A stretch of DNA of 64,000 nucleotides from Pseudomonas laurentiana (GTDB lineage Bacteria > Pseudomonadota > Gammaproteobacteria > Pseudomonadales > Pseudomonadaceae): positions 1 to 64,000 of the forward strand of contig NZ_BMQU01000023.1 of assembly GCF_014648275.1 (NCBI RefSeq), written 5' to 3'. The translations under genes were made by a program, and so were the position numbers. Within the stretch, counting starts at the first letter, position 1; the number at the start of each line of letters is the position of its first letter. Below, piece by piece: positions 1-64,000 of this stretch. A model generated the notes under the pieces. It had not been told where the DNA came from, searched no databases, and saw nothing but the letters and a program-made list of their open reading frames with translations.

Positions 1-252
1 CACGCCTTCGCTCGGAATCGTGCACTGGAAGGCAGATACGCCAAGTCTGGCGTTAAGGAAGTTACGCAGGGTATCCCGCTGCGCTTCCGTTAGGAGCGAC
101 CACTTGACTGACCAGCTGCGCCGGAATGATTGAAGGCCAGATGCCCGGCGCAACTCATAGCTGTCGCCAAAGCTTGCTACATCCCGCGCAAAGGTGCCTG
201 CCGCAGTCAGCCCGTAATCAGGGTTTCTGCCAATATCAGGTAGCGTTTCCAT
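1..252 (-). CDS. Phage minor tail protein (M-like), partial
   Basis: This is the first 84 codons of a minus-strand gene that runs off the left edge. It starts METLPDIG and contains a conserved stretch around SFRRSWSVKW followed by a line like LTEAQRDTLRNFL, typical of the lambda minor tail protein M family (tail tip assembly). It starts 8 nt downstream of the tape-measure stop, the position M holds after H in lambda. The C-terminal part is not visible. Confidence 0.75.
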   Translation of the reverse strand, partial: METLPDIGRNPDYGLTAAGTFARDVASFGDSYELRRASGLQSFRRSWSVKWSLLTEAQRDTLRNFLNARLGVSAFQCTIPSEGV

Positions 253-260
253 GGGTTTCC

Positions 261-3152
261 TTATGCGAGCATGCCGCCAGGACGCTGCTCGTCCTGTATG
301 ACTTGCCGAACAATGTCGCGGACGCCTTCGCCAGCTTGCTGACCCTGACGCCGAGCCTCCGTATCGCTCATGCCAGGCTGGGCCTGGATGTTGACGGCAA
401 TGGGGATGCTGACATGGCCGCCACTTGTCAATCGGCTATTGGTGCCGCCACTGCTTGCTGGCGAGGCAGAGCGCGCCGAACTGATCGGCGTTACATTGCC
501 AGTGCGCAAGCTCTCAACCGCAGCAACGCCGCCGAAGCGACGAATGTCCGCCTGCGACCAGACTACTTCGCCTTTGTGGACGATGCCGGCCGGGTCATTG
601 ACACCGCCAGGGCCGGTGTAGCCGCCACTTGAGAATCCAATACCAGCGATAGCTGCGACGTTGGCAGCTGCAGCAACTCCAGCGGAAATAGCTAGTGCAA
701 CGCCAAGCGGGTACGGCTGTACAGCGAGAGCATTCTGAACTGCGACATAACCTTGGATGGTCGCCTGAGCAATGGCGGCCGCCTTGCCAATGGCCATAAG
801 CTTCGAGTTCTCCGACTGACTTAGAGCAGACAAATTCCCGAAGAAGTCAGCACTTGAGCTGAGGATCGCAGAGTTTTTTGCCTGCTCGATCTTGGCCCTG
901 TTCTCTGCGGCCTGGTTGTTGATGTTGGCCACGCGCTCGGCGTAGATCTCTTCATTGATGGCTTTGAGGTCCAGGTAGGCTTTTTGCTTCTCAAGTTCGA
1001 TGGCTCGCCACTGATCCAGCCTGGCCGACTCATCATTCAGCCGAGTGATCTCGCTGTTAGCGCCGCCTATGGACGGATCAAGCCCGGTAGTGGTCGGAGC
1101 CTTGCTGACGCCCTCGACGGTGCCAGGCTTCTGCGCCGCATTCAGGTTGATATCACGGATCTTTATCAGTGTTTCCAGGCGCTTGGCGGCCTCGGTGTTG
1201 CCCTGCCGCTCGTACTCAGCCATTTGCGCGGCATCGTCAAGGCTGGACTTCAGATTGTTCGCTTCGCGCAGCTGACCGGTTAGGGTCAGCAGCTTTACCT
1301 GGTCGTCGTTCGCCTGCTTGATGCCCTTCTGAATCTCGGCCTCTCGCTCTAGTGCAGCGTTGCGCTTCAGCTGGGCAGTGATCAGGTCCTGATTGGCCAG
1401 CAGCGACTTCTGGTCGGCGGTCAGAGTCTGTTTGGCCTTGATGTCGGCAAGTTGCTGCTCCCACTTGACCAAGGCTTGCGCCTGGGTGCCGATCTTCTCG
1501 ACCGCGATGCCCTGGCCATTGATCGAGGCTAATTGCTGGGTCAGCACGGCATTGGTCTGCCGAGCCGAATCCAGCATCCTAATGCCGGCATCTTCGGTGT
1601 AGGCCTTTGGTGCTGCTGGTTTCTTCTCCTTATCGGCGTACTCTTTGCGGATGTCCGCGATGCGCCTCTCGATCTCGGCCTCTGAGACTTTCGCCTCAAG
1701 ACCCTTGGTGCGCGCCTTGGTGATCTCGTCTTCCATTTTCTGCTGGTTGCTGCGGTACTTCAGGCCATCCTCGTTCCACTGCTTGTCAGCGGCGATGGCG
1801 GCCTTGCGCGCCTGCTGCTCAGCTGAGGCGGCTTCACTCTTCTGTCGTTGCGCATCGACGGCTGCCTGCGCCAGCGCCACTTGCTGCTCAAGACCGGCAA
1901 TCAATGCCTTGTCGCCGATCTGCTGGGCGTCTTGCAGTTGACCTTGTAGGTGCTGCAGCTTGAACAGCTCGGGACTGGCGGCCAGGCGATCTTTCAGCTC
2001 GCTCCACACGCCAGCGACGCTGATTTTCACGTCATCCCAAGCCTTAGCCAGGCCGCGCGTGGATTCGACCATTTCCTTGTTGCGCGCACCCATCTCGTCG
2101 GCCACGGCGCCGGACAAGACCTTGATTGCCTCCATCCGGTCGCCTTGCTGCTCCAGCGAACGGATCTGGTCGAACACTGCCTGGGTGATGACGCCGTATT
2201 TGTCGCTGTACTCGGCGGCCAAGTCAGTCACGCTGCCCTTGGTGCTGGACAACTGATCAGCGATCTCGGCAGAGCTCTTTCCGGTGGCCACGGACATCTC
2301 GGTGGCTGCGCGCGCTACTTGAGTGAACACCTCTCCAGTCAGCCGGCCATTGCTGGCCAGTGCCAGTACCGCCTGGCTGGCTTGATCGAAGTTGCGCCCG
2401 CCAGCAATGGCATTGGACATAGCGATCAGGTCGTCAGCAGTCTTGCCCGCCGCATCGCCGGTCAGCGTGAGCGCCTTTCGGTACTGCTCGGATTGTTCGT
2501 ATCCCTTGTACGCCGCTAGGGTGAAACCGGCGATGGCCGCGCCGGCCAGGGTGAACGGGTTGATCAGACCGGCGACATAGCCTCCCAGCGCCTTGGCGGC
2601 CGGCCCGACGCCACCGAACATATCCTTCAACTGGCCACCCTGCTGCAGGAAGACGGTCAGCGGTGCCTGACCGCCCTGGAGCGACGTAGCGATATCGGTG
2701 AATTGCGCCGGCACACCGCGCAGAGCCGCTGCCGTCTGCTTGGCCGACATGCCGGTCTTGTTCAGGTCGCCACTAAAGCCAGTCAGCGATTCGCGGGTAG
2801 CGTTGATCTTGGCCAGGTACTCGTCGTAGGTGGACTTGTCCAGCGTGGTTCCGGCCGCCTTTCGATGCTTGTTCAGCGCCTGCTCTTGCTTGTCCAGCTC
2901 GCCCAGCTTGCGGGTGACAGGATCAATGCTGCCCAGCAGGCGCTCCAGCTCTTCGCGCTGACCTTCGACAGAGTCCTTTGACTTCTCCGTGCTCTTGGAC
3001 AGCCCTTCAAGGCCTGCTCCAGCCTTGTCCATGGCCGGCTTGATGCGCAGGCCGGCCGACTCCATGCCCTCAAGCGCCTTTTGGACATCGACCGCCTTCT
3101 GCTCGGCATTCCGGCTATCGATCTCGATGGACAGGCGCGAGGTCTGGTTCAT
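261..3152 (-). CDS. Tail tape measure protein
   Basis: 963 aa, lambda gpH type. It sets tail length and later helps DNA entry. The N-terminal third is a helical, charged region; at about 140-230 is a lambda-type tape-measure domain with ALTLTGDAAGKTADDL; long Gln/Ala/Lys-rich coiled coil follows; around 770-860 a hydrophobic Ala-rich segment with IGFSSGGYTGPGG matches the lambda tape-measure C-terminal domain. It lies upstream of the minor tail gene. Unlike lambda, it is separated from its chaperone gene G/GT by about 3.2 kb of inserted genes. Confidence 0.93.
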   Translation of the reverse strand: MNQTSRLSIEIDSRNAEQKAVDVQKALEGMESAGLRIKPAMDKAGAGLEGLSKSTEKSKDSVEGQREELERLLGSIDPVTRKLGELDKQEQALNKHRKAAGTTLDKSTYDEYLAKINATRESLTGFSGDLNKTGMSAKQTAAALRGVPAQFTDIATSLQGGQAPLTVFLQQGGQLKDMFGGVGPAAKALGGYVAGLINPFTLAGAAIAGFTLAAYKGYEQSEQYRKALTLTGDAAGKTADDLIAMSNAIAGGRNFDQASQAVLALASNGRLTGEVFTQVARAATEMSVATGKSSAEIADQLSSTKGSVTDLAAEYSDKYGVITQAVFDQIRSLEQQGDRMEAIKVLSGAVADEMGARNKEMVESTRGLAKAWDDVKISVAGVWSELKDRLAASPELFKLQHLQGQLQDAQQIGDKALIAGLEQQVALAQAAVDAQRQKSEAASAEQQARKAAIAADKQWNEDGLKYRSNQQKMEDEITKARTKGLEAKVSEAEIERRIADIRKEYADKEKKPAAPKAYTEDAGIRMLDSARQTNAVLTQQLASINGQGIAVEKIGTQAQALVKWEQQLADIKAKQTLTADQKSLLANQDLITAQLKRNAALEREAEIQKGIKQANDDQVKLLTLTGQLREANNLKSSLDDAAQMAEYERQGNTEAAKRLETLIKIRDINLNAAQKPGTVEGVSKAPTTTGLDPSIGGANSEITRLNDESARLDQWRAIELEKQKAYLDLKAINEEIYAERVANINNQAAENRAKIEQAKNSAILSSSADFFGNLSALSQSENSKLMAIGKAAAIAQATIQGYVAVQNALAVQPYPLGVALAISAGVAAAANVAAIAGIGFSSGGYTGPGGVNDPAGIVHKGEVVWSQADIRRFGGVAAVESLRTGNVTPISSARSASPASSGGTNSRLTSGGHVSIPIAVNIQAQPGMSDTEARRQGQQAGEGVRDIVRQVIQDEQRPGGMLA

Positions 3153-3170
3153 TACGTTTCTCCGGGCAAT

Positions 3171-3194
3171 AAAAAACCCGCCGGAGCGGGTTTT
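3171..3194 (-). terminator. Intrinsic terminator after lipoprotein gene
   Basis: A perfect 9-bp stem AAAACCCGC/GCGGGTTTT with a 4-nt loop, followed on the minus strand by six Ts. It sits between the lipoprotein stop and the tape-measure start, so late transcription of the tape measure must read through it or restart. Confidence 0.85.
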
Positions 3195-3210
3195 AAAGGA
3201 TTCTTTGGGA

Positions 3211-3765
3211 TTACTTCATGCAGGACTCAAGCTCGTCCACAACGCCACCAAGAGATGCAAGTGCCGTTTCAACACCAGTACCGGTCATAGCGGCAATCTT
3301 GTGGTAACCATAACCGTTAGTTGTCCCAGCTTGCTCAATACCGGTAAATTTATAAATCCGAGAGCCTGCTGTCTGATTGACGTTAACCGTGTAACGCAGT
3401 GATCGCTCAACAAGGGATGTAGTGAATCTAGTCTCCCCGCGCGCGACTATCTCAGAGCCATCTGCCGCCACATATTGCGCGACCGACCCTCCGCCAACCT
3501 CTCGACTGCTGGATGCCTGATAATAATTGCCGGTGTATGACCCAGCATAGCCGCCAGACTGCGTCATCGTTACTGAATCGTTCCTGATCGTGATCGCAAC
3601 GCACTTCGGAAGGCTGCCTGACTTTACTGGTCCGTCGCGATTGACGGTGAGAGATTTAACGTTCTGCGACTCAAGCTCAACATCCCCATACCTGGCAAGG
3701 TCTGACGGGCTAGTTGCGCATCCAGAAATCATAATTGCAAGCAAAGTTACTGCGGCTGAGCGCAT
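3211..3765 (-). CDS. Phage-borne lipoprotein (moron)
   Basis: 184 aa. The start at 3765 is chosen because AGGTGG lies 7 nt upstream and the protein then begins MRSAAVTLLAIMISGC, a signal peptide with an ISGC lipobox. The mature part has repeated Gly/Tyr/Ser-rich turns and no family I recognise. It has its own terminator and lies between the antirepressor module and the tape measure, which is typical of a lysogenic-conversion gene. A surface role such as receptor masking is inference only. Confidence 0.75.
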   Translation of the reverse strand: MRSAAVTLLAIMISGCATSPSDLARYGDVELESQNVKSLTVNRDGPVKSGSLPKCVAITIRNDSVTMTQSGGYAGSYTGNYYQASSSREVGGGSVAQYVAADGSEIVARGETRFTTSLVERSLRYTVNVNQTAGSRIYKFTGIEQAGTTNGYGYHKIAAMTGTGVETALASLGGVVDELESCMK

Positions 3766-3822
3766 AAACCACCACCTATTCCCTGATGAAGTCAGCAATC
3801 TACCACCATCATCAGGAAGCGC

Positions 3823-3845
3823 AAAAACCCCGCGCAGGCGGGGTT
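3823..3845 (-). terminator. Intrinsic terminator of antirepressor operon
   Basis: AACCCCGC/GCGGGGTT stem with a 4-nt loop, then TTTTTGC on the minus strand. It lies 18 nt past the KilA-N gene stop and closes the arc-ant-kilA-N transcript. Confidence 0.85.
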
Positions 3846-3862
3846 CGGTTTCGTATGTAGGG

Positions 3863-4669
3863 TTACCGCGAAAGACCGTGCGCGACGACCTCAGGAATTT
3901 CGGCCTGCAGCTTCTCAGCGAGACGCTTCAGCGGATTGGCCACCGACTCCTTCCAGAGGACTTGCTGAACCGGCTTGCCGTCGCTGTGCTTCTTGCCTGT
4001 ATCGGTGATGACAGCGAACTCCTTGCCATCCGGCGTAACCTCCCAGCGCTTCTTGCCAGGCTTGTACGTCACGTGATGCTGCAGGCCGCACTGCGCCAGT
4101 AGCTTGTTCATGCTGTTACCGCTCATTCCGAACTTCGCGCCAAGCTCGGTCGGCAGATAGTTGAGCTCCTGGGCTTCGTTGACCAAACGCTTCACGCCAG
4201 CCATCTCCATGAGATCGATGCCGATGGCCGAGCGGACCATACTGTTGGCGCTCAGCAGAGCCTGATTACCTTCCAGACCAAAACTTTCCGCAATGCGCTT
4301 GGCTGCATCCAGATTATCGGCGGCAATCGGAAGTCGCTTTTCCTGTGGGATAACCGCGTCATTGGCAGATGCCGAGTCAAATGAGCGGATCACATGCAAG
4401 CTGAACGTAGGGCTGACCCACATGGCGTAGGCATACACCAGCTCCTTGCAAGCGTAGGTTCCAGGCGACCGACCACCACGGACAATCCTCAAAGCGGGAA
4501 TTCCCGCTTTGCCAATCTCGTCAACCAGCTCCTGGGCTTGGCCAACCCGCATCCATTCGCTCGGCTTGTGCCGCGCCTCGCCACCGGCTGCTTTATGGAA
4601 GTCATTCAGGCTGAAGCGCCCGTCATGGTCCTGATGGATCTCAATGCCTGCGATCATCAGCGTACTCAT
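3863..4669 (-). CDS. KilA-N domain protein, putative antirepressor
   Basis: 268 aa. The N-terminal about 110 residues form a KilA-N DNA-binding domain (MIAGIEIHQDHDGRFSLND, then GRSPGTYACKELVYAYAMWV). A C-terminal part with a short helix-turn-helix-like stretch and KPGKKRWEVTPDGKEFA resembles C-terminal domains of phage antirepressors. Its start overlaps the preceding antirepressor stop by 4 nt, so the two are probably coupled. The target is unknown; interference with CI-type repressors is inferred from the family. Confidence 0.85.
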   Translation of the reverse strand: MSTLMIAGIEIHQDHDGRFSLNDFHKAAGGEARHKPSEWMRVGQAQELVDEIGKAGIPALRIVRGGRSPGTYACKELVYAYAMWVSPTFSLHVIRSFDSASANDAVIPQEKRLPIAADNLDAAKRIAESFGLEGNQALLSANSMVRSAIGIDLMEMAGVKRLVNEAQELNYLPTELGAKFGMSGNSMNKLLAQCGLQHHVTYKPGKKRWEVTPDGKEFAVITDTGKKHSDGKPVQQVLWKESVANPLKRLAEKLQAEIPEVVAHGLSR

Positions 4670-5586
4670 GCTGCAGCCCTCCCATCGGACACCTCAACCG
4701 CATAACGTGTCGGTTGCTGCATCGCAGCCCCCAACCCCGTCAGAAACGAATTCAGCTGATGCAACCTGTTGCGCAGGCTACGAACTTCGAACCAGGCTCC
4801 ATCGATCTCGTAACCGGCATCGCGCAGTTCGCACAGGATCTTCTCGCACAACGACAGGTCCTGAGGGCGTGCACAGATGTCGCCCATGCTCACGTCAAGC
4901 CAAGCCTGGCCCATGCCGCGATGCTCAAGCATTTCCGGGCGGCGCTGGACTAGCGCCTCAAGTGGGTAATGAATGTCCAACTGTGGCTTGGCTTGCTCCG
5001 GGCCGAGGTACTCACCCTCAATCGCGTAGCTCGCGACGAAGTTGACGGCGGCTTGGAACTGGGCAGCGGGAATCAGCTCGACGCGCGGCACCCCGAAACA
5101 GGCATGCAAAGCGGAAGCGAGCTTCGCAGTTGCGCTACGCTGATGCTCCGAGCTCATTTTGGCTACCCGGCAACGTATGACGTTGCTGAGCCGCAAAGCA
5201 CCAGTCTTGCCGAGGATGTCCTCGACCATCGGTACCATGACGTTTTTGGAGTCTTCGTAGCGCCCATGCTTTCGGATCGCAGGCAGGACTTCGGCGGTCA
5301 CCCATTTCTTGAAGCACTTGGCCTCAGCCTTACGGCTACGCAGGATGGCCGAGTACAGCCCAGATTCGTTGATGACCAGCATTTCTTGCTCACCACCAAG
5401 GGTCTGCACAATTGACAGACCCTTTTCATCTTCATCCAGGTGGCGAGTCATCGCCGATGCTTCGCTATACAAAAGCGCTGCGGACACGTCGCTGGCGACA
5501 AACCAAGGTTGGTCACCTACCAGCATCGTGCGGACCTGCTGCTTTCCGAAATTGAACGGGATTACGTTTGTGCTATGATTCGCCAT
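4666..5586 (-). CDS. BRO-N antirepressor (Ant-like)
   Basis: 306 aa from the ATG at 5586; a longer reading frame continues upstream but through the leader hairpin and the Arc-like gene, so it is rejected. Residues about 10-115 are a BRO-N domain (VRTMLVGDQPWFVASDVSAAL, ending KKWVTAEVLPAIRKHGRY), found in P22-type antirepressors. The rest is helical and unassigned. It follows a small Arc-like gene on the same strand, as ant follows arc in P22 immI. The role, freeing the prophage from repression, is inference. Confidence 0.85.
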   Translation of the reverse strand: MANHSTNVIPFNFGKQQVRTMLVGDQPWFVASDVSAALLYSEASAMTRHLDEDEKGLSIVQTLGGEQEMLVINESGLYSAILRSRKAEAKCFKKWVTAEVLPAIRKHGRYEDSKNVMVPMVEDILGKTGALRLSNVIRCRVAKMSSEHQRSATAKLASALHACFGVPRVELIPAAQFQAAVNFVASYAIEGEYLGPEQAKPQLDIHYPLEALVQRRPEMLEHRGMGQAWLDVSMGDICARPQDLSLCEKILCELRDAGYEIDGAWFEVRSLRNRLHQLNSFLTGLGAAMQQPTRYAVEVSDGRAAA

Positions 5587-5623
5587 GACGTTGTTTTCCT
5601 GATCGTTAACTGCGTTGATCTCC

Positions 5624-5653
5624 GAAGCCTCAGTGTTCCCGCACTGGGGCTTC
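5624..5653 (-). promoter_or_regulatory. Hairpin between arc-like and antirepressor genes
   Basis: A 12-bp stem (GAAGCCTCAGTG/CACTGGGGCTTC, one G-U) with a 6-nt loop lies 38 nt upstream of the antirepressor start. No T-run follows, so it is not a standard terminator. It could modulate translation or be an sRNA target, as the P22 arc-ant junction is a target of the sar RNA; that is inference. Confidence 0.55.
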
Positions 5654-5660
5654 TTCGTTT

Positions 5661-5816
5661 TTAGGCTGCCGCCTGTTCCTGCCGCCGCTTTTCCTCTGAA
5701 ATCAAATAAACCAGCTCTGCTGTCTGAGAGCGATGGTTTTTCTGTGCCTGAATTTCCACCCACTGCTTCAGATCCTCTGGTAACCGCAGATTGAACTGCG
5801 GATCTTTTCTGGCCAT
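5661..5816 (-). CDS. Arc-like ribbon-helix-helix repressor
   Basis: 51 aa, the size of P22 Arc (53 aa). The start at 5816 has AGGAGGGG just upstream. The protein begins MARKDPQFNLRLPEDLKQWV, the Arc/MetJ N-terminal beta strand and first helix, and continues with a second helix (SQTAELVYLISEEKR). It should bind DNA as a dimer of dimers. It is cotranscribed with the antirepressor and probably limits its expression. Confidence 0.9.
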   Translation of the reverse strand: MARKDPQFNLRLPEDLKQWVEIQAQKNHRSQTAELVYLISEEKRRQEQAAA

Positions 5817-5826
5817 GCGCCCCTCC

Positions 5827-5898
5827 TGATGCATCACCGTTGTGCATAATTTAAATGTAGAACGGTGATGCATTGATGTCAATACCACCGTGATGCAT
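5827..5898. promoter_or_regulatory. Divergent arc/mnt control region with promoter and TGATGCAT repeats
   Basis: On the minus strand TTGACA (5882-5877), a 17-bp spacer and TACATT (5859-5854) form a near-consensus promoter firing toward the Arc-like gene. Three copies of TGATGCAT lie at 5827-5834, 5866-5873 and 5891-5898; the first is within the palindrome TGATGCATCA and the second is in the promoter spacer. They are the likely operators for the Arc-like and/or Mnt-like protein. Confidence 0.7.
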
Positions 5899-5943
5899 CC
5901 TTTTGATCAATATTCCGTAAAATCGAGTTTTACGAAAAACCAC

Positions 5944-6372
5944 ATGAGCCGCACCGACCCCCAATTCAATCTTCGTATTCCTGAATCCTTGCGTGACCAA
6001 GTCATGGCCGCCGCCAAGGAAAACGGGCGCTCAGCTACCGCCGAAATACTCGCGCGGCTTGAGCTGAGCTTTATTGGTGAAGCTCCGCAGCAGGAATTGA
6101 TTCCTGCGGCTAAAGCAAAGGAAATGTCGTCCATTGCTAGACAGAGCATCCCTGCCGTAGTGAAGAAGCGAGTGCTTGATGGCTTGAATCAGGCTGTTTC
6201 GATGGGCCATGCCTCGGCACTGATTGAATTAGGCGACCTAGAAATTGAAGCCATGCCTGAAGCCGATATGAACGGTTTGATGGACGCTTTCACAGAATGG
6301 CTAGAGGCAGCGGGATACAACGTCGAGTGGGATGGCCCTGACCATCTCTCTGTCAGATTTGACGAGTGGTAA
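5944..6372 (+). CDS. Mnt-like ribbon-helix-helix regulator
   Basis: 142 aa from the ATG at 5944. The first 45 residues (MSRTDPQFNLRIPESLRDQV, then NGRSATAEILARLEL) are an Arc/Mnt fold very close to the divergent Arc-like protein. About 95 further residues have no assignment. P22 Mnt is 83 aa and is likewise transcribed away from arc. Repression of the arc-ant promoter is inferred from that layout. It runs antisense to the surrounding tail operon. Confidence 0.8.
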   Translation: MSRTDPQFNLRIPESLRDQVMAAAKENGRSATAEILARLELSFIGEAPQQELIPAAKAKEMSSIARQSIPAVVKKRVLDGLNQAVSMGHASALIELGDLEIEAMPEADMNGLMDAFTEWLEAAGYNVEWDGPDHLSVRFDEW

Positions 6373-6376
6373 CCCC

Positions 6377-6402
6377 AAGCCCGGCCCAGCGCCTGGCTTT
6401 TT
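6377..6402 (+). terminator. Terminator after mnt-like gene
   Basis: AAGCC...GGCTT hairpin with a GC-rich interior followed by TTTTTC, starting 5 nt past the stop. It stops + transcription before it enters the converging tail chaperone genes. Confidence 0.7.
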
Positions 6403-6408
6403 CATGCC

Positions 6409-6726
6409 TCAATCTTCATCCTCAGCCAGGCACAGCGCGTCAAGGGTGAACACGACTTCGTCAATCTCTGCCCTCGCCATTGCCGGAGGGTACGCCTCCA
6501 GCCAATCGGATATCTCGCGAGCTGACAAGGGCAACGGGAATGCCCCAGCCATCGTCGTCAGGAAGCGCCGGCCACGGGTGATGTTGCGGAACGTGCTCAG
6601 CAGGTAGGCGGTGACAGGATCGTTTTCCGGCTCATCCGGAACGGCCATGCCAAGGCGCTGGTAAATTACTTGGCGCTTTTCGCCACCGCCGCCCCACTCC
6701 TTTTCCCACTCGAACCGGGCGACGAC
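6409..6726 (-). CDS. Tail assembly chaperone T extension (via -1 frameshift)
   Basis: The frame -1 to the upstream chaperone is open from the slippery site at 6732-6726 to the stop at 6409 (105 codons). It reads VVARFEWEKEWGGGG, EKRQVIYQRLGMAVPDEP and so on, a charged protein-like sequence that extends well upstream of the only ATG (6648). It is therefore read as the T part of a G-T fusion of about 242 aa, which in lambda recruits tail tube subunits to the tape measure. Independent translation from 6648 is less likely because no good Shine-Dalgarno is seen. Confidence 0.8.
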   Translation of the reverse strand, partial: VVARFEWEKEWGGGGEKRQVIYQRLGMAVPDEPENDPVTAYLLSTFRNITRGRRFLTTMAGAFPLPLSAREISDWLEAYPPAMARAEIDEVVFTLDALCLAEDED

Positions 6727-7136
6727 TTTCCCACCGTCTCCGCCATGGCTTCTTGCGCCTCCAGGGTCGATGCGGAGGCTTCACGCAGTACGAACAGGAA
6801 GAACTCCACGTTGCTATCGAGCATCTGCTCGCCTACCTCTGGACTGTAGGGCAGCGGGTTGCCGTCCTCATCCTGCACGCCGGACCAGTCCAGCACAATG
6901 AACTGGCTCAGCAGCTTGCACTGGGTCTGGTGCTCGGTGGTCTCACCAGGAACGATACCCACCACACCGGTAGCAAACTGGGCGTCAGTGTTGCGCAGCT
7001 TGCGCCGCTCGCGCTCCAGGGCGACCGCGTAATGCGGGTTGTCGATGCGCGCCAGGCGCACCTTGGTGTCGGCGTCGTAATCGACCCACTTGGTTTCCGA
7101 GGTGTTCTGCTCGTTCTTGGTCAGTCGCAAAGCCAT
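6666..7136 (-). CDS. Tail assembly chaperone (G-like)
   Basis: 156 aa from the ATG at 7136, preceded by AAGGA. It lies directly after the tail tube gene, where G sits in lambda, and ends in a low-complexity Ser/Gly/Lys tail (SSPGSSGKRSG) that is simply the zero-frame reading past the frameshift site. The body includes EHQTQCKLLSQFIVLDWSG and a C-terminal helix ASASTLEAQEAMAE. It coats the tape measure during assembly and is absent from the virion, by analogy with lambda. Confidence 0.85.
   Translation of the reverse strand: MALRLTKNEQNTSETKWVDYDADTKVRLARIDNPHYAVALERERRKLRNTDAQFATGVVGIVPGETTEHQTQCKLLSQFIVLDWSGVQDEDGNPLPYSPEVGEQMLDSNVEFFLFVLREASASTLEAQEAMAETVGKSSPGSSGKRSGAAVAKSAK
6726..6732 (-). 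promoter_or_regulatory. Programmed -1 frameshift slippery site GGGAAAG
   Basis: On the minus strand the zero-frame codons are GTG GGA AAG, giving G_GGA_AAG, identical to the lambda G/GT heptamer. Slippage joins codon 137 of the G-like gene to the 105-codon extension. Confidence 0.85.
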
Positions 7137-7217
7137 ACTTGAATTCCTTACGCCACGCCAGAAAAGGACCGCACCGAGTGGCGTTGTGCCCGGTGCGGCC
7201 AAAAGAGCGATGCGGTG

Positions 7218-8378
7218 TTACGACACGGTGATGGTCGAGGTGCCAAGCTTGGCACCGTCCCATTTGCTGGTCGCGGTAATGGTTGCCGAGCCAGAGGCCA
7301 CGCCGGTGACCAGACCGGTGCTGCTGACCGTCGCCTTGCTTGGTGCAGAGCTGGTCCAGATAACATCCTGCGGGGCGCCAGCCGGCGACACGGTGGCGGT
7401 GAGCTGCTGGGTGCCGGCCACGGCGATGGTCGCGGTAGCTGGCGCCACGGCCACGCTGGTCGGTGCCACGTACGGCGCGCGGGTGATGGTCGGCGCCACC
7501 TTTGCCACGGTGTAGTTCAAGGTGACTTCGATCAAATCACGCTTGCCGCCGTTCGGCAGGTCGCCATCCACTTCAATCGAAGGGAGATTGAGGGTGTAGC
7601 GGTTGCCGGCGCTGTCGATGATCGGGAACTCAACGGCAATAGTCTTGCGCGTGAAGGTGTTCTTCCAGATTGACCAGGACTTGTTCGACCAGGCCATGGT
7701 GAGGCTGCCAGTGATGGCCGCTTCGGTGGCGATCTGCGCGCCAGGCCCGAGCTTGTCAGTGCCGATGCAGCGCTGCGCTTGCAGGCTATTGTCGAGGCTC
7801 ATGCTGATTGCCGACACGCAGGCGATGCCTTCCATCGACTCGCCGTCGATCTTGAGCGTGCCAACGTTGATGTTCGACATGAACGGCGTGGTGGTCGGCG
7901 GATTGGTGGTACCAACCGAGTTTACCGCGCTGTCAGCATAATCCAGGCCGGCCAGGGTGAACGTGGCAGTGACCTTACCGTCGGACGGGATGTCGAGCGC
8001 GAAGGTCGAGACGTGCATGCCCTTGAACAGGGTGTACACGCCAACGTCAGCGAAGTTCTTAGCGATGGTGAAGGTCTTGCGGGCCGAACCCACAGTCAGC
8101 ACGTTGGCTGCCCAGTCGCCGTAGAAACCAGCCTCCAGCAGCTTGTCGAATGTGCCGTAGGACAACTCGCCCACCAGGTCGCCAGCGATCTCGACGCCAG
8201 TGGCGACCGAGCCCTGACTGATGCGCGATTCGGTGATCTCATCGCTGACCTGGGTGCTGACTGTCGGCGACAGGGTGTTGCTGGTCAGACGCAGGGTGTC
8301 CCACGCTCCGCTGGTGGGCGTTACGCCCGGCGTCACTTCCGGGATCAAGTACGATGTTTGCTGGGCGCCAGAACTCAT
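7218..8378 (-). CDS. Major tail tube protein with C-terminal Ig-like domain
   Basis: 386 aa, start at 8378 after GGAGA. Residues 1-300 are a lambda V-like tail tube protein (YLIPEVTPGVTPTSGAWDT, then a middle part with VTVNLPS-type beta strands). Residues about 300-386 are a BIG_2 Ig-like domain: SVAVAPATATIAVAGTQQL followed by STGLVTGVASGSATITA. Such decorations sit on the outside of the tail and may bind surface sugars; that role is inference. Confidence 0.92.
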   Translation of the reverse strand: MSSGAQQTSYLIPEVTPGVTPTSGAWDTLRLTSNTLSPTVSTQVSDEITESRISQGSVATGVEIAGDLVGELSYGTFDKLLEAGFYGDWAANVLTVGSARKTFTIAKNFADVGVYTLFKGMHVSTFALDIPSDGKVTATFTLAGLDYADSAVNSVGTTNPPTTTPFMSNINVGTLKIDGESMEGIACVSAISMSLDNSLQAQRCIGTDKLGPGAQIATEAAITGSLTMAWSNKSWSIWKNTFTRKTIAVEFPIIDSAGNRYTLNLPSIEVDGDLPNGGKRDLIEVTLNYTVAKVAPTITRAPYVAPTSVAVAPATATIAVAGTQQLTATVSPAGAPQDVIWTSSAPSKATVSSTGLVTGVASGSATITATSKWDGAKLGTSTITVS

Positions 8379-8401
8379 TTGAGTCTCCTTTCTGCGGGCA
8401 T

Positions 8402-8424
8402 AAAAAACCCGCTCGCGGCGGGGT
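8402..8424 (-). terminator. Terminator upstream of tail tube gene
   Basis: CCCGC/GCGGG stem with a 5-nt loop, followed on the minus strand by TTTTTTA. It ends the upstream antirepressor-like gene; the tail tube gene starts 24 nt on. Confidence 0.75.
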
Positions 8425-8473
8425 ACGGGTGAATCTGGTTTAAAAGTGTGGAAGTCCCGCTTTCTAAGCGTAT

Positions 8474-8989
8474 TTAGTGCAGCGGCAGCGAAGGTTGAAT
8501 CTGGTCGGAAAGCTGGCTCAACTTGGCTTCCAGCGGCGGCTTCTGGCTTTGCCATTGGCGAAGCCCTTTACCGCAAAGGCTGGCCAGCGCTTGCTTCCCG
8601 CTGTACTCAAGCAGTGTGCGCTGAAATTCGGCGCTCAGCGTCTCGCCCTGGCGAACTTGATCGTCGAGGACATCCAGCACGGCGCGCCGGAAAGCCTTGG
8701 CTCGATCGGTCCGGGCGAACATGCCCAGCAGGTGAGCGCCGCGAAGGCTGAAAACCCGTACCTCCTGCTCGCCGCCCCTGGTCTTCATCTTGACCAGGGC
8801 AGTCATTGTTGGGGTGAACTCGTCAGCGTGCCGGCGGTAAAGGTCTCGCACTCGCGTCTCAAAGGGGGTCGCACTTCCGTCACCCCCTTTGCCATAAAGG
8901 GCAGTCGCAACCTCGGCCAATGTCAGGCATGGCTGACCGCCGTGATCAACCACGCTAAGTTCGGTGTCGCCGATTATCAGTTTGTCCAT
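8474..8989 (-). CDS. P22 AR-N type antirepressor-like protein
   Basis: 171 aa from the ATG at 8989. Short N-terminal strands (MDKLIIGDTELSVVDHGG) lead into TLAEVATALYGKGGDGSA and FTPTMTALVKMKTRGGEQEV, then VFSLRGAHLLGMFARTDRA, the pattern of the N-terminal domain of P22-type antirepressors. The C-terminal 50 residues are unassigned. It sits alone between the tail terminator and tail tube genes with its own terminator, so it looks like an inserted moron. Partner unknown. Confidence 0.75.
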   Translation of the reverse strand: MDKLIIGDTELSVVDHGGQPCLTLAEVATALYGKGGDGSATPFETRVRDLYRRHADEFTPTMTALVKMKTRGGEQEVRVFSLRGAHLLGMFARTDRAKAFRRAVLDVLDDQVRQGETLSAEFQRTLLEYSGKQALASLCGKGLRQWQSQKPPLEAKLSQLSDQIQPSLPLH

Positions 8990-9175
8990 GGTGCATCCCC
9001 TGCAATAGCCCTGAAAATAGATCGGCCACAGCAACGCCCCAGGGAAGGCGCTTTCGGGTGCCCCCTAGCTGTAGCCTGAAAAAGAACGCAGCCGGGGCGG
9101 ACGGATGAACGAACATCCACCGTTCGGCTGTACGGGCCTAGGCTGCGTGTTTGGTTGCCTTGCGGCAGAAAATTG

Positions 9176-9598
9176 TCAGCCGGCGCGGAACCGGGTGTTT
9201 ACGTTGATCTGGTAGAAGCCTTCGTACTCGCCAGTATCGATCTGGCTGGCCTCCAGGCACTCCAGCTCGCCACTGCTCCAGTAGGCGAAGTGTGCCTCCA
9301 GGGCGTCGGCAAGCTTGTTCAGTTCGCTGATTCCAGTCTGGGCGCGGGCAAAGCATTGCACAGTGATGATGCCGGGCTTGCGGGTGTATGGCTGATCTGC
9401 CATTCCAGCCATAAAGGCAGTGGCGTGGCCGATATTCAGCCGACACCACAGGCCGGCGGCTGGCGGCTTGAAGACGCCCGAGGTGTCGAGGTTCTGCGCC
9501 GGCACCTGGGCGTTCGGGTAGAAGATCCGGTCCTGCGCAATGCCGGTGAAGGCTTTCATGCGACTGACAATGGCCTGCCTTATCTGTTCGTAGGTCAT
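9176..9598 (-). CDS. Tail terminator protein (U-like, DUF4128 type)
   Basis: 140 aa, beginning MTYEQIRQAIVSRMKAF and ending YQINVNTRFRAG, the pattern of phage tail-terminator/DUF4128 proteins that cap the tail tube. It overlaps the preceding gene's stop (TAATG) and lies between the neck genes and the tail tube, as U does in lambda. Confidence 0.78.
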   Translation of the reverse strand: MTYEQIRQAIVSRMKAFTGIAQDRIFYPNAQVPAQNLDTSGVFKPPAAGLWCRLNIGHATAFMAGMADQPYTRKPGIITVQCFARAQTGISELNKLADALEAHFAYWSSGELECLEASQIDTGEYEGFYQINVNTRFRAG

Positions 9599-10149
9599 TA
9601 GCGGTACGCCTCGGCCACGGACGCAAAGGCCAGCCCGTAGACGCCATCAGGGGCTTGGGTCGAGTGACCCGATTCTAAACGCTGTCCGTAAATGAGATTG
9701 TTTTGTATGTAGATCGTCGAGTACGGCGGCGCGGCATAGATGGTCGCGGACCCGGCCTGAATGGTGGCCGAGCCTGACGGGTCGACCCGGCTGACTTCGT
9801 AGTAGCCAGGCTCATCGATGGTGACGAAGTTGTTACCCCGGAACCGGCCGCCGACGTAGCCTTGCCCGGCTGCCCTGGCGCCGACGAAGTAGTTTTCCTT
9901 GCGCTCGCGCTTGGTCAGCTTCTTCCGCCCCGCCTCGGCCGCTCGGGCGTCGTAGGCATCGGCCAGGGCGGTGTTCTTGGCCTTCAGCTCGATGTTGGCC
10001 TTCCACAGGTCAGGGTTGCCGACAGGCGAGCGCTCCACGACCTCGCTGAGGATGGCCAGCGCCATCTCCCGCGCCCGTTTGCCCACGGCATCGTCAATGG
10101 TTTCCTTGAAGCTGGTGGGTGGTGTGCTCCATCCGCTTTTGCTGGCCAT
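9598..10149 (-). CDS. HK97 gp10-like neck/minor tail protein
   Basis: 183 aa, ATG at 10149 with GGAGG 5 nt upstream; a GTG one codon earlier is too close to that site. N-terminal helices with ALAILSEVVERSPVGNPDLW (the RSPVdTG-like motif of the HK97 gp10 family) and a beta-rich C-terminal part. It belongs to the head-tail connector or tail completion set and is coupled to both neighbours by overlapping start and stop codons. Confidence 0.75.
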   Translation of the reverse strand: MASKSGWSTPPTSFKETIDDAVGKRAREMALAILSEVVERSPVGNPDLWKANIELKAKNTALADAYDARAAEAGRKKLTKRERKENYFVGARAAGQGYVGGRFRGNNFVTIDEPGYYEVSRVDPSGSATIQAGSATIYAAPPYSTIYIQNNLIYGQRLESGHSTQAPDGVYGLAFASVAEAYR

Positions 10150-10532
10150 CACGACCTCCTGAGTTGAAGCTCGATATGCGCCTGCGCGGCGTCGGCGTTG
10201 ACGGATTCGACGCGGTAGGTCACCTGCTCGCCCGTCACCAGGTCAGGCGCGGTGATCTGGTGTCCAACCATGGGGGTGTCAGTCACTTCATTGGTCAAGG
10301 CGATCAGCTTCACGTCGCCCACCTTGATGTTGACGTTGTCGATGCGCTTGCTGTCGTAGCCGGCGAGGACGCCGCGCCCGGTGTAGGTCACCGGCTGGGC
10401 AGTGCTGGTTTCAGTGATCGGATCGTACTCACCTGGCCCGATGTAGGTACCAGTGAAGGCATTCACTGCGTCCGCCAGCTTGCCGTCGAAAGCCTTGCCG
10501 AGCTTGGTTTGAATCTTGTCGCGCAGGCCCAT
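10149..10532 (-). CDS. Head-tail joining (head closure) protein
   Basis: 127 aa. An N-terminal helix MGLRDKIQTKLGKAF precedes a beta-barrel-like body (YTGRGVLAGYDSKRI, VKLIALTNEV, VTYRVESVNADA) typical of head-completion proteins of siphophages. Its position between the adaptor and gp10-like genes supports the call. Exact family not certain. Confidence 0.65.
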   Translation of the reverse strand: MGLRDKIQTKLGKAFDGKLADAVNAFTGTYIGPGEYDPITETSTAQPVTYTGRGVLAGYDSKRIDNVNIKVGDVKLIALTNEVTDTPMVGHQITAPDLVTGEQVTYRVESVNADAAQAHIELQLRRS

Positions 10533-10533
10533 G

Positions 10534-10911
10534 TCAGCCCCTCACCATCGGGATGGCGTTATTGCCGGTCATCCACGGATAGAGCAGCGCCAGGGCGAAG
10601 TTCTCGCCAGCAGACAGCGCGACAGATCCCTGCACGTAGGTTTCACTCACCGACGTGCCAGAGGTAGCGGATACCGTCTCACTCACCGTCTCGCGCTCGG
10701 TAGCCTTGTAAAGAGCGCCCGTCGAGGCGACCTTTGCCACTTGGGCGCCGGCCTGTTTGATCTCGGCCGGCACCGGATCGGGCACCGGACGCTTAATCTT
10801 GCTGGTCAGCCAGGCGTTGGCCTGCATCACAGAAAGGGCCGGATCACCGGCCCCGGCCCAGCCCGACCCCAGCAGCGCGTCCACGTCGGCAACAGTGATG
10901 AAGTCGGTCAT
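10534..10911 (-). CDS. Head-tail adaptor (DnaT_2-like)
   Basis: 125 aa. MTDFITVADVDALLG and NAWLTSKIKRPV, with helices through AEIKQAGAQVAKVA, match the helical head-tail adaptor family often labelled DnaT-like ssDNA-binding in phage annotations. It lies right after the capsid block, where the first connector protein is expected. A replication role is unlikely in this context. Confidence 0.7.
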   Translation of the reverse strand: MTDFITVADVDALLGSGWAGAGDPALSVMQANAWLTSKIKRPVPDPVPAEIKQAGAQVAKVASTGALYKATERETVSETVSATSGTSVSETYVQGSVALSAGENFALALLYPWMTGNNAIPMVRG

Positions 10912-10914
10912 GGG

Positions 10915-11184
10915 TTATTCCTGGGCAGACTTGTCGAGCAATTCAGCGAGTGCAGGTCGTTCAGCCCCTGCGTCGAATTGGATGCCTTTCTCGGTCAGCT
11001 TCGCCTTGATCTCGTCGACCTTCAGGCCCTTGGACGGCTTATCACCGCGAACCTTGATCGGCTCGGGGTGCTCGTAGCCTTCCGGCGCGAACTGAGCGTC
11101 GATGATCTTGTAGCCCTTCTGGCGCAGCTCAGCCTTGCGCTCAGCTGTGACTGGGTGTTTCTCGTAAACGACTTTCTCGGACAT
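10915..11184 (-). CDS. Small head protein with C-terminal HeH/LEM-like domain
   Basis: 89 aa, start 11184 with GGAGA upstream. The N-terminal half is charged (SEKVVYEKHPVTAERKAEL); the C-terminal half (GLKVDEIKAKLTEKGIQFDA, PALAELLD) is a HeH/LEM helix-extended loop-helix motif, common in small phage head-region proteins. It sits 3 nt before the adaptor gene. Role in the capsid not known. Confidence 0.65.
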   Translation of the reverse strand: MSEKVVYEKHPVTAERKAELRQKGYKIIDAQFAPEGYEHPEPIKVRGDKPSKGLKVDEIKAKLTEKGIQFDAGAERPALAELLDKSAQE

Positions 11185-11201
11185 GGTTATCTCCAGAAAC
11201 G

Positions 11202-11229
11202 AAAAAGGCCGACGCAATGGCCGGCCTTT
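11202..11229 (-). terminator. Terminator after HNH gene
   Basis: AAAGGCCG/CGGCCTTT stem with a 10-nt loop, then TTTTT on the minus strand, 16 nt past the HNH gene stop and just before the small head gene. Confidence 0.8.
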
Positions 11230-11244
11230 CGTGGATTTCAGTGG

Positions 11245-11736
11245 TTATCCGGCGTGATAAAACTCGCCGTATTGCTTGATCGCTGCATTCTCTCTGGCTA
11301 TAGAGGCCTGCCCTATAGTGTCGAACAGGCCAACATGAACCATTTTCCCAGCGACAACGATGAAGGCGCGCCATCTTCCTGTTTGAGCATGGAACCCAAC
11401 ACCCGTAAAGCCGCTTGAGTTATTGGATCTCAGTCCGATGTTCTGCATGTTTTTGGATTTGCCAGCAACTCGCAGATTCGACCATCTATTGTCCAGCTTG
11501 ATGCAATTGACATGATCAACCTGATCGGATGGCCACTCGCCTGTCATATAGAGCCAAGCAAGGCGGTGAGCGTATTGCCTTTTACCCAATACGCCGATAA
11601 CGACATACCCGATAGGCCCTACGGTATCGCACACGGCGCCGACCCTCACCCTGTTGGATGTAGGCTTTAGCCAGGTGAATACGCCCGATTCCGGGTCATA
11701 GTGGAGCAATTCTTTCAGACGAGATTGATCAAGCAT
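11245..11736 (-). CDS. HNH-AP2 homing endonuclease
   Basis: 163 aa, start 11736 after GGAGG. It has [20 protein letters not shown], then the HNH core QVDHVNCIKLDNRWSNLR, then an AP2-like DNA-binding domain (SGFTGVGFHAQTGRWRAFI). Its N-terminus closely matches the HNH protein at 32592. It lies between capsid and neck genes with its own terminator, as expected for a free-standing mobile endonuclease. Confidence 0.88.
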   Translation of the reverse strand: MLDQSRLKELLHYDPESGVFTWLKPTSNRVRVGAVCDTVGPIGYVVIGVLGKRQYAHRLAWLYMTGEWPSDQVDHVNCIKLDNRWSNLRVAGKSKNMQNIGLRSNNSSGFTGVGFHAQTGRWRAFIVVAGKMVHVGLFDTIGQASIARENAAIKQYGEFYHAG

Positions 11737-11835
11737 GGCGGCCTCCGATAAGGCTAGAAATGAGTGTCAGTAATCCGGCTTATCGGAGCCGAAAACCCCT
11801 TGCAATGGGCTGTCCTGACACGATCATTTTACGCC

Positions 11836-12804
11836 TTACTTGGTGGCGTCGCCAATGGTAAGAACGCCTGCGGTCATCTTGATGGTGTTTGCCACCAGAT
11901 CCCAGTTCGAGCCAGTTGCGATCTCGGCGCTAGTCGGGGATTTGCCGCCGCCAGCAACGTCCCATGTAAACCCTTTGAGGCCCAGGCCAAACGAATAATC
12001 GCTTTGCATGGTGGTCTCGATGCGCTCCTTGCCGTTCGAGGTCTGGATGTTAGTGATCAGGTCGGAACCATCCATCACCATCGCGGCGCCGTCAGCTAGG
12101 CTCAGCACCTTCTGCTTGTTCGGGGTGCCAGCCTCGTACAGTGCCGCGGCGTCAGTGATGATCACCGCCTTGCCCAGGATGTCGACCACCTGCACACCGG
12201 TGAAGCTGAACAGCTTCTCGGCGTTGGCCAGGTTCTGGCCGATCAGCTTGTGGTACATGGCGCCGGTCATTACCTGCGCAATGAGGCGCTGCGAGGCATC
12301 GCCGAACAGCGCGTGCGCGTTGTTGATGGCGATGTAGTTCACGCCGGCAGTGGCAGAAACATCGTTGGTGGCGGATGGCTGGTTGCCGATGGCTGCCACC
12401 AGAGCCGCGATGGCGGTGTTCAGCTGATCCGACATGATGGCTTCGGACAGGTTGCGGCTGATCACTTCCAGCGCTTCTTCCGGATTCTTCTGCACCCAGG
12501 ACAGCTGCGACGGCTCCCACAGAATCGGCCCGAAGCCGCCTGCGATCTTCACCGAGTCGTACTGCTTCTGAGTCAGCGGGGTTGCAGCCTGCGCGCCGTT
12601 GGCGGCATAGCGGTCAACACGACGCTGAGCACTGTGCAGGCCAGCCCAGAAGGATTCCTGCAGGAAGTCACCGTCGATGCCCTGAGTGGTGAGGCGAATC
12701 GACCCGGCCGAGGCAGCGTTGAACTTCTCGACGTCCTGCTGCAGGGTCTCGATGGTGGTTTGTTTGAGGTATTCGTTGAATACCTTCATGTTAGACAGAG
12801 ACAT
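11836..12804 (-). CDS. Major capsid protein
   Basis: 322 aa. It follows the scaffold gene by 13 nt. Segments such as RVDRYAANGAQAATPLTQ, SVKIAGGFGPILWEPSQLSW, DQLNTAIAALVAAIGNQP and SFTGVQVVDILGKAVIITDA fit an HK97-fold capsid protein of siphophages. No N-terminal prohead protease region is seen; a separate scaffold is used instead. Confidence 0.88.
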   Translation of the reverse strand: MSLSNMKVFNEYLKQTTIETLQQDVEKFNAASAGSIRLTTQGIDGDFLQESFWAGLHSAQRRVDRYAANGAQAATPLTQKQYDSVKIAGGFGPILWEPSQLSWVQKNPEEALEVISRNLSEAIMSDQLNTAIAALVAAIGNQPSATNDVSATAGVNYIAINNAHALFGDASQRLIAQVMTGAMYHKLIGQNLANAEKLFSFTGVQVVDILGKAVIITDAAALYEAGTPNKQKVLSLADGAAMVMDGSDLITNIQTSNGKERIETTMQSDYSFGLGLKGFTWDVAGGGKSPTSAEIATGSNWDLVANTIKMTAGVLTIGDATK

Positions 12805-12817
12805 AGGCGCTCCTAGA

Positions 12818-13561
12818 TTAGGTGTTCGCGGTCATTGCTTTGATGGCCGCGACGCGATCTGCTTTGCTGCCGCCAAAGTTGCCCTTGGCGCCGTTGGGGT
12901 TGCCACTGTCCCGTGCACCGCCGCCATTGGCATCGGAGCTTTTCAGGATGTGGTCGCGGTGGGGGTACTGAGAAACAAGGGTCTCAAGCGCTTCATCGAA
13001 GTCGGCCAGCTCGCCCGGGCGGGAACGGCTGAAGATCTTCTGGCCTTGGCCGTCATAGGCGACGACCTTGCCCTCTTCGATCTTCAGGTTGCGGCCGAAC
13101 GTGGCTTGCACCATGTCCGCCGGTACCGCCAGCTTGTCAGCGATGAACTTGGAGCGGGCGAAGTTGCCGCCGATCATCTCGGCGTACAGCTGCTGCTCGA
13201 AGGTCGTTGCCTTGCCGTTGGCTTCGTCCAGCTGGGCTTGGAAGGCCTTGCTGATTTCGCCCTTCACCTTCTCGATCTCACCCGCATCCACGAGTTTCTT
13301 GGCGTCGAGATTGGCGACGGTTTCCAGCGCCTTGCGTGCCGCACCAGCGTCCTCGATGCCTTCGAACGCCTTGGCGATCTTCTCGGCATTCTCGGCGCGC
13401 TCGCGGTGGCTCTTGGCCTCGGCGTTCAGGCGGGTGATGGTGTTGCGCGTGCCTACCGCGTCGAAAGCGACTTCTTTGCCATCGTCCTCGATGTAGACCG
13501 GCTTACCATCCTGGATCTCAGCGTACTGCTTGCCATCCACTTCAACTGTCTTGATCTTCAT
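12818..13561 (-). CDS. Scaffold protein
   Basis: 247 aa, start 13561 with AGGAG upstream. Strongly charged and helical in the middle (TRLNAEAKSHRERAENAEKI, DAGEIEKVKGEISKAFQ), Gly/Asn-rich near the C-terminus (DANGGGARDSGNPNGAKGN). Immediately upstream of the capsid gene, the usual place for the internal scaffold that shapes the procapsid. Confidence 0.82.
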   Translation of the reverse strand: MKIKTVEVDGKQYAEIQDGKPVYIEDDGKEVAFDAVGTRNTITRLNAEAKSHRERAENAEKIAKAFEGIEDAGAARKALETVANLDAKKLVDAGEIEKVKGEISKAFQAQLDEANGKATTFEQQLYAEMIGGNFARSKFIADKLAVPADMVQATFGRNLKIEEGKVVAYDGQGQKIFSRSRPGELADFDEALETLVSQYPHRDHILKSSDANGGGARDSGNPNGAKGNFGGSKADRVAAIKAMTANT

Positions 13562-13621
13562 TGCTTCTCCTTGCAGGCCATCCGGCCCAGTGCGCCCCGC
13601 TCATCCGAACAGACAGGCAGT

Positions 13622-13647
13622 AAAAAGCCCCGGCGATTGCCGAGGCT
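13622..13647 (-). terminator. Terminator after minor head protein gene
   Basis: AGCCCCGGC/GCCGAGGCT 9-bp stem (one G-U), 4-nt loop, then TTTTTA on the minus strand, 14 nt past the minor head gene stop. It may trim expression between minor head and scaffold/capsid genes. Confidence 0.8.
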
Positions 13648-13660
13648 GATGATTTGGTGA

Positions 13661-14776
13661 TTACAGGCCAGCGCGGCTAAAGGCGGCGGCGTCACGCTCT
13701 CGCAACTGGTCGAGCGAGAGGTATTTCCCACGGTCGTTGTAGAACGAATCGATGCTTAGCCCGCCATCGCGGAACAGCTTCCCGCGCACCGGCCCGAGGA
13801 CTTCATCCTGCCGCGCCGCGCTCTGCGCCTTGAGCCAGGCGCCATAGGTGGTGGACTGAGGCACTTGGCCGTCCATGCTGGCGCGGGTGCTTTCGGGAAG
13901 GCCCTTGGCCAGGCGCAACTCTTCGTATGACCTGACAATCGGCAATGATGTGCTGCGGCAGCACCAATGCAGGCGCCCAGGGCCCGCGCCCCACGGCACC
14001 TTGTGACCTACCGGAGCATGGTTGGCGTCGTTGGTGTAGACGAGACGGTCGCGAAGCCGACACGGCGCCGAGGTGCGATTATCCAGCGTACTGAGCCAGC
14101 GCACCTCGCCAACAATGTCATCGTTTTCCTTGTAGAACGCATCGCGTGCGCCCTGGGCTGTGTGACTGATCGCCGTGCGGACCATTGAGTCAATGTCCTG
14201 GCGGCTTCGCTCCAGCAGACCATCCTTGTAGCCATCGGCCTTGATGCCCATCACCCGGCGCACGATCTGGTCGGTGGTCTGACCCTCGACCATGCCCATG
14301 CGGATGCCGTCGCGGATACGGGCTGCGCGGTTGTCCTCCAGCCCGGTCAGCCACTCCTTGAGCAAGCGCCCCTGGAACGGCCTGGCTAGCGCAATCTCGC
14401 GCACCTGACTGGCGCTCACTGAGGCCAGGTCGACCTGCACGATTACCTGCTCGGGGATGACCTGACGGAACAGCGCCTCCTGATAGCCAACTTCGTAATG
14501 GCCGATGTCCAGCACCGATTGCGTCAGTGCCTCACCAATGGTGGCGTAGACCTCTTTGTTCAGCGCCAGCACCGAGGACAGCACCGTGTTGAGGTGCCGG
14601 GCGGTGTACGATTCTGCGCCCAGGCGCTCGATGGCGGCGATCAGCTGCGCCCGCAGGTCAGAGTCGACACTGTTGAGCAGCTTGATGATCTTGCGCGCCT
14701 CGGCGTTACTCAGGTGCTGCAGGTCGACCGCATGACTGATCGCGGCTGCCTGTAGCTGCTCGTTGACCGTTGGCAT
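13661..14776 (-). CDS. Phage minor head protein (SPP1 gp7/Mu F family)
   Basis: 371 aa. The C-terminal half carries the family core: RTAISHTAQGARDAFYKEN, then VRWLSTLDNRTSAPCRLRD, KVPWGAGPGRLHWCCRS. These proteins bind the portal and capsid and can accompany DNA ejection. The start lies 1 nt past the portal stop, with AGGAG upstream. Confidence 0.9.
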   Translation of the reverse strand: MPTVNEQLQAAAISHAVDLQHLSNAEARKIIKLLNSVDSDLRAQLIAAIERLGAESYTARHLNTVLSSVLALNKEVYATIGEALTQSVLDIGHYEVGYQEALFRQVIPEQVIVQVDLASVSASQVREIALARPFQGRLLKEWLTGLEDNRAARIRDGIRMGMVEGQTTDQIVRRVMGIKADGYKDGLLERSRQDIDSMVRTAISHTAQGARDAFYKENDDIVGEVRWLSTLDNRTSAPCRLRDRLVYTNDANHAPVGHKVPWGAGPGRLHWCCRSTSLPIVRSYEELRLAKGLPESTRASMDGQVPQSTTYGAWLKAQSAARQDEVLGPVRGKLFRDGGLSIDSFYNDRGKYLSLDQLRERDAAAFSRAGL

Positions 14777-14777
14777 A

Positions 14778-16151
14778 TCAGATAGCTCCTAATGCCGGCC
14801 CCTGCTCTTCCAGGCGGGCGCGCTCCTGCTCCCAGTTGAGCTCGTCGCTGATGACGCCACGGCGCTGCATTTCCGAGTACAGGGTTTCGTCGCTGATCTT
14901 GCCTGCGTTGGCCATGCTGATGAGGTTCGGCAGCGATACCTCTGGCGCGAAGTCAGAGTCGAAGTTGCCGCGCATCTCGACGTGCCCGCCCTCAGACTGA
15001 CCTTGGTAGTCGGCGATGATTTGCAGCAGCTGCGCCAGGCAGTCAGCGAACTGGCCAGCCAGGCGCGCCAGCGGGGACAGCTCCTGCGCCGCCTCTTCAT
15101 TGGCCTGCGCCGCCGTCTTGGTTTGCTGCTTGTCTTTCTGCAGCAGCTTGGCCCCGGCCATGCGCATGTCTTCGACCAGGTCGTTGAGCGAGTCGCGGCC
15201 GGCAGTGATGGCCGCCCCGGTGTGCTCGACGTACTTGGCGTCGCCATCTTTCGGCATCCGGGTCGCGCTGGCGGAACTGATGGTCAGCTGGAACTCGTCG
15301 TTGTCGGTGAACACGAACAGCAGCGGCACCCGGGCTACGTGCAGCAGGTTGTCTTGGTCGCTCTGGCTCTGCCAGTGCTTGACGTTCAGGTGCGCCAGCT
15401 CCAGCAGTGGCGGCTTGGCCGTCAGCGGGCCGGTGCGTCCGGTGTAGAACGTCACAAGCGGGATGTAGGTCAGGCTGGTGGCGCCTTGATAATTCTGCAC
15501 CCACTCGCCGCCACCATCGGGCTTGCGGTAGGTGCGCCAGCGGCCAGGCTCAAGAACGCGGATCTGTTCGACGCACTTGACGCCAAACTCACCGTCCTCT
15601 TCCTCAACCATCTCGGAGTAGCGGAACTGAACCAGCTTGCTTCCAGCGAAGCGCCAGCCGCGCACCTGGCCCGGCTTGATGATCACCGCATACGGGCGAA
15701 CCCCGGCAGCGGCCTCCTCTGCCACGGTCTTGTACAGCTTGTTGCCTTCGGCATCACGGGTTGGCTGGTGCTCGATCAGGGCATGGCACAGACCTTTCGC
15801 CAATGCCTCGCGGAACCACTCGACCGACCACGAGTTCAGGTCGTTGCCGCCCAAGTCGATGTCAGAGCAAAGGGCCTTTATCTGCTCCGGCACGTCCTCG
15901 CCCAGCTGTAACGGCTCGGCAAATACGCGGGAAGTATTGTTACCCACCGTCTCGGCGTAGGCAGGGAGCAGCGTGGACAGCTTCAGGCGCTCGGCGTATG
16001 TATCGTCCTTCTCTGCCGGATACTGCGGCAGCAAGGCCTTGCCAGCCGCTCGCATGGCCTGAGTGCCGCCCATCAGCGGGTCGACAATAGCCCAGTGCTC
16101 GCGCATGCGGTCGACTGCCGGTAGCGTGATGGCAGGGTTGTCGTTGCTCAT
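14778..16151 (-). CDS. Portal protein (DUF4055 type)
   Basis: 457 aa. It begins with DRMREHWAIVDPLMGGTQAM and contains YAERLKLSTLLPAYAETVGN, AKGLCHALIEHQPTRD and a C-terminal helical region ending NWEQERARLEEQGPALGAI. This matches the DUF4055 portal family: the dodecameric ring at the capsid vertex through which DNA is packaged. It sits between the large terminase and the minor head gene as expected. Confidence 0.9.
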   Translation of the reverse strand: MSNDNPAITLPAVDRMREHWAIVDPLMGGTQAMRAAGKALLPQYPAEKDDTYAERLKLSTLLPAYAETVGNNTSRVFAEPLQLGEDVPEQIKALCSDIDLGGNDLNSWSVEWFREALAKGLCHALIEHQPTRDAEGNKLYKTVAEEAAAGVRPYAVIIKPGQVRGWRFAGSKLVQFRYSEMVEEEDGEFGVKCVEQIRVLEPGRWRTYRKPDGGGEWVQNYQGATSLTYIPLVTFYTGRTGPLTAKPPLLELAHLNVKHWQSQSDQDNLLHVARVPLLFVFTDNDEFQLTISSASATRMPKDGDAKYVEHTGAAITAGRDSLNDLVEDMRMAGAKLLQKDKQQTKTAAQANEEAAQELSPLARLAGQFADCLAQLLQIIADYQGQSEGGHVEMRGNFDSDFAPEVSLPNLISMANAGKISDETLYSEMQRRGVISDELNWEQERARLEEQGPALGAI

Positions 16152-16156
16152 ACGGG

Positions 16157-17431
16157 TCAGATTCTCAGGTCTTGGGTTTGGGTTGGGGTCGGCTTGACGA
16201 TCGGATACAGGAAGGCCAGCGGGTAGCCAGCGGCGTCATTCAAGTGGTCAACGCCGCTCGACTTATCCGGCATGCCGTTCTTGTCGTAGGCCTGCTGCTC
16301 AAGGCCGTCGGTGAGGTGCGGGCACCTGTTGGTGTTGATCTTCAACCGTCTCTCACCCTGTCCATTCAGGATCAGCGCGTTCACGGCATTCACTCGGTCG
16401 GCAATGGCCGGGTTGCGGCTGTTCACGCGAATCGAGAATCCGGCCTGCTTGAGAATGCTCAGGTCAGACTCGCTGGCGTTCTTGCTGCTGGAGTTGGCGC
16501 CCGAGGCATCCGGGAATATCTGGATTGGGTGGCCTTTGTCGGCGTACTGCTGCTTGAGCAGGTTGGCCATGTAGGGCGTATCGCGCCCATCGGTGATCTC
16601 AGCCACCGCCACCGGCACGCCTTCGCGCTGGACATACACCACCGCACTCATCTTCAGCCGGTTGAAGTCCATGCCGATCAGCAGCGGCTCGCGCTCGCGC
16701 TCCACCTCATCGGTATGGTTCAGCTTGCGGCAAAAGTCCGGGTACACGCTGCCGCTGTTCAAGTTGGTGAACTTGCCTTCGATGTAGGCGGCGATCAGCG
16801 CAGGCGGGTAGCTATCCCTCAGCGAATCGACGTAGTCGTCAGGCAGAAACGGGTTGGTATAGGTCGCAGCCTGGATCATCCGATAACCCGGCTTCGGGTT
16901 GCGGCCCCAAGTGTCGTACACAAAGCGGAAGCCTTCAGGCGTCGTATAGGCCGATACCCGGTTCAGCGGGTCAGCACCGGCAGGCTGCTGGCGGTTACGG
17001 GCGATGATCTTCTGCCACGCCAGCCGCGCTTGATCCTTCTTCAAGGTGTCGATCTCGTCGACGTGCGCCCGGTACGACTGATAGCCGACGATCCGCGCCG
17101 GATTCTCAAGGGTGCGCAGGACGAAGTCGCCGCACTGCCCGGAGCTGGTGTAGATGATGTTCTCTTGCTTGTTGTACTTGTAGCGAATGCCCAGGTCGCT
17201 CAGCTTCTCTTCCATGCGCGGGGCAAGGATGAGGCGAACGAGGTCGTATGTGGGCTCATATAAGGCGATCAGCGCGCTGGAGGACTCCAAGGCGTCGCGG
17301 ACGGCGCAGTTGGCCAGCGTCTCGGTCTTGCCAGTACCAAACCCGCCGACGAAGGCCGGGTACTTGTCCGTCAGCTCATAGAACTCATACTGCGGCTCGG
17401 TCATCGTGAGCGCTAGGGTTCTGCCTTCCAC
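16157..17431 (-). CDS. Terminase large subunit
   Basis: 424 aa from a GTG at 17431 that has GAGG 6 nt upstream; an ATG at 17404 (MTEPQYEFY) is the alternative but lacks a ribosome site. Residues about 28-37 hold the Walker A variant GGFGTGKT; RAHVDEIDTLKKD is the Walker B region with the catalytic carboxylate; the nuclease domain begins near PLLIGMDFNRLKMSAVVY and has PDASGANSSSKN. It is the packaging motor and nuclease. It overlaps the small subunit gene. Confidence 0.93.
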   Translation of the reverse strand: MEGRTLALTMTEPQYEFYELTDKYPAFVGGFGTGKTETLANCAVRDALESSSALIALYEPTYDLVRLILAPRMEEKLSDLGIRYKYNKQENIIYTSSGQCGDFVLRTLENPARIVGYQSYRAHVDEIDTLKKDQARLAWQKIIARNRQQPAGADPLNRVSAYTTPEGFRFVYDTWGRNPKPGYRMIQAATYTNPFLPDDYVDSLRDSYPPALIAAYIEGKFTNLNSGSVYPDFCRKLNHTDEVEREREPLLIGMDFNRLKMSAVVYVQREGVPVAVAEITDGRDTPYMANLLKQQYADKGHPIQIFPDASGANSSSKNASESDLSILKQAGFSIRVNSRNPAIADRVNAVNALILNGQGERRLKINTNRCPHLTDGLEQQAYDKNGMPDKSSGVDHLNDAAGYPLAFLYPIVKPTPTQTQDLRI

Positions 17432-17906
17432 GGACTACCTCGATCTTGATCTTGGCGACAGGCTCCTGCTCAGGCGGGTTCGCCTTCAGCAGGTCGGCGC
17501 GGGTGCGCTCCAGGCTCTCAATGCGAGCAGTCAGGCGATCGATCAGGCCGGCATAGTCGCGCACCTTGCTGGTGGTCGTGACGCCGCCCTGCTCGCCTGT
17601 CTCTTCCTTTTCACTCTCAACCTCAAGCGTGTTGCCGAACTCGTTTTCACGGGCCAGGGCGCGCATCAGGCGAATTCGGGTCAGCCGAAGCTCGTCGTCA
17701 ACCTTGCCCAGCTCAATGCTGGCGAGCAGGTCGTTCTCTTCATCGGTCAGGAACTGGCTATAGATCGAACCTGGCTTAGCGGCGTGCTTGTTGCCCTTGT
17801 TGGCTTTGGCAGCGCCGCCACCGTGTAACTTGCACCGCGAGGAACCCGGAACAGCGTGTCTCTTGCATGGTTCCCCGCCGCGCGTCTTAGCGCCGCACTG
17901 GGCCAT
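17385..17906 (-). CDS. Terminase small subunit
   Basis: 173 aa. The N-terminus has a Cys/His cluster (CGAKTRGGEPCKRHAVPG, then CKLHGGG), common in terminase-associated HGGxR proteins. The middle is helical (LRLTRIRLMRALARE) and a coiled coil follows (LIDRLTARIESLERTRADL) suited to ring formation. It should recognise the packaging start site and load DNA on the large subunit. Confidence 0.85.
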   Translation of the reverse strand: MAQCGAKTRGGEPCKRHAVPGSSRCKLHGGGAAKANKGNKHAAKPGSIYSQFLTDEENDLLASIELGKVDDELRLTRIRLMRALARENEFGNTLEVESEKEETGEQGGVTTTSKVRDYAGLIDRLTARIESLERTRADLLKANPPEQEPVAKIKIEVVRGRQNPSAHDDRAAV

Positions 17907-17955
17907 GGGCGGACCTCATTCATGGGGTGTTTTCGCAGAACGACTCATTCAACAT

Positions 17956-18034
17956 CGTTCGAACGTCATTCGATGCGCCTCCGATTGGCTGTAGCCCTTG
18001 TTGCGCAAGGCTTCCAATAGGGTTTCGAATGACG
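17956..18034. repeat. Inverted repeats upstream of terS (candidate packaging site)
   Basis: A 10-bp palindrome CGTTCGAACG (17956-17965) overlaps CGTCATTCGA (17964-17973), which is exactly inverted as TCGAATGACG at 18025-18034. They lie in the 176-bp gap just before the terminase genes, where cos or pac sites are usually found. Confidence 0.45.
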
Positions 18035-18082
18035 ATTAGGTATCTCGTCAGCGCACTCAAGGAATGCGCTCAGGGGATACGG

Positions 18083-18511
18083 TCATGCTTTGATGGTCAT
18101 CGTGCGAATCGTGCCGCCCGTGTAGATGTCCCGCTTCATAGCGGCGCGCACCGCGCCCTCTGCGCTTGCACCCATATCCATTGCAGCCAGGGCATAGGCT
18201 GAGCCACTGCCAATGGCGTCAGGGTTGGCCGGGTCGAGCTCCTGCTTCCAGATGCCCGTCTTGTCGTCGTAGCCGACCATCAGCAGCTTTCCGCCATCGA
18301 CGGCGTAACCCGAGCATTCGACAGGCGCCGCCGATGGCGTACCGAAGTAGGCGGCGATCAGTGCCTTTTCATCGCATACGGCACCGGACAGGAAGAAGCT
18401 GACGCCATCCACGACGGTTAGCTTTTGGCAGTCATCGGAAACGATGGAGCCGCTGCGGGTCTGGCGGGAGTCGTAGGCGATTACGCCGTCCTTGTATGCG
18501 ATGGTCGTCAT
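18083..18511 (-). CDS. Phage Ntn-hydrolase, proteasome/HslV-like
   Basis: 142 aa. It begins MTTIAYKDGVIAYDSRQT: a Thr right after Met as in HslV and proteasome beta subunits, an Asp in IAYDSR and a Lys in DDCQKL that fit the catalytic Thr/Asp/Lys set, then FFLSGAV like the glycine turn of the fold. A late GSGSAYALAAMDMGASAEGA matches the GxGxxxAxxAL segment of the family. No ATPase partner is nearby. Function in phage unknown. Confidence 0.75.
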   Translation of the reverse strand: MTTIAYKDGVIAYDSRQTRSGSIVSDDCQKLTVVDGVSFFLSGAVCDEKALIAAYFGTPSAAPVECSGYAVDGGKLLMVGYDDKTGIWKQELDPANPDAIGSGSAYALAAMDMGASAEGAVRAAMKRDIYTGGTIRTMTIKA

Positions 18512-18765
18512 TCACCCTGCTCCAGTCGCTGGCCAGAGATAACCTCGCCCATGCTCAGCCCGTGGCGGGTGCGGATGGACTCAATGCCGTCAGCTTGATC
18601 CCTTGCCACCATCGCGTCAGCAACCAGGTCGGCCTGCTGGCCACTGGCGAACTCGCCGATTGCGGAAGAGGACGCGCCACAGCATCCGCCTTCCGATACT
18701 TGCTCGGTCGCGAATCGAGTGACGATGTAACGGGTGACTGGACGAACTCGGTACTCGGTCTTCAT
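18508..18765 (-). CDS. Hypothetical phage protein in lysis/packaging interval
   Basis: 85 aa, start 18765 with GGAGATAACCC upstream. It overlaps the next gene by 4 nt (GTGAATG), so translation is coupled to the proteasome-like protein. It has a CC pair (SEGGCCGASSSA) and no domain I recognise. Confidence 0.7.
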   Translation of the reverse strand: MKTEYRVRPVTRYIVTRFATEQVSEGGCCGASSSAIGEFASGQQADLVADAMVARDQADGIESIRTRHGLSMGEVISGQRLEQGE

Positions 18766-18838
18766 GGGTTATCTCCGGCCTGCGCACAGGCTGAGTGATG
18801 ACGCGCCACAGGTCGGCGCATTGGGAACTTGTGGCGCC

Positions 18839-19108
18839 CTACCCCGGCTGGAACACATGGCCGCGCCTGGCGACCGCGTACAGGACGATCCCCAGCTTGA
18901 GGATCACACCGTACAGGGTGGGCACATGGCCGTTCATGGCCAGGACGAAGGCGCCGAACGCACCGATGGCCACCAGGTAGAACGCGACGGCCAGCAGTGG
19001 CGCATCCATCGGCTTGATCCGCCGCAGGTAGTCGCACGCAGCGATCACCACCAGCACGCTCAGGAAGGCATTGGCGCCGATCAGGACTGAAATCAGGGTC
19101 GAGCTCAT
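18839..19108 (-). CDS. Small membrane protein, second holin/antiholin candidate
   Basis: 89 aa with three hydrophobic stretches (MSSTLISVLIGANAFLSVL, LLAVAFYLVAIGAFGAFVL, VILKLGIVLYAVA). Start codon overlaps the stop of the preceding holin-like gene. The paired small membrane proteins before the packaging genes suggest a holin plus antiholin; which is which cannot be told. A 378-nt frame on the same strand overlaps it but lacks membrane character and is ignored. Confidence 0.7.
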   Translation of the reverse strand: MSSTLISVLIGANAFLSVLVVIAACDYLRRIKPMDAPLLAVAFYLVAIGAFGAFVLAMNGHVPTLYGVILKLGIVLYAVARRGHVFQPG

Positions 19109-19419
19109 CAGGTAGCTCCTTTGGCTCCGAACGACCCAACCAGCGACTTCAGCACCGGGATGATGTTCATTGCCAGAAGGCCTATCAGAAAGGCCACGCC
19201 GTATTGGGTTTCTCCGCCTGCCTCAAGCTTGAAGAAGCTGATTGCGAGCGGGGTGCAGAACACTGCGGAGGTGAAGCCGGTGAAGAAGGCGGCGACTGCC
19301 TGCCCTCGGGTGAGCCCGCGCAGAAAAGTCAGAGAGAGGATCGCTCCTGCGAAGCCGCCAATGATCACGCCGTACTTCACCAGCAGGACGCCGGCAGTCG
19401 TGCTTGCTGGTTCGGCCAT
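19108..19419 (-). CDS. Putative holin
   Basis: 103 aa with three membrane segments (VIIGGFAGAILSLTFL, AVAAFFTGFTSAVFCTPLAI, YGVAFLIGLLAMNIIPVL) and short charged ends, resembling Pseudomonas phage holins that form inner-membrane lesions for lysis. First protein gene after the tRNA in the late transcript. No endolysin gene is seen beside it; it is probably left of the window. Confidence 0.75.
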   Translation of the reverse strand: MAEPASTTAGVLLVKYGVIIGGFAGAILSLTFLRGLTRGQAVAAFFTGFTSAVFCTPLAISFFKLEAGGETQYGVAFLIGLLAMNIIPVLKSLVGSFGAKGAT

Positions 19420-19501
19420 GAGTGGTTCCTAGAAGAAAAGGCCCGGAGGGGAGGCCCTATTGAGGGACCGGGCAGAGGTGCGGAGCAGCACATAACGAAT
19501 A

Positions 19502-19578
19502 TGGAGCGGATACAGGGACTCGAACCCTGAGCCTCCGACTTGGAAGGACGGCGCTCTAACCGATTGAGCTACATCCGC
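19502..19578 (-). tRNA. Phage-encoded tRNA-Gly(TCC)
   Basis: Full cloverleaf: acceptor GCGGATG/TATCCGC (one G-U), D arm GCTC/GAGC, anticodon loop CTTCCAA with anticodon TCC (19544-19542), T arm CAGGG/CCCTG with TTCGAGT loop, discriminator T as in bacterial tRNA-Gly, and an encoded CCA. The anticodon stem CCGTC/GTCGG has one T-T mismatch. It would read GGA, a rare Gly codon in GC-rich Pseudomonas. Confidence 0.88.
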
Positions 19579-19796
19579 TGATTTGCGTGTCTTCCCACGC
19601 CGCCCACCGAAGACCATTGCAGCGCTGGCACCCCAATGCACCAGTATCGCCGATCCAGTCACGCGCCACCCTGGAAGCATATGAGGTCAGGGTGCGCGGG
19701 CTGCCGGTGTTTTTCCGTAGCACTGCACTACCGGCTTATCAGTGTCCAGGCCTCCCCGAAGGCTGCCCTGGCTGCAGTGAATTTTTCTGCAGGCAA
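19579..19796. other. Intergenic stretch before the tRNA and lysis genes
   Basis: No coding gene is supported here. Together with the tRNA it forms a 480-bp gene-free gap between the Q-position gene and the holin, the place for a late promoter. I could not identify convincing promoter boxes. Confidence 0.5.
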
Positions 19797-19829
19797 TAAA
19801 AAACTCGGCGCGCTGGCCGGGTTCTTTTT
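19797..19829. terminator. Bidirectional terminator after Q-position gene
   Basis: Stem AACTCGGC/GCCGGGTT (one G-U), 6-nt loop, Ts on both sides (TTTTTT on the minus strand, CTTTTTG on the plus). It ends early minus-strand transcription about 75 nt past the gene at 19904 and is the natural target of late antitermination. Confidence 0.75.
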
Positions 19830-19903
19830 GTGATGTTCGCCAAAGGCGAAATTATCACGATGGCGAAATCATGCCACCAGCCGAGCGGGAACGCAATAGG
19901 CCC

Positions 19904-20494
19904 TCAAGCGGCCTCCTTCATTTCGTAGATTGCGGCCGCCACAGGCCCGAGCGCCATCTTGTCTACGTCCTCGCAGCAGTCAAAGGCCAGACGTACATAG
20001 CCGCCCCACTCACGCTCCCAGCGGACCGATTCCAGCTTGATCCCGTAGTGAGCATTCAGCCAGGCACGAAAGGTCTCCGGCGACTCCAGCGGGTCAGCGT
20101 TGGCCGATTGCCCGCCCTGGTGCATGTAGCGGTACCGGGTCATAACCCCCTTCACCACGTACTCGAGTTTTTCGCGCTTGGCGGCGGTCATGCGCGGTGA
20201 CTTGCTCTGCACCAGGTTAAAGATCACCTCCTCGGCAGTCTCGCGGGTGTCGTCATCCAGTCGCGGGCTGTACATGAAGTCCCCGAAGGCGCGGACCTGA
20301 CCATGCAGCTTGCCGATCGCCGACTGCACCCTCCCGGCCAGCGCCTGGTGAACTGCATGGCTCGCACTGCGCTGCTTGTCAGTGGTTTGCACCATCGCAC
20401 CCAGCAAGCCGAGTTGCTCGATAAATGCGCCTTGGCTGTCCCAGGCGGTATAGGTGCAGTCGTGCCAGACTTGGCGTGCGCTGTTCAGTTGCAT
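19904..20494 (-). CDS. Q-position protein, putative late antiterminator
   Basis: 196 aa, helical and mixed-charge (RMTAAKREKLEYVVKGVMTR, SPETFRAWLNAHYGI, ending AAAIYEMKEAA). It follows ninB and ninG and precedes a terminator and the lysis genes, the place of Q in lambda. It resembles the DUF1133-type proteins found at this position in some phages; sequence alone does not prove antitermination. A late-transcription regulator is the best inference. Confidence 0.6.
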   Translation of the reverse strand: MQLNSARQVWHDCTYTAWDSQGAFIEQLGLLGAMVQTTDKQRSASHAVHQALAGRVQSAIGKLHGQVRAFGDFMYSPRLDDDTRETAEEVIFNLVQSKSPRMTAAKREKLEYVVKGVMTRYRYMHQGGQSANADPLESPETFRAWLNAHYGIKLESVRWEREWGGYVRLAFDCCEDVDKMALGPVAAAIYEMKEAA

Positions 20495-20565
20495 ACTGCC
20501 TGCTCCTTCAGTTCCTTGATCTTTGCCCGGTACTCGGCCTTGATGGCCTTCAGGTCGTAACTCAT
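20485..20565 (-). CDS. Possible 26-aa leader peptide
   Basis: ATG at 20565, product MSYDLKAIKAEYRAKIKELK plus six residues. It overlaps the start of the Q-position gene by 10 nt and begins 5 nt after the HNH stop. It may only couple translation across the HNH insertion. Weak ribosome site. Confidence 0.35.
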   Translation of the reverse strand: MSYDLKAIKAEYRAKIKELKEQAVCN

Positions 20566-20569
20566 CGCG

Positions 20570-21202
20570 CTAGGCCCTCAGGTGCGGCAGGTTATTGGCG
20601 TCGATGTAGTCGTTTCTCGCCTTGACCGCCTCCTGGATGTCATCGAACCTTCCCAGGTGGATCTGCTTCCGGCGCCACTGCACCTTCGAGACCCACTTGC
20701 GCCCATCCCAAGAAACGCCAACGTGCCCACTGGTGTTTTTGTCTGTGATCCGTCGATTCGCCGCTTGAACGTTGTAATCGGTGTACCTGCAATTGCTCGG
20801 CTCATACCCCCTGCTCGAATCAATGCGGTCAAGGGTCAGATGGTCGGTGTATCCATTTTTCAGCGACCACTCCATAAATGGCTCGAACGCCATCCACTCA
20901 TCGCAAACGGTGACCCCAGCATATTTCTCAACTTCACTGCCCTTGGGCCTTAGGCATCGGCGCTTCATGTTTGACCAGGTCACATGCAACCGGCTGTTCG
21001 AGTTGTTGTGGCCGTGCGTCACGCGCTTACGTGCGGCTGCCTTGTTTGCGCAAGCTTTACAAAGCCCAGTCATGACCTTCGCCCGCTCCATCCTTGACTC
21101 GAACTCGGTCTCGCATTCAGGGCACCGGAACACGCCAATCGACCTTCTAGCCCCGGATCGCTCTGAGATCGACTTGCGGACCAAAATCACACGGCCACCC
21201 AT
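20570..21202 (-). CDS. HNH-AP2 endonuclease with N-terminal zinc finger
   Basis: 210 aa. An N-terminal CPEC...CKAC zinc knuckle is followed by LTLDRIDSSRGYEPSNCR, an HNH variant with R in place of H, and an AP2-like domain (SGHVGVSWDGRKWVSKVQW). The start overlaps the ninG stop by 16 nt. Probably a homing endonuclease inserted between ninG and the Q-position gene. Confidence 0.82.
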   Translation of the reverse strand: MGGRVILVRKSISERSGARRSIGVFRCPECETEFESRMERAKVMTGLCKACANKAAARKRVTHGHNNSNSRLHVTWSNMKRRCLRPKGSEVEKYAGVTVCDEWMAFEPFMEWSLKNGYTDHLTLDRIDSSRGYEPSNCRYTDYNVQAANRRITDKNTSGHVGVSWDGRKWVSKVQWRRKQIHLGRFDDIQEAVKARNDYIDANNLPHLRA

Positions 21203-21792
21203 GACTGCACCCCCTCAATTCTTTTCTCAATACGACTGGCCTTCTTGGTGAAGATCGCCTTCACCCTTTTCAGGTACGGAATGTCATGGCGCAGCAAGCC
21301 GTTGCTGCACTCCAGCCAATCGACCTTGTCTTGGCCGATCTTCTCGATTAGCGCTGGCCGGTAGGCCATGATGTTTCCGCTGAGAAAGTTGTTGCAGGCG
21401 CTACAGGACTTGTTCATGTTCCATAGGTTGAAGCGCAGGTGCGGCGCTGCGCCGACGCTACGGAAATGCGAGCAGTGCCATTGGCCCTGCCAGGACGCTG
21501 GCTTGTCGCAGCTGATGCAGCCGAGATGGGCGTCCCGGAGGCGCACGTAGCGATTGATCGCCGCCTGCGCCTCCTTCGCGTAGTCAGCCCGCCCCTTGAG
21601 CTTATCCTTCCGCACCTTGATCTCACGGCGCTCGCGTTGAGCGATGGCCTTGCGGGCTTTGTCCTGGTTCACGTCCTTGATGGCCAGGCCGCAAGCGGGA
21701 CTGCAAACGGCTTGGCCGAGGCGCCGAGGCGAGAAACTGATGCCGCATGCTGGGTTATTGCACGTCTTCGGTCGGGGTTGCTTGGTGATCAT
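21187..21792 (-). CDS. ninG: NinG (Rap) recombination protein
   Basis: 201 aa. N-terminal zinc binding (CNNPACGISFSPRRLGQAVC) and an HNH-like core (CISCDKPASWQGQWHCSHF, NKSCSACNNFLSGN) are diagnostic of NinG, the lambda Rap structure-specific nuclease acting on recombination intermediates. It overlaps ninB by 4 nt. Confidence 0.93.
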   Translation of the reverse strand: MITKQPRPKTCNNPACGISFSPRRLGQAVCSPACGLAIKDVNQDKARKAIAQRERREIKVRKDKLKGRADYAKEAQAAINRYVRLRDAHLGCISCDKPASWQGQWHCSHFRSVGAAPHLRFNLWNMNKSCSACNNFLSGNIMAYRPALIEKIGQDKVDWLECSNGLLRHDIPYLKRVKAIFTKKASRIEKRIEGVQSWVAV

Positions 21793-22259
21793 GCAGCCTC
21801 CTGGCTCAGCAAGTCATCGAAGAAAACACCCTTGGCCGAGAACTCAGCCACGATGCGGTCGGTGTAAGCGATGCCCTGGGCGCGATTGAACAAGCTGGTC
21901 ACTGGGAACCCGTCCGGGCCGAACAGCTTGCAATCGCCCATCATGGCCAGCTTTTCCTCATACGGCAGGTGGCGCATTACTCGGTACCAGGCCGCCTGAA
22001 AGTCAGGGTCGCTGTTCAGCAGGATCTGCACGCCAAAATGGAGCTTGCAGTACTTGCGGGCGTCCGCCGGGTCGCCGATCTGAGTCATCTCCGCGATACG
22101 CTTGTAGAACGCGAACCATAGTGCGTTCTGGTCGAGCGTGCGGTCTTTGCCCGGACGAAGGCTGACGACCACGAACTTCTTGTCACGGAACATCGAGGTC
22201 AGTTTGCTGATGGCCTCAGAGAGCTTGGTGGTGCTGTTGACGCTGATCTTCTCGGTCAT
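21789..22259 (-). CDS. ninB: NinB (Orf) recombination mediator
   Basis: 156 aa. Contains KFVVVSLRPGKDRTLDQNAL and ARKYCKLHFGVQIL, the lambda NinB/Orf pattern. Orf helps load recombinase on SSB-coated DNA. It lies directly before ninG as in lambdoid nin regions. Confidence 0.92.
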   Translation of the reverse strand: MTEKISVNSTTKLSEAISKLTSMFRDKKFVVVSLRPGKDRTLDQNALWFAFYKRIAEMTQIGDPADARKYCKLHFGVQILLNSDPDFQAAWYRVMRHLPYEEKLAMMGDCKLFGPDGFPVTSLFNRAQGIAYTDRIVAEFSAKGVFFDDLLSQEAA

Positions 22260-22813
22260 GGCCTGATCTCCCCGTGTCGCAAGGTATACCGGCTCCTCAG
22301 CTCATAGCCTTTGCGCGCGCATGCGGCTTCGAAGATGGTGGTGAATCGGCCCAGGTACTCCTTGGGCGACCCTCCGCCATAGACAATCCAGCCACTACCG
22401 TTCCTCGACACGCCTGGTACACCGCTTGTGTTGTGGCGCGCTAATCGGCGGTTGCGGCCATTGACTGATCTTGTTGCAGGTCGAAGATTGGAAATCCTGT
22501 TGTTCAGCGTATTTCCATCGAAGTGATCAACCATCTCAGGCCAGTCGCCGTGGTAGATCGCGTAGGCAAGGCGGTGCGCCTCAATGGTCTTTGAGCCAAA
22601 TGGCCCGGAAATGCACACCTTGCGATAGTCGGCTCCTGCGGATTTCTTGAAAGAAACTGACCCCGCCTCCTTCCCTGCAAACTGCGAATTGAAAACAGAC
22701 GCTGACCTACTGGAGCCAAAATGACCGAGAGGGCGAGACCTCCAGGTCAACTGGCCGCTCAGTGGGTCGTAATCGAGGCACTCAGCCAGGTATTCGATAG
22801 AGATCATTTGCAT
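22256..22813 (-). CDS. HNH-AP2 endonuclease
   Basis: 185 aa. HNH core EMVDHFDGNTLNNRISNLR, then SGVPGVSRNGSGWIVYGGG, an AP2-like strand. Starts at 22813 (a second ATG is at 22807; the GGAG lies 4 nt before the first). It overlaps ninB by 4 nt, so it is inserted with no gap in the replication-nin transcript. Confidence 0.85.
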   Translation of the reverse strand: MQMISIEYLAECLDYDPLSGQLTWRSRPLGHFGSSRSASVFNSQFAGKEAGSVSFKKSAGADYRKVCISGPFGSKTIEAHRLAYAIYHGDWPEMVDHFDGNTLNNRISNLRPATRSVNGRNRRLARHNTSGVPGVSRNGSGWIVYGGGSPKEYLGRFTTIFEAACARKGYELRSRYTLRHGEIRP

Positions 22814-23112
22814 TTCACTCCCTGGGCCTCGATCGCCTTGCGTACGTCGCGGATATAGGCCGCCTCATTGAAGCTGCCGCCCTCGACATCGTCGAAGTAC
22901 TCGCGGTAGGCTTCGCTCGCACGACTTGGCATCTCCACAACCACTGCCTCGCGGGAGGCCTGCCAGGCCCACCATGCAGATTGGACGGATGGGATGACGT
23001 ACTCGCCGTCATCACCACGAGTAAGCACTGCCGGGTAGAAGCGGCCATTCCGGGCCGTGCTTTTGGCTGCATATGCCACCTCGAACTGCTCGCGCATCTT
23101 GTTGGTGTCCAT
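22804..23112 (-). CDS. Hypothetical phage protein
   Basis: 102 aa. Features GRFYPAVLTRGDDGEYVIPS and a Trp/Ala patch (SAWWAWQASREAVV). Small proteins with a WWAWQAS-type motif are frequent beside replication genes of Pseudomonas and enteric phages, with no known function. Overlaps both neighbours by a few bases. Confidence 0.75.
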   Translation of the reverse strand: MDTNKMREQFEVAYAAKSTARNGRFYPAVLTRGDDGEYVIPSVQSAWWAWQASREAVVVEMPSRASEAYREYFDDVEGGSFNEAAYIRDVRKAIEAQGVKCK

Positions 23113-23381
23113 CAGTGCTTCTCCCCGGCCAGAAAGTCCGATACCGATTTCCCGGTCGCGATGTGTTCAAGGTTTCCCTGGGCGTTGGTGCAGAACTCGC
23201 CTTTCGGCAGGTACAGGCGATCGAACTCGCCGTGCCATTCGTGGATGCTTGGATCGCATGCGGAGCACAGCATCCAAGGCTGGCTTGGCAGGCCGCGCCA
23301 CTGCCCTTCCATGCGGACCCAGAAATTGCTGGTGGCCGTGTTCTCTCGGCAGCCACAGGCGTAACACTGGAATAGGCTCAC
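23112..23381 (-). CDS. Zinc-ribbon phage protein
   Basis: 89 aa from a GTG at 23381 preceded by a strong GGGAGGGGG; longer frames upstream overlap gene P and are rejected. CYACGC near the N-terminus and LCSACDPSIHEWHGEFDR suggest a zinc ribbon. GTGA overlap with the P gene stop shows coupling. Function unknown. Confidence 0.75.
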   Translation of the reverse strand: MSLFQCYACGCRENTATSNFWVRMEGQWRGLPSQPWMLCSACDPSIHEWHGEFDRLYLPKGEFCTNAQGNLEHIATGKSVSDFLAGEKH

Positions 23382-24139
23382 ACCCCCTCCCCGGCCGGCT
23401 GCCCGGCGCGCTTGATGTTCAACTTGGCCAGCAGGTGTGCACGGCACGCGGCGGCACCCGACGGGATCTGCTGAATCTCCAGCAGGCGGGCTTGGCGGTG
23501 GCTGGCGTATTCGTTCGCCAGGTCAATCTCGCCCTTCTGGCCGTCATACCCGATGCCTGCCGCGATATCGCCTAGAGGCTCGCCGGCGACCATCATCCGG
23601 ATCGTGATGTCGTAGGCCCGGGCGAAGACCTTCTCGGCGCGCTCTGGCTCCATGTAGCCCAGGTTATGCCCTTCACACTGCAAGGCAGCGTGCCGGATGG
23701 CCTGATGCGACCAGACACGCGAACCCGCACGACTGGGGTGGAAGTTCTCCAGCGCTTCTGCCAGGGCCCTCGCAAGCGGCGGAATACCCATCTCTTCCGG
23801 GGTCGGCTGGCACAGCTTGATGAACTTGCCGCTGCTCGGGGCGAAGTCGGTACCCAGCACCCGGCACTTTTGGATGCCGAAGCGGATCTGCTCGAGCGTG
23901 TTGATGCCCGCTGCGACGAAGGACTTGATCCAGCTGCGCTTGGCAGCCTTCAGCGACTCGTCGTCCGGCCATGCCTGCTTCCACGCCGGGAAGATGGCCT
24001 GCAGCTCCTTGAACAGGGCGTTGACCACTTCGGTGGTGCCTGGGTCGAGTTGCTTGGCAGGGGCCTGTACCTCGGATGGCAGGTTGGCGGCCTTGGCCAT
24101 GATCTGCGTGACGCTTCTCAGCTTTGGTTGCGCGCTCAT
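23378..24139 (-). CDS. Replication protein P (helicase loader)
   Basis: 253 aa. The middle has ALFKELQAIFPAWKQAWPDD and SWIKSFVAAGINTLEQIRFG, followed by a Cys/Pro segment (KFIKLCQPTPEEMGIPP), which is the lambda P family pattern. P recruits the host DnaB helicase to the origin through O. It overlaps the O gene by 4 nt. Confidence 0.85.
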   Translation of the reverse strand: MSAQPKLRSVTQIMAKAANLPSEVQAPAKQLDPGTTEVVNALFKELQAIFPAWKQAWPDDESLKAAKRSWIKSFVAAGINTLEQIRFGIQKCRVLGTDFAPSSGKFIKLCQPTPEEMGIPPLARALAEALENFHPSRAGSRVWSHQAIRHAALQCEGHNLGYMEPERAEKVFARAYDITIRMMVAGEPLGDIAAGIGYDGQKGEIDLANEYASHRQARLLEIQQIPSGAAACRAHLLAKLNIKRAGQPAGEGV

Positions 24140-24984
24140 AAACCCCCCAGGTCATCAGCCCAGCTGGTGTCGTTGAAGTCAGGGCCATTGGCCTGGCGCT
24201 TCACTGGGAACGGGCGAACATTGCTCGCAGTAGCCATGTCTCGCTTCACCCACTTGACCAGCAGGCTCACCCAGGACGCCTGAGTCTCGCAGCGACCAGA
24301 TGCCGAGTAGTGGCAGACGAACGCGGCGGTGGCTTCATCGGTGAACAGGTCAACAGAGATACCCATGCGTGCGGCGTAGGCCTTCAGGAGCTTCTGGTCG
24401 GGAACCCACTCAAGGGTCATTTCGCAGGGCGCCTTTGGGTCGCCGGAATTTGCCTGCTCCGTGCGTTGAGTGTTGTGTTGATCTTCTTCAGGAATCAGTG
24501 AATCAGGAATCGGAGAATCAGGAATCAGGGCGTTAGTGGACGGTGGGTTAACAGTCTCTAACGGTGGGTTAACGTTAAACTCCTGTTCTTTCACGTGAAC
24601 CTTGCGTTGCTTGCCGGGTAAAACAACGTTCTTCTTCCGTTCGTTAACGGTGAGAAAACCGTCTTGATCCGGCAGGACGCTGTCCTTTTCAGAGCCATGT
24701 GGATTCTGGTGCTTCTGGAAATTCACGATCTCGATGACCGTGAAGCCCTCCACCTGGTAACGATTGACGAAGCCAGCCTTGGCGAGGCTGTTCAGCCCCT
24801 CGTCCACGTCGTAGGTGTCGCAAGGGAACAATTCCATCTTGATACGCTTGGGACGATCCTCAAGGCGCCCTTCCCGATCAGCAAGACACCACATGCCGAT
24901 GAACAGCAGGCGGTCGAAGGCAGGGAGTTCGGCCAGCAGCTCGTTACTGAACAAGCCAGGCTTGATGTTGCGTGCGCGGGCCAT
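24136..24984 (-). CDS. Replication protein O-like (replisome organizer)
   Basis: 282 aa. N-terminal winged-helix part (MARARNIKPGLFSNELLAEL, ADREGRLEDRPKRIKMELFP, AGFVNRYQVEGFTVIEIVNF) as in phage replication initiators. The central linker (ALIPDSPIPDSLIPEED) is encoded by DNA iterons, so the origin is inside the gene as in lambda O. The C-terminal part is probably the P interaction domain. Confidence 0.87.
   Translation of the reverse strand: MARARNIKPGLFSNELLAELPAFDRLLFIGMWCLADREGRLEDRPKRIKMELFPCDTYDVDEGLNSLAKAGFVNRYQVEGFTVIEIVNFQKHQNPHGSEKDSVLPDQDGFLTVNERKKNVVLPGKQRKVHVKEQEFNVNPPLETVNPPSTNALIPDSPIPDSLIPEEDQHNTQRTEQANSGDPKAPCEMTLEWVPDQKLLKAYAARMGISVDLFTDEATAAFVCHYSASGRCETQASWVSLLVKWVKRDMATASNVRPFPVKRQANGPDFNDTSWADDLGGL
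24491..24573. other. Replication origin iterons inside the O gene
   Basis: Three adjacent 15-bp direct repeats (GGAATCAGTGAATCA and variants) at 24491-24505, 24506-24520 and 24521-24535, then two exact copies of ACGGTGGGTTAAC at 24540-24552 and 24561-24573, 21 bp apart. An A/T-richer stretch with GTTAACG and TAAAACAACG follows up to about 24650. This is the layout of lambda ori. Confidence 0.75.
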
Positions 24985-25619
24985 TACGCGGTCCTCTGGA
25001 TTCGAGGAGCGTTCAGCGATGGCAGGCCTTTGCGGCGCGCTGAATCTGTTCGCCCATGGTTTGGGTGGAATCCATAAAGAAGCTCAGCGGCTTTTCTCGC
25101 TGCAGTAGCTTCTTCCAGAGTTTTAAAGCGCCCCAGGTGCAATCGCTTGCCGTTCGCACGGATCTTTGCGGTCCAGCCACCACGATCTGAAAGCACGCCG
25201 GTAACACCTGAAGTGTTGTCGACACGCATATGCTGGTTCTGCTGATTTCCCGTGACGCTTACTGCACGCAGGTTTTCAATACGGTTATCGTCACGAACAC
25301 CGTTAATGTGGTCGATCTGCCCTTCAGGCCATTGGCCATAAGTGATGAGCCAGATAACGCGGTGTACCCGGAAAGCGACGTTGTTGATTTTTACGCGAAG
25401 ATAACCGTCATTGTTTTCAGACCCAGCAAACATGCCGGGCATAGCCCGACTGCCACGCCTGACAAGATTTACAAGCCTTCCATCCTGAATCTTGAATAGC
25501 TCACGCGCTTGATCGGCGGTAAGAAGTCGCTCAATATTTTCCAGCGCCATGTTTTCATTACTCGCGTTTCGTGGCGCGGGATTTTTGAGGGCCTGTACAT
25601 CATTGTGATGGGTGTGCAT
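24984..25619 (-). CDS. HNH-AP2 endonuclease with N-terminal extension
   Basis: 211 aa; the ATG at 25619 has GAGGT 5 nt upstream. A 60-residue lead (LTADQARELFKIQDGRLVNL) is followed by GQIDHINGVRDDNRIENLR (HNH) and SGVTGVLSDRGGWTAKIRA (AP2). It ends at the O start codon. Inserted between cro-proximal genes and O. Confidence 0.85.
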   Translation of the reverse strand: MHTHHNDVQALKNPAPRNASNENMALENIERLLTADQARELFKIQDGRLVNLVRRGSRAMPGMFAGSENNDGYLRVKINNVAFRVHRVIWLITYGQWPEGQIDHINGVRDDNRIENLRAVSVTGNQQNQHMRVDNTSGVTGVLSDRGGWTAKIRANGKRLHLGRFKTLEEATAARKAAELLYGFHPNHGRTDSARRKGLPSLNAPRIQRTA

Positions 25620-25653
25620 AATCGACCTCACAGTGTTGTAACGAATGCAGTTG

Positions 25654-25683
25654 AAAAAGCCGACCTTGCCCGTCGGTTTTTTT
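25654..25683. terminator. Bidirectional terminator between small early genes and HNH gene
   Basis: AGCCGAC/GTCGGTT 7-bp stem, 7-nt loop, with AAAAA on the left and TTTTTTT on the right, so it works both ways. It lies in the position of lambda tR1 on the cro-to-O transcript. Confidence 0.7.
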
Positions 25684-25702
25684 GTGCCTGCGATTTGGTG
25701 AT

Positions 25703-25939
25703 TTAGTTGAGGTCTTCATCAGTCCCGCCTTTTTCAGGGACTATTGAGTCCGAACCTCGCTTTGGCACCGGTAGATTCCGGATTTTTCCGGCACCTTTTG
25801 GCCTGGTCTTCTCGAAAAAACGCTCTGCTCCAAGCTGTGCGGCGTACTGTTCAGGCGAGACGCCCGCCTTATTTGCCAACCGCTCAAGCTTCTCGTAGAG
25901 GCGTCCATCGATCCCGTGGCAGATCGTGGTTTCGGGCAC
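25703..25939 (-). CDS. Hypothetical early phage protein
   Basis: 78 aa from a GTG at 25939 with GGAGG 5 nt upstream; the longer frame lacks a ribosome site. A helical start (GIDGRLYEKLERLANKAGVS) and a basic, Pro/Lys-rich tail. It occupies the place of cII in lambda but shows no clear similarity to it. Confidence 0.65.
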   Translation of the reverse strand: MPETTICHGIDGRLYEKLERLANKAGVSPEQYAAQLGAERFFEKTRPKGAGKIRNLPVPKRGSDSIVPEKGGTDEDLN

Positions 25940-25959
25940 GTAGGCCTCCTTCCGGGCCT

Positions 25960-26154
25960 TCAGGCCATCTGGCTTTTGTCGGTAACATCGCTCTCGATGA
26001 TGCTTTCCAGCTTCTCCTCGACGCACATACGCACGAATACAGCCAGCTGCAGCTTGTGGAGTCGCGCCACGGCCTTCAGCGCCTCGTAGGTTTCCTCGTC
26101 GTAGCGCGACTTAATCTCCCGGTCTTTCAGGTGACTTTGGTCGTGATATGCCAT
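25960..26154 (-). CDS. Small early protein, possible ribbon-helix-helix
   Basis: 64 aa, AGGAG 9 nt before the ATG. IKSRYDEETYEALKAVARLH followed by KLQLAVFVRMCVEEKLE has the strand-helix-helix profile of a ribbon-helix-helix regulator. It lies right after cro in the same transcript. Function unknown. Confidence 0.65.
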   Translation of the reverse strand: MAYHDQSHLKDREIKSRYDEETYEALKAVARLHKLQLAVFVRMCVEEKLESIIESDVTDKSQMA

Positions 26155-26182
26155 GCGATATTGCTCCTTGCTGTTGAAAGGG

Positions 26183-26398
26183 TTAGGCGGCTGCTTTTTC
26201 TGGTGGAAAGGCGTCGTCCAAAGCGCACTTGGCGCCGAGTTCGTTGAGTGCCTCTACAATCTGGCGCGCCTCTTGGAGGCCTGGATTTCTCAGGCCTGAT
26301 TCGTAGTTGGCCAATCGAGACTGGTTCCAGCCGAGCTGACGTCGCAGCGCTGCCTGGGTAACGCCAGCCCTTTCGCGAATCGTTCGGACTTGGTTCAT
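26183..26398 (-). CDS. cro: Cro-like repressor
   Basis: 71 aa from the ATG at 26398 with GGAGGA upstream. Residues about 5-55 are an HTH_3 domain (VRTIRERAGVTQAALRRQLG, NQSRLANYESGLRNPGLQEA). It is divergent from the CI-type repressor and the first gene of the rightward lytic operon. Its DNA-recognition helix resembles that of CI (WNQSRLANYE vs WSQSRVGNYE), so both should bind the shared operators. Confidence 0.87.
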   Translation of the reverse strand: MNQVRTIRERAGVTQAALRRQLGWNQSRLANYESGLRNPGLQEARQIVEALNELGAKCALDDAFPPEKAAA

Positions 26399-26423
26399 GC
26401 GGTCTTCCTCCATTGATTACCGA

Positions 26424-26452
26424 AGGATAAACACGCATCGTGTTAATTGCAA
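26424..26452 (-). promoter_or_regulatory. PR-type promoter for cro
   Basis: Minus strand TTGCAA (26452-26447), 17-bp spacer, TATCCT (26429-26424). The perfect operator AACACG-CAT-CGTGTT fills the spacer, so bound CI or Cro would block RNA polymerase. Confidence 0.75.
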
Positions 26453-26489
26453 ACACAATAAGTGAAAGCCGGGTATTTCAATTCGTGAT
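26430..26489. promoter_or_regulatory. OR operators (three sites)
   Basis: Site 1, AACACGCATCGTGTT at 26430-26444, is a perfect palindrome. Weaker sites AACACAATAAGTGAA (26452-26466) and ATTTCAATTCGTGAT (26475-26489) follow with centres 22 and 23 bp apart, like the tripartite OR of lambda. The last two are degenerate and less sure. Confidence 0.7.
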
Positions 26490-26501
26490 GAAATCCCGCG
26501 A

Positions 26502-27305
26502 ATGAACGAATCACTAGCTCAGCGCTTGAAGCGCTTACGGAAGACGTCCGGGATGTCGCAGGCTTCTCTTGCTGAAGCTTGCGGATGGTCGCAGTCGCGC
26601 GTCGGCAACTACGAGGCAGGTACTCGTGAGCCGAGCCTGGCCGACATCGCAACCATGGCAGCAGCCATGAAAGTGGACCAATCGGAACTGCTACTCAATG
26701 CTCCGATAGGCGTCGCCTCCGAAAATCAGCCCGCATCTGCCGCCGATGTGGTGCGCGAGATGCTCGCGAAGTCTGGCAAGAACCTGTCGGCTGAAGCGCG
26801 CCACAGGCTTCTAGCGGCCGCAGAAGAGTCAGATGATACCAATGTGATCACCGGGGACTTCTCGCGACCAGGCCTGGTTGGTGACGAGGTATGGATTGCT
26901 CACTATGACGTGAGAGCCGCCATGGGTGGCGGGCAGAGTGCACACGACTTCCCTGAGATGCTTAAGGACATTCGTGTCAGCCCAAGCCACCTGCGCGAGC
27001 TCGGGGTTGAGTTTGAAGAGCACTATCACCTGAAGATGGTGACCGGCTGGGGTCAGTCAATGGAGCCCACCATCAAGCACCGCGATCCGTTGATAGTGAA
27101 CATCAACATCCGCGAGTTCGTGGGCGACGGGATCTACCTCTTCTACTGGGATGACCACATCTACATCAAGCGCCTGCAGGTCGCTGATGAGGACCATTTC
27201 GAGATGATTTCGGATAACACCAGGCACAAGGATCGGCTGATTCGCCGGGATATGACTTATATCCAGGCCCGCGTCCTTCTGGTCTGGAATGCTCACCTGG
27301 TGTAG
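26502..27305 (+). CDS. CI-type prophage repressor (HTH + S24 peptidase)
   Basis: 267 aa. N-terminal HTH_3 (LAQRLKRLRKTSGMSQASLA, CGWSQSRVGNYEAGTREP), a linker with RAAMGGGQS as the likely self-cleavage region, then a LexA-like S24 domain with the Ser in VTGWGQSMEPTI and the Lys in IYIKRLQ. It maintains lysogeny and should be inactivated by RecA during SOS. Transcribed away from cro. Confidence 0.93.
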   Translation: MNESLAQRLKRLRKTSGMSQASLAEACGWSQSRVGNYEAGTREPSLADIATMAAAMKVDQSELLLNAPIGVASENQPASAADVVREMLAKSGKNLSAEARHRLLAAAEESDDTNVITGDFSRPGLVGDEVWIAHYDVRAAMGGGQSAHDFPEMLKDIRVSPSHLRELGVEFEEHYHLKMVTGWGQSMEPTIKHRDPLIVNINIREFVGDGIYLFYWDDHIYIKRLQVADEDHFEMISDNTRHKDRLIRRDMTYIQARVLLVWNAHLV

Positions 27306-27307
27306 CC

Positions 27308-27598
27308 ATGCCCCTCACCAAACCCAACCAAGATCTACGCCGCGACCTCCAAGGCCTTGCATCTGACCTGAAGTGGTCAGCGGTTGAGCTGCTAAGGATC
27401 GCCGAGCGACTAAGCCTGGCCGGGAATGATGCTGATGCCCAAGCCGTTCTGAGGATGTGCCGTATCTTTCAGGATGGCGAGGAAAGGCTTACCGGATATG
27501 CAGAGGAAACGCACCTAGGCCTCATTGTCCGGGTCAAGACACCTTGCGCCGAAATGGAGCTGTCTGACGATGGGAGAGGATTGGGTAGAGAGGACTGA
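27308..27598 (+). CDS. Hypothetical protein downstream of cI
   Basis: 96 aa, 2 nt after the cI stop, so very likely cotranscribed from the lysogenic promoter. The N-terminal half is helical (LRRDLQGLASDLKWSAVELL); no family recognised. Expression in the lysogen makes it a candidate exclusion or fitness gene. Confidence 0.65.
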   Translation: MPLTKPNQDLRRDLQGLASDLKWSAVELLRIAERLSLAGNDADAQAVLRMCRIFQDGEERLTGYAEETHLGLIVRVKTPCAEMELSDDGRGLGRED

Positions 27599-27709
27599 GT
27601 AGGCAGATGTGACCTGATGGCAAGCTACTCGTCTAAAGTTTATTGATCGTGCTGTAGTGAAAGCCCAAAATTGGATTTTAGGTTTAACCCACGGACAAGG
27701 GAGGGGCAA

Positions 27710-28402
27710 ATGAAAAAAGTAGACTCGCCAAGCCGCCTCATTGGGGTGGGCCTGTACACAGCTGGAGAGGCATCTCTTTATACTGGTATCTCGGCAAAAG
27801 ACATCAGGCGCTGGATGTTCGGTTACAGCGCTCATGGCGTAGACCACCCGGGGCTTTGGACTCCAGAGCTATCCTTCTTGGATGAGAAGTTGCTTGGCTT
27901 CCATGACTTGTTAGAGATTCGCTTTGTGCATGCATTTAGGCAGCACGGCGTCAGTCTTCAAGCTATTCGAAGCGCTTCCCGGCAGGCTAGAGAGCTTTTT
28001 GACCAACAGTACCCATTCACTTGTAAGCGATTCCAAACTGATGGGCGCGACATTTTCGCTACCGTTTTAGACGAGACTGGTGACGAGGCACTTCTCGACC
28101 TAGTGAAGAGGCAATACGCCTTCAAGCAGGTAATCAAACCTTCACTTTACGAAGGCATCGACTACACCGGTGAGGGGGCAGCCCAACGATGGTATCCGAT
28201 AAAACGAAGCAAAGCAGTTGTGCTAGACCCAGCCAGAAATTTTGGGAAGCCGGTCCTATCTTCTGCGGGTATTGATACAGCTGCCATCTACCATACTTAT
28301 CAAGCAGAAGGTCAAGACTCCAAACGCGTGGCAATGATCTTCGAAATATCGACTGCGGCAGTGGATGCAGCAGTAACCTTTGAGCATAGGATTGCTGCTT
28401 GA
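27710..28402 (+). CDS. DUF433-type antitoxin
   Basis: 230 aa from the ATG at 27710 with GGAGGGG upstream. The N-terminal 100 residues have LYTAGEASLYTGISAKDIRR, a MerR-like HTH, and FHDLLEIRFVHAFRQHGVSL. The C-terminal part contains AGIDTAAIYHTYQAEGQDSK and VAMIFEISTAAVDAAVTFEH, the DUF433 HTH that pairs with PIN-like toxins. It overlaps the toxin gene by 4 nt (TTGA). It should neutralise the toxin and repress the operon. Confidence 0.8.
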   Translation: MKKVDSPSRLIGVGLYTAGEASLYTGISAKDIRRWMFGYSAHGVDHPGLWTPELSFLDEKLLGFHDLLEIRFVHAFRQHGVSLQAIRSASRQARELFDQQYPFTCKRFQTDGRDIFATVLDETGDEALLDLVKRQYAFKQVIKPSLYEGIDYTGEGAAQRWYPIKRSKAVVLDPARNFGKPVLSSAGIDTAAIYHTYQAEGQDSKRVAMIFEISTAAVDAAVTFEHRIAA

Positions 28403-28806
28403 ATTTTCTGATTGATAACAATCTACCACCAGCAATCGCCAGAGCCCTTCACGAGCTATCCAAGAGTGAGGGGCATCTAGTAATCCCCCTCAAAGACAAA
28501 TTCCCCTCAAACGCAACAGATATCTATTGGATCTCTGAGCTTAAGGCCGAAGGCGGGTGGGCGGTAGTGTCACAGGACAAATTTTCTAAAGGTGACGCCG
28601 AGAGGCTGGCATTTAGGGAGTGCGGCCTGCCGATTTTCTGTCTGGCGAAGCAATGGGGCCAGATGACTTACTGGAACAAAGCAGAAAATCTCGTGCGGTG
28701 GTGGCCAGCCATAACCCAGCAAGCTGGATTGATCAGTGGCGGCGCTGCATTCCGAGTCCCATGGAGATTTACTGCTCCAGGAAAATTCGAGCAGATCAAA
28801 ATTTAG
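28399..28806 (+). CDS. PIN-like (VapC45/DUF5615-type) toxin
   Basis: 135 aa, TTG start overlapping the antitoxin stop. It begins MNFLIDNNLPPAIARALHEL, with the first catalytic Asp of PIN-like nucleases, then FPSNATDIYWISELKAEGGW, SQDKFSKGDAERLAFRECGL, and a hydrophobic FCLAKQWG strand. Family members are RNases kept in check by the DUF433 partner. A role against competing phages is inference. Confidence 0.8.
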   Translation: MNFLIDNNLPPAIARALHELSKSEGHLVIPLKDKFPSNATDIYWISELKAEGGWAVVSQDKFSKGDAERLAFRECGLPIFCLAKQWGQMTYWNKAENLVRWWPAITQQAGLISGGAAFRVPWRFTAPGKFEQIKI

Positions 28807-28915
28807 GTTAGAACTGTACAGAGGCAACAACACTCCCTCGTGCAGGCACGCCTCGGCAGGCATCTTTGATGCCCTGTCATCCGCTCGTCACACCGCCAGA
28901 ACACAATGAGCTCAG

Positions 28916-28969
28916 CCAAAGGGATTTGGCCCCGCCTACAGAGAGCCTGGCCAAGTGCCGGGTTTTTTT
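28916..28969 (+). terminator. Palindromic element and terminator, copy 1
   Basis: Exact 19-bp element CCAAAGGGATTTGGCCCCG (28916-28934), itself a CCAAA/TTTGG hairpin, followed by a CCTGGC/GCCGGG stem and TTTTTTT (28946-28969). It ends the toxin-antitoxin transcript. The same unit recurs at 29287. Confidence 0.7.
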
Positions 28970-29009
28970 ATGCCTGCTACGCTTTCCTTGCCACATGGAG
29001 GATCGCGTC

Positions 29010-29219
29010 ATGCCAACCAACGACCTCATTCCCTCTCTCATCTTCAAGCTCAACGAGAACCAGCTCGCCATCGCCGAAGCCGTCGAAGAGCTTTCAAAAT
29101 GGATCGAGCAGATTCATGGGCCCGCCGACGGGTCGATCAAGATTCGTCAATCACTGGCGAAGCTGGACGACAATCTGGAGTTCATCACGCGCGGCGTTGC
29201 GACGCTGATGAACGATTGA
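29010..29219 (+). CDS. Small hypothetical protein
   Basis: 69 aa from the ATG at 29010 with GGAGGA 7 nt upstream. Helical and hydrophilic (LIPSLIFKLNENQLAIAEAV, IRQSLAKLDDNLEFITRGVA). No family recognised. Bracketed by two copies of the 19-bp element plus terminator, so it behaves as a separate cassette. Confidence 0.65.
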   Translation: MPTNDLIPSLIFKLNENQLAIAEAVEELSKWIEQIHGPADGSIKIRQSLAKLDDNLEFITRGVATLMND

Positions 29220-29286
29220 TGGGTCGTTCATCTCGGGCTTTTTCATGCCTGTCACACTCCCTTCACGCATCAGGATCATCACTAGG

Positions 29287-29341
29287 CCAAAGGGATTTGG
29301 CCCCGTCAACAGAAAGTCCGGCCTAGCGTTGGTCTTTTTCA
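29287..29341 (+). terminator. Palindromic element and terminator, copy 2
   Basis: Second exact copy of CCAAAGGGATTTGGCCCCG (29287-29305), followed by an imperfect hairpin (AGTCCGGC...GTTGGTCT) and TTTTTC, ending the small gene upstream. Confidence 0.6.
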
Positions 29342-29404
29342 TGCCTGCGTGATGGCTGATGGCCAGAGTGATAGGATGGCGGATCTATTTTGGGAGGGAT
29401 ACCT

Positions 29405-29968
29405 ATGCGGGGATTTGGAATTCTGGCGATCATCGTCGGCGTGATCGTTGTCTTCGGAGCAATGGCAATGGACGTGTCCGTATCAACTGGAATGGGGGGC
29501 AGGGTCAACAATATTGGGCTGATGGCTCAACAGCAGAACTTCATTATCGTCGGCGGACTGATTACCCTTGGCGGGATTCTCTTGATGCTTTTCGGCAGCA
29601 AGAAGCAAGTCAGCACTCAGCAACTGGCGAGCACCTGGGAAGCGAAAGACTCTCGACCATGCCCATTCTGCGCAGAGCCAATCAAGCACGCCGCCATAAA
29701 GTGCAAGCACTGCGGAGCGGATGTTGATGCAGTCGAGAGGGAGACTCCTGCATTTGGCTGGACAGTTCGACTACCTTGCCGACCTGGCGACGAGTTTGAG
29801 GCGACCCGCACTCTGGCCGAGAAAGACTCTCTTCCGCTTGCCAATCCTGACGGAAGCGTCGTGGTTATTGGCCCGTACCAGGAGAAAGAAGAAGCTGTAG
29901 AGGTGCTTCGACACCTGAGAACACGGCACTCTATCTTTGGCGAGCTTCTCTATGATGATGGTCGGTAG
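29405..29968 (+). CDS. Membrane protein with zinc ribbon
   Basis: 187 aa from the ATG at 29405 with GGGAGGG upstream. Two membrane segments (ILAIIVGVIVVFGAMAM and FIIVGGLITLGGILLMLF), then a zinc ribbon CPFCAEPIKHAAIKCKHCG (about 90-110), then a small alpha-beta domain ending in a SPOR-like VVIGPYQEKEEAVEVLRHL. Encoded between cI and PL with its own terminator, the usual place of superinfection-exclusion membrane proteins. Function inferred from position only. Confidence 0.75.
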   Translation: MRGFGILAIIVGVIVVFGAMAMDVSVSTGMGGRVNNIGLMAQQQNFIIVGGLITLGGILLMLFGSKKQVSTQQLASTWEAKDSRPCPFCAEPIKHAAIKCKHCGADVDAVERETPAFGWTVRLPCRPGDEFEATRTLAEKDSLPLANPDGSVVVIGPYQEKEEAVEVLRHLRTRHSIFGELLYDDGR

Positions 29969-29998
29969 CAGCCTTTAGTCTCGCATGCCACGTCAAGG

Positions 29999-30023
29999 AG
30001 CCCGCCGCTGAGCGGGCTTTTTT
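29999..30023 (+). terminator. Terminator after membrane zinc-ribbon gene
   Basis: AGCCCGC/GCGGGCT stem, 6-nt loop, TTTTTT. Separates the + exclusion-like block from the minus-strand DUF1654 gene that ends 8 nt later. Confidence 0.85.
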
Positions 30024-30030
30024 ATGCTTG

Positions 30031-30357
30031 TCAGAACGGCGCCTCTTCCTCCAGCAACCCCTCCTCCCAATCCTTCTCAACGATCAAGTCGTCGCGATCC
30101 TCGGCGTTCTGCTGTTCCCACCGCACTGTCACGCTCTCGTCATCGTTGAACGTCAGGTCCAGCTCCGGCGTTTCAGCAAGCAGCCCCATCACCTCCTCCC
30201 AATCCGCATCGCCATCCGTGTCTAGCCGATGGATCGTCACCCATCGCTGAGACTGAGCAATTGGGTGGTTGATCATCGAAGAGACCCGTAGCCCGAGTCG
30301 CTCTAGTCCGGTCATCTCCTGGCGAGCTTGTGGTGCCGCCTTCCTCTGCTTGGCCAT
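30031..30357 (-). CDS. DUF1654 family protein (prophage copy)
   Basis: 108 aa, AGGAGG upstream of the ATG. GLERLGLRVSSMINHPIAQS, DADWEEVMGLLAETPELDL and VTVRWEQQ align by eye with the chromosomal DUF1654 protein at 62323 (YEQLGLRIQKVINSPTAQKA, DDWETLLEEIAENDNVTL, VQIFWVV). The family is typical of Pseudomonas and its phages. A LexA box lies 17 bp upstream of its start, so induction by SOS is likely. Role unknown. Confidence 0.85.
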   Translation of the reverse strand: MAKQRKAAPQARQEMTGLERLGLRVSSMINHPIAQSQRWVTIHRLDTDGDADWEEVMGLLAETPELDLTFNDDESVTVRWEQQNAEDRDDLIVEKDWEEGLLEEEAPF

Positions 30358-30373
30358 AACTCAACCTCCTTTA

Positions 30374-30389
30374 CTGTATATCCATCCAG
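30374..30389 (-). promoter_or_regulatory. LexA (SOS) box before prophage DUF1654 gene
   Basis: CTGTATATCCATCCAG on the + strand (CTGGATGGATATACAG on the gene strand) keeps the CTG-N10-CAG frame and an AT-rich arm. A CI-type operator begins 19 bp further upstream, at 30408. Confidence 0.7.
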
Positions 30390-30407
30390 CATTAAGCACG
30401 AGGATAC

Positions 30408-30512
30408 ATCACGCCTCGTGAAACGTGAACCCGCCTCGTAGGGAAAATCTTTAACACACCCATGGAAAAATAAATCACGATGCGTGTTGACATTAAAAAC
30501 ACGATGCGTGAT
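30408..30512. promoter_or_regulatory. OL operators
   Basis: Three sites of the OR family: ATCACGCCTCGTGAA (30408-30422), ATCACGATGCGTGTT (30474-30488) and AACACGATGCGTGAT (30498-30512). The last two straddle the -35 and -10 of the early promoter. They are near-identical to OR site 1 read on the other strand. Confidence 0.8.
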
Positions 30513-30515
30513 ATT
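30487..30515 (+). promoter_or_regulatory. PL-type early promoter
   Basis: TTGACA (30487-30492), 17-bp spacer, GATATT (30510-30515), overlapped at both boxes by CI-type operators. It should drive the + early operon toward integrase. Confidence 0.8.
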
Positions 30516-30866
30516 TACTTCACGCAGTCACCCAACAGGGACCGCGCAGGCCCTCAAGGCCAACCGCTCTTTAACAACCAGATGGACGCCGAGCTGGCCG
30601 ATGCATAGCCAGCGGACGTACCGCGCAACGGTACGCAGCGATTCGACCTCATGTCGGCGCTGGGCATAGGAGACCTCATTCGGAGGGCGTAGCTGGTAAA
30701 GCTGCGTGGTGATTAGTACGGCGGCTTGGCCCTAACGGGCGCCCTGAAAATCACGGACGGGAAAGCGACCGTCGGCCTATGCAAGAGAAAGAGATTACCG
30801 GCCTGCCGAGTGTAGGCCGGATGCTCTCCAGGTGACCCTATCCCAGGGTCACGCGGAGAGCAAACC
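30516..30866 (+). other. Untranslated leader of the early operon, with boxA
   Basis: About 350 nt without a supported gene. At 30565-30577 it holds CGCTCTTTAACAA, a canonical boxA as in rRNA and nut leaders. Near the end are hairpins CCGGCCT...AGGCCGG (about 30798-30820) and GTGACCCTATCCCAGGGTCAC (30832-30852). The layout suggests transcription antitermination of the long operon; a boxB could not be fixed. Confidence 0.6.
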
Positions 30867-31037
30867 ATGAGCAAAGAAACTCTATCGATCGAAGTAAAGC
30901 TTCCGCAGCCTGGCGATGAAGCGTTTGAAGCGCTTGTTGATCAGATTGCAGAGGCCGTTTACCGGAAGGTCACCCGCCGGCTATCCGAACCAGAGGATGC
31001 CGAATCAGGTGATCTTGAAAGCCCCGCTCTTACCTAG
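30867..31037 (+). CDS. Small acidic early protein
   Basis: 56 aa, ATG with GGAGAG upstream, first gene of the PL operon. MSKETLSIEVKLPQPGDEAF then a helix ALVDQIAEAVYRKVTRRLSE. It is not Arg-rich, so it is not an obvious N-type antiterminator despite its position. Its 3' end overlaps the converging gene below by 33 nt. Confidence 0.65.
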   Translation: MSKETLSIEVKLPQPGDEAFEALVDQIAEAVYRKVTRRLSEPEDAESGDLESPALT

Positions 31038-31220
31038 GGTGTTCTTGATCATGTCCTGAACCTCCTGCTCTGCCTTGGCTCGCAGGGCATCCATTACTTC
31101 CTGTTTATCGCCTACATCGATTCCGCACTCTGCGCAGCGGACCATCTGGTCTGCTTCGCCTTCATCGGGAACCATAAAGCTCTTGCTGCCGCATGCCTTG
31201 CAAGTTGCTGAAACTTCCAT
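31005..31220 (-). CDS. Zinc-ribbon protein, antisense in early operon
   Basis: 71 aa from the ATG at 31220 with AGGTG upstream; the longer frame is not supported. CKACGSKSFMVPDEGE and VRCAECGIDVGDKQEV form a four-Cys zinc ribbon, followed by a helix AEQEVQDMIKNTLGKSG. Converges on the small acidic gene. Role unknown. Confidence 0.7.
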   Translation of the reverse strand: MEVSATCKACGSKSFMVPDEGEADQMVRCAECGIDVGDKQEVMDALRAKAEQEVQDMIKNTLGKSGAFKIT

Positions 31221-31374
31221 TTTTTCACCTATTCGCAGGTTGGTTGTTGGCACTTCCATCCTATCGCGGATCGCGTCACCTGCGCAGTGGTGAGCAGCCG
31301 GGGCTGACCGGCACCTGATTTCCTCGATGCCCTTCTCACGAGGGGTATCAGGGAAATCACAAAGGATCAGCAGC

Positions 31375-31584
31375 ATGAGAATCACTTCAAAACAGAAGAA
31401 GTTTTGGATACCGCTTGCGGGATTCATCGCCTCTTTCATCGCCTGGGCAGCCGCACTGGGAACCATCTGGGGGATCGTTCTTCCCCTGCCTATGGCGCTG
31501 TGTGCCGGAGTGTTCCTGGCTTGCAACATAGAGCCTGTCATCAAGTCGACGAAGGCCTGGCTTGATCGAGACGGCTGGAAGTAA
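31375..31584 (+). CDS. Small membrane protein
   Basis: 69 aa from the ATG at 31375 (GGATC upstream). Two membrane segments (WIPLAGFIASFIAWAAALGT and GIVLPLPMALCAGVFLACNI) between basic ends. No family recognised. Confidence 0.65.
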   Translation: MRITSKQKKFWIPLAGFIASFIAWAAALGTIWGIVLPLPMALCAGVFLACNIEPVIKSTKAWLDRDGWK

Positions 31585-31606
31585 CCGGACGAACCTGGAG
31601 AGAGCC

Positions 31607-31864
31607 ATGAAAACGAGAACGGTCAAGATCAAGGCTGACGCACCGGAACTGGCAGAGTTGAGTGATGCCATTGGCAGGGCTCAAGGAAACCAAATCCTGG
31701 AGGCTGCGCTTAGCCAGTATGTGAGTCGGCTGGTTGTAGCAACCATGGCTGATCCCCGATTCCGGAAAAGCCTCTCTGAAGGTGCTGAAGTGGCGAAGGC
31801 CAGGGCGAAACAAGAGCGTATCGAAAATCTCCGCGTTGAACTCGCGAAGCTGGAAGCCGAGTAA
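31607..31864 (+). CDS. Hypothetical early protein
   Basis: 85 aa, GGAGAG before the ATG. RTVKIKADAPELAELSDAIG then a long charged helix (EVAKARAKQERIENLRVELA). Could be a ribbon-helix-helix or coiled-coil protein; not assigned. Confidence 0.65.
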   Translation: MKTRTVKIKADAPELAELSDAIGRAQGNQILEAALSQYVSRLVVATMADPRFRKSLSEGAEVAKARAKQERIENLRVELAKLEAE

Positions 31865-31894
31865 TCCAAATCGACCGTCCTGGAGGGCGCGGCA

Positions 31895-32248
31895 ATGCCT
31901 AAAAAGGCCTATGAGTGCGGCTCCTGCAACGAAGTGCATGAGTTTCACCACGAAGCAGAAATGTGCTGCCAGCCGGAAGTCAACGACGTCTGGCTGTGCG
32001 ATGCGTGCGACGAAGCACACGACGAGAAGGAAGACGCCGTGAATTGCTGCGCCGGCAAGATCAAGGCCCGCGGCGCAGAAACCGTCCGGTGCCCATCATG
32101 CTACCGCGACCAAGGCCTGGTTCTGCACGCTGCAGAAATCGAGGTTGCCGGGCACTGCTCTGAGTGCAACCCGCATTACTCAATCGACGACACATTCAAG
32201 ATTGGCGATTTGGTTGAACAACGAATCGCCGAGGTAATGAATCCCTGA
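31895..32248 (+). CDS. Cysteine-rich zinc-binding phage protein
   Basis: 117 aa with five Cys pairs or clusters: CGSCNEVHEFHHEAEMCC, LCDACDEAHDE, NCC, VRCPSCYRDQ and HCSECNP. It probably folds as two or three small zinc ribbons. GGAGGGCGCGGCA lies before the ATG. Nucleic-acid binding is a guess. Confidence 0.75.
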   Translation: MPKKAYECGSCNEVHEFHHEAEMCCQPEVNDVWLCDACDEAHDEKEDAVNCCAGKIKARGAETVRCPSCYRDQGLVLHAAEIEVAGHCSECNPHYSIDDTFKIGDLVEQRIAEVMNP

Positions 32249-32591
32249 CAGCCGGAAAGACGGCCCGATGCCCTGCTACCCATCGCAGGCTGCATCGGAG
32301 TGTGATCTGAATGCGCAGGCTGATGCGCAAACCTAGTCTCGTTGGCGAGCTACTGAGACATCACAGAGTTAGGCCGCCAAGCCGGAGAGAACGCAGCACC
32401 GGCCAGATCACACCCCGATGCAGAGAAGCGCCCAGCTCCGGGCGCGGTTACCGAAGTACCTGTGGACGTCCCTTCCCTCGCACTGGGGGTAAACGAATTG
32501 CGCCGCTGGATGGGTCCACGCCAAGCCAGCTGCTGGGGTAGTGCCCAGTCTCTGTATCCCCTTCCCTTAAATACGACCCAAGGAGACGCAA
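32249..32591. other. Gene-free stretch before HNH gene
   Basis: About 340 bp with no supported gene. A 76-codon frame at 32311-32541 has no ribosome site and Arg/Ser/Pro-biased composition. No clear promoter, terminator or repeat was seen. Confidence 0.5.
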
Positions 32592-33080
32592 ATGCTGACG
32601 CATGAGCGCCTGCGTGAGCTGTTGGCGTATGACCCGGAAAGCGGGGTCTTCACCTGGCTCCAATCGAAAGGAACACGCGTAGCTGGCAAGCCTGCCGGTT
32701 ACATCTGCTTGGACAAGGGCATGTACGTGACCATCGACAAGAAGGGTTACCGCGCCCATCGGCTCGCCTGGTTCTATATGACCAAAAAATGGCCGGCCGA
32801 TCAGGTAGACCACATCGATCGAAACCCCAATAACAACGCTTGGGCGAACCTGCGCGAAGCCACTGCATCGCAGAACAGCCAGAACACCAGCAGATCCTAC
32901 CGCAGCGTCAGCGGCGTGAAGGGGGTCACCTGGGACAAGCATGAGGGTATGTGGCGCGCAGCCATTACCTGCAACAAGGTGGTTCACGTCCTTGGTCATT
33001 TCACTGACGTGCAAGCCGCGGCGCTTGAGGTTGCAACGGCGCGCGACAGGCTCCACGGCGAGTTCGCTTGCCACCTTTAA
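32592..33080 (+). CDS. HNH-AP2 endonuclease
   Basis: 162 aa. [20 protein letters not shown], then [19 protein letters not shown] (HNH), then [19 protein letters not shown] (AP2). It closely resembles the protein at 11245-11736, suggesting movement within or between such phages. Inserted in the + early operon, 340 bp after the previous gene. Confidence 0.88.
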
Positions 33081-33200
33081 CCCTTTCCAACAATCGACCG
33101 CATTAGGCAGGTGCCAGGCCAGTCTCACGGCTGGGTTTGGTCACCCATGCTTGGTATCTGGCCAATGCGGTTGCACTGTACCGCCACTCTGGAGGCGACC

Positions 33201-33449
33201 ATGGACCACGAACTCTACGCAGACAGCGCTCAGGCCCGAGCTCTGGACCGGCGCATGTCCAGTGATGACGACCTTCACTGGTCGCAAGGCATCACTCCAG
33301 AGGAAGCTGCAGAGAACAACCGCGCTTGGTTGGAAAGACTGCGCATACAGAACGAATCAAGGGCAGCAAGCGCGAAGAAGGTTCGCCTCGCGGCTCTCGC
33401 CAAGATGGAAGCCATGTGCGGACGCAGCGCTGCCGCAAGGGGGATCTGA
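33201..33449 (+). CDS. Hypothetical early protein
   Basis: 82 aa from the ATG at 33201 with GGAGG upstream. Acidic N-terminus (MDHELYADSAQARALDRRMS), basic helical C-terminus (NESRAASAKKVRLAALAKME). Overlaps the next gene start (TGATG). Confidence 0.65.
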   Translation: MDHELYADSAQARALDRRMSSDDDLHWSQGITPEEAAENNRAWLERLRIQNESRAASAKKVRLAALAKMEAMCGRSAAARGI

Positions 33450-33688
33450 TGAATCAGCAAGATCGCCTTCACCTGAAGGCCGTCGGCCTGATCGACACCG
33501 CAATCAAAACGCTGGCCAACTCCAAGCCTGAGATGCACCTGGTCCACTCAAGCGCAGCGCACACCGCAGTAAGCGTTAGCCATGAGCTGAAGGCAATCAA
33601 TGGCTCTGAGTACCTGCACTACTGCGAACGCATTCGGACGATAGACGCCCGCTTCATGGGTATCACTGAGCAGAGGGTTACAGCATGA
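33449..33688 (+). CDS. Hypothetical early protein
   Basis: 79 aa. Helical (DRLHLKAVGLIDTAIKTLAN, AVSVSHELKAINGSEYLHYC). Coupled to both neighbours by overlapping codons. No family recognised. Confidence 0.65.
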   Translation: MNQQDRLHLKAVGLIDTAIKTLANSKPEMHLVHSSAAHTAVSVSHELKAINGSEYLHYCERIRTIDARFMGITEQRVTA

Positions 33689-33879
33689 GCACCGCACCGG
33701 TTAAATCCCTGATCGACGAACAGCTCGAACAGATCGAGCGCACCCTGGCAGTGATCAGTTTCGGCATCCCCTTCAATGAGGTCGTTGGCCTTCCTCGGGA
33801 AACCCCGGTAACCAGCCTTACTCGGCGCCTTGCCCCGACGATGAAGGGACGACGGATCGCCATTCGGGTGCGCCCATGA
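33685..33879 (+). CDS. Hypothetical early protein
   Basis: 64 aa, ATGA overlap with the previous gene. IDEQLEQIERTLAVISFGIP then a basic tail (TSLTRRLAPTMKGRRIAIRV). Not assigned. Confidence 0.6.
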   Translation: MSTAPVKSLIDEQLEQIERTLAVISFGIPFNEVVGLPRETPVTSLTRRLAPTMKGRRIAIRVRP

Positions 33880-33992
33880 CCAGCTACCGAAGAGCCAAGC
33901 GCATTGCCTGCTGTCGCGGATCAGCCATCACCCTCCTGCTTTGCACCACCTGGATGCTAGCTAGCGCGTACGCCGACACCCTCACCCACTGA
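33876..33992 (+). CDS. Small secreted or membrane peptide
   Basis: 38 aa, ATGA overlap with the previous gene. A basic start (MTSYRRAKRIACCRGS) precedes a hydrophobic stretch (AITLLLCTTWMLASAYA) with an AYA signal-peptidase-like site, leaving almost no mature protein, so it is more likely a one-pass membrane peptide. Confidence 0.5.
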   Translation: MTSYRRAKRIACCRGSAITLLLCTTWMLASAYADTLTH

Positions 33993-33999
33993 GGCTCCC

Positions 34000-34146
34000 A
34001 TGTACACAGCACCCCGCCTGGCCGCCCAGTACGACTGGATGACGGCCGGATCGTTCACGCCTGAGCAGTACTCAGGCAATGAGCGCAAAGAGTACGAAGA
34101 CGAGGCCGCCCGGATCGAGCGGCAGTGGGACAACCAACCGAACTGA
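34000..34146 (+). CDS. Small hypothetical protein
   Basis: 48 aa, GAGG before the ATG. YTAPRLAAQYDWMTAGSFTP then an acidic/basic helix (NERKEYEDEAARIERQWDNQ). Ends 11 nt before the ATPase gene. Not assigned. Confidence 0.55.
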   Translation: MYTAPRLAAQYDWMTAGSFTPEQYSGNERKEYEDEAARIERQWDNQPN

Positions 34147-34157
34147 GGTAACACACG

Positions 34158-35024
34158 ATGTTCAAGAAAGCCGAACGCAAGCAGGCCAAGCTACGGCTGG
34201 CACTTGCCGGGCCATCTGGATCAGGTAAGACCTTCTCCGCGTTGCTCATGGCCAAGGGCCTTGGCGGTCGTATCGCGGTAATCGACACCGAACACGGCAG
34301 CGCGTCGCTGTACGCCGATATCGCTGACTTCGACGTGCTTGAGCTACACGCGCCTTACTCGCCTGAGCGATATGCCGAGGCGATCACCGCCGCCGAGCAG
34401 GCCGGCTATGGCGTTCTGATCATTGATAGCTACTCGCATGAGTGGACGGGTTCCGGAGGATGCCTGGAGGCCAACGAGAAGCTGGCCCACCAGAAATTCA
34501 AGGGCAACACCTGGGCGGCCTGGAACGAAACCACGCCGCGTCACCGCAAGCTCACCGACAAGATCCTGACCAGCCCGTTGCACATCATCTGCACCATGCG
34601 CAGCAAGACGGAGACGGTCCAGGGTGAAGGCAAAAAGGTGATCAAGCTCGGCATGAAGTCAGAGCAGCGCGACGGGACGGACTACGAGTTCACCGTGGTG
34701 ATGGATCTCTCGCACGACGACCACAGCGCTATCGCCAGCAAGGATCGCACAAAGCTGTTTTCGGGCCCTGAGCTGATCAGCGAAGAAACGGGGCGGATGC
34801 TGCTGAACTGGCTGAACTCCGGCGTAAACCCGGAGCAACGAGCCAAAGAGCTTCTCGTCGACTCTATCGCTGACATCGCCAAGGCTCCGAACATGGCAGA
34901 CCTTCAGGCAGCTTTCAACGCTGCCAAATCCATTGCCATGGGCTTCGACGACCTAATTGCCCAGGTCATAGCCGCAAAAGACAAACGCAAGCACGAACTC
35001 ACCCCTCAGGAGCAATCGGCATGA
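34158..35024 (+). CDS. RecA-like ATPase (Sak4-type recombination protein)
   Basis: 288 aa. LRLALAGPSGSGKTFSALLM contains Walker A GPSGSGKT (about residues 18-25); IAVIDTEHGSASLYAD and YGVLIIDSYSHEW give the Walker B region. This short RecA-core ATPase is the Sak4-like type used for phage recombination with SSB. Next to a DnaQ-type exonuclease, it likely forms the phage recombination set. Confidence 0.82.
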   Translation: MFKKAERKQAKLRLALAGPSGSGKTFSALLMAKGLGGRIAVIDTEHGSASLYADIADFDVLELHAPYSPERYAEAITAAEQAGYGVLIIDSYSHEWTGSGGCLEANEKLAHQKFKGNTWAAWNETTPRHRKLTDKILTSPLHIICTMRSKTETVQGEGKKVIKLGMKSEQRDGTDYEFTVVMDLSHDDHSAIASKDRTKLFSGPELISEETGRMLLNWLNSGVNPEQRAKELLVDSIADIAKAPNMADLQAAFNAAKSIAMGFDDLIAQVIAAKDKRKHELTPQEQSA

Positions 35025-35692
35025 ATGCCTGCATCTTCGACAGCGAAACCACTGGCCTGAACGACCCTCAACTGGTCGAGGCTGCGTACCTGCAACTGGC
35101 TGCCATTCCTGATCTGCCGGTGGCCACCGAGTTCCTTCAACGCTACAAGCCGGGCAAGCCGATCGAGCTCGGCGCCCTGGCCACCAGCCACATCCTCGAC
35201 GAGGAATTGGCGGACTGCCCGGACCACACTGAATTCCAACTGCCTGCCGAGATCGAGTACCTGATCGGGCACAACGTCGACTACGACTGGGGAGTCATCG
35301 GTCGACCAGAGATCAAGCGGATCTGTACTGCGGCTCTGAGCCGTCGTCTTTGGCCAGACGCCGACACCCACACGCAGTCGGCAATGATCTATCTGCACTA
35401 CCGCAGTGAGGCTCCTGGACTGCTGCGCAACGCCCACGCCGCGCTGGACGACGTGAAAAACTGCCGACTGCTGCTGATCAAAATCCTCGAAGCCCTCGCG
35501 GCTGAGCTTGGTCGACCCGTTGCTGACTGGGAAGAGCTCTGGACCATCTCCGAAGATGCGCGAATCCCCACTGTTATCGGCTTCGGCAAACACCGCGGCG
35601 CCAAGTTCGCTGAATTGCCAGTCGACTATCGCCGCTGGCTGTTGAATCAGCCTGACCTTGACCCATTCGTCCGAAAAGCACTGATGCGCTGA
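35021..35692 (+). CDS. DnaQ-fold 3'-5' exonuclease with DUF3820 tail
   Basis: 223 aa, ATGA overlap with the ATPase gene. Exo I CIFDSETTGLNDP (Asp and Glu), Exo II YLIGHNVDYDWGVI, Exo III NAHAALDDVKNCRLL are all present. The C-terminal GFGKHRGAKFAELPVDYRRW is a DUF3820-type tail found on many phage and ExoX-like nucleases. It probably trims ends for recombination. Confidence 0.87.
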   Translation: MNACIFDSETTGLNDPQLVEAAYLQLAAIPDLPVATEFLQRYKPGKPIELGALATSHILDEELADCPDHTEFQLPAEIEYLIGHNVDYDWGVIGRPEIKRICTAALSRRLWPDADTHTQSAMIYLHYRSEAPGLLRNAHAALDDVKNCRLLLIKILEALAAELGRPVADWEELWTISEDARIPTVIGFGKHRGAKFAELPVDYRRWLLNQPDLDPFVRKALMR

Positions 35693-35714
35693 CGCGTTAA
35701 GCCAAGGAGATCAC

Positions 35715-36260
35715 ATGGACTACCTAACCCAGTCCTATGCAGAACGCCAGGCGCAACTGGAGGCAGCGAAAGCTGCCTTCTTCGCATCTGGAGGTCGGGC
35801 AGTCAAGCTGGCTGGATTCACCTACAAGCCGCTTCCCTTCCGGCGGCACCCAGAGCCAGCCCAGAAGATCCCGAAAGGCGTTCAGCACGGCGCCCGGCAA
35901 CAGCGTTCAAAAGAGCGTGCAGCCTTGATCGCCGAAATGGCCAAAACGATGACCTGCCGGGAAGTCTCCCAGAAGCTAGGCATCCCACAGAACACCCTGT
36001 GGACGATGTCGCAGCGGGAAGACTTCACGTTTGCCCCGGGCTGCCAGGGTAAGCGGAAGACGCCATACACCGACGCGGCGGCAGACGCGAAGCTGGCAGA
36101 ACGAATCACCGCCCTTCGGGATGCCGGCCTGACTCGCCACCAGGTGGAGAAGAAGATCGGGATCGGCAACGGGACACTGGTTCGAATCCTCAAAGAGTTC
36201 GACACCGATTTCCCGAAGCGGGGTGAACGACGTGAAGCCTCCAGTCGAGAATCATCATGA
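35715..36260 (+). CDS. HTH-containing phage protein
   Basis: 181 aa, AAGGAG before the ATG. Two HTH-like units: TCREVSQKLGIPQNTLWTMS and LTRHQVEKKIGIGNGTLVRI. The N-terminal 60 residues are basic and Pro-rich. It may bind DNA as a regulator; no clear family. Confidence 0.7.
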   Translation: MDYLTQSYAERQAQLEAAKAAFFASGGRAVKLAGFTYKPLPFRRHPEPAQKIPKGVQHGARQQRSKERAALIAEMAKTMTCREVSQKLGIPQNTLWTMSQREDFTFAPGCQGKRKTPYTDAAADAKLAERITALRDAGLTRHQVEKKIGIGNGTLVRILKEFDTDFPKRGERREASSRESS

Positions 36261-36484
36261 AGGCTCGACGGTTTCGCCTCATCTATCCCACGGCCTATTA
36301 CCAAGGCCGGGCCTGCCGCCAAGATGGGAAGTGCCGCCTCTCCCAGCCCTACGGCAATATGACCGTAGACGGCGGGTGGTGGCTCGCGGGCTGGCACGAC
36401 ACTGATATGGAGCTATCCCATGAAACTCAAACGAATGGCCCTGCAGCGCCACCAGCGCCGGGCACAGGTTCACTTGCCGCCTAG
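36257..36484 (+). CDS. Hypothetical phage protein
   Basis: 75 aa, ATGA overlap. FRLIYPTAYYQGRACRQDGK and DGGWWLAGWHDTD, with a low-complexity Pro/Ala tail. Not assigned. Confidence 0.6.
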   Translation: MKARRFRLIYPTAYYQGRACRQDGKCRLSQPYGNMTVDGGWWLAGWHDTDMELSHETQTNGPAAPPAPGTGSLAA

Positions 36485-36504
36485 CGGATTTAAGGGGGTT
36501 CCGA

Positions 36505-36816
36505 ATGGCGATGACGCAAACACAGCGCGACGAGCGCCGCCGCTTGAAGGCCGCCAAGCTTCAGGAAGAAGACCTGCGCTTGAAGGTTCGACCAGGGACT
36601 AAGCAGGCCCTGCTGGAACTGATGGAGTGGGCCGGGATCGAGGAACAGGGCGAGGCGATGACGCTGATGATTCATCACCTACATGGGTTAGGCCCGGGCG
36701 CTGCTGTTCCGCTGCTGACACCTCCGCGCCACGAAATCACGGTGTCACCGGCTGTGGTGCGGAAGCTTGAGAATTTCCGGGCGCGTGAAGCGCTGCGGAT
36801 TGGAAGCGAATCCTAA
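36505..36816 (+). CDS. Hypothetical protein, possible ribbon-helix-helix
   Basis: 103 aa. DLRLKVRPGTKQALLELMEW resembles a ribbon-helix-helix entry strand and helix; a C-terminal ITVSPAVVRKLENFRAREAL repeats the pattern, as if the domain were duplicated. It ends where a converging gene ends. The ATG at 36505 has GGGGG rather than a good Shine-Dalgarno. Confidence 0.6.
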   Translation: MAMTQTQRDERRRLKAAKLQEEDLRLKVRPGTKQALLELMEWAGIEEQGEAMTLMIHHLHGLGPGAAVPLLTPPRHEITVSPAVVRKLENFRAREALRIGSES

Positions 36817-37017
36817 TTAGATCTTCCAGATCGTCTCCAGATGCTCCAGATAAGTATGGGACGCAGCCTTGTGCTCAGTGCCGCTGGAATTTTTCTCACC
36901 CATTACCGAAGACTTGGCATCAGCAAAGAGTTCGGCGGTGGTAAGGCTGGATCGATTCTTCTTGATCAGCGTAAACACCAGGTGCTCCAGAGCGTCAATT
37001 TGTGCCTGTTGACTCAT
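36817..37017 (-). CDS. Small hypothetical protein, antisense in early operon
   Basis: 66 aa from the ATG at 37017, with AGGA upstream. Helical (MSQQAQIDALEHLVFTLIKK, SLTTAELFADAKSSVMGEKN). Its stop abuts the stop of the + gene. Not assigned. Confidence 0.6.
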   Translation of the reverse strand: MSQQAQIDALEHLVFTLIKKNRSSLTTAELFADAKSSVMGEKNSSGTEHKAASHTYLEHLETIWKI

Positions 37018-37130
37018 ATTTTCCTCCTTGTATCCGGCCCCATGCCGGTCACCCGTAATACCCCATCCCAAACCAAATTGCCACCATGCCCAATCCGGCC
37101 ACGGAGGGCGGCGCATGCATGGAGAAAGCC

Positions 37131-37724
37131 ATGAGCGATACCGAAGCCAGCCAGAGCCTGGCAACAGGCCACCCTTTATCAGCCGACACCTGGTCTGACT
37201 TTGTGGCCCGACTTCGTCACCACTGCAACGGCCAGGGTGTGAAATGGCACCACACGGCGTGCGCCCTGTTCACCGTGGAGCAGAAACGAATCGACTACGG
37301 CTTCGAGCCTGACTACGCCGAGGGATTGGTGGTCTGCCTGGAAGACCGGTCGTGGCTCAGCCCAGATGAGTACTGGGCGGATCTCGATGAGGATGAGCGG
37401 GAGGAAATAAACCGAACAATCCAGGACAGGAACGAGTGTGATTTTCTTGAGCTTGATGCCGATGACCAGTGGGAATTCCTGGCCGAGCTAGACGACCACA
37501 CCGTCACTGGCTGGAACAAGAGATGGGAAATCGTGAACAGTCACTTCACCAAGGAAGCGGCCGAAGCGTTCATTCGCCGCAAGCAGCATGACTACCCAGA
37601 GCTGAGGGTCTACGTCGAGTCCCAGTACTACGCCTGGGAGTTTGAAGCGATCAAGGCAGCCATTCTCGACGGCACGCTGATCTACCAGCCAAAGCCAGCA
37701 GCTGACAACGCCGAAGCTGCCTGA
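37131..37724 (+). CDS. Hypothetical phage protein
   Basis: 197 aa. The ATG at 37131 (MSDTEASQSLATGH) has GGAG 6 nt upstream; ATGs at 37119 and 37086 are alternatives. Rich in acidic and aromatic residues (ADLDEDEREEINRTIQDRNE, DQWEFLAELDDHTVTGWNKR). The strong negative charge recalls DNA-mimic proteins, which is speculative. Confidence 0.65.
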   Translation: MSDTEASQSLATGHPLSADTWSDFVARLRHHCNGQGVKWHHTACALFTVEQKRIDYGFEPDYAEGLVVCLEDRSWLSPDEYWADLDEDEREEINRTIQDRNECDFLELDADDQWEFLAELDDHTVTGWNKRWEIVNSHFTKEAAEAFIRRKQHDYPELRVYVESQYYAWEFEAIKAAILDGTLIYQPKPAADNAEAA

Positions 37725-37787
37725 CCATCCAGTGCTGCCCGCCAGCCCATCACGACCTCAAAGAATCAAAGCGGCGAAACCATCCGC

Positions 37788-38009
37788 TCAGTCTTCCTGC
37801 CGAGCGTCAGCCATCGCAGGAGCCCGCTTAAAAATCAGCGTGAAGCTACCGGTAAGCCGTTGACGGAGTCCCCTCGGCATCTCGAACGCGAAATGGATCA
37901 GCCATGAGCCGTCCCCTAACAGGAACGTATCGCCACGATATCGCTCAACTTCAAGCTCATCTATTCCGATTGCAAGTGCAATTTCTCTGTTTGTTGGCGC
38001 GCCGCGCAT
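37788..38009 (-). CDS. Small hypothetical protein, antisense in early operon
   Basis: 73 aa from the ATG at 38009 with GGGAG upstream; the longer frame is a shadow of the methyltransferase gene. MRGAPTNREIALAIGIDELE, then beta-like FLLGDGSWLIHFAFEMPRGL. Not assigned. Confidence 0.6.
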   Translation of the reverse strand: MRGAPTNREIALAIGIDELEVERYRGDTFLLGDGSWLIHFAFEMPRGLRQRLTGSFTLIFKRAPAMADARQED

Positions 38010-38113
38010 CGGTATAGCTCCCTTCGGCACAGTTCCATAACGAATACGAATAGCCCACTTCAACGAATCACGCCACCCCGGCGAGGGCGGCGCCTGCACG
38101 CAAGGACCACAAC

Positions 38114-39898
38114 ATGACCTGTATGACCTCCCTCGCCCTGCCCTTCGAAAAAGAGCTGGTTGTCGATCTATTCGCCGGCGGCGGCGGCGCCAGCAGCGGC
38201 ATCGCCGAGGCATACCGCGAGCCAGACGTGGCGGTAAACCACAATCCCATCGCTCTGGCCGTGCACCGCGCGAACCACCCGAACACCGAGCACTACGTGG
38301 CCGACGTGTTTGAGGTCGACCCAATCCTAGCCACGAAGGGTCAGCCAGTCGGAATCCTGTGGGCATCGCCCGACTGCCGCCACCACAGCAAGGCCAAAGG
38401 CGGCAAGCCACGCAACCGCAAGATTCGCGGATTGGCCTGGGTCATCATCCGCTGGGCTTACCAGACCAGGCCGCGCCTGATCTTCCTTGAGAACGTTGAA
38501 GAGTTCGCCGACTGGGGGCCGCTCGACGATGAGGGCAAGCCGGTCAAGGCCGAAAAGGGCCGTACCTTCAAGGCTTTCGTCAACGTTCTGGGCAGCGGCA
38601 TCCCGGAGGATCACCCAGACCTGCCAGAGATCTTGGCCGAGATCGGCGAGCACGTACCGAAGGAAGCGCTGGTTCGCGGCCTACGCTACAACTTCGATCA
38701 CCAGGTACGGGTAGCTGCAGATCAGGGCGCCCCAACCATCCGCAAGCGCCTGTACGGTATCGCCCGGCGCGACAGCAAGCCAATCGTCTGGCCGTCGCCG
38801 AAATACCACAAGAATCCAGCCAAGGGCCAGAAAGCCTGGCGTTCTGCCGCCGAGTGCATCGACTGGGAGCTGGAGGGCCGCACGATCTTCCGCGAAGACG
38901 CCTTGGTGGAGAACACCATGAACCGTATCGCCAAGGGCCTGTGGCGCCACACGCTGGCCTGCAACGATCCATTCATTGTCCCGCTGCGCGGCACCTCGAA
39001 ATCACACACCAGCACGCACAGCGTCGAGGATCCCGTATCGACCATCAGCGGCGGCGGCACCCACCACGCGTTGGTACAGTCAACAATGGCTGTGGCCGGT
39101 TGCCTGACCGAGCATGCTAACGGCTCAACACAGCGCACCTTCGACGCCGAGGAGCCGCTTCGGACGCAAGTGGCCCAGATCAAGGGCGGACACTTTGCGC
39201 TGATCACCGCCAGCTTAGTCACCTTGCGCAGCGGTTGCGTCGGGGCTCCAATGGCCAACCCGGTCGGCTGTATCACCCAGAGCGGTGGGCACCACGCCAT
39301 CGCCTCAGCCCACCTCGAGCAGGCGAACGGCGGGTTCTACAAGGGCGACGGGCGGAGCGCTGTGGATCCCTTCTCGACGATCCTGGGCAAAGGGTCCAAC
39401 CAGCGGCTGGTCACTGCCTATCTGGTCAAGTACTACGGCGCGGAGAAAGACGGCATCTCCATGCGAGAGCCAATGCACACCATCCCGTCTAAGGACCGGA
39501 TGGCGGTCGTCCAGGTCGTCCAGTTACACAGCCATACGCTGTCGGACGATCAACTGGCAGGCGCCCGCCAGTGCGCAGCCTTCTTGCGCAAGTATCTGCC
39601 ACAGCACTTCACCGAGCACGCCGACGTGGTGATGGTCGGCGACTACGTGATGGTCGACATCACTCTACGAATGCTCAAGCCGCAAGAGCTGAAGCGTGCG
39701 CAAGGCTTCAGGGCTGACTACATCATTGATCGCGGACTGTTCCTCGATGAGGAAACTGGCCAGCTGTACTGGAAAGGAATCTCAGGCGCCAACCAGGTAA
39801 AGCTGCTGGGCAACAGCGTCTGCAAGGACGAAGCCCGGGCGCTGGTTGAGGCCAACGCATCGGACCTCATCAAGCTCTATCAGCGCCTGGCCGCCTGA
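38114..39898 (+). CDS. DNA cytosine-5 methyltransferase
   Basis: 594 aa, AAGGA 7 nt before the ATG. VVDLFAGGGGASSGI is the SAM-binding motif I; GILWASPDCRHHSKAK carries the catalytic Cys in a SPDC variant of the usual PC motif IV; RLIFLENVEEF is ENV motif VI. The region about 290-470 has repeated VDPxxTI-like units that may serve in target recognition; NQVKLLGNSVCKDEA is motif X-like. No restriction enzyme gene is adjacent, so it is likely a phage-protective orphan enzyme. Confidence 0.9.
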   Translation: MTCMTSLALPFEKELVVDLFAGGGGASSGIAEAYREPDVAVNHNPIALAVHRANHPNTEHYVADVFEVDPILATKGQPVGILWASPDCRHHSKAKGGKPRNRKIRGLAWVIIRWAYQTRPRLIFLENVEEFADWGPLDDEGKPVKAEKGRTFKAFVNVLGSGIPEDHPDLPEILAEIGEHVPKEALVRGLRYNFDHQVRVAADQGAPTIRKRLYGIARRDSKPIVWPSPKYHKNPAKGQKAWRSAAECIDWELEGRTIFREDALVENTMNRIAKGLWRHTLACNDPFIVPLRGTSKSHTSTHSVEDPVSTISGGGTHHALVQSTMAVAGCLTEHANGSTQRTFDAEEPLRTQVAQIKGGHFALITASLVTLRSGCVGAPMANPVGCITQSGGHHAIASAHLEQANGGFYKGDGRSAVDPFSTILGKGSNQRLVTAYLVKYYGAEKDGISMREPMHTIPSKDRMAVVQVVQLHSHTLSDDQLAGARQCAAFLRKYLPQHFTEHADVVMVGDYVMVDITLRMLKPQELKRAQGFRADYIIDRGLFLDEETGQLYWKGISGANQVKLLGNSVCKDEARALVEANASDLIKLYQRLAA

Positions 39899-39931
39899 CT
39901 CGCTTCTAAGGCTAAGCCAAAAAACGGCCGC

Positions 39932-40201
39932 CTAGTCCCAGATGGTGATCGGCCCCAGAAGATCGTGTAACACAGTCTCTAATCTGGTGATAGTCGGGGC
40001 TCTCCCGTCTACGCGCTCAGATTCCAAATACGTCCGTGTTCGTTCAACGTTGAAACTTCGCCCATCTTCAACAAGGGCTCGAAGAATATCTTCGTTGATC
40101 GCGTAATTGCGGCAGTCCTGGCAGTCGAACTCGACAAAGTTCGCCACTGGAAGCATCCGATGTGCAGGCGCGCCACAGATAACACATTTGTCTTTACCCA
40201 T
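39932..40201 (-). CDS. Zinc-ribbon protein, antisense in early operon
   Basis: 89 aa, strong AGGAGG before the ATG. KCVICGAPAHRMLPVANFVE and FDCQDCRNYAINED bind zinc; the C-terminal half is helical. Opposite to all neighbours and with its own strong ribosome site. Not assigned. Confidence 0.65.
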   Translation of the reverse strand: MGKDKCVICGAPAHRMLPVANFVEFDCQDCRNYAINEDILRALVEDGRSFNVERTRTYLESERVDGRAPTITRLETVLHDLLGPITIWD

Positions 40202-40256
40202 ACCTACCTCCTTGTGAGTGTTCGTTCAACTGTAGCTAACAGTTTGAGATATACCC

Positions 40257-41033
40257 ATGCCCACAGAAAACCGATACAGCAACACCGAGGTGGCCGGCGG
40301 GCCCCGCGAGCACGAGCTGAAGATTCACACGGTCCCGCTCAATGACCTGCTCAGCGGGGCCAAAACTGGAGAAATCCGTGACTGCTACGACCGGGATTTC
40401 GCCGTGGGCGACACCGTCCTGCTTCGTGAGGTCGCCGAGGACCGCTCCTATACCGGTAGGACCGCACGACGAACCATCACCCATGTCCAAAAACACTATG
40501 GACTGCCTGATCACCTGTGCGTGCTGAGTTATGGGAAGCCAGCCGAGCAGCACCAGGGCGAGCCGGTGGCGCTTCCATCATGCAAAGCCAAGTTGAGCAT
40601 GTCTCACGACTGGGATCAGGGGCACTCCGATGGCTGGAAAGACTGCCTCGAAGAAATTTCCAAACTCGGACCGCTCTACACCCACGCCGATTCTGATTCT
40701 CTCCAGCGCTCTTGGCAGGCGGGCTATGACACTGCGTGGTATGCGAAAAACCCAGCTGAGAAACGAACATCGGTGAATCCCGCCGATGCTGGCGAGCTGG
40801 AGCTTGCTCGCAAGATGCTGCGTAGTGTTCGGCGGCGCGAGGAAAAGTGGGCGCTCCTCTGCGGAGGGCGCAACAACCAGATCGCCACCCTGCGCGCCAA
40901 ACTGGCCGAGCAGGAGCACTCGGCGCGAGAGCTGCTGCGGATCATCGGCATGAGCGTGCAGGGTTCAGCTGCATACAATCGAGCAGTGGTTGCTTTCCAT
41001 GACTCCCTGAACGCCGACACCAAGCCAAATTGA
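40257..41033 (+). CDS. DUF3850/ASCH-like domain protein
   Basis: 258 aa. Residues about 18-90 form an ASCH-type beta barrel (ELKIHTVPLNDLLSGAKTGE, RDFAVGDTVLLREV, RTITHVQKHYGLPDHLCVLS), a fold linked to RNA binding. A second part has a Trp/Asp segment (DWDQGHSDGWKDCLEEISKL), and the end is a coiled coil (NQIATLRAKLAEQEHSAREL). Role in the phage unknown. Confidence 0.72.
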   Translation: MPTENRYSNTEVAGGPREHELKIHTVPLNDLLSGAKTGEIRDCYDRDFAVGDTVLLREVAEDRSYTGRTARRTITHVQKHYGLPDHLCVLSYGKPAEQHQGEPVALPSCKAKLSMSHDWDQGHSDGWKDCLEEISKLGPLYTHADSDSLQRSWQAGYDTAWYAKNPAEKRTSVNPADAGELELARKMLRSVRRREEKWALLCGGRNNQIATLRAKLAEQEHSARELLRIIGMSVQGSAAYNRAVVAFHDSLNADTKPN

Positions 41034-41115
41034 CCAAAGAGTACATTTGTACTCCAACGCGAAATACCCCTCTCCCCTCTATTGAATAGCCGCGATATGG
41101 CGGCCTTGCGTGACG

Positions 41116-41364
41116 CTAATGGCAAGCTACCGGTGCTCGGCGCTGCTCTTTAGTCCACATGTCCTGATCTTTATACGATCCCTTCCTCCATGTCTCGGTA
41201 ACTTGATTGCAGTTTCCATTGATGTTTTCGATAAAAGTCCTTGGATAACCCTTCGGCTCGTCACCAATTCTGAGCCAGTCAGGATTGGTTGAGGTCACTT
41301 TCGAATCATGTGAACTGCAGGCTGAAAGGGCCGCTAGCACAAGCATCAACATAGCTTTTTTCAT
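41116..41364 (-). CDS. Small lipoprotein, antisense in early operon
   Basis: 82 aa. MKKAMLMLVLAALSACSSHD is a signal peptide with LSAC lipobox. Mature part of about 66 residues with two Cys (NINGNCNQVTETWRKGSY and ending VACH). Size and isolation recall Cor-type exclusion lipoproteins of lambdoid phages; sequence similarity is not evident. Confidence 0.7.
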   Translation of the reverse strand: MKKAMLMLVLAALSACSSHDSKVTSTNPDWLRIGDEPKGYPRTFIENINGNCNQVTETWRKGSYKDQDMWTKEQRRAPVACH

Positions 41365-41462
41365 ACGTTTCCTAGATCGCTCGGCAAGTGCGCCGAGGCT
41401 CTATCTTGCCACTTTCCCAATTTATTGACATCCCGGCAGGACTGTCGGGCAAGGATAAAGTC

Positions 41463-41759
41463 ATGCCTCAGAAAAAGTACCAATTAGAGGTTCAGAGCGT
41501 CGGCAGCGACACCTACATCGCAATGAGCAAGGGTCACCACGACCTCGAAGAGTTCATGGTCGCGGCCGTGAGGGAATGCCCGGGTTGGTTCCTGGGCGGC
41601 CCGCAGCACAAATGGTGCAAGACAGTACCGGACCGGTCAGGTGAATTTGATTGCCGGTATGTGTTCGTCGATGAAGGGACGCCAGGCGCCTGGCCGGCCA
41701 CTTACTGCTGGGAGTTCGGCGAGGACTACAAACGCTACAACGCCGAGGCGCAGCGATGA
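41463..41759 (+). CDS. Hypothetical phage protein
   Basis: 98 aa from the ATG at 41463 (AAGGAT upstream). VGSDTYIAMSKGHHDLEEFM and AVRECPGWFLGGPQHKWCKT with three Cys/Trp clusters. Not assigned; overlaps the next gene by 4 nt. Confidence 0.65.
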   Translation: MPQKKYQLEVQSVGSDTYIAMSKGHHDLEEFMVAAVRECPGWFLGGPQHKWCKTVPDRSGEFDCRYVFVDEGTPGAWPATYCWEFGEDYKRYNAEAQR

Positions 41760-42004
41760 CCCGCCTAACCCTCTGCCTCCTGCTGCTGGCCACCGGCGCC
41801 AGCGCAACCGAGAACGTCATCGATGTGCAGCACGACAGCCAGCGCGGTGTGACCTGCTACCTGCTGAATGGGGTCGGCATTAGCTGCATCCCCGACAGCC
41901 AGCTACAGGCCGGCAACGAGCGCCAGTTTTCCCCGCACGAACAAGACACCCCTACCCCTACACAGGCGCCTGCGCTCTGGAATGAAGAGAGGTATTCGCT
42001 GTGA
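41756..42004 (+). CDS. Small secreted protein
   Basis: 82 aa, ATGA overlap. MTRLTLCLLLLATGASATEN is a signal peptide with an ASA cleavage site. The mature part has two Cys (VTCYLLNGVGISCIPDSQ) that may form a disulfide. Not assigned. Confidence 0.65.
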   Translation: MTRLTLCLLLLATGASATENVIDVQHDSQRGVTCYLLNGVGISCIPDSQLQAGNERQFSPHEQDTPTPTQAPALWNEERYSL

Positions 42005-42201
42005 GCAAGCCAGATTGGAAGGACGCCCCGCAATGGGCGGAATGGTTGGCCAGGGACAGCTTCGGCGAGTGGTATTGGTTCCAGGCGTTTCCGGACTGCC
42101 GACAAGTTCTGTGGCTCGCGGACTACGACACCGAGCATACCCTGGCCGGCAAAAGCGCCTCTGGTGTCGACTGGAAGGATTCTCTGGAGAAGCGGCCATG
42201 A
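42001..42201 (+). CDS. Small hypothetical protein
   Basis: 66 aa, GTG start overlapping the previous stop (GTGA). Very rich in Trp and Asp (PDWKDAPQWAEWLARDSFGE, WYWFQAFPD). Not assigned. Confidence 0.6.
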   Translation: MSKPDWKDAPQWAEWLARDSFGEWYWFQAFPDCRQVLWLADYDTEHTLAGKSASGVDWKDSLEKRP

Positions 42202-42596
42202 CAGACCTGATCGAAGTGAAGACAGCCGACCTGACTGGGGCGGCACTGGACTGGATGGTCGCCCAGGTTGAAGCAGTACCCGTTGCCATCGCTGCTCTCC
42301 ACTATGGAACCGACTGGCGGGTCTACAAACCTGACTTTGGCGGGAAGTACTCGCCGTCAACAGATTGGGCAGTGGGTGGCCCGCTGATCGAGAAGCATCA
42401 CATCCAGACCAGCTTTAACGGCAAAGGCTTCCGTACCGCGTCCGGAGAGTATTGGTGTGCCTATGTCTGCAGCGATGCCGGCAAAGAGCAGTTGCCGAGC
42501 GGTGGAGGCGGCACGCCGCTGATCGCCGCATGCCGTGCAATCGTCGCTGCAAAATTTGTCGACATCGCCAAGGTACCGAGGGAGTTGCTGCCATGA
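42198..42596 (+). CDS. NinX-like protein (DUF2591)
   Basis: 132 aa, ATGA overlap. VKTADLTGAALDWMVAQVEA at the start and PSTDWAVGGPLIEKHHIQTS, ASGEYWCAYVCSDAGKEQLP, TPLIAACRAIVAAKFVD match the NinX/DUF2591 family of lambdoid phages, whose function is unknown. Confidence 0.82.
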   Translation: MTDLIEVKTADLTGAALDWMVAQVEAVPVAIAALHYGTDWRVYKPDFGGKYSPSTDWAVGGPLIEKHHIQTSFNGKGFRTASGEYWCAYVCSDAGKEQLPSGGGGTPLIAACRAIVAAKFVDIAKVPRELLP

Positions 42597-43072
42597 GCGC
42601 TGTAGCCAAAGTCCTCGACCCTTGCAGCGCCAGCCGCATGATGTGGTTCGACAAGCAGGACCAGCGCGCACTGTTCGGCGACATCCGCGATGAAGAGCAC
42701 CTGCTCTGCGACGGCCGAGTATTGAAGGTTGAGCCCGATGTGCTGATGGACTTCCGGCATTTGCCGTTCGAGGCCTCGACCTTCCGCTTGGTGGTGTTCG
42801 ACCCGCCTCACCTAACCCGCGCCGGCGTCGACAGCTGGATGCGGGCCAAGTACGGGGTGCTCACCTCCGACTGGCGAGAAGATATTCGCCAAGGCTTCGC
42901 CGAGTGCTTCAGGGTGCTGGAGCCGGAGGGAATCCTAATCTTCAAGTGGAATGAAACACAGGTGCTGGTAAGCGAACTGCTCGCCCTGACCGATGAAAAG
43001 CCGCTGTTTGGCCACAAGTCCGGTAAGCGCGAGAAAACGCACTGGATCACCTTCATGAAGCACCGCGCCTAA
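42593..43072 (+). CDS. SAM-dependent DNA methyltransferase-like protein
   Basis: 159 aa, ATGA overlap. FRLVVFDPPHLTRAG carries DPPH, the DPPY-type motif IV of amino-methyltransferases; GFAECFRVLEPEGILIFKWN is the following strand and helix. The expected SAM loop is reduced. Methylation of adenine or cytosine N4 is inferred from the motif; it might have another substrate. Confidence 0.75.
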   Translation: MSAVAKVLDPCSASRMMWFDKQDQRALFGDIRDEEHLLCDGRVLKVEPDVLMDFRHLPFEASTFRLVVFDPPHLTRAGVDSWMRAKYGVLTSDWREDIRQGFAECFRVLEPEGILIFKWNETQVLVSELLALTDEKPLFGHKSGKREKTHWITFMKHRA

Positions 43073-43124
43073 CCCCTCCCCCTACAACAACTCAAGCCTG
43101 CCGGTAGGCGGGCGAGGATGAGTC

Positions 43125-43454
43125 ATGCCCAATTTCCTGACCCGCCTGTTTCGCCGCAAGGCAAAGCCAAAGCGCCAGGCACCCTCTGCGCCCGCATCAA
43201 CCGGTTACGCCGCTGGCCGCAGCACGGCTGCCGGAAGACCAGACCCAATGCTTGACCCGCTCAACCCCCTGAGCCCGTTCAGTCCTCTGAACCCGGTCAA
43301 CCAGATCGACAGCTACGAGCCACCCCGATCCCATAGCAGTTGCTCAAGCCACAGTTCTGGCGGGCATGACAGCGGCAGCAGCTATTCGTCGAGCGACAGC
43401 TGCAGCTCATCCAGTTCGAGCGATAGCAGTTCAAGCTCCAGCACCGACTACTAA
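43125..43454 (+). CDS. Serine-rich low-complexity phage protein
   Basis: 109 aa. Basic start MPNFLTRLFRRKAKPKRQAP, a Pro/Leu/Asn repeat (LDPLNPLSPFSPLNPVNQ), and a C-terminal third mostly Ser/Asp/Gly. Likely disordered. The TCG/AGC-rich DNA of the tail may be prone to slippage. Not assigned. Confidence 0.6.
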   Translation: MPNFLTRLFRRKAKPKRQAPSAPASTGYAAGRSTAAGRPDPMLDPLNPLSPFSPLNPVNQIDSYEPPRSHSSCSSHSSGGHDSGSSYSSSDSCSSSSSSDSSSSSSTDY

Positions 43455-43499
43455 CCCTCCCCACCTCTGCCGCCATGCGCGGCGTGGAGATATGCACCC

Positions 43500-43901
43500 A
43501 TGGCAAACGCAAGTGCAGCCAGGGTTTCCGCCATCGCCCCGCGATTCATCCGGTTCGGCGAAGCCCCTGGCTACCTCGGCATGTGCCGAGACGAATTCAA
43601 CAAAACAGTAAGACCCCACGTACAGGAGTTTCCAATTGGAAAACAGGGCGTTGCCTTCGACCGGTTAGAGCTGGACGAGTGGGCAGACGCCTATGTGCAG
43701 GCAAAGTCGATTGAAAAAGCATCGGTTCAGGACAACAATCGGCCCCGCAGCGAGCGCCGAGGAGACACCATATGGCGCGAAAAACGATCACCGGTCTCTA
43801 CGAGAAAGGCGGTGTCTGGCAAATCGACAAAGTCTACAGGGGGGAGCGAATTCGAGAGAGCACTGGCACTGGTGACCGGGAAGAAGCAGAGCAGTACCTG
43901 A
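43500..43901 (+). CDS. Putative excisionase/AlpA-like protein
   Basis: 133 aa. APRFIRFGEAPGYLGMCRDE and FPIGKQGVAFDRLELDEWAD form a MerR/excisionase-type winged HTH in the first 65 residues; the rest is basic and overlaps the integrase start by 130 nt in another frame. Position just before integrase supports an Xis role. Confidence 0.72.
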   Translation: MANASAARVSAIAPRFIRFGEAPGYLGMCRDEFNKTVRPHVQEFPIGKQGVAFDRLELDEWADAYVQAKSIEKASVQDNNRPRSERRGDTIWREKRSPVSTRKAVSGKSTKSTGGSEFERALALVTGKKQSST

Positions 43902-44947
43902 TTCACAAGCTGGAGCAGCTTCGGCAGCAGAAGGTTTATGGGGTTCGTCAGGTCAGAACTTGGGAGGAAGCGGCTACGCGCTACCTCCTGGAGTCAAAGG
44001 ACCAGCCATCCATTCACCTGACAGCGCTGTGCATGAAACAGCTTCACCCATTCATCGGGCATCTGCCGCTCACCCATATCGATGATCAGGCGCTTGAACC
44101 GTTCATCAAGGATCGGCAGACGGCGAAGGTCTTGGATGATGGGCGCGTGCAGAAGCCAGTGAGCAACCGGACGATCAACATCGCGATCGAGCGAGCAGTC
44201 AGGGTGTTGACCCTGTGTGCTCGAAAGTGGCGGGATGATGATCGTCGGCCGTGGCTGGATAGCGTGCCAATGCTGAAAAAGCTGGAGGAGAAGAAGTCGA
44301 GCCGAAAGCCCTACCCAATGTCATGGGAAGAGCAGTCGATTCTATTTGGTGAGCTTCCAGGCCACCTGCAGACCATGGCCCTGTTCAAGGTGAACACTGG
44401 GTGTCGGGAGCAGGAGGTATGCAAACTGAGGTGGGATTGGGAGATATCAGTGCCGGAACTGGGTACCAGTGTTTTCCTGATACCTGCTGACTTCGGCGGG
44501 AGGCACGCCCGGTCGGGCGTAAAGAATGGCGACGAACGCCTGGTGGTATTGAACAGCGTGGCCAAGTCGATCATTGAGAAGCAGCGCGGAATCAGCCGGG
44601 AGTGGGTTTTCCCATACAACGGCACCGCAATGCACCGCATGAACGACTCGGCCTGGCGAAAAGCAAGATTGCGCGCGGCAAAGAAATGGCAGGAAGAGAA
44701 CTTGAGGCCCGCGCACCCTGGATTCGCATCATTCAGGGTTCACGACCTCAAGATGACCTTCGGGCGAAGGCTGCGGGCAGCAGGTGTGAGCCATGAAGAT
44801 CGTCAGTCACTTCTCGGTCACAAGAGCGGGAATGTGACAACCCACTACTCGGGGGCCGAGCTCAAGCAACTGATTGATGCAGCCAACCTTGTCGCTAATG
44901 TTGGGCGCAGTACGCCAACGCTTACGATTTTGAGGCATAGAGCATGA
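43772..44947 (+). CDS. int: Tyrosine integrase
   Basis: 391 aa. N-terminal arm-binding strand (KTITGLYEKGGVWQIDKVYR), SAM-like domain, and catalytic domain with Arg in FKVNTGCREQEVCKLRW, HDLKMTFGRRLRAAGV (His and Arg of box II) and GHKSGNVTTHYS with the nucleophilic Tyr. Site is the adjacent tRNA-Pro. The start overlaps the excisionase-like gene. Confidence 0.93.
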   Translation: MARKTITGLYEKGGVWQIDKVYRGERIRESTGTGDREEAEQYLIHKLEQLRQQKVYGVRQVRTWEEAATRYLLESKDQPSIHLTALCMKQLHPFIGHLPLTHIDDQALEPFIKDRQTAKVLDDGRVQKPVSNRTINIAIERAVRVLTLCARKWRDDDRRPWLDSVPMLKKLEEKKSSRKPYPMSWEEQSILFGELPGHLQTMALFKVNTGCREQEVCKLRWDWEISVPELGTSVFLIPADFGGRHARSGVKNGDERLVVLNSVAKSIIEKQRGISREWVFPYNGTAMHRMNDSAWRKARLRAAKKWQEENLRPAHPGFASFRVHDLKMTFGRRLRAAGVSHEDRQSLLGHKSGNVTTHYSGAELKQLIDAANLVANVGRSTPTLTILRHRA

Positions 44948-45453
44948 AAGATAGCTACGTGATTTTCGATATCGGCACCGCAGCCTATCCCGACGCCAAA
45001 TGCAAGATTGACCATGCAGACCTTGAACTGGTTTCGGGGTACAAGTGGGGTATCGCATACATGGGCGGCGCTGGATATAAGCTGGCATATGCGAGGACTC
45101 GAGTCGGTGGGCGCAAAAATGCTCGCTACCTTCGAATGCATCGCCTCATCATGGGAGCTGAGGCGGGAACCGAGGTCGACCACATCAATGGCGACACCTT
45201 GGACAACCGGCGCTGCAACCTACGGGTTGCGACTCGACTTGAACAGAGTCGAAATACTGGCATGCGGAAGAACAACTCCACCGGATTCAAAGGAGTCAGC
45301 TACATAGGTAAATTGGGGAAATTCAGAGCCTACATCGTAGTGAATCGAAAGCAGATCCACTTGGGGTTGTTTCAGAAGGCCGAGGAAGCATCTGCCGCTT
45401 ACGAGAAATCGGCAGCGGAGCTTTTTGGGGAGTTCCACCGGAAAATCGGATGA
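44944..45453 (+). CDS. HNH-AP2 endonuclease beside the attachment site
   Basis: 169 aa, ATGA overlap with integrase. AP2-like and HNH parts: RYLRMHRLIMGAEAGTEVDH, INGDTLDNRRCNLR, then STGFKGVSYIGKLGKFRAYI. It sits between int and attachment site, so it is always carried with the integrase. Possible effect on integration-site choice is speculative. Confidence 0.85.
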   Translation: MKDSYVIFDIGTAAYPDAKCKIDHADLELVSGYKWGIAYMGGAGYKLAYARTRVGGRKNARYLRMHRLIMGAEAGTEVDHINGDTLDNRRCNLRVATRLEQSRNTGMRKNNSTGFKGVSYIGKLGKFRAYIVVNRKQIHLGLFQKAEEASAAYEKSAAELFGEFHRKIG

Positions 45454-45482
45454 TGTCCCGAAAAAGTCCCCACGCATGAAAA

Positions 45483-45506
45483 AGCCCAACCTGTGAAGAT
45501 TGGGCT
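45483..45506 (-). terminator. Terminator of tRNA-Pro
   Basis: AGCCCAA/TTGGGCT stem with a 10-nt loop and TTTTTC on the minus strand, 17 nt past the tRNA CCA. It lies on the prophage side of the junction, so phage DNA may supply it. Confidence 0.75.
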
Positions 45507-45522
45507 AAGTCATTGAATTATA

Positions 45523-45599
45523 TGGTCGGGACGGAGTGATTCGAACACTCGACCCCTTGCACCCCATGCAAGTGCGCTACCGGGCTGCGCTACGCCCCG
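45523..45599 (-). tRNA. tRNA-Pro(GGG), prophage integration site
   Basis: 77 nt with encoded CCA. Acceptor CGGGGCG/CGTCCCG, anticodon stem CTTGC/GCAAG with loop ATGGGGT and anticodon GGG, T loop TTCGAAT. The 3' end faces the integrase, so it almost certainly contains the attachment core and is restored by phage DNA. The exact core needs the other prophage end. Confidence 0.93.
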
Positions 45600-45699
45600 A
45601 CTGGGCTTGAAACCCGTTCTCGATGTTGCTGAGAACGTTGAAGAATTTACCTTAAGCTTTTGAATTTTGGAAGTATTATTTTCCTGATCCTTCGCCGGG

Positions 45700-46056
45700 C
45701 TATTTCTTCAAAACCACCAGTACATCTTCCAACTCGACAATCATCTGCCGAATCAGTTGTTTGTACTGGGTGGTGTCATCCTTGGCTTCATCACCCGACA
45801 AGCGCAGGCGCGCGCCGCCGATGGTGAAACCCTGGTCGTACAACAAGGCGCGAATCTGCCGGATCATCAGCACGTCTTGGCGCTGATAATACCGGCGATT
45901 TCCGCGGCGTTTGACTGGGTTGAGTTGAGGAAATTCCTGCTCCCAATAACGAAGCACGTGCGGTTTTACGGCACACAGCTCGCTGACTTCACCAATGGTG
46001 AAGTAGCGTTTGCCAGGAATCGGCGGAAGCTCGTCGTTATGACTTGGTTCCAGCAT
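45700..46056 (-). CDS. MerR-family regulator
   Basis: 118 aa from the ATG at 46056; a TTG three codons earlier is the alternative. [20 protein letters not shown] and [20 protein letters not shown] are the MerR winged HTH. The short C-terminal part is a coiled coil ([17 protein letters not shown]). It overlaps ihfA and is conserved beside it in Pseudomonas; target unknown. Confidence 0.9.
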
Positions 46057-46339
46057 ATGCCTCAACTCGGGCTTTCAACTTCTGCCCTGGACGAAAGGTG
46101 ACGACGCGACGTGCCGTGATCGGGATCTCTTCACCCGTTTTCGGGTTTCGGCCCGGTCGCTGGCGCTTGTCACGCAGGTCAAAATTGCCGAAACCGGACA
46201 ATTTGACCTGCTCGTTGTCTTCAAGAGCGTGCCTGATTTCCTCGAAAAACAGTTCGACCAATTCCTTGGCTTCACGTTTGTTCAGGCCCAGCTCCTCGTA
46301 CAGACGTTCGGCCATTTCAGCTTTCGTCAGAGCACCCAT
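46037..46339 (-). CDS. ihfA: Integration host factor subunit alpha
   Basis: 100 aa, full length. [20 protein letters not shown] start, [20 protein letters not shown] with the DNA-inserting Pro arm, and ending with [23 protein letters not shown] bends DNA and acts in lambda-type integration, so its presence close to the attachment site is notable but is the normal host location. It follows pheT by 3 nt. Confidence 0.98.
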
Positions 46340-46342
46340 ACG

Positions 46343-48718
46343 CTATTTCCTTAACGTGGTGTTCAACCTTTGTTCGAGCGAGGTGAGGATGTTTTGAGTC
46401 GCAGCGTTCACCTCATCGTCATTAAGAGTGCGCGATGGATGCTGCCAGGTCAAGCCGACGGCCAGGCTTTTTCTATCGGGATCAATGCCTTTACCCTGAT
46501 AGACGTCAAACAGCCTGAGGTCTGTGAGCCATTCACCTGCATTTTCACGGATTACCTCGAGCACTGCGCTCGAAGCCACATCACGTCCTGCGATTAAAGC
46601 CAGGTCACGACGCACTTCCGGGAATTTCGACAGTTCATGGAACTTCGGCAGACGACCTTCGACCACATCACCCAGCACCAGCTCGAAGACAAACACCGGA
46701 CGATCCAGACCCAGGTTTTTTGCAAGCTCTGGGTGAATGGCACCCAGGTAGCCCACTTCACGCCCATCACGCTCAATGCGTGCGGTCTGCCCTGGATGCA
46801 GTGCCGGGTGCTTGCCAGCCGCAAAGGTGAAATCACCCAGCGAGCCGGAGAAGCCCAACAGCGCTTCAACGTCAGCCTTCACGTCGAAGAAGTCGATGCT
46901 GTCACGACCATTGGCCCAACCTTCAGGCATGCGGCTACCGCAGACCACACCGGCAAGCATGGGTTGCTGCTGAAGGCCTTCAAGCTGACCAACGAAACGC
47001 TGGCCGCTTTCGAACAGGCGTACGCGATCCTGCTGTCGGTTAAGGTTGTGCTGCAAAGCCTTGACCAGGCCCGGCCACAGGGAGGCACGCATGGCCGCCA
47101 TGTCGCTGGAGATCGGGTTGGCCAGCAGCAGAGGCTCGACGCCAGGGCTGAACAGTTCGAACAGTTTCGGGTCGATAAAGCTGTAGGTGATCGCTTCCTG
47201 ATAACCACGGGCGACCAGCAGGCGACGCAGGGCCGGCAACTCGCCACGCGCCTCGGCACGGGCTTGCGGCGCCAGGCGCGCTTGCGGGTAACGGACCGGC
47301 AAGCGGTTGTAACCGTACAGGCGGGCCAGTTCTTCGATCAGATCGACTTCCAGGCTGATGTCGAAACGGTGGCTAGGCACTTCGACCTGCCACTGCCCTG
47401 CTCCGCCAACGGTTTTCAGACCCAAGGCGTTGAGAAGGCGCTCGACTTCTGCGCTGTCCATCTCCATGCCCAACATCTGGTCGATGCGCTCGGCACGCAG
47501 GGTGATCGGCGCAACGTTCGGCAGGTGTTGCTCGCTGACCGCTTCGATGACCGGACCCGCTTCGCCACCAACGATCTCCAGCAGCAGGCCAGTAGCCCGT
47601 TCAATGGCTTCCTTGGCCAGTTGCGAGTCAACGCCACGCTCGTAGCGGTGCGAAGCGTCGGTGTGCAGGCCGTAGGAACGAGCCTTGCCAGCGACCGAAA
47701 TGGGCTCGAAGAAGGCGCTTTCGAGGAAGATGTCACGGGTCGTTGCCGATACACCGCTATGTTCGCCACCCATCACGCCAGCGATGGCCAGGGCGCGATT
47801 ATGGTCGGCGATGACCAGGGTATCGCTACGCAGTGCCACTTCCTGACCGTCCAGGAGGACCAGCTTCTCGCCTTCCTCAGCCATACGCACACGAATGCCG
47901 CCATTGATCTCAGCCAGATCGAATGCGTGCAGCGGCTGGCCCAGTTCGAGCATTACGTAGTTGGTGATGTCGACCGCAGCGTCGATGCTGCGGACGTCGG
48001 CCCGGCGCAGACGCTCAACCATCCACAACGGGGTCGGACGCGACAGGTCAACGTTACGGATAACACGACCCAGGTAACGCGGACAGGCCGCCGGGGCCAG
48101 CACTTCAACCGAACGCACGTCATCGTGGGCCGGAGCCACTGCAGGCACGGCTGGACGGGTGACAGGCGCGTCATACAGGGCGCCGACTTCGCGGGCCAGG
48201 CCGGCCAGGGACAGGCAGTCACCACGGTTCGGAGTCAGGTCGACCTCGATGCTGGCGTCGTCCAGGTCCAGGTATTCACGAATGTCCTGGCCAACCGGTG
48301 CGTCGGCAGCCAGCTCCAACAGGCCATCGTTTTCTTCGCTGATCTGCAGCTCGGCTGCCGAACACAACATGCCGTTGGACTCGACGCCACGCAGCTTGGC
48401 TTTCTTGATCTTGAAGTCGCCTGGCAGTTCGGCACCGATCATGGCGAATGGGATCTTCAGGCCTGGGCGCACGTTTGGTGCACCGCACACGACCTGGAAG
48501 GTCTCGCTACCGTTGCTGACCTGACACACGCGCAGTTTGTCGGCATCCGGGTGTTGCTCGGTGCTCAGCACTTCGCCTACGACGATACCGCTGAACTGGC
48601 CGGCGGCCGGGGTGACGCTGTCGACCTCGAGGCCCGCCATCGACAGACGAGCAACCAGCTCGTCACGGGATACCTGCGGGTTTACCCAACCGCGCAGCCA
48701 CTTTTCACTGAATTTCAT
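46343..48718 (-). CDS. pheT: Phenylalanyl-tRNA synthetase beta subunit
   Basis: 791 aa, normal length. Domains in order: tRNA-binding EMAP-like domain (about 40-150), B3/B4 editing region (about 210-390), B5 domain (about 400-470), catalytic-like core, and C-terminal FDX-ACB anticodon domain (KFPEVRRDLALIAGRDVASS). Works as an alpha2-beta2 tetramer with PheS. Gene follows pheS by 36 nt. Confidence 0.98.
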   Translation of the reverse strand: MKFSEKWLRGWVNPQVSRDELVARLSMAGLEVDSVTPAAGQFSGIVVGEVLSTEQHPDADKLRVCQVSNGSETFQVVCGAPNVRPGLKIPFAMIGAELPGDFKIKKAKLRGVESNGMLCSAAELQISEENDGLLELAADAPVGQDIREYLDLDDASIEVDLTPNRGDCLSLAGLAREVGALYDAPVTRPAVPAVAPAHDDVRSVEVLAPAACPRYLGRVIRNVDLSRPTPLWMVERLRRADVRSIDAAVDITNYVMLELGQPLHAFDLAEINGGIRVRMAEEGEKLVLLDGQEVALRSDTLVIADHNRALAIAGVMGGEHSGVSATTRDIFLESAFFEPISVAGKARSYGLHTDASHRYERGVDSQLAKEAIERATGLLLEIVGGEAGPVIEAVSEQHLPNVAPITLRAERIDQMLGMEMDSAEVERLLNALGLKTVGGAGQWQVEVPSHRFDISLEVDLIEELARLYGYNRLPVRYPQARLAPQARAEARGELPALRRLLVARGYQEAITYSFIDPKLFELFSPGVEPLLLANPISSDMAAMRASLWPGLVKALQHNLNRQQDRVRLFESGQRFVGQLEGLQQQPMLAGVVCGSRMPEGWANGRDSIDFFDVKADVEALLGFSGSLGDFTFAAGKHPALHPGQTARIERDGREVGYLGAIHPELAKNLGLDRPVFVFELVLGDVVEGRLPKFHELSKFPEVRRDLALIAGRDVASSAVLEVIRENAGEWLTDLRLFDVYQGKGIDPDRKSLAVGLTWQHPSRTLNDDEVNAATQNILTSLEQRLNTTLRK

Positions 48719-48754
48719 TCTGCTCTCCTGAAAGATTCGTTACGGGTGCGCGAC

Positions 48755-49825
<1,071 letters not shown>

Positions 49826-49878
49826 ATGACGTTTAACATTCGCCGCCAACGTCGACGGCGAATGATTGTCGTGGGTAC

Positions 49879-50235
49879 TTAAGCCAGAACGGCTTTAGCC
49901 TTCTCGACAATCGCAGCAAACGCCGCTTTTTCGTTCACTGCCAGATCAGCCAGAACCTTACGGTCGATCTCGATGGACGCTTTTTTCAGACCAGCGATCA
50001 AACGGCTGTAAGACAGACCGTTGTTACGAGCACCAGCGTTGATACGAGCGATCCACAGAGCGCGGAACTGACGTTTTTTCTGACGACGGTCGCGGTAGGC
50101 GTATTGGCCTGCCTTGATGACCGCTTGCTTGGCAACACGGAATACGCGCGAGCGAGCGCCGTAGTAGCCTTTAGCCAGTTTCAGAATTTTCTTGTGACGC
50201 TTACGAGCGATGACGCCACGCTTTACACGAGCCAT
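49879..50235 (-). CDS. rplT: 50S ribosomal protein L20
   Basis: 118 aa, full length. [20 protein letters not shown] start and basic helix [20 protein letters not shown]. Binds 23S rRNA early in assembly; in many bacteria it also controls its own operon. Confidence 0.98.
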
Positions 50236-50263
50236 GAGTAACTTCCTCTATCTTTGACCGAAA

Positions 50264-50458
50264 TTAACGTACGCGCAGCATGCGCTCGACTTTTGCAACG
50301 TCAGACGGGTGCAGCAGGCTGCTACCACGCAGTTGACGCTTACGCTTGGTCGACATTTTGGTCAGGATGTGGCTCTTAAAAGCGTGCTTGTGCTTGAAGC
50401 CGGAAGCGGTTTTCAGGAAACGCTTCGCGGCACCGCTTTTGGTTTTCATTTTTGGCAT
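50264..50458 (-). CDS. rpmI: 50S ribosomal protein L35
   Basis: 64 aa, full length: [20 protein letters not shown] start and [20 protein letters not shown]. Lies between infC and rplT as in most bacteria. Confidence 0.98.
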
Positions 50459-50518
50459 GTTCGGATACTCCGCATTCAGTGGATAAACATAACCGCAAGG
50501 CCTGCCGTGCCCTGGTGG

Positions 50519-51067
50519 TTATTTCTTTTTCTTGGGGGCGATGACCATCAAAAGCTGGCGTCCTTCCATCTTAGGATGCTGTTCGACGGTTCCGTATTCC
50601 ACGAGATCAGCTTCGATCCGCTTCAACAGTTCCATACCCAGCTCCTGGTGGGCCATCTCACGACCACGGAATCTCAGAGAGATCTTGGTCTTGTCCCCAT
50701 CAGTAAGGAAACGTACCAGGTTGCGTAGTTTTACCTGGTAATCCCCTTCCTCCGTCCCTGGACGAAACTTGATTTCTTTAATCTGGATGATCTTCTGGTT
50801 TTTCTTGGCGGCAGCCTGCTGCTTTTTCTTCTCGAAAAGGCTCTTGCCGTAGTCCATGACTCGGCAGACAGGCGGGACTGCGTCGGCAGAAATTTCTACC
50901 AGATCCAGCTTCGCTTCTTCAGCGATACGAAGCGCTTCATCAATCGAGACGATGCCAATCTGCTCGCCGTCAGCGCCAATTAACCGAACCTCGCGTGCCG
51001 AGATATTCTCGTTGATCGGGGCCTTCGGTGCAGTTCGTTTATCTTGTCTCATATCACGCTTAATAAT
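50519..51067 (-). CDS. infC: Translation initiation factor IF-3 (ATT start)
   Basis: 182 aa from ATT at 51067, giving [20 protein letters not shown], with GGAG 5 nt upstream. The ATG at 51052 would cut five residues and has no ribosome site. Body: [40 protein letters not shown], and C-domain [20 protein letters not shown]. The rare start codon is a known self-regulation device of infC. Begins 3 nt after the thrS stop. Confidence 0.97.
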
Positions 51068-51069
51068 GA

Positions 51070-52992
51070 TTACTCCGATTCTTGGCGACCACGCCGGGAC
51101 ACCGCTTGTGCGAGGAATTCAGCGAATTGCGCGACAGGCATCGAGCCCAGGTCAGCACCTTCACGTGTACGCACTGCGACGGTTTGTGTTTCGACTTCCC
51201 GGTCCCCAATAACCAAAAGGTAGGGAACCTTGAGCAACGTATGCTCGCGGATTTTAAAGCCGATCTTCTCATTTCTCAAGTCGGACTTGGCACGGAATCC
51301 GCTTTCATTGAGGGTTTTTTCAACATCCAGCGCAAATTCTGCCTGTTTGTCGGTGATATTCATGACCACCGCCTGCATTGGCGCCAGCCAGGCAGGGAAT
51401 GCACCTTCATAGTGCTCGATCAGAATACCGACGAAACGCTCGAACGAACCGAGAATGGCGCGGTGCAGCATGACAGGATGCTTGCGGCCGTTATCTTCGG
51501 ATACGTACTCGGCGCCCAGACGGATCGGCAGGTTGAAATCGAGCTGCAGGGTACCACACTGCCAGACACGACCGAGGCAATCTTTCAGCGAGAACTCGAT
51601 CTTCGGCCCGTAGAAGGCACCTTCACCCGGTTGCAGGTCGTAGGCCAGCCCAGCGCTATCCAGTGCAGAGGCCAGTGCGCCCTCGGCGCGATCCCACAGC
51701 TCGTCGGAACCGACACGCTTTTCAGGGCGCGTGGAGAGCTTGAGCTCGATGTCCTTGAAGCCGAAGTCGGCGTACACATCCAGGGTCAGCTTGATGAACG
51801 CGGCAGCTTCGGCCTGCATCTGTTCTTCGGTGCAGAAGATATGGGCGTCGTCCTGGGTGAAAGCGCGCACGCGCATGATGCCGTGCAGTGCACCGGACGG
51901 CTCGTTACGGTGGCAAGCACCGAACTCGGCCAGGCGCAGCGGCAGCTCACGGTAGCTCTTCAGGCCCTGGTTGAACACCTGCACGTGGCATGGGCAGTTC
52001 ATCGGCTTGATCGCGTAATCGCGGCTTTCCGACTCGGTGGTAAACATGTTTTCGGCGTAGTTGGCCCAGTGCCCGGATTTCTCCCACAGGGTGCGATCGA
52101 CCACTTGCGGGGTCTTGATCTCCAGGTAACCGTTGTCACGCTGCACCTTGCGCATGTATTGCTCAAGCACCTGGTACAGGGTCCAGCCATTCGGGTGCCA
52201 GAACACCATGCCCGGGGCTTCTTCCTGGGTATGGAACAGGCCCAGGCGCTTGCCAAGCTTGCGATGGTCGCGCTTTTCAGCTTCTTCGATGCGCTGGATG
52301 TAGGCTGCCAGCTGCTTCTTGTCCGCCCACGCCGTGCCATAGACACGTTGCAGCTGCTCGTTCTTGGCATCGCCGCGCCAGTAGGCGCCGGACAGCTTGG
52401 TCAGCTTGAATGACTTGAGGAAACGGGTGTTCGGCACGTGCGGGCCGCGGCACATGTCGACGTATTCTTCGTGATAGTACAGGCCCATGGCCTGTTCGTT
52501 CGGCATGTCCTCGACCAGGCGCAGCTTGTAGTCTTCACCACGCGCCTTGAACACCTCGATGACCTCGGCCCGCGGGGTAACCTTCTTGATGACATCGTAT
52601 TCCGTGTCGATCAGCTGCTGCATGCGCTGCTCGATCGCAGCCATGTCGTCAGGCGTGAAAGGACGCTCATAGGCGATGTCGTAATAGAAGCCTTCATCAA
52701 TGACCGGGCCGATCACCATCTTGGCGGTCGGGTACAGCTGCTTGACGGCGTGACCGACCAAGTGAGCGCACGAGTGACGGATGATCTCCAGCCCCTCTTC
52801 GTCCTTGGGGGTAATGATCTGCAGGCGAGCGTCGTTTTCGATCAGATCGCACGCATCGACCAGCTTACCGTCGACCTTGCCGGCAACGGTGGCTTTGGCC
52901 AGACCTGCGCCAATGGATGCTGCGACCTGGGCGACGGTAACCGCCTGGTCGAACGAGCGTTGACTGCCATCGGGAAGAGTAATAATGGGCAT
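51070..52992 (-). CDS. thrS: Threonyl-tRNA synthetase
   Basis: 640 aa from the ATG at 52992 with GAGG upstream. N-terminal TGS domain ([18 protein letters not shown]), editing domain with [20 protein letters not shown], class II core ([52 protein letters not shown]) and the anticodon-binding end. First gene of the translation cluster. Confidence 0.98.
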
Positions 52993-53323
52993 GGCGCCTC
53001 CTCTCCTAGTGGTGACCCCTACCAAAGGTCACGTGGGTTGGGATGAGCCAGTACGCGATCCGCCCCTGTCTTTCAAAAAGAAAGCCTGTCTCACAGTGAC
53101 AGAAGCCAACGGCCTGCCAGGGAACGAACCAGAGTGACTGGAGGTAAAAATCTATAGGTCGCCGATCCTAACACAAAGCGTTTAGCGGATCGCAGGCAAG
53201 CTGCCGCAACAGGCAGAAATAATTCGGTTTCTACAGAAGAAATTAACCTGGGCGTATTTTTCCTCTCAGAGCCCAGAGAAGCGTCCTACTCTTGAATGAC
53301 CTGATCAAATAGGAGTGTCCGGC
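52993..53323. other. Intergenic region upstream of thrS
   Basis: About 330 bp with no gene. It must hold the thrS promoter (minus) and one for the small secreted gene (plus). A minus-strand TATAGA near 53151-53156 could be a -10 box, but no firm -35 was fixed. A CAGTGACAG-type segment and several short inverted repeats lie in the first 130 bp; operator-like folding before thrS is possible. Confidence 0.4.
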
Positions 53324-53632
53324 ATGCGAATTCAGTCTCTACTGGCCCTGGCCATCGCAGGCGCCTTGCTGTTACCCCTCAGCGCCCAGGCAGGCTCCTG
53401 GCCGGCCGGCAAGAAAGGCGATTACCTGGATCAATGCATCACCGCCGCCGCCGCCCAACCGGGCATGACCATGACCACAGCCAAAAAACACTGCGATTGC
53501 GGCGCAAGCGCCATCGAGAAAAATTTCACCACCCAGGAAATCGAACAACTGGACAGCAGAACCGGGGTGGATGCGGCCCTCGTGAAGCGGGCCCAGGACG
53601 CGGTCAGGGCCGCCTGCGCCCCGAAAAAATAG
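53324..53632 (+). CDS. Small secreted protein
   Basis: 102 aa from the ATG at 53324 (GGAG upstream). MRIQSLLALAIAGALLLPLS then AQAGSW is a signal peptide with an AQA site. Mature part has four Cys (DQCITAAAA, KHCDCGASAIEKNFTTQEIE, RAACAPKK), likely a disulfide-linked periplasmic helical protein. Function unknown. Confidence 0.8.
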   Translation: MRIQSLLALAIAGALLLPLSAQAGSWPAGKKGDYLDQCITAAAAQPGMTMTTAKKHCDCGASAIEKNFTTQEIEQLDSRTGVDAALVKRAQDAVRAACAPKK

Positions 53633-53791
53633 GCTCAAAACAGCATTTCCGACAATAAACTTGCCTCAGATCAGCATTATGCAAAGGTAAAAGCCGCCAC
53701 GGACGCATATTTAGACTATGATACCCCCGTGCACCTTGTTGGCCTCGGCAACACAGCACTATTGAAAATCATGTTTCCTGGAGATACACCC

Positions 53792-54004
53792 ATGTCCAAT
53801 CGCCAAACCGGCACCGTAAAGTGGTTCAACGATGAGAAAGGCTTCGGCTTCATCACTCCTCAAGGTGGCGGCGACGACCTGTTCGTTCATTTCAAGGCCA
53901 TCGAATCTGACGGCTTCAAGAGCCTGAAAGAAGGCCAGACCGTTTCCTTCGTTGCCGAGAAAGGCCAGAAGGGCATGCAGGCTGCACAAGTTCGCCCTGA
54001 GTAA
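53792..54004 (+). CDS. Cold-shock domain protein
   Basis: 70 aa, ATG at 53792 with GGAGA upstream. [20 protein letters not shown] contains RNP1 (KGFGFI) and [14 protein letters not shown]2 (LFVHF). RNA chaperone of the CspA/CapA family. A terminator follows. Confidence 0.95.
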
Positions 54005-54017
54005 TCAGTACGAATAA

Positions 54018-54048
54018 AAAAAACCCGTCCTGGTGACGGGTTTTTTTG
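54018..54048 (+). terminator. Terminator after cold-shock gene
   Basis: AAAACCCGTC/GACGGGTTTT stem, 5-nt loop, seven Ts; flanked by As, so it can also act on the converging lipoprotein gene. Confidence 0.9.
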
Positions 54049-54067
54049 TACCTGAAATTTGAGCGTG

Positions 54068-54388
54068 TCAGCCGCAGTTGACTCGGGTAACGACACCCCG
54101 CTCATCGGTATTGAGATTCAATCGCTCCGAACGGTACTCCAGCGTCATGATGTCATGTGGCGAGAGCACACGCGCCACTTGCGAGCCACTGGCCTTGCGC
54201 GCTTGCTCCAATAGCTGGGCGGAAGCCTGCTTGCCGACAGCAAATTCAGCAGCACTGGCCTGGCAGCGACCATCGCCGCCCACTGGCGCAGCCACTTCAG
54301 GCGCCTTCGTTGAAGAGCCGGTGGCACTGCAACCCGCCAGAACGACAGCAGCCAACAGACTGGCCAAAGATGCACGAATGCGGAACAT
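54068..54388 (-). CDS. I78-type peptidase inhibitor lipoprotein
   Basis: 106 aa from the ATG at 54388 (AGGAGAATTC upstream). Signal with LAGC lipobox (LASLLAAVVLAGCSATG). The mature part has the I78 pattern: CQASAAEFAVGKQASAQLLE, SGSQVARVLSPHDIMTLEYR, RLNLNTDERGVVTRVNCG. Inhibitor of serine peptidases is inferred from the family. Confidence 0.85.
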   Translation of the reverse strand: MFRIRASLASLLAAVVLAGCSATGSSTKAPEVAAPVGGDGRCQASAAEFAVGKQASAQLLEQARKASGSQVARVLSPHDIMTLEYRSERLNLNTDERGVVTRVNCG

Positions 54389-54516
54389 GAATTCTCCTTT
54401 TAAAACCGGATCCTGCCCAAGCAGGCAGCTTTCATCACTTTTTGTTTCAAAGCGCACACAGTCTGCCTGAGCCACCCGCCATGGGAAACCTGCAATCGTG
54501 ACCGAATTTTGCACGT

Positions 54517-54828
54517 TTAATACAGATCGATGTAATCAGATGAAGGGGTCGGCCAATTGTCTCGCAGCACATTGAATACCTGCCGCACCCAGCGCTCATC
54601 AACAGCGGCCTGCGCCCCGACACAACCAGAACCGGCAGCCCAGGTTTCCAGACGAAAGGCCAGCCCTTCGAGTTCGCGCCCACCCACTACCGGTGACAAC
54701 CAGGCCTGCCCCGCCCTGCTCACCCGCAATTGATTGTGTATACGGCCATCACCGGACGCGAGCAGCTCGCGAACGGCCTCAAGGGTAAATTGCTCAGGGT
54801 TGTTCAGATCGATGCGCACGGAGGTCAC
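54517..54828 (-). CDS. Conserved hypothetical protein
   Basis: 103 aa. LNNPEQFTLEAVRELLASGD, RIHNQLRVSRAGQAWLSPVV, then WVRQVFNVLRDNWPTPSSDY. It looks like a small soluble alpha-beta protein of Pseudomonas; function unknown. Confidence 0.75.
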   Translation of the reverse strand: MTSVRIDLNNPEQFTLEAVRELLASGDGRIHNQLRVSRAGQAWLSPVVGGRELEGLAFRLETWAAGSGCVGAQAAVDERWVRQVFNVLRDNWPTPSSDYIDLY

Positions 54829-55007
54829 CAGGAAACCAAATCACCAATAGTTTGCCACGCCGCGATTCTTATTCCTAAGTCGCAGCGCCATGAAATCAGC
54901 CGCGTGATTTACTCACAGCATTGGCGGAGCGCAATCGAACCTCCCCTTCGAACGCCAGGGTGCGGCATTCGAACCCTCAGCACCTGCACACTCGTCCCGA
55001 GACATCC

Positions 55008-55232
55008 ATGGCAAGCCACTACATAGACGCCGACATAAAGGTCAGATGGCCCGACGGTCAAAGCGCCTACAGCCCAGGCACCCCCGAAGAACTAACCCTT
55101 ATTGCCATCGACCTGCTGGTCAAGGAGCTGGGCAGCGATGCCGCTCACGCCTTCATTGAGCAAGTCTTTGGACGCTATGCGCCCGAACATGGAGACACAC
55201 TCAACACCGGGCATCCGCAGCCGACGCGCTAG
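55008..55232 (+). CDS. Small hypothetical protein
   Basis: 74 aa from the ATG at 55008. HYIDADIKVRWPDGQSAYSP and LTLIAIDLLVKELGSDAAHA. No family recognised. The ribosome site is weak, so the start is uncertain. Confidence 0.55.
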   Translation: MASHYIDADIKVRWPDGQSAYSPGTPEELTLIAIDLLVKELGSDAAHAFIEQVFGRYAPEHGDTLNTGHPQPTR

Positions 55233-55250
55233 CGAACCAAGCGACTTCAG

Positions 55251-56162
55251 TCACAGCGACTCCAGTTCATAAAGATGCGGAATGGAAGCCTGAGCCCCCG
55301 CACGCGTTACCGACAACGCGGCAGCGCGCTGACCGAACGCGATGGCCTGGTGCTCATCACACCCAGCAACCAATGCAGCAGCGAAGCCGCCGACAAACGT
55401 ATCACCTGCTGCCGTGGTGTCGACAGGCTGCACCTTAGGCGCAGGAAAGTGCTTCACACCCCGGTTATCGGCAAACACAGCACCTTCGTCGCCCAGCGTA
55501 ATGATGACCTTGCCCGCACCCAGCGCCCGCAGCGTCAACGCCGCAACCTCGGCAGACTCACGAGAAACCACCGGCAACCCCGTCAGCGCCTCAGCTTCAC
55601 CCTCGTTGGGAATCAGGTAATCGACCAACGCCAACCAATCCGCAGGCAACGGCCCCGTCACCGGCGCTGGATTGAGGATGACCACCTTGCCCAGTGCACG
55701 ACCGCGAGCCAACGCATGGAACACTGTCGCGACAGGCACCTCCAACTGACAAATGATCAGATCAGCCGCCTGCAGCAACGCATCAAAACGCTGCACCGAC
55801 TCAGGTGACAACTGCCCATTACTGCCCGCCACAATGACGATCGCATTCTGACTGGCTGCAGCCACCACAATCAGCGCGACACCACTGGTGGTGTCGTCAT
55901 TGACACTGACAGCCTGACAATCGATACCTTCATCGACCAACGCCTGACGCAATCGCACACCGTAAACGTCATCCCCAACACAGCCAATCATCGCAACCTG
56001 AGCACCGAGCCGCGCAGCAGCTACCGCCTGGTTCGCCCCCTTCCCACCTGGGGCAGCAACAAAAGACTCACCCATCAGGGTTTCACCGGCACCGGGCAAG
56101 CGTTCGGCCCGCGCAACCAGATCCATATTAAGGCTACCGATCACCACGATGTTCGCCCGCAT
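55251..56162 (-). CDS. rbsK: Ribokinase
   Basis: 303 aa from the ATG at 56162 (MRANIVVIGSLNMD). PfkB family: FVAAPGGKGANQAVAAARLG near the start and DTTAAGDTFVGGFAAALVAG with the catalytic Asp near the end. Phosphorylates ribose to ribose 5-phosphate. Last gene of the rbs operon, overlapping close to rbsR. Confidence 0.95.
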   Translation of the reverse strand: MRANIVVIGSLNMDLVARAERLPGAGETLMGESFVAAPGGKGANQAVAAARLGAQVAMIGCVGDDVYGVRLRQALVDEGIDCQAVSVNDDTTSGVALIVVAAASQNAIVIVAGSNGQLSPESVQRFDALLQAADLIICQLEVPVATVFHALARGRALGKVVILNPAPVTGPLPADWLALVDYLIPNEGEAEALTGLPVVSRESAEVAALTLRALGAGKVIITLGDEGAVFADNRGVKHFPAPKVQPVDTTAAGDTFVGGFAAALVAGCDEHQAIAFGQRAAALSVTRAGAQASIPHLYELESL

Positions 56163-56175
56163 GGCTTCAACGCCC

Positions 56176-57198
56176 TCAGCACTCATCTGCAAACAGATCC
56201 GGGCGCGGCGCGGTCGACTCACGCACCACGATACTCGGTGTCACAATGCGCTGCTCGACAGCACCACCCGTCGACCCACTAATACGATGCAGCAAGCGTT
56301 CAACCGCGATCTCGCCCAACTCGCGGATCGACTGGCCGACCGTTGTCAGTGCAGGATAGACGTACTGGCTCAGTTGAATGTCATCGAAACCGATCACCGA
56401 CAGCTCGCTGGGCACACAGATACTGCGCTCGGCAGCGGCCCGCAAGACACCGATGCCGATCATGTCGTTGGCCGCGAAAATTGCGCTTGGCCGGTTGCCG
56501 CCCAGCAGCTTTGCTGCGGCGCCATAACCACCGAAACCGGTGAAGTCACTGTCGACCACCCGATTCTCACCCACACTGACCCCCGCCTCCGCCAGCGCAC
56601 GCGTGAAGCCCGCCAGGCGCATCCGCGCAACACTGGTATCGGCAGGTCCGTTGATGCAGGCAATGTCTCGATGCCCCAGCTCAAGCAGATGACGCGTGGC
56701 CATGTACGCCCCCTGTTCGTGGTCGATACGCACCAGGTCGGCCTCAACCCCCTCAAGGGCGCGATCGACAATCACCATTGGCGTGCACACCGTCGACAAA
56801 CTTTCCAGCAGGTCGCCATCCTCACCAACTGACGCGACGATCAAGCCGTCGATTCTTTTTTCCAGCAACACCCGCAGGTAGTTGCGCTGCTTCTTCGGGT
56901 TGTCATCAGAGTTGCACAGGATGACGCAATAGCCATTGCGCTCACAGGCATCCTCAATCCCCCGGGCCAGCTCGGCGAAATAGGGGTTGACGCTGTTGGG
57001 CACCAGCAGGCCAATCGTTGCAGTACTGCGTGCCTTGAGCGAGCGCGCTACCGCGCTAGGCACATAGTTGAGCTCGGTAATTGCGGCCTCGACCCTCAGC
57101 CGTACCTGCTCGCTGACTGGCCGGGTCTTGTTCAATACGTGGGACACCGTTGTATAGGAAATCCCTGCCAAGGCTGCCACATCTTTAATCGTTGCCAT
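56176..57198 (-). CDS. rbsR: LacI-family ribose repressor
   Basis: 340 aa. N-terminal LacI HTH (ATIKDVAALAGISYTTVSHV, hinge VPSAVARSLKARSTATIGLL) and a periplasmic-binding-like sensor domain (GLIVASVGEDGDLLES; FAANDMIGIGVLRAAAERSI). Likely represses rbsBAC through the palindrome upstream of rbsB. Confidence 0.94.
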   Translation of the reverse strand: MATIKDVAALAGISYTTVSHVLNKTRPVSEQVRLRVEAAITELNYVPSAVARSLKARSTATIGLLVPNSVNPYFAELARGIEDACERNGYCVILCNSDDNPKKQRNYLRVLLEKRIDGLIVASVGEDGDLLESLSTVCTPMVIVDRALEGVEADLVRIDHEQGAYMATRHLLELGHRDIACINGPADTSVARMRLAGFTRALAEAGVSVGENRVVDSDFTGFGGYGAAAKLLGGNRPSAIFAANDMIGIGVLRAAAERSICVPSELSVIGFDDIQLSQYVYPALTTVGQSIRELGEIAVERLLHRISGSTGGAVEQRIVTPSIVVRESTAPRPDLFADEC

Positions 57199-57201
57199 TT
57201 T

Positions 57202-58197
57202 CTAATTCCGCCTGCGTGTACGCTGGCTGCGATAAGTGTCGAGAACCACAGCGATGACAATCACCGCTCCGGTGATGATGCGTTTACTTGGCTCCGATAC
57301 ACCCAGCTGCGCCAGCCCGGCAGCCAGCACGGAAATGATCAGCACGCCGAAAAAGGTACTGATGACGGAACCACGGCCCCCCATCAGGCTGGTGCCGCCA
57401 ATCACTACAGCGGCAATGACTTGCAACTCGAGCCCTGAGCCCGCATTGGGGTCCGCCGCTTCCAGTCGGGAAATCTGAAACAATGCCGCCACCCCGGCAA
57501 ACAGCCCCATCAACGAGAACACCAACACCTTGTAAGGGCGCGGATTGATGCCAGCCAGTCGCACGGCCTCTTCGTTGGTACCAATGGCGATCAGGTAACG
57601 ACCGAAAACGGTACGCACAAGTACCAGTTGAGCGACCACAATCACCAGCAAGGCGATGACAAAGGATGGCGCGACACCGAATGCCAATGGCTCGGACAAC
57701 CAGGTAAACGCATCACCGATGTAAGCCGTGCGCGAATCGGTCATCTGGTAAGCCAGGCCACGGGCAACCTCCAGCACACCCAGCGAAACAATGAAGGAGG
57801 GCATTCGCCAGGCGACAGTAATCATGCCTGTGGCCGTCCCAACCAACGCAGCACAGGCTACGCCGAGCAACGCCGCAGGCAGCACACCCCAACCCCATCC
57901 AAGGATCGCAACACTGATCATCGATCCGGCAAGGGCCAGCACCGAACCGACCGACAGATCAATGCCACCGATAATCAAGACAAAGGTCATCCCGACGGCC
58001 AGCACCATCAGATCAGGCATTTGGTTAGCGAGGATGCTGAAGGTCGCGTAGGAAAGAAAGTGGCTACTCAACAGTGAAAACAGCGCAATCAATACCATGA
58101 GCGCACTTGCAAGGCCCAGATAGGCACCCAAGCCCTGGACCCACCTGCCACACGTGCCGATAACCGTGGCAGAGGCGCGAATCGGCGTGGTACTCAT
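57202..58197 (-). CDS. rbsC: Ribose ABC transporter permease
   Basis: 331 aa, eight or more membrane helices. VLAVGMTFVLIIGGIDLSVG and VVIGGTSLMGGRGSVISTFF are diagnostic of the RbsC/AraH permease family. Overlaps rbsA by 4 nt. Confidence 0.95.
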   Translation of the reverse strand: MSTTPIRASATVIGTCGRWVQGLGAYLGLASALMVLIALFSLLSSHFLSYATFSILANQMPDLMVLAVGMTFVLIIGGIDLSVGSVLALAGSMISVAILGWGWGVLPAALLGVACAALVGTATGMITVAWRMPSFIVSLGVLEVARGLAYQMTDSRTAYIGDAFTWLSEPLAFGVAPSFVIALLVIVVAQLVLVRTVFGRYLIAIGTNEEAVRLAGINPRPYKVLVFSLMGLFAGVAALFQISRLEAADPNAGSGLELQVIAAVVIGGTSLMGGRGSVISTFFGVLIISVLAAGLAQLGVSEPSKRIITGAVIVIAVVLDTYRSQRTRRRN

Positions 58198-59744
58198 GAA
58201 AGGCTCCCTGGCACCGCATCAAGCAGCTGCGCGTCATACCCTTGATAGCCAGCGAAGGCAGCCGTCAGGAGCTGGTCCTGATGCCACGTGTCACGCTCAA
58301 AGGTGTCGATCAACCGCCCGGCCGAGAGCACGCCAATACGGTCACAGATCCGCATCAATTCACGCAGGTCACTGGAGACCACTACCAGCGCCCTGCCCTG
58401 GCGAGCGAGATCGGCGAGCAGACCATAAATATCGAATTTTGCCCCCACATCAATACCCCGGGTCGGCTCGTCAAACAGCAGCACCGAGCAATCGCGCTCC
58501 AGCCAACGACCGATCACCACTTTCTGCTGATTGCCACCGGACAACTCACTCACGACCTGATCGACGCCGGCACAGCGTATACGCAGCGTTTCAATCTGCC
58601 GCTGCGCCAGCGCTCGCAGCGCATCACGATCGACGACACCCGCACGGGACACTGTCGGCATGTTGCCCAGTGCAACGTTCGCCGCAATGGATTGCGACAG
58701 CAGTAACCCCTCACCCTTTCGATCTTCGCTGATCAGCACGATACCCTCACGCACAGCATCCGCCGGTGACCCAAGGCGCACCGGCTTCGGCGGATTTCCC
58801 AGGGCGACACGCCCCTGATCCGCGGGGTCGGCACCGGACATCAATCGCAGAAGCTCAGTGCGCCCAGCACCCATCAACCCGTAGATTCCGAAAAGCTCGC
58901 CACTGCGAACCTCGAAAGACACGTCACGCACCTTGCCTCGCCGCCCCAACCCCTCCACCTTGAGAATGGACTCACCGATGCAGCGCTCGCCAAGGTCGAC
59001 AGGCCTACCCCGATCACGCCCCACCATCAGGCTGACTAATTGTTCACTGCTGTAACGCTGCATGGATTCGACACCCACCAACTGGCCGTCACGCAACACA
59101 GCAATACGCTCGGCAATGCACTTGAGCTCTTCCAGTCGGTGGGAAATATAGACAATCGCCACCCCTCGACAGCGCAAACGTTCGATCTGAGCGAACAACA
59201 ACGTCACTTCGCGTGCCGTCAGCATGGCCGTTGGTTCATCCAGGATCAGTACGCCGCAGTCACCGATCAGGTTGCGAGCGATTTCAACCATTTGCTGGTG
59301 ACCGACTCCCAACTCACCCACCGGCATGTCCGGATCGATCATTTCAAGGCCGACCTGTGCCATAGCCGTCTCAGCCAGCCCTCTCAAACGCTTACGGTCA
59401 ACCCAGCCGAAACGGCTGGGCAGCCTGCCCAGAAAGAGGTTTTCAGCCACCGAGAGGGACGGCAGCAGGTTCAACTCCTGCATCACCATACGCACCCCCA
59501 GTCGCTCGGCCATCGCTCGACTGCCGGGCAGGTAGGGCTCGCCGTACAACTGCATCTGACCGACAGTGGGCGACTCCAGGCCAGCAATGATCTTGGACAG
59601 GGTGCTTTTACCCGCACCGTTCTCCCCCGCCAGAGCCAAGACCTCTCCGCGCCGCAAGACCAGGTCAATGTCACTCAGTACCGGCTGAGCGTAGGTCTTG
59701 CCAAGCGCGCTGACCGACAACGCGACATCCTTGGTGGCAGTCAT
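58194..59744 (-). CDS. rbsA: Ribose ABC transporter ATPase
   Basis: 516 aa from the ATG at 59744. Two ABC modules: Walker A GENGAGKS and a degenerate GLMGAGRTE, Walker B LILDEPTAML, signatures GVGHQQMVEIARNL and ELSGGNQQKVVIGRW. The second Walker A lacks the usual Lys, as in this sugar-importer family. Confidence 0.95.
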   Translation of the reverse strand: MTATKDVALSVSALGKTYAQPVLSDIDLVLRRGEVLALAGENGAGKSTLSKIIAGLESPTVGQMQLYGEPYLPGSRAMAERLGVRMVMQELNLLPSLSVAENLFLGRLPSRFGWVDRKRLRGLAETAMAQVGLEMIDPDMPVGELGVGHQQMVEIARNLIGDCGVLILDEPTAMLTAREVTLLFAQIERLRCRGVAIVYISHRLEELKCIAERIAVLRDGQLVGVESMQRYSSEQLVSLMVGRDRGRPVDLGERCIGESILKVEGLGRRGKVRDVSFEVRSGELFGIYGLMGAGRTELLRLMSGADPADQGRVALGNPPKPVRLGSPADAVREGIVLISEDRKGEGLLLSQSIAANVALGNMPTVSRAGVVDRDALRALAQRQIETLRIRCAGVDQVVSELSGGNQQKVVIGRWLERDCSVLLFDEPTRGIDVGAKFDIYGLLADLARQGRALVVVSSDLRELMRICDRIGVLSAGRLIDTFERDTWHQDQLLTAAFAGYQGYDAQLLDAVPGSLS

Positions 59745-59769
59745 ACACGGCACTCTTTGAACATGAGGG

Positions 59770-60729
59770 TTACGGCACCGTGACCAATTCAACCGGTGTC
59801 TGGATGACATTTTCAGCATCCGCCTCAAGGGCCTCCCCCTTGAGCATTCTCAGCGCCGCCTCAATACCGAACACAGCCTGCCTGGCGGCGAACTGGTCAG
59901 CACTGGCCAGCACTCGGCCATCACCGAGCATGGGCTTGATTGCATTGATGTTGTCGTAGCCCACCACCTGTACCTTGCCCGCCTTGCCGGCCGCCCGCAC
60001 AGCCGAGACCGCACCCAGCGCCATGCTGTCGTTGCCGGCCAGCAAGGCCTTGATATCGGGGTACTCGTTGAGCATGGCCAAGGCTACGGAACGCCCCTTG
60101 TCGATCTCCCAGTGACCTGACTGCACCGAGACAATCGTTATCTGCGCCGCGTCCATTGCATCCTTGAAGCCCGCCGTGCGCTGCTGAGCATTGGTGGTAG
60201 TCGATATACCCTCAATGATGCCGACCTGATCACCCGCGGAAAGCCTGGCGGCCAGGTAGTCACCCACCAGACGAGCGCCCTTTCGGTTATCTGGCCCCAC
60301 GAACGGCACACTGAGGTTCTTGCTTTTGAGTACGGCAGGATCAAGGCGGTTATCAATATTGACCACCGCGATTCCGGCCTCCATGGCCTTCTTGATCACC
60401 GGCACCAGCGCCTTGGAGTCTGCCGGCGCAATCACCAGCGCATCGACCTGGGAAACGATCATCTGTTCGACGATACGAATCTGGCTGCTGGTATCGGACT
60501 CATCCTTGATGCCATTGGAGAGCAGATCGAAATCACCCGCATGAGCTTTCTGGTAGGCCTTGGCACCGTCTTCCATCGTCAGGAAGAACTCGTTGGCCAG
60601 GGACTTCATGACCAAGGCAACCCTAGGCTTCTCTACCGTAGGTTCGACGGCCTGGGCAAAGGAAAGCAAAGCCCCCAGCGCGGTCAGCACAGCGCCCGCC
60701 AGCAGGCGCCCAGTAAGCGGCAACGTCAT
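59770..60729 (-). CDS. rbsB: Ribose-binding periplasmic protein
   Basis: 319 aa from the ATG at 60729 with GGAG 7 nt upstream. Signal peptide TGRLLAGAVLTALGALLSFA then QAVEPTVE; mature type-1 sugar-binding fold with VALVMKSLANEFFLTMEDGA and ALLAGNDSMALGAVSAVRAA. First gene of rbsBACRK; no rbsD is present. Confidence 0.95.
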   Translation of the reverse strand: MTLPLTGRLLAGAVLTALGALLSFAQAVEPTVEKPRVALVMKSLANEFFLTMEDGAKAYQKAHAGDFDLLSNGIKDESDTSSQIRIVEQMIVSQVDALVIAPADSKALVPVIKKAMEAGIAVVNIDNRLDPAVLKSKNLSVPFVGPDNRKGARLVGDYLAARLSAGDQVGIIEGISTTTNAQQRTAGFKDAMDAAQITIVSVQSGHWEIDKGRSVALAMLNEYPDIKALLAGNDSMALGAVSAVRAAGKAGKVQVVGYDNINAIKPMLGDGRVLASADQFAARQAVFGIEAALRMLKGEALEADAENVIQTPVELVTVP

Positions 60730-60761
60730 GCAAGCACTCCGATAATTATTGTTATTGAACG

Positions 60762-60773
60762 GCAAACGTTTGC
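60762..60773. promoter_or_regulatory. RbsR operator candidate
   Basis: GCAAACGTTTGC, a perfect 12-bp palindrome with the central CG typical of LacI-family operators, 33 bp upstream of the rbsB start. Confidence 0.75.
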
Positions 60774-62145
<1,372 letters not shown>

Positions 62146-62153
62146 ACCCTGCC

Positions 62154-62188
62154 CCGGGATGCCTGCCGCTCTAGAGCGGGCATCCCGG
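62154..62188. terminator. Stem-loop after ansB
   Basis: CCGGGATGC and CCGCT pair with AGCGG and GCATCCCGG around a CTAG loop, with a 3-nt bulge. No T-run follows on the + strand, so termination is less sure. Confidence 0.55.
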
Positions 62189-62262
62189 CACAAAAAAATA
62201 TTCATTGGTGTGCAGCAAATCGCCGCACACACTGTCTGAAGCGCTCCTGCACCCACAAGGTG

Positions 62263-62303
62263 TTGCGAAATGGCCTACAGTAAAATACTGTATGCACATA
62301 CAG
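62263..62303 (+). promoter_or_regulatory. Promoter with LexA box for DUF1654-endA
   Basis: TTGCGA (62263-62268), 17-bp spacer, TACTGT (62286-62291). The perfect inverted SOS box CTGTATGCACATACAG (62288-62303) overlaps the -10, so LexA should block it and DNA damage should induce it. Confidence 0.8.
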
Positions 62304-62322
62304 CAAAAACAAGGAACGCTCC

Positions 62323-62571
62323 ATGGCAACCACCTCCTCAGCATCAACCCCCGCCAGCAGCTACGAACAACTCGGCCTGCGCATCCAGAAAGTCATCAAT
62401 TCGCCGACCGCACAGAAAGCACGGTCAGCACTGATCTTTCGCCTGGAACATGAATCCCCCGACGACTGGGAAACCCTGCTCGAAGAAATCGCCGAGAACG
62501 ATAACGTCACGCTCGCGCATCGCGATGATGGCGGCGTTCAGATTTTCTGGGTTGTACCGAAGGAAGATTGA
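62323..62571 (+). CDS. DUF1654 family protein (chromosomal copy)
   Basis: 82 aa. YEQLGLRIQKVINSPTAQKA, PDDWETLLEEIAENDNVTLA, VQIFWVVPKED. Same family as the prophage protein at 30031. It is 6 nt before endA and under a LexA box, so it is a damage-response protein, perhaps acting with or on the nuclease. Function not established. Confidence 0.9.
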   Translation: MATTSSASTPASSYEQLGLRIQKVINSPTAQKARSALIFRLEHESPDDWETLLEEIAENDNVTLAHRDDGGVQIFWVVPKED

Positions 62572-62577
62572 GCACGC

Positions 62578-63267
62578 ATGAGATTCAAGATTTTTGCAGT
62601 GCTCTGCCTGCTGCTCAGTTTCGCCGCCCACGCCGACGCCCCCCGCACGTTCAGCGAAGCCAAAAAAGTGGCCTGGAAGCTGTACGCCCCGCAATCGACC
62701 GAGTTCTATTGCGGCTGCAAATACAAGGGCAACCGTGTCGACCTCGAAGCGTGCGGTTATGTGCCGCGCAAAAACGCCAGCCGTGCCGCACGGATCGAAT
62801 GGGAGCACATTGTGCCAGCCTGGCAAATTGGCCATCAGCGCCAGTGCTGGCAGGACGGCGGACGCAAGAACTGCTCGCGCAATGACCAGGTCTATCAGCG
62901 CGCCGAAGCCGACCTGCACAACCTGGTACCGAGCATCGGCGAGGTCAACGGTGACCGCAGCAACTTCAGCTTTGGCTGGCTACCCGAGCAGAGCGGACAA
63001 TACGGCTCGTGCCTGACCCAGATCGACTTCAAGGCGAAGAAGGTGATGCCGCGCCCATCCATTCGAGGCATGATCGCGCGCACCTACTTCTATATGAGCA
63101 AACAGTACAACCTGCGCCTGTCAAAACAGGATCGCCAGCTGTACGAGGCCTGGAACAAAACCTACCCACCCCAGGCCTGGGAACTTCAGCGCAACCAGCG
63201 GGTGGCGTGCGTCATGGGCCACGGCAATGAGTTTGTCGGACCGGTAAACATGAAGGCCTGCGGTTGA
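62578..63267 (+). CDS. endA: Endonuclease I (periplasmic/secreted DNase)
   Basis: 229 aa. Signal peptide (MRFKIFAVLCLLLSFAAHAD), then YCGCKYKGNRVDLEACGY, IEWEHIVPAWQIGHQRQCWQ with the EWEHIVPA catalytic His, and DLHNLVPSIGEVNGDRSNFS. Degrades double-stranded DNA. SOS control together with DUF1654 is inferred from the operon. Confidence 0.95.
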   Translation: MRFKIFAVLCLLLSFAAHADAPRTFSEAKKVAWKLYAPQSTEFYCGCKYKGNRVDLEACGYVPRKNASRAARIEWEHIVPAWQIGHQRQCWQDGGRKNCSRNDQVYQRAEADLHNLVPSIGEVNGDRSNFSFGWLPEQSGQYGSCLTQIDFKAKKVMPRPSIRGMIARTYFYMSKQYNLRLSKQDRQLYEAWNKTYPPQAWELQRNQRVACVMGHGNEFVGPVNMKACG

Positions 63268-63325
63268 CGCGCCGGGCAGCGCCTGCAGGCAAGCGCTGCC
63301 CGACATTCACCAGCAACCGACGCGA

Positions 63326-63895
63326 CTATCGCGGCGCGTCGTGCTGGATCACCACCGAATCGATACCCAGCCGCGCCATGACATCGGCTTTCTGCGTCAA
63401 GGCGGCAGCCTTGTCCGCGTAGGGGCCAAGCAGCACTACCGGCTTACCCTCGCGGTAAATCACTGACGACGGGATGCCACGCTCAATCAGCCGCGCTGTC
63501 ATGTCCGTCAGCGCGCCCATGTTCGCCCCCTGAATGATTTCGACATCCCAGCCCTGAGCAGCCGGCTGGTCGGCCAGCGCCTCGGCCTTGCGCTGCAGGT
63601 CAGCACCGCCGCAGATTTCGCGCAGACGCAGGCTGTTGCCTTCCTGGTCGATGATCACTTCGTACTCGGCGCCCTGCTTGATCGCCACGTAGCTGCGATA
63701 GGCTTCCACCACGCCCGCCGCGTCCTTGCCGCGAACCTGACCGCAGATATCACCTTGCTCATTAATACGAACATTGGCGAACTTGGCCGTTTTCGGGTTT
63801 TGTAAATGCTCGGCGACCTTGTTGTGAGCGCGTTCTACATCATTCTCACAGCCGGCCAATGCCAGCATCGCCATTACCACCGCCACTTTGCGCAC
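63326..63895 (-). CDS. SPOR-type lipoprotein
   Basis: 189 aa from a GTG at 63895 with GGAG 8 nt upstream. Lipobox LALAGC near residue 15. Middle NPKTAKFANVRINEQGDICG and VEAYRSYVAIKQGAEYEVII; the C-terminal region QGWDVEIIQGANMGALTDMT, KPVVLLGPYADKAAALTQKA has the SPOR peptidoglycan-binding pattern. Role in the envelope unknown. Confidence 0.82.
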   Translation of the reverse strand: MRKVAVVMAMLALAGCENDVERAHNKVAEHLQNPKTAKFANVRINEQGDICGQVRGKDAAGVVEAYRSYVAIKQGAEYEVIIDQEGNSLRLREICGGADLQRKAEALADQPAAQGWDVEIIQGANMGALTDMTARLIERGIPSSVIYREGKPVVLLGPYADKAAALTQKADVMARLGIDSVVIQHDAPR

Positions 63896-64000
63896 GCGCC
63901 TATCTCCTGATTCCCAGCGGCGGATTTTAGCACCTGCAGGGCAACGGCAGTTACAGCGCATCATCCTCGCAAGGACGCAAATCGAGTAGGAGGCGAGTTC

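What the first reader, a model, noticed from the sequence alone, without database searches (positions are those of the whole stretch)
30031..30422. Prophage DUF1654 gene copies a host SOS gene, with LexA box and CI operator side by side
The prophage protein at 30031 and the host protein at 62323 are visibly homologous and both lie behind CTG-N10-CAG LexA boxes (30374-30389 and 62288-62303). The prophage copy also has a CI-type operator 19 bp beyond the box. A phage carrying its own SOS-timed DUF1654 suggests the family acts in the DNA-damage and prophage-induction response.
Basis: partly seen in the sequence, partly recalled or inferred. Interest (0 to 1): 0.75.

Follow-up and report, generated by a model that had tools for sequence, protein, structure and literature searches.

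The report
SOS-timed prophage protein with SSB-like tail
A small protein family of unknown function in Pseudomonas and its phages is almost always placed under the DNA-damage alarm switch, and many phage versions end in a look-alike of the tip that single-stranded-DNA-binding protein uses to recruit repair enzymes, which gives the family a testable role in waking dormant phages.

Summary
The prophage protein (30031-30357, -) and host protein (62323-62571, +) are both DUF1654 (39% identical over 62 aa); their boxes are the two best LexA-type boxes in the window. A CI-type operator lies 19 bp beyond the prophage box, inside the likely promoter spacer.

The survey goes further. A LexA box precedes 252 of 255 DUF1654 matches; the misses are a cut locus, a 5'-truncated gene and a one-base departure. 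It persists among copies under 50% identical while upstream DNA diverges and phage operators change type.

Literature link: primers published for P. putida prophage gene PP3901, reported as LexA-controlled and required for damage-induced prophage expression, map to a DUF1654 gene.

New here: many phage copies end in an acidic ...PF-COOH tail like the SSB tip (own SSB: ...DDDIPF). It is present in 77 of 79 close viral relatives (a set biased toward tails), 18 of 30 non-chromosomal-type rows of the genus survey, 4 of 15 named phages, and no endA-linked host copy.

Best model: an SOS-restricted induction factor whose tail docks on host SSB partners. Regulation is well supported from sequence; the role in induction is moderate; the docking is inferred. 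No binding was tested.

The parts
30031..30357 (-). prophage DUF1654 gene, 108 aa
   Evidence: PF07867 E 3.1e-26; PHROG 2707, unknown function
30034..30108 (-). coding part of the acidic C-terminal tail ending ...EEGLLEEEAPF-COOH, SSB-tip-like
   Evidence: model pLDDT below 50 for residues 91-106
30374..30389 (.). LexA (SOS) box of the prophage DUF1654 gene
   Evidence: a box is kept in 252 of 255 family matches
30401..30406 (-). -10-like TATCCT of the DUF1654 promoter, 11 bp before the LexA box
   Evidence: read from sequence; below the threshold of the promoter scan, which did not list it; a -10-like hexamer lies 8-12 bp before the box in 79 of 80 upstream regions (hexamer list chosen after reading the sequences)
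30409..30421 (.). CI-type operator TCACGCCTCGTGA, in the 17-bp spacer of the likely DUF1654 promoter
   Evidence: 36 of 36 upstream regions of this operator type (window included) keep it with at most 2 mismatches, 18-20 bp from the box
30424..30429 (-). -35-like TTCACG of the DUF1654 promoter
   Evidence: read from sequence, spacer 17; not listed by the scan
30475..30487 (.). CI-type operator at the rightward early (PL-like) promoter
30499..30511 (.). second CI-type operator at the same promoter
30487..30515 (+). early promoter TTGACA-17-GATATT, divergent from DUF1654
   Evidence: 1 found, 0.5 expected by chance in the region; placed between two operators
26502..27305 (+). CI-type repressor, HTH plus Peptidase S24
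   Evidence: PF00717 E 3.5e-16, HTH_3 E 2.3e-12; PHROG 4 repressor
26431..26443 (.). CI-type operator between CI and the Cro-like gene
26183..26413 (-). Cro-like HTH protein
62288..62303 (.). LexA box of the chromosomal DUF1654-endA unit
   Evidence: 80 of 80 chromosomal-type relatives fetched keep a box
62323..62571 (+). chromosomal DUF1654 gene, 82 aa, ends ...VPKED, no tail
   Evidence: PF07867 E 5.5e-32
62578..63267 (+). endA-like Endonuclease I gene, 6 bp downstream, probably the same SOS unit
   Evidence: PF04231 E 6.2e-37; an endA match lies in 64 of 80 related loci

Best explanation
DUF1654 is a Pseudomonas family of small proteins that is almost always SOS-controlled. In this prophage the gene has its own promoter, divergent from the early operon, with two repressor sites: LexA just downstream of the -10 and phage CI in the spacer. 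LexA is, and this S24-type CI should be, self-cleaved with RecA help (catalytic residues not examined), so the protein should appear only in a lysogen suffering DNA damage: LexA keeps it off in an undamaged cell newly infected by phage, CI keeps it off in a resting lysogen. I think it acts as an induction factor at the ssDNA/RecA stage. The conserved core does the shared job (tail-less PP3901 is reported as needed for prophage induction). Many phage copies add a flexible acidic tail ending in PF that imitates the SSB C-terminal tip and docks the core on host SSB-partner proteins (ExoI, RecO, RecJ, RecQ, PriA and the like; partners recalled), sparing ssDNA or redirecting these proteins to the excising phage. 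Status: box, operator, S24 repressor and tail are shown in sequence; LexA/CI control is inferred from them; the role in induction comes from one published homologue read second hand; the docking partner and its effect are inferred. My own odds: LexA control 0.95; dual LexA-CI control here 0.85; a role in prophage induction 0.6; tail is an SSB-tip mimic 0.6; this exact mechanism 0.3.
For: LexA box in 252 of 255 DUF1654 matches; 80 of 80 host-type and 79 of 80 viral loci; 11 of 12 representatives under 50% identity, where mean pairwise identity is 79% in the box (66% in its inner ten bases, which the search did not fix) against 39, 34 and 26% in three 16-bp stretches upstream; 22 of 1629 other ORFs in the same loci have one. 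The type's own putative operator lies beside the box in 36 of 36, 25 of 26 and 8 of 9 upstream regions of three operator types. S24-type repressor here, S24 and HTH in one frame in P. putida P1, and an S24 match in 19 of 20 other DUF1654 phage records. PP3901 primers map to a DUF1654 gene with box CTGTCTATGCATACAG; role and induction from passages of PMC4595014. Tail: 18 of the 30 genus-survey rows not ending ED or DD end PF (fetched by the domain alone); 77 of 79 viral proteins end PF; linkers vary while the tip stays. Of 1324 other ORFs 8 end PF, and of the two with acidic residues before it one is SSB itself and the other a DUF1654 that the filter had missed. Own SSB ends DFDSFDDDIPF.
Confidence: 0.45

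Rival explanations
1. SOS-controlled antirepressor (Tum / Gifsy-Ant style): LexA cleavage frees DUF1654, which binds CI and lifts repression.
For: LexA box, position beside the immunity operators, and the reported need for PP3901 in induction.
Against: Antirepressors of that kind are recalled to serve repressors that RecA cannot cleave; here CI is S24-type, as in P1, and 19 of 20 related records hold an S24 match (not each checked to be the immunity repressor). Viral loci 71-89% identical to this DUF1654 occur with at least four putative operator types, hence probably different repressors, which argues against a CI-specific partner. The gene also exists on the chromosome beside endA.
Confidence: 0.2
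2. SOS modulator acting on RecA or LexA (DinI / RecX / PsiB style), tuning the length of the response; phages carry it to prolong or end the SOS state.
For: Small protein with an SOS box, found in 52 of 59 Pseudomonas genomes, with further copies in prophages.
Against: No sequence match to any other Pfam family at E up to 1. No direct test.
Confidence: 0.25
3. The PF tail is not an SSB mimic but a degradation or folding signal that gives a short-lived SOS protein.
For: Some SOS proteins are unstable (recalled); the tail is predicted disordered.
Against: The tip keeps three SSB-Ct traits together: acidic stretch, proline and a free C-terminal phenylalanine, with linkers that otherwise vary. Among the other ORFs examined this combination turned up only in SSB.
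Confidence: 0.2
4. The boxes and operator are chance or inherited sequence with no function.
For: CTG-N10-CAG alone is common (33 in the window).
Against: Box kept while upstream DNA diverges, across phages with different operators; homologue PP3901 reported as damage-inducible.
Confidence: 0.02

Closest known systems
PP3901 of P. putida KT2440 prophage P1 (Abella et al. 2007, known only through PMC4595014 passages)
   Same: DUF1654 protein (own HMM E 1.9e-28), prophage-borne, LexA box just upstream, S24-type phage repressor
   Different: 29% identical to the window prophage copy over 82 aa and 48% to the host copy over 69 aa; no acidic PF tail; also has a LexA2-like GTACN4GTGC site (motif recalled); different neighbours
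LexA-controlled antirepressors of temperate phages (186 Tum, Gifsy/Fels Ant; recalled)
   Same: small phage protein behind a LexA box that helps induction
   Different: here the phage repressor is itself S24-type; one DUF1654 type occurs with several operator types; a chromosomal paralogue exists
Bacterial SSB C-terminal tip (DDDIPF) and phage HK620 SSB tip NDYPPF (PMC5928155, passages)
   Same: acidic residues followed by Pro-Phe at the free C-terminus on a disordered tail
   Different: no SSB domain match; core predicted as H-H-E-H-E-E; not an SSB
DinI-type SOS modulators found on chromosomes and prophages (recalled)
   Same: small SOS proteins shared by host and phages
   Different: no sequence relation found; DUF1654 was seen only in Pseudomonas among the genomes sampled

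Membership tests
DUF1654 (PF07867) | match above the curated cut-off over the whole domain | tested here: met
   91.3 and 109.8 bits against a cut-off of 27
LexA / SOS regulon | CTG-N10-CAG box with AT-rich inner bases at the promoter | tested here: met
   both genes, 13 of 16; 252 of 255 in the family
LexA / SOS regulon | LexA binding and damage induction | not testable with these tools
   only the homologue PP3901 is reported as induced
CI-regulated phage promoter | same operator as at the early promoters, within the promoter | tested here: met
   30409-30421 in the -35/-10 spacer; copies at 26431, 30475, 30499
SOS-controlled antirepressor (Tum type) | serves a phage whose repressor lacks the S24 self-cleavage domain (recalled) | tested here: not met
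   CI 26502-27305 has Peptidase S24
SOS-controlled antirepressor (Tum type) | binds and inactivates the phage repressor | not testable with these tools
   none
SSB protein family (PF00436) | SSB (OB-fold) domain | tested here: not met
   Pfam scan of the protein gives DUF1654 only; the one SSB match in the own genome is on another contig
SSB C-terminal tip (SSB-Ct motif) | acidic residues followed by Pro-Phe at the free C-terminus, on a disordered tail | tested here: met
   ...EEGLLEEEAPF; pLDDT below 50 for residues 91-106
SSB C-terminal tip (SSB-Ct motif) | binds the SSB-Ct pocket of partner proteins | not testable with these tools
   no complex prediction offered
DinI-type SOS modulators | sequence match to the DinI family | tested here: not met
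   only PF07867 reported at E up to 1; fold comparison inconclusive

The most novel reading that the evidence does not exclude
Phages of Pseudomonas evolved an SOS-gated SSB-tail decoy: a DUF1654 core carrying a free DDDIPF-like tip, made only when both LexA and CI are cleaved, that takes over the host's SSB-recruited repair enzymes at the moment of prophage excision. It grew from, or gave rise to, a Pseudomonas-wide SOS protein whose core promotes prophage induction. This would be a class of SSB-tip mimic outside the SSB family.
Probability: 0.35. Interest if true: 0.85.

Novelty: new variant of a known kind. Interest (0 to 1): 0.66.

Why it matters
DUF1654 was found in 52 of 59 Pseudomonas genomes sampled and in 51 phage records, and the one held paper that uses the name calls the function unknown. 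Tying the family to SOS control, to a published induction phenotype known under a locus tag, and to an SSB-like tail turns an anonymous domain into one with concrete tests. If the tail is real, it shows how a phage can borrow the hub by which bacteria recruit repair enzymes, timed by a two-repressor gate. The chromosomal DUF1654-endA unit would also be a conserved SOS unit in the genus.

Tried and rejected

The P. aeruginosa locus tags PA0922 and PA2288 were a recalled guess for DUF1654 genes and led nowhere.

Literature limits: Abella et al. 2007 is not held. I recall its abstract, but rely on passages of PMC4595014. PMC12894663, PMC5928155, PMC1250226 and PMC13028781 were read as passages only. 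Searches for an SSB-tip mimic in phages listed nothing on DUF1654.

Full report
OBSERVATION. The prophage ORF 30031-30357 (-, 108 aa) and the chromosomal ORF 62323-62571 (+, 82 aa) each match DUF1654, and no other Pfam family at E up to 1, and align at 39% over 62 aa. Their predicted folds share the element order helix-helix-strand-helix-strand-strand, though both alignments hold both groups. Scored against CTGTATATATATACAG, the boxes at 30374 and 62288 each reach 13 of 16 and are the two best in 64 kb; the next CTG-N10-CAG scores 9. The bare patterns are not enriched. The operator WCACG-N(2-4)-CGTGW occurs four times in the window: 26431 (between Cro-like gene and CI), 30409 (DUF1654 promoter), 30475 and 30499 (early promoter; TTGACA-17-GATATT at 30487); a looser pattern finds three more elsewhere. 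From sequence, the DUF1654 promoter reads TTCACG-17-TATCCT, with the CI operator inside the spacer and the LexA box 11 bp after the -10. It is too weak a match for the promoter scan, which lists only the early promoter.

SETTING. CI (26502-27305, +) has HTH and S24 peptidase domains, a Cro-like gene lies divergently, and lambda-P-like and DnaT-like genes follow it. The rightward operon runs to an integrase at 43772-44947. DUF1654 therefore sits at the left edge of the immunity region, divergent from the early operon and convergent with CI. The annotated phages F116, LESphi3, phi297 and TC7 show the same placing. P. putida P1 differs in neighbours.

FAMILY SURVEY. DUF1654 was found in 52 of 59 genomes drawn from the genus, and in only the window's own genome among 274 drawn from the class (that draw held one other genome of the same family and two others of the same order). 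I gathered loci with the search for related loci (80 of 131 confirmed chromosomal-type relatives kept, the pattern scan itself being capped; 80 of 284 viral relatives kept), from the genus survey and from seven named phages. Of 255 domain matches (duplicates removed; one split gene counts twice; the loci are not independent), 252 have CTG-N10-CAG scoring 11 or more within -260..+60 of the domain start, median about -43. Misses: L151 (locus begins 25 bp upstream of the gene), L247 (5'-truncated gene), L224 (CTGTATGTATATACAT). Reduced to representatives under 50% core identity, 11 of 12 keep the box, L224 being the twelfth. Among the 11, mean pairwise identity is 79% in the box (66% in the inner ten bases, which the search left free) and 39%, 34% and 26% in successive 16-bp stretches upstream. 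Control: 22 of 1629 other ORFs of 80 aa or more in the same loci have such a box within -100..+10, and at least 14 of these 22 are divergent ORFs that share the DUF1654 intergenic region. In 15 named phage records (of 51 matched), 14 show the box near the annotated start, and TC7 shows it when measured from the domain.

DUAL CONTROL. The upstream regions of 79 viral loci plus the window fall into types by repeated, putative operator motifs: TCACGNNNCGTGA 36, TGCCTAA 26, GCTAAA 9, TGCACNNGTGCA 6, other 3. A copy of the type's own motif lies within 60 bp before the box in 36 of 36 (up to 2 mismatches), 25 of 26, 8 of 9 (half-site) and 0 of 6. A -10-like hexamer lies 8-12 bp before the box in 79 of 80 (hexamers picked after reading the sequences). 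The LexA box is thus the constant and the immunity operator the variable. If both repressors act, the gene is an AND gate for 'lysogen with DNA damage'. An S24 match occurs in 19 of 20 DUF1654 phage records (the miss is a 9.6-kb fragment; I did not check in each that it is the immunity repressor), so both inputs probably answer to RecA.

LINK TO PUBLISHED WORK. PMC4595014 (passages) describes PP3901 of a P. putida prophage as the one gene under both LexA1 and LexA2, responsive to nalidixic acid and H2O2 in their hands and to mitomycin C in the work it cites, and required for damage-mediated induction of other prophage genes (Abella et al. 2007, not held). The four published PP3901 primers map in one IMG/VR contig (L257) around a DUF1654 gene (own HMM E 1.9e-28) with the box CTGTCTATGCATACAG and a LexA2-like GTACAAATGTGC. 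DUF1654 as a word occurs in a single held paper, a phage description that calls the function unknown, so PMC4595014 does not use it.

THE TAIL. P0001 ends ...EKDWEEGLLEEEAPF. In the genus survey, fetched by the domain alone, 56 of 86 rows end ED or DD (mostly the chromosomal ...VPKED type), and 18 of the other 30 end PF, with single PY, PL and DF ends besides. Of 79 viral relatives with a stop, 77 end PF, but that set was fetched with the whole protein, tail included, and so is biased. None of 107 endA-linked copies end PF. Linkers differ strongly between lineages while the tip stays (12 of 14 tail-bearing representatives, after setting aside 11 wrongly split rows). Seven Pro-Phe codon pairs occur among 100 such genes, one of them in 71. 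Of 1324 other ORFs, 8 end PF; the two with at least 3 acidic residues before it are the genome's SSB (...DFDSFDDDIPF) and a DUF1654 protein that the filter had missed. The tail is predicted disordered. This is the composition of the SSB C-terminal tip. PMC5928155 (passages) reports for phage HK620 that a comparable tip (NDYPPF) on a phage SSB is needed to bring Sak4 to SSB-covered ssDNA. Against a general role: of 15 named phage records 4 end PF and PotUPM1 ends AF, while phi297, P54, P52 and D14S have long tails that end otherwise and six are short; of the 12 that infect P. aeruginosa 2 end PF. On the tree the label needs three changes.

MECHANISM. Shown in sequence: LexA box, CI operator, S24 repressor, tail. 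Published for a homologue: damage induction and need for prophage induction. Inferred: DUF1654 is made at induction only and helps the switch at the ssDNA/RecA step; the tail lets phage copies hold SSB-partner enzymes. The core fold gives no clear lead.

ASSESSMENT. Regulation: strong. Function in induction: moderate, resting on one homologue read second hand. SSB mimic: a striking pattern with no biochemistry. I rate the find as a new variant of a known kind: SOS-gated prophage genes are known, and PP3901 is one, but the family-wide rule, the two-repressor promoter and the SSB-like tail on DUF1654 were not found in print in the searches listed.

Noticed in passing
L269, L270, L271 (phage SSB genes of three DUF1654 phages), L273 (F116): These phage SSBs carry DDDIPF not at the end but followed by extra residues (...DDDIPFAPLHHLAGA or similar in three...DDDIPFDNPYRRLWRIV in F116), which would mask the free tip that partners bind; R656 SSB (L274) ends DDDIPF.
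   Followed up: partly
window 27671-28806, +: Two-gene unit between CI and DUF1654: HTH_66-like protein and PIN_10 protein, looks like a toxin-antitoxin or exclusion module in the lysogeny cassette.
   Followed up: no
window 30565-30577, +: CGCTCTTTAACAA in the untranslated early leader resembles boxA of antitermination sites (recalled motif); the leader may be an antitermination region.
   Followed up: no
own genome G000:C3:74340-74549 (L248): Third DUF1654 copy, tail-less, with LexA box CTGTTCATTCATACAG, between a toxin/repressor pair and a DNA methyltransferase on one side and host-like ORFs on the other, probably another prophage.
   Followed up: partly
window 62288-63267: Chromosomal DUF1654 and endA form a likely SOS unit; an endA match lies in 64 of 80 related loci and the asparaginase gene in 53 of 80. 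A damage-induced secreted nuclease would be worth a test.
   Followed up: partly
L085, L086, L088, L156 about 349 bp downstream of the DUF1654 start: A second LexA-like box (CTGGTTTGATGTACAG type) just after the DUF1654 gene in some phages.
   Followed up: no
L014, L015: Records titled Pantoea and Paucimonas carry the Pseudomonas-type locus at 81% and 90% identity; probably mislabelled genomes.
   Followed up: no
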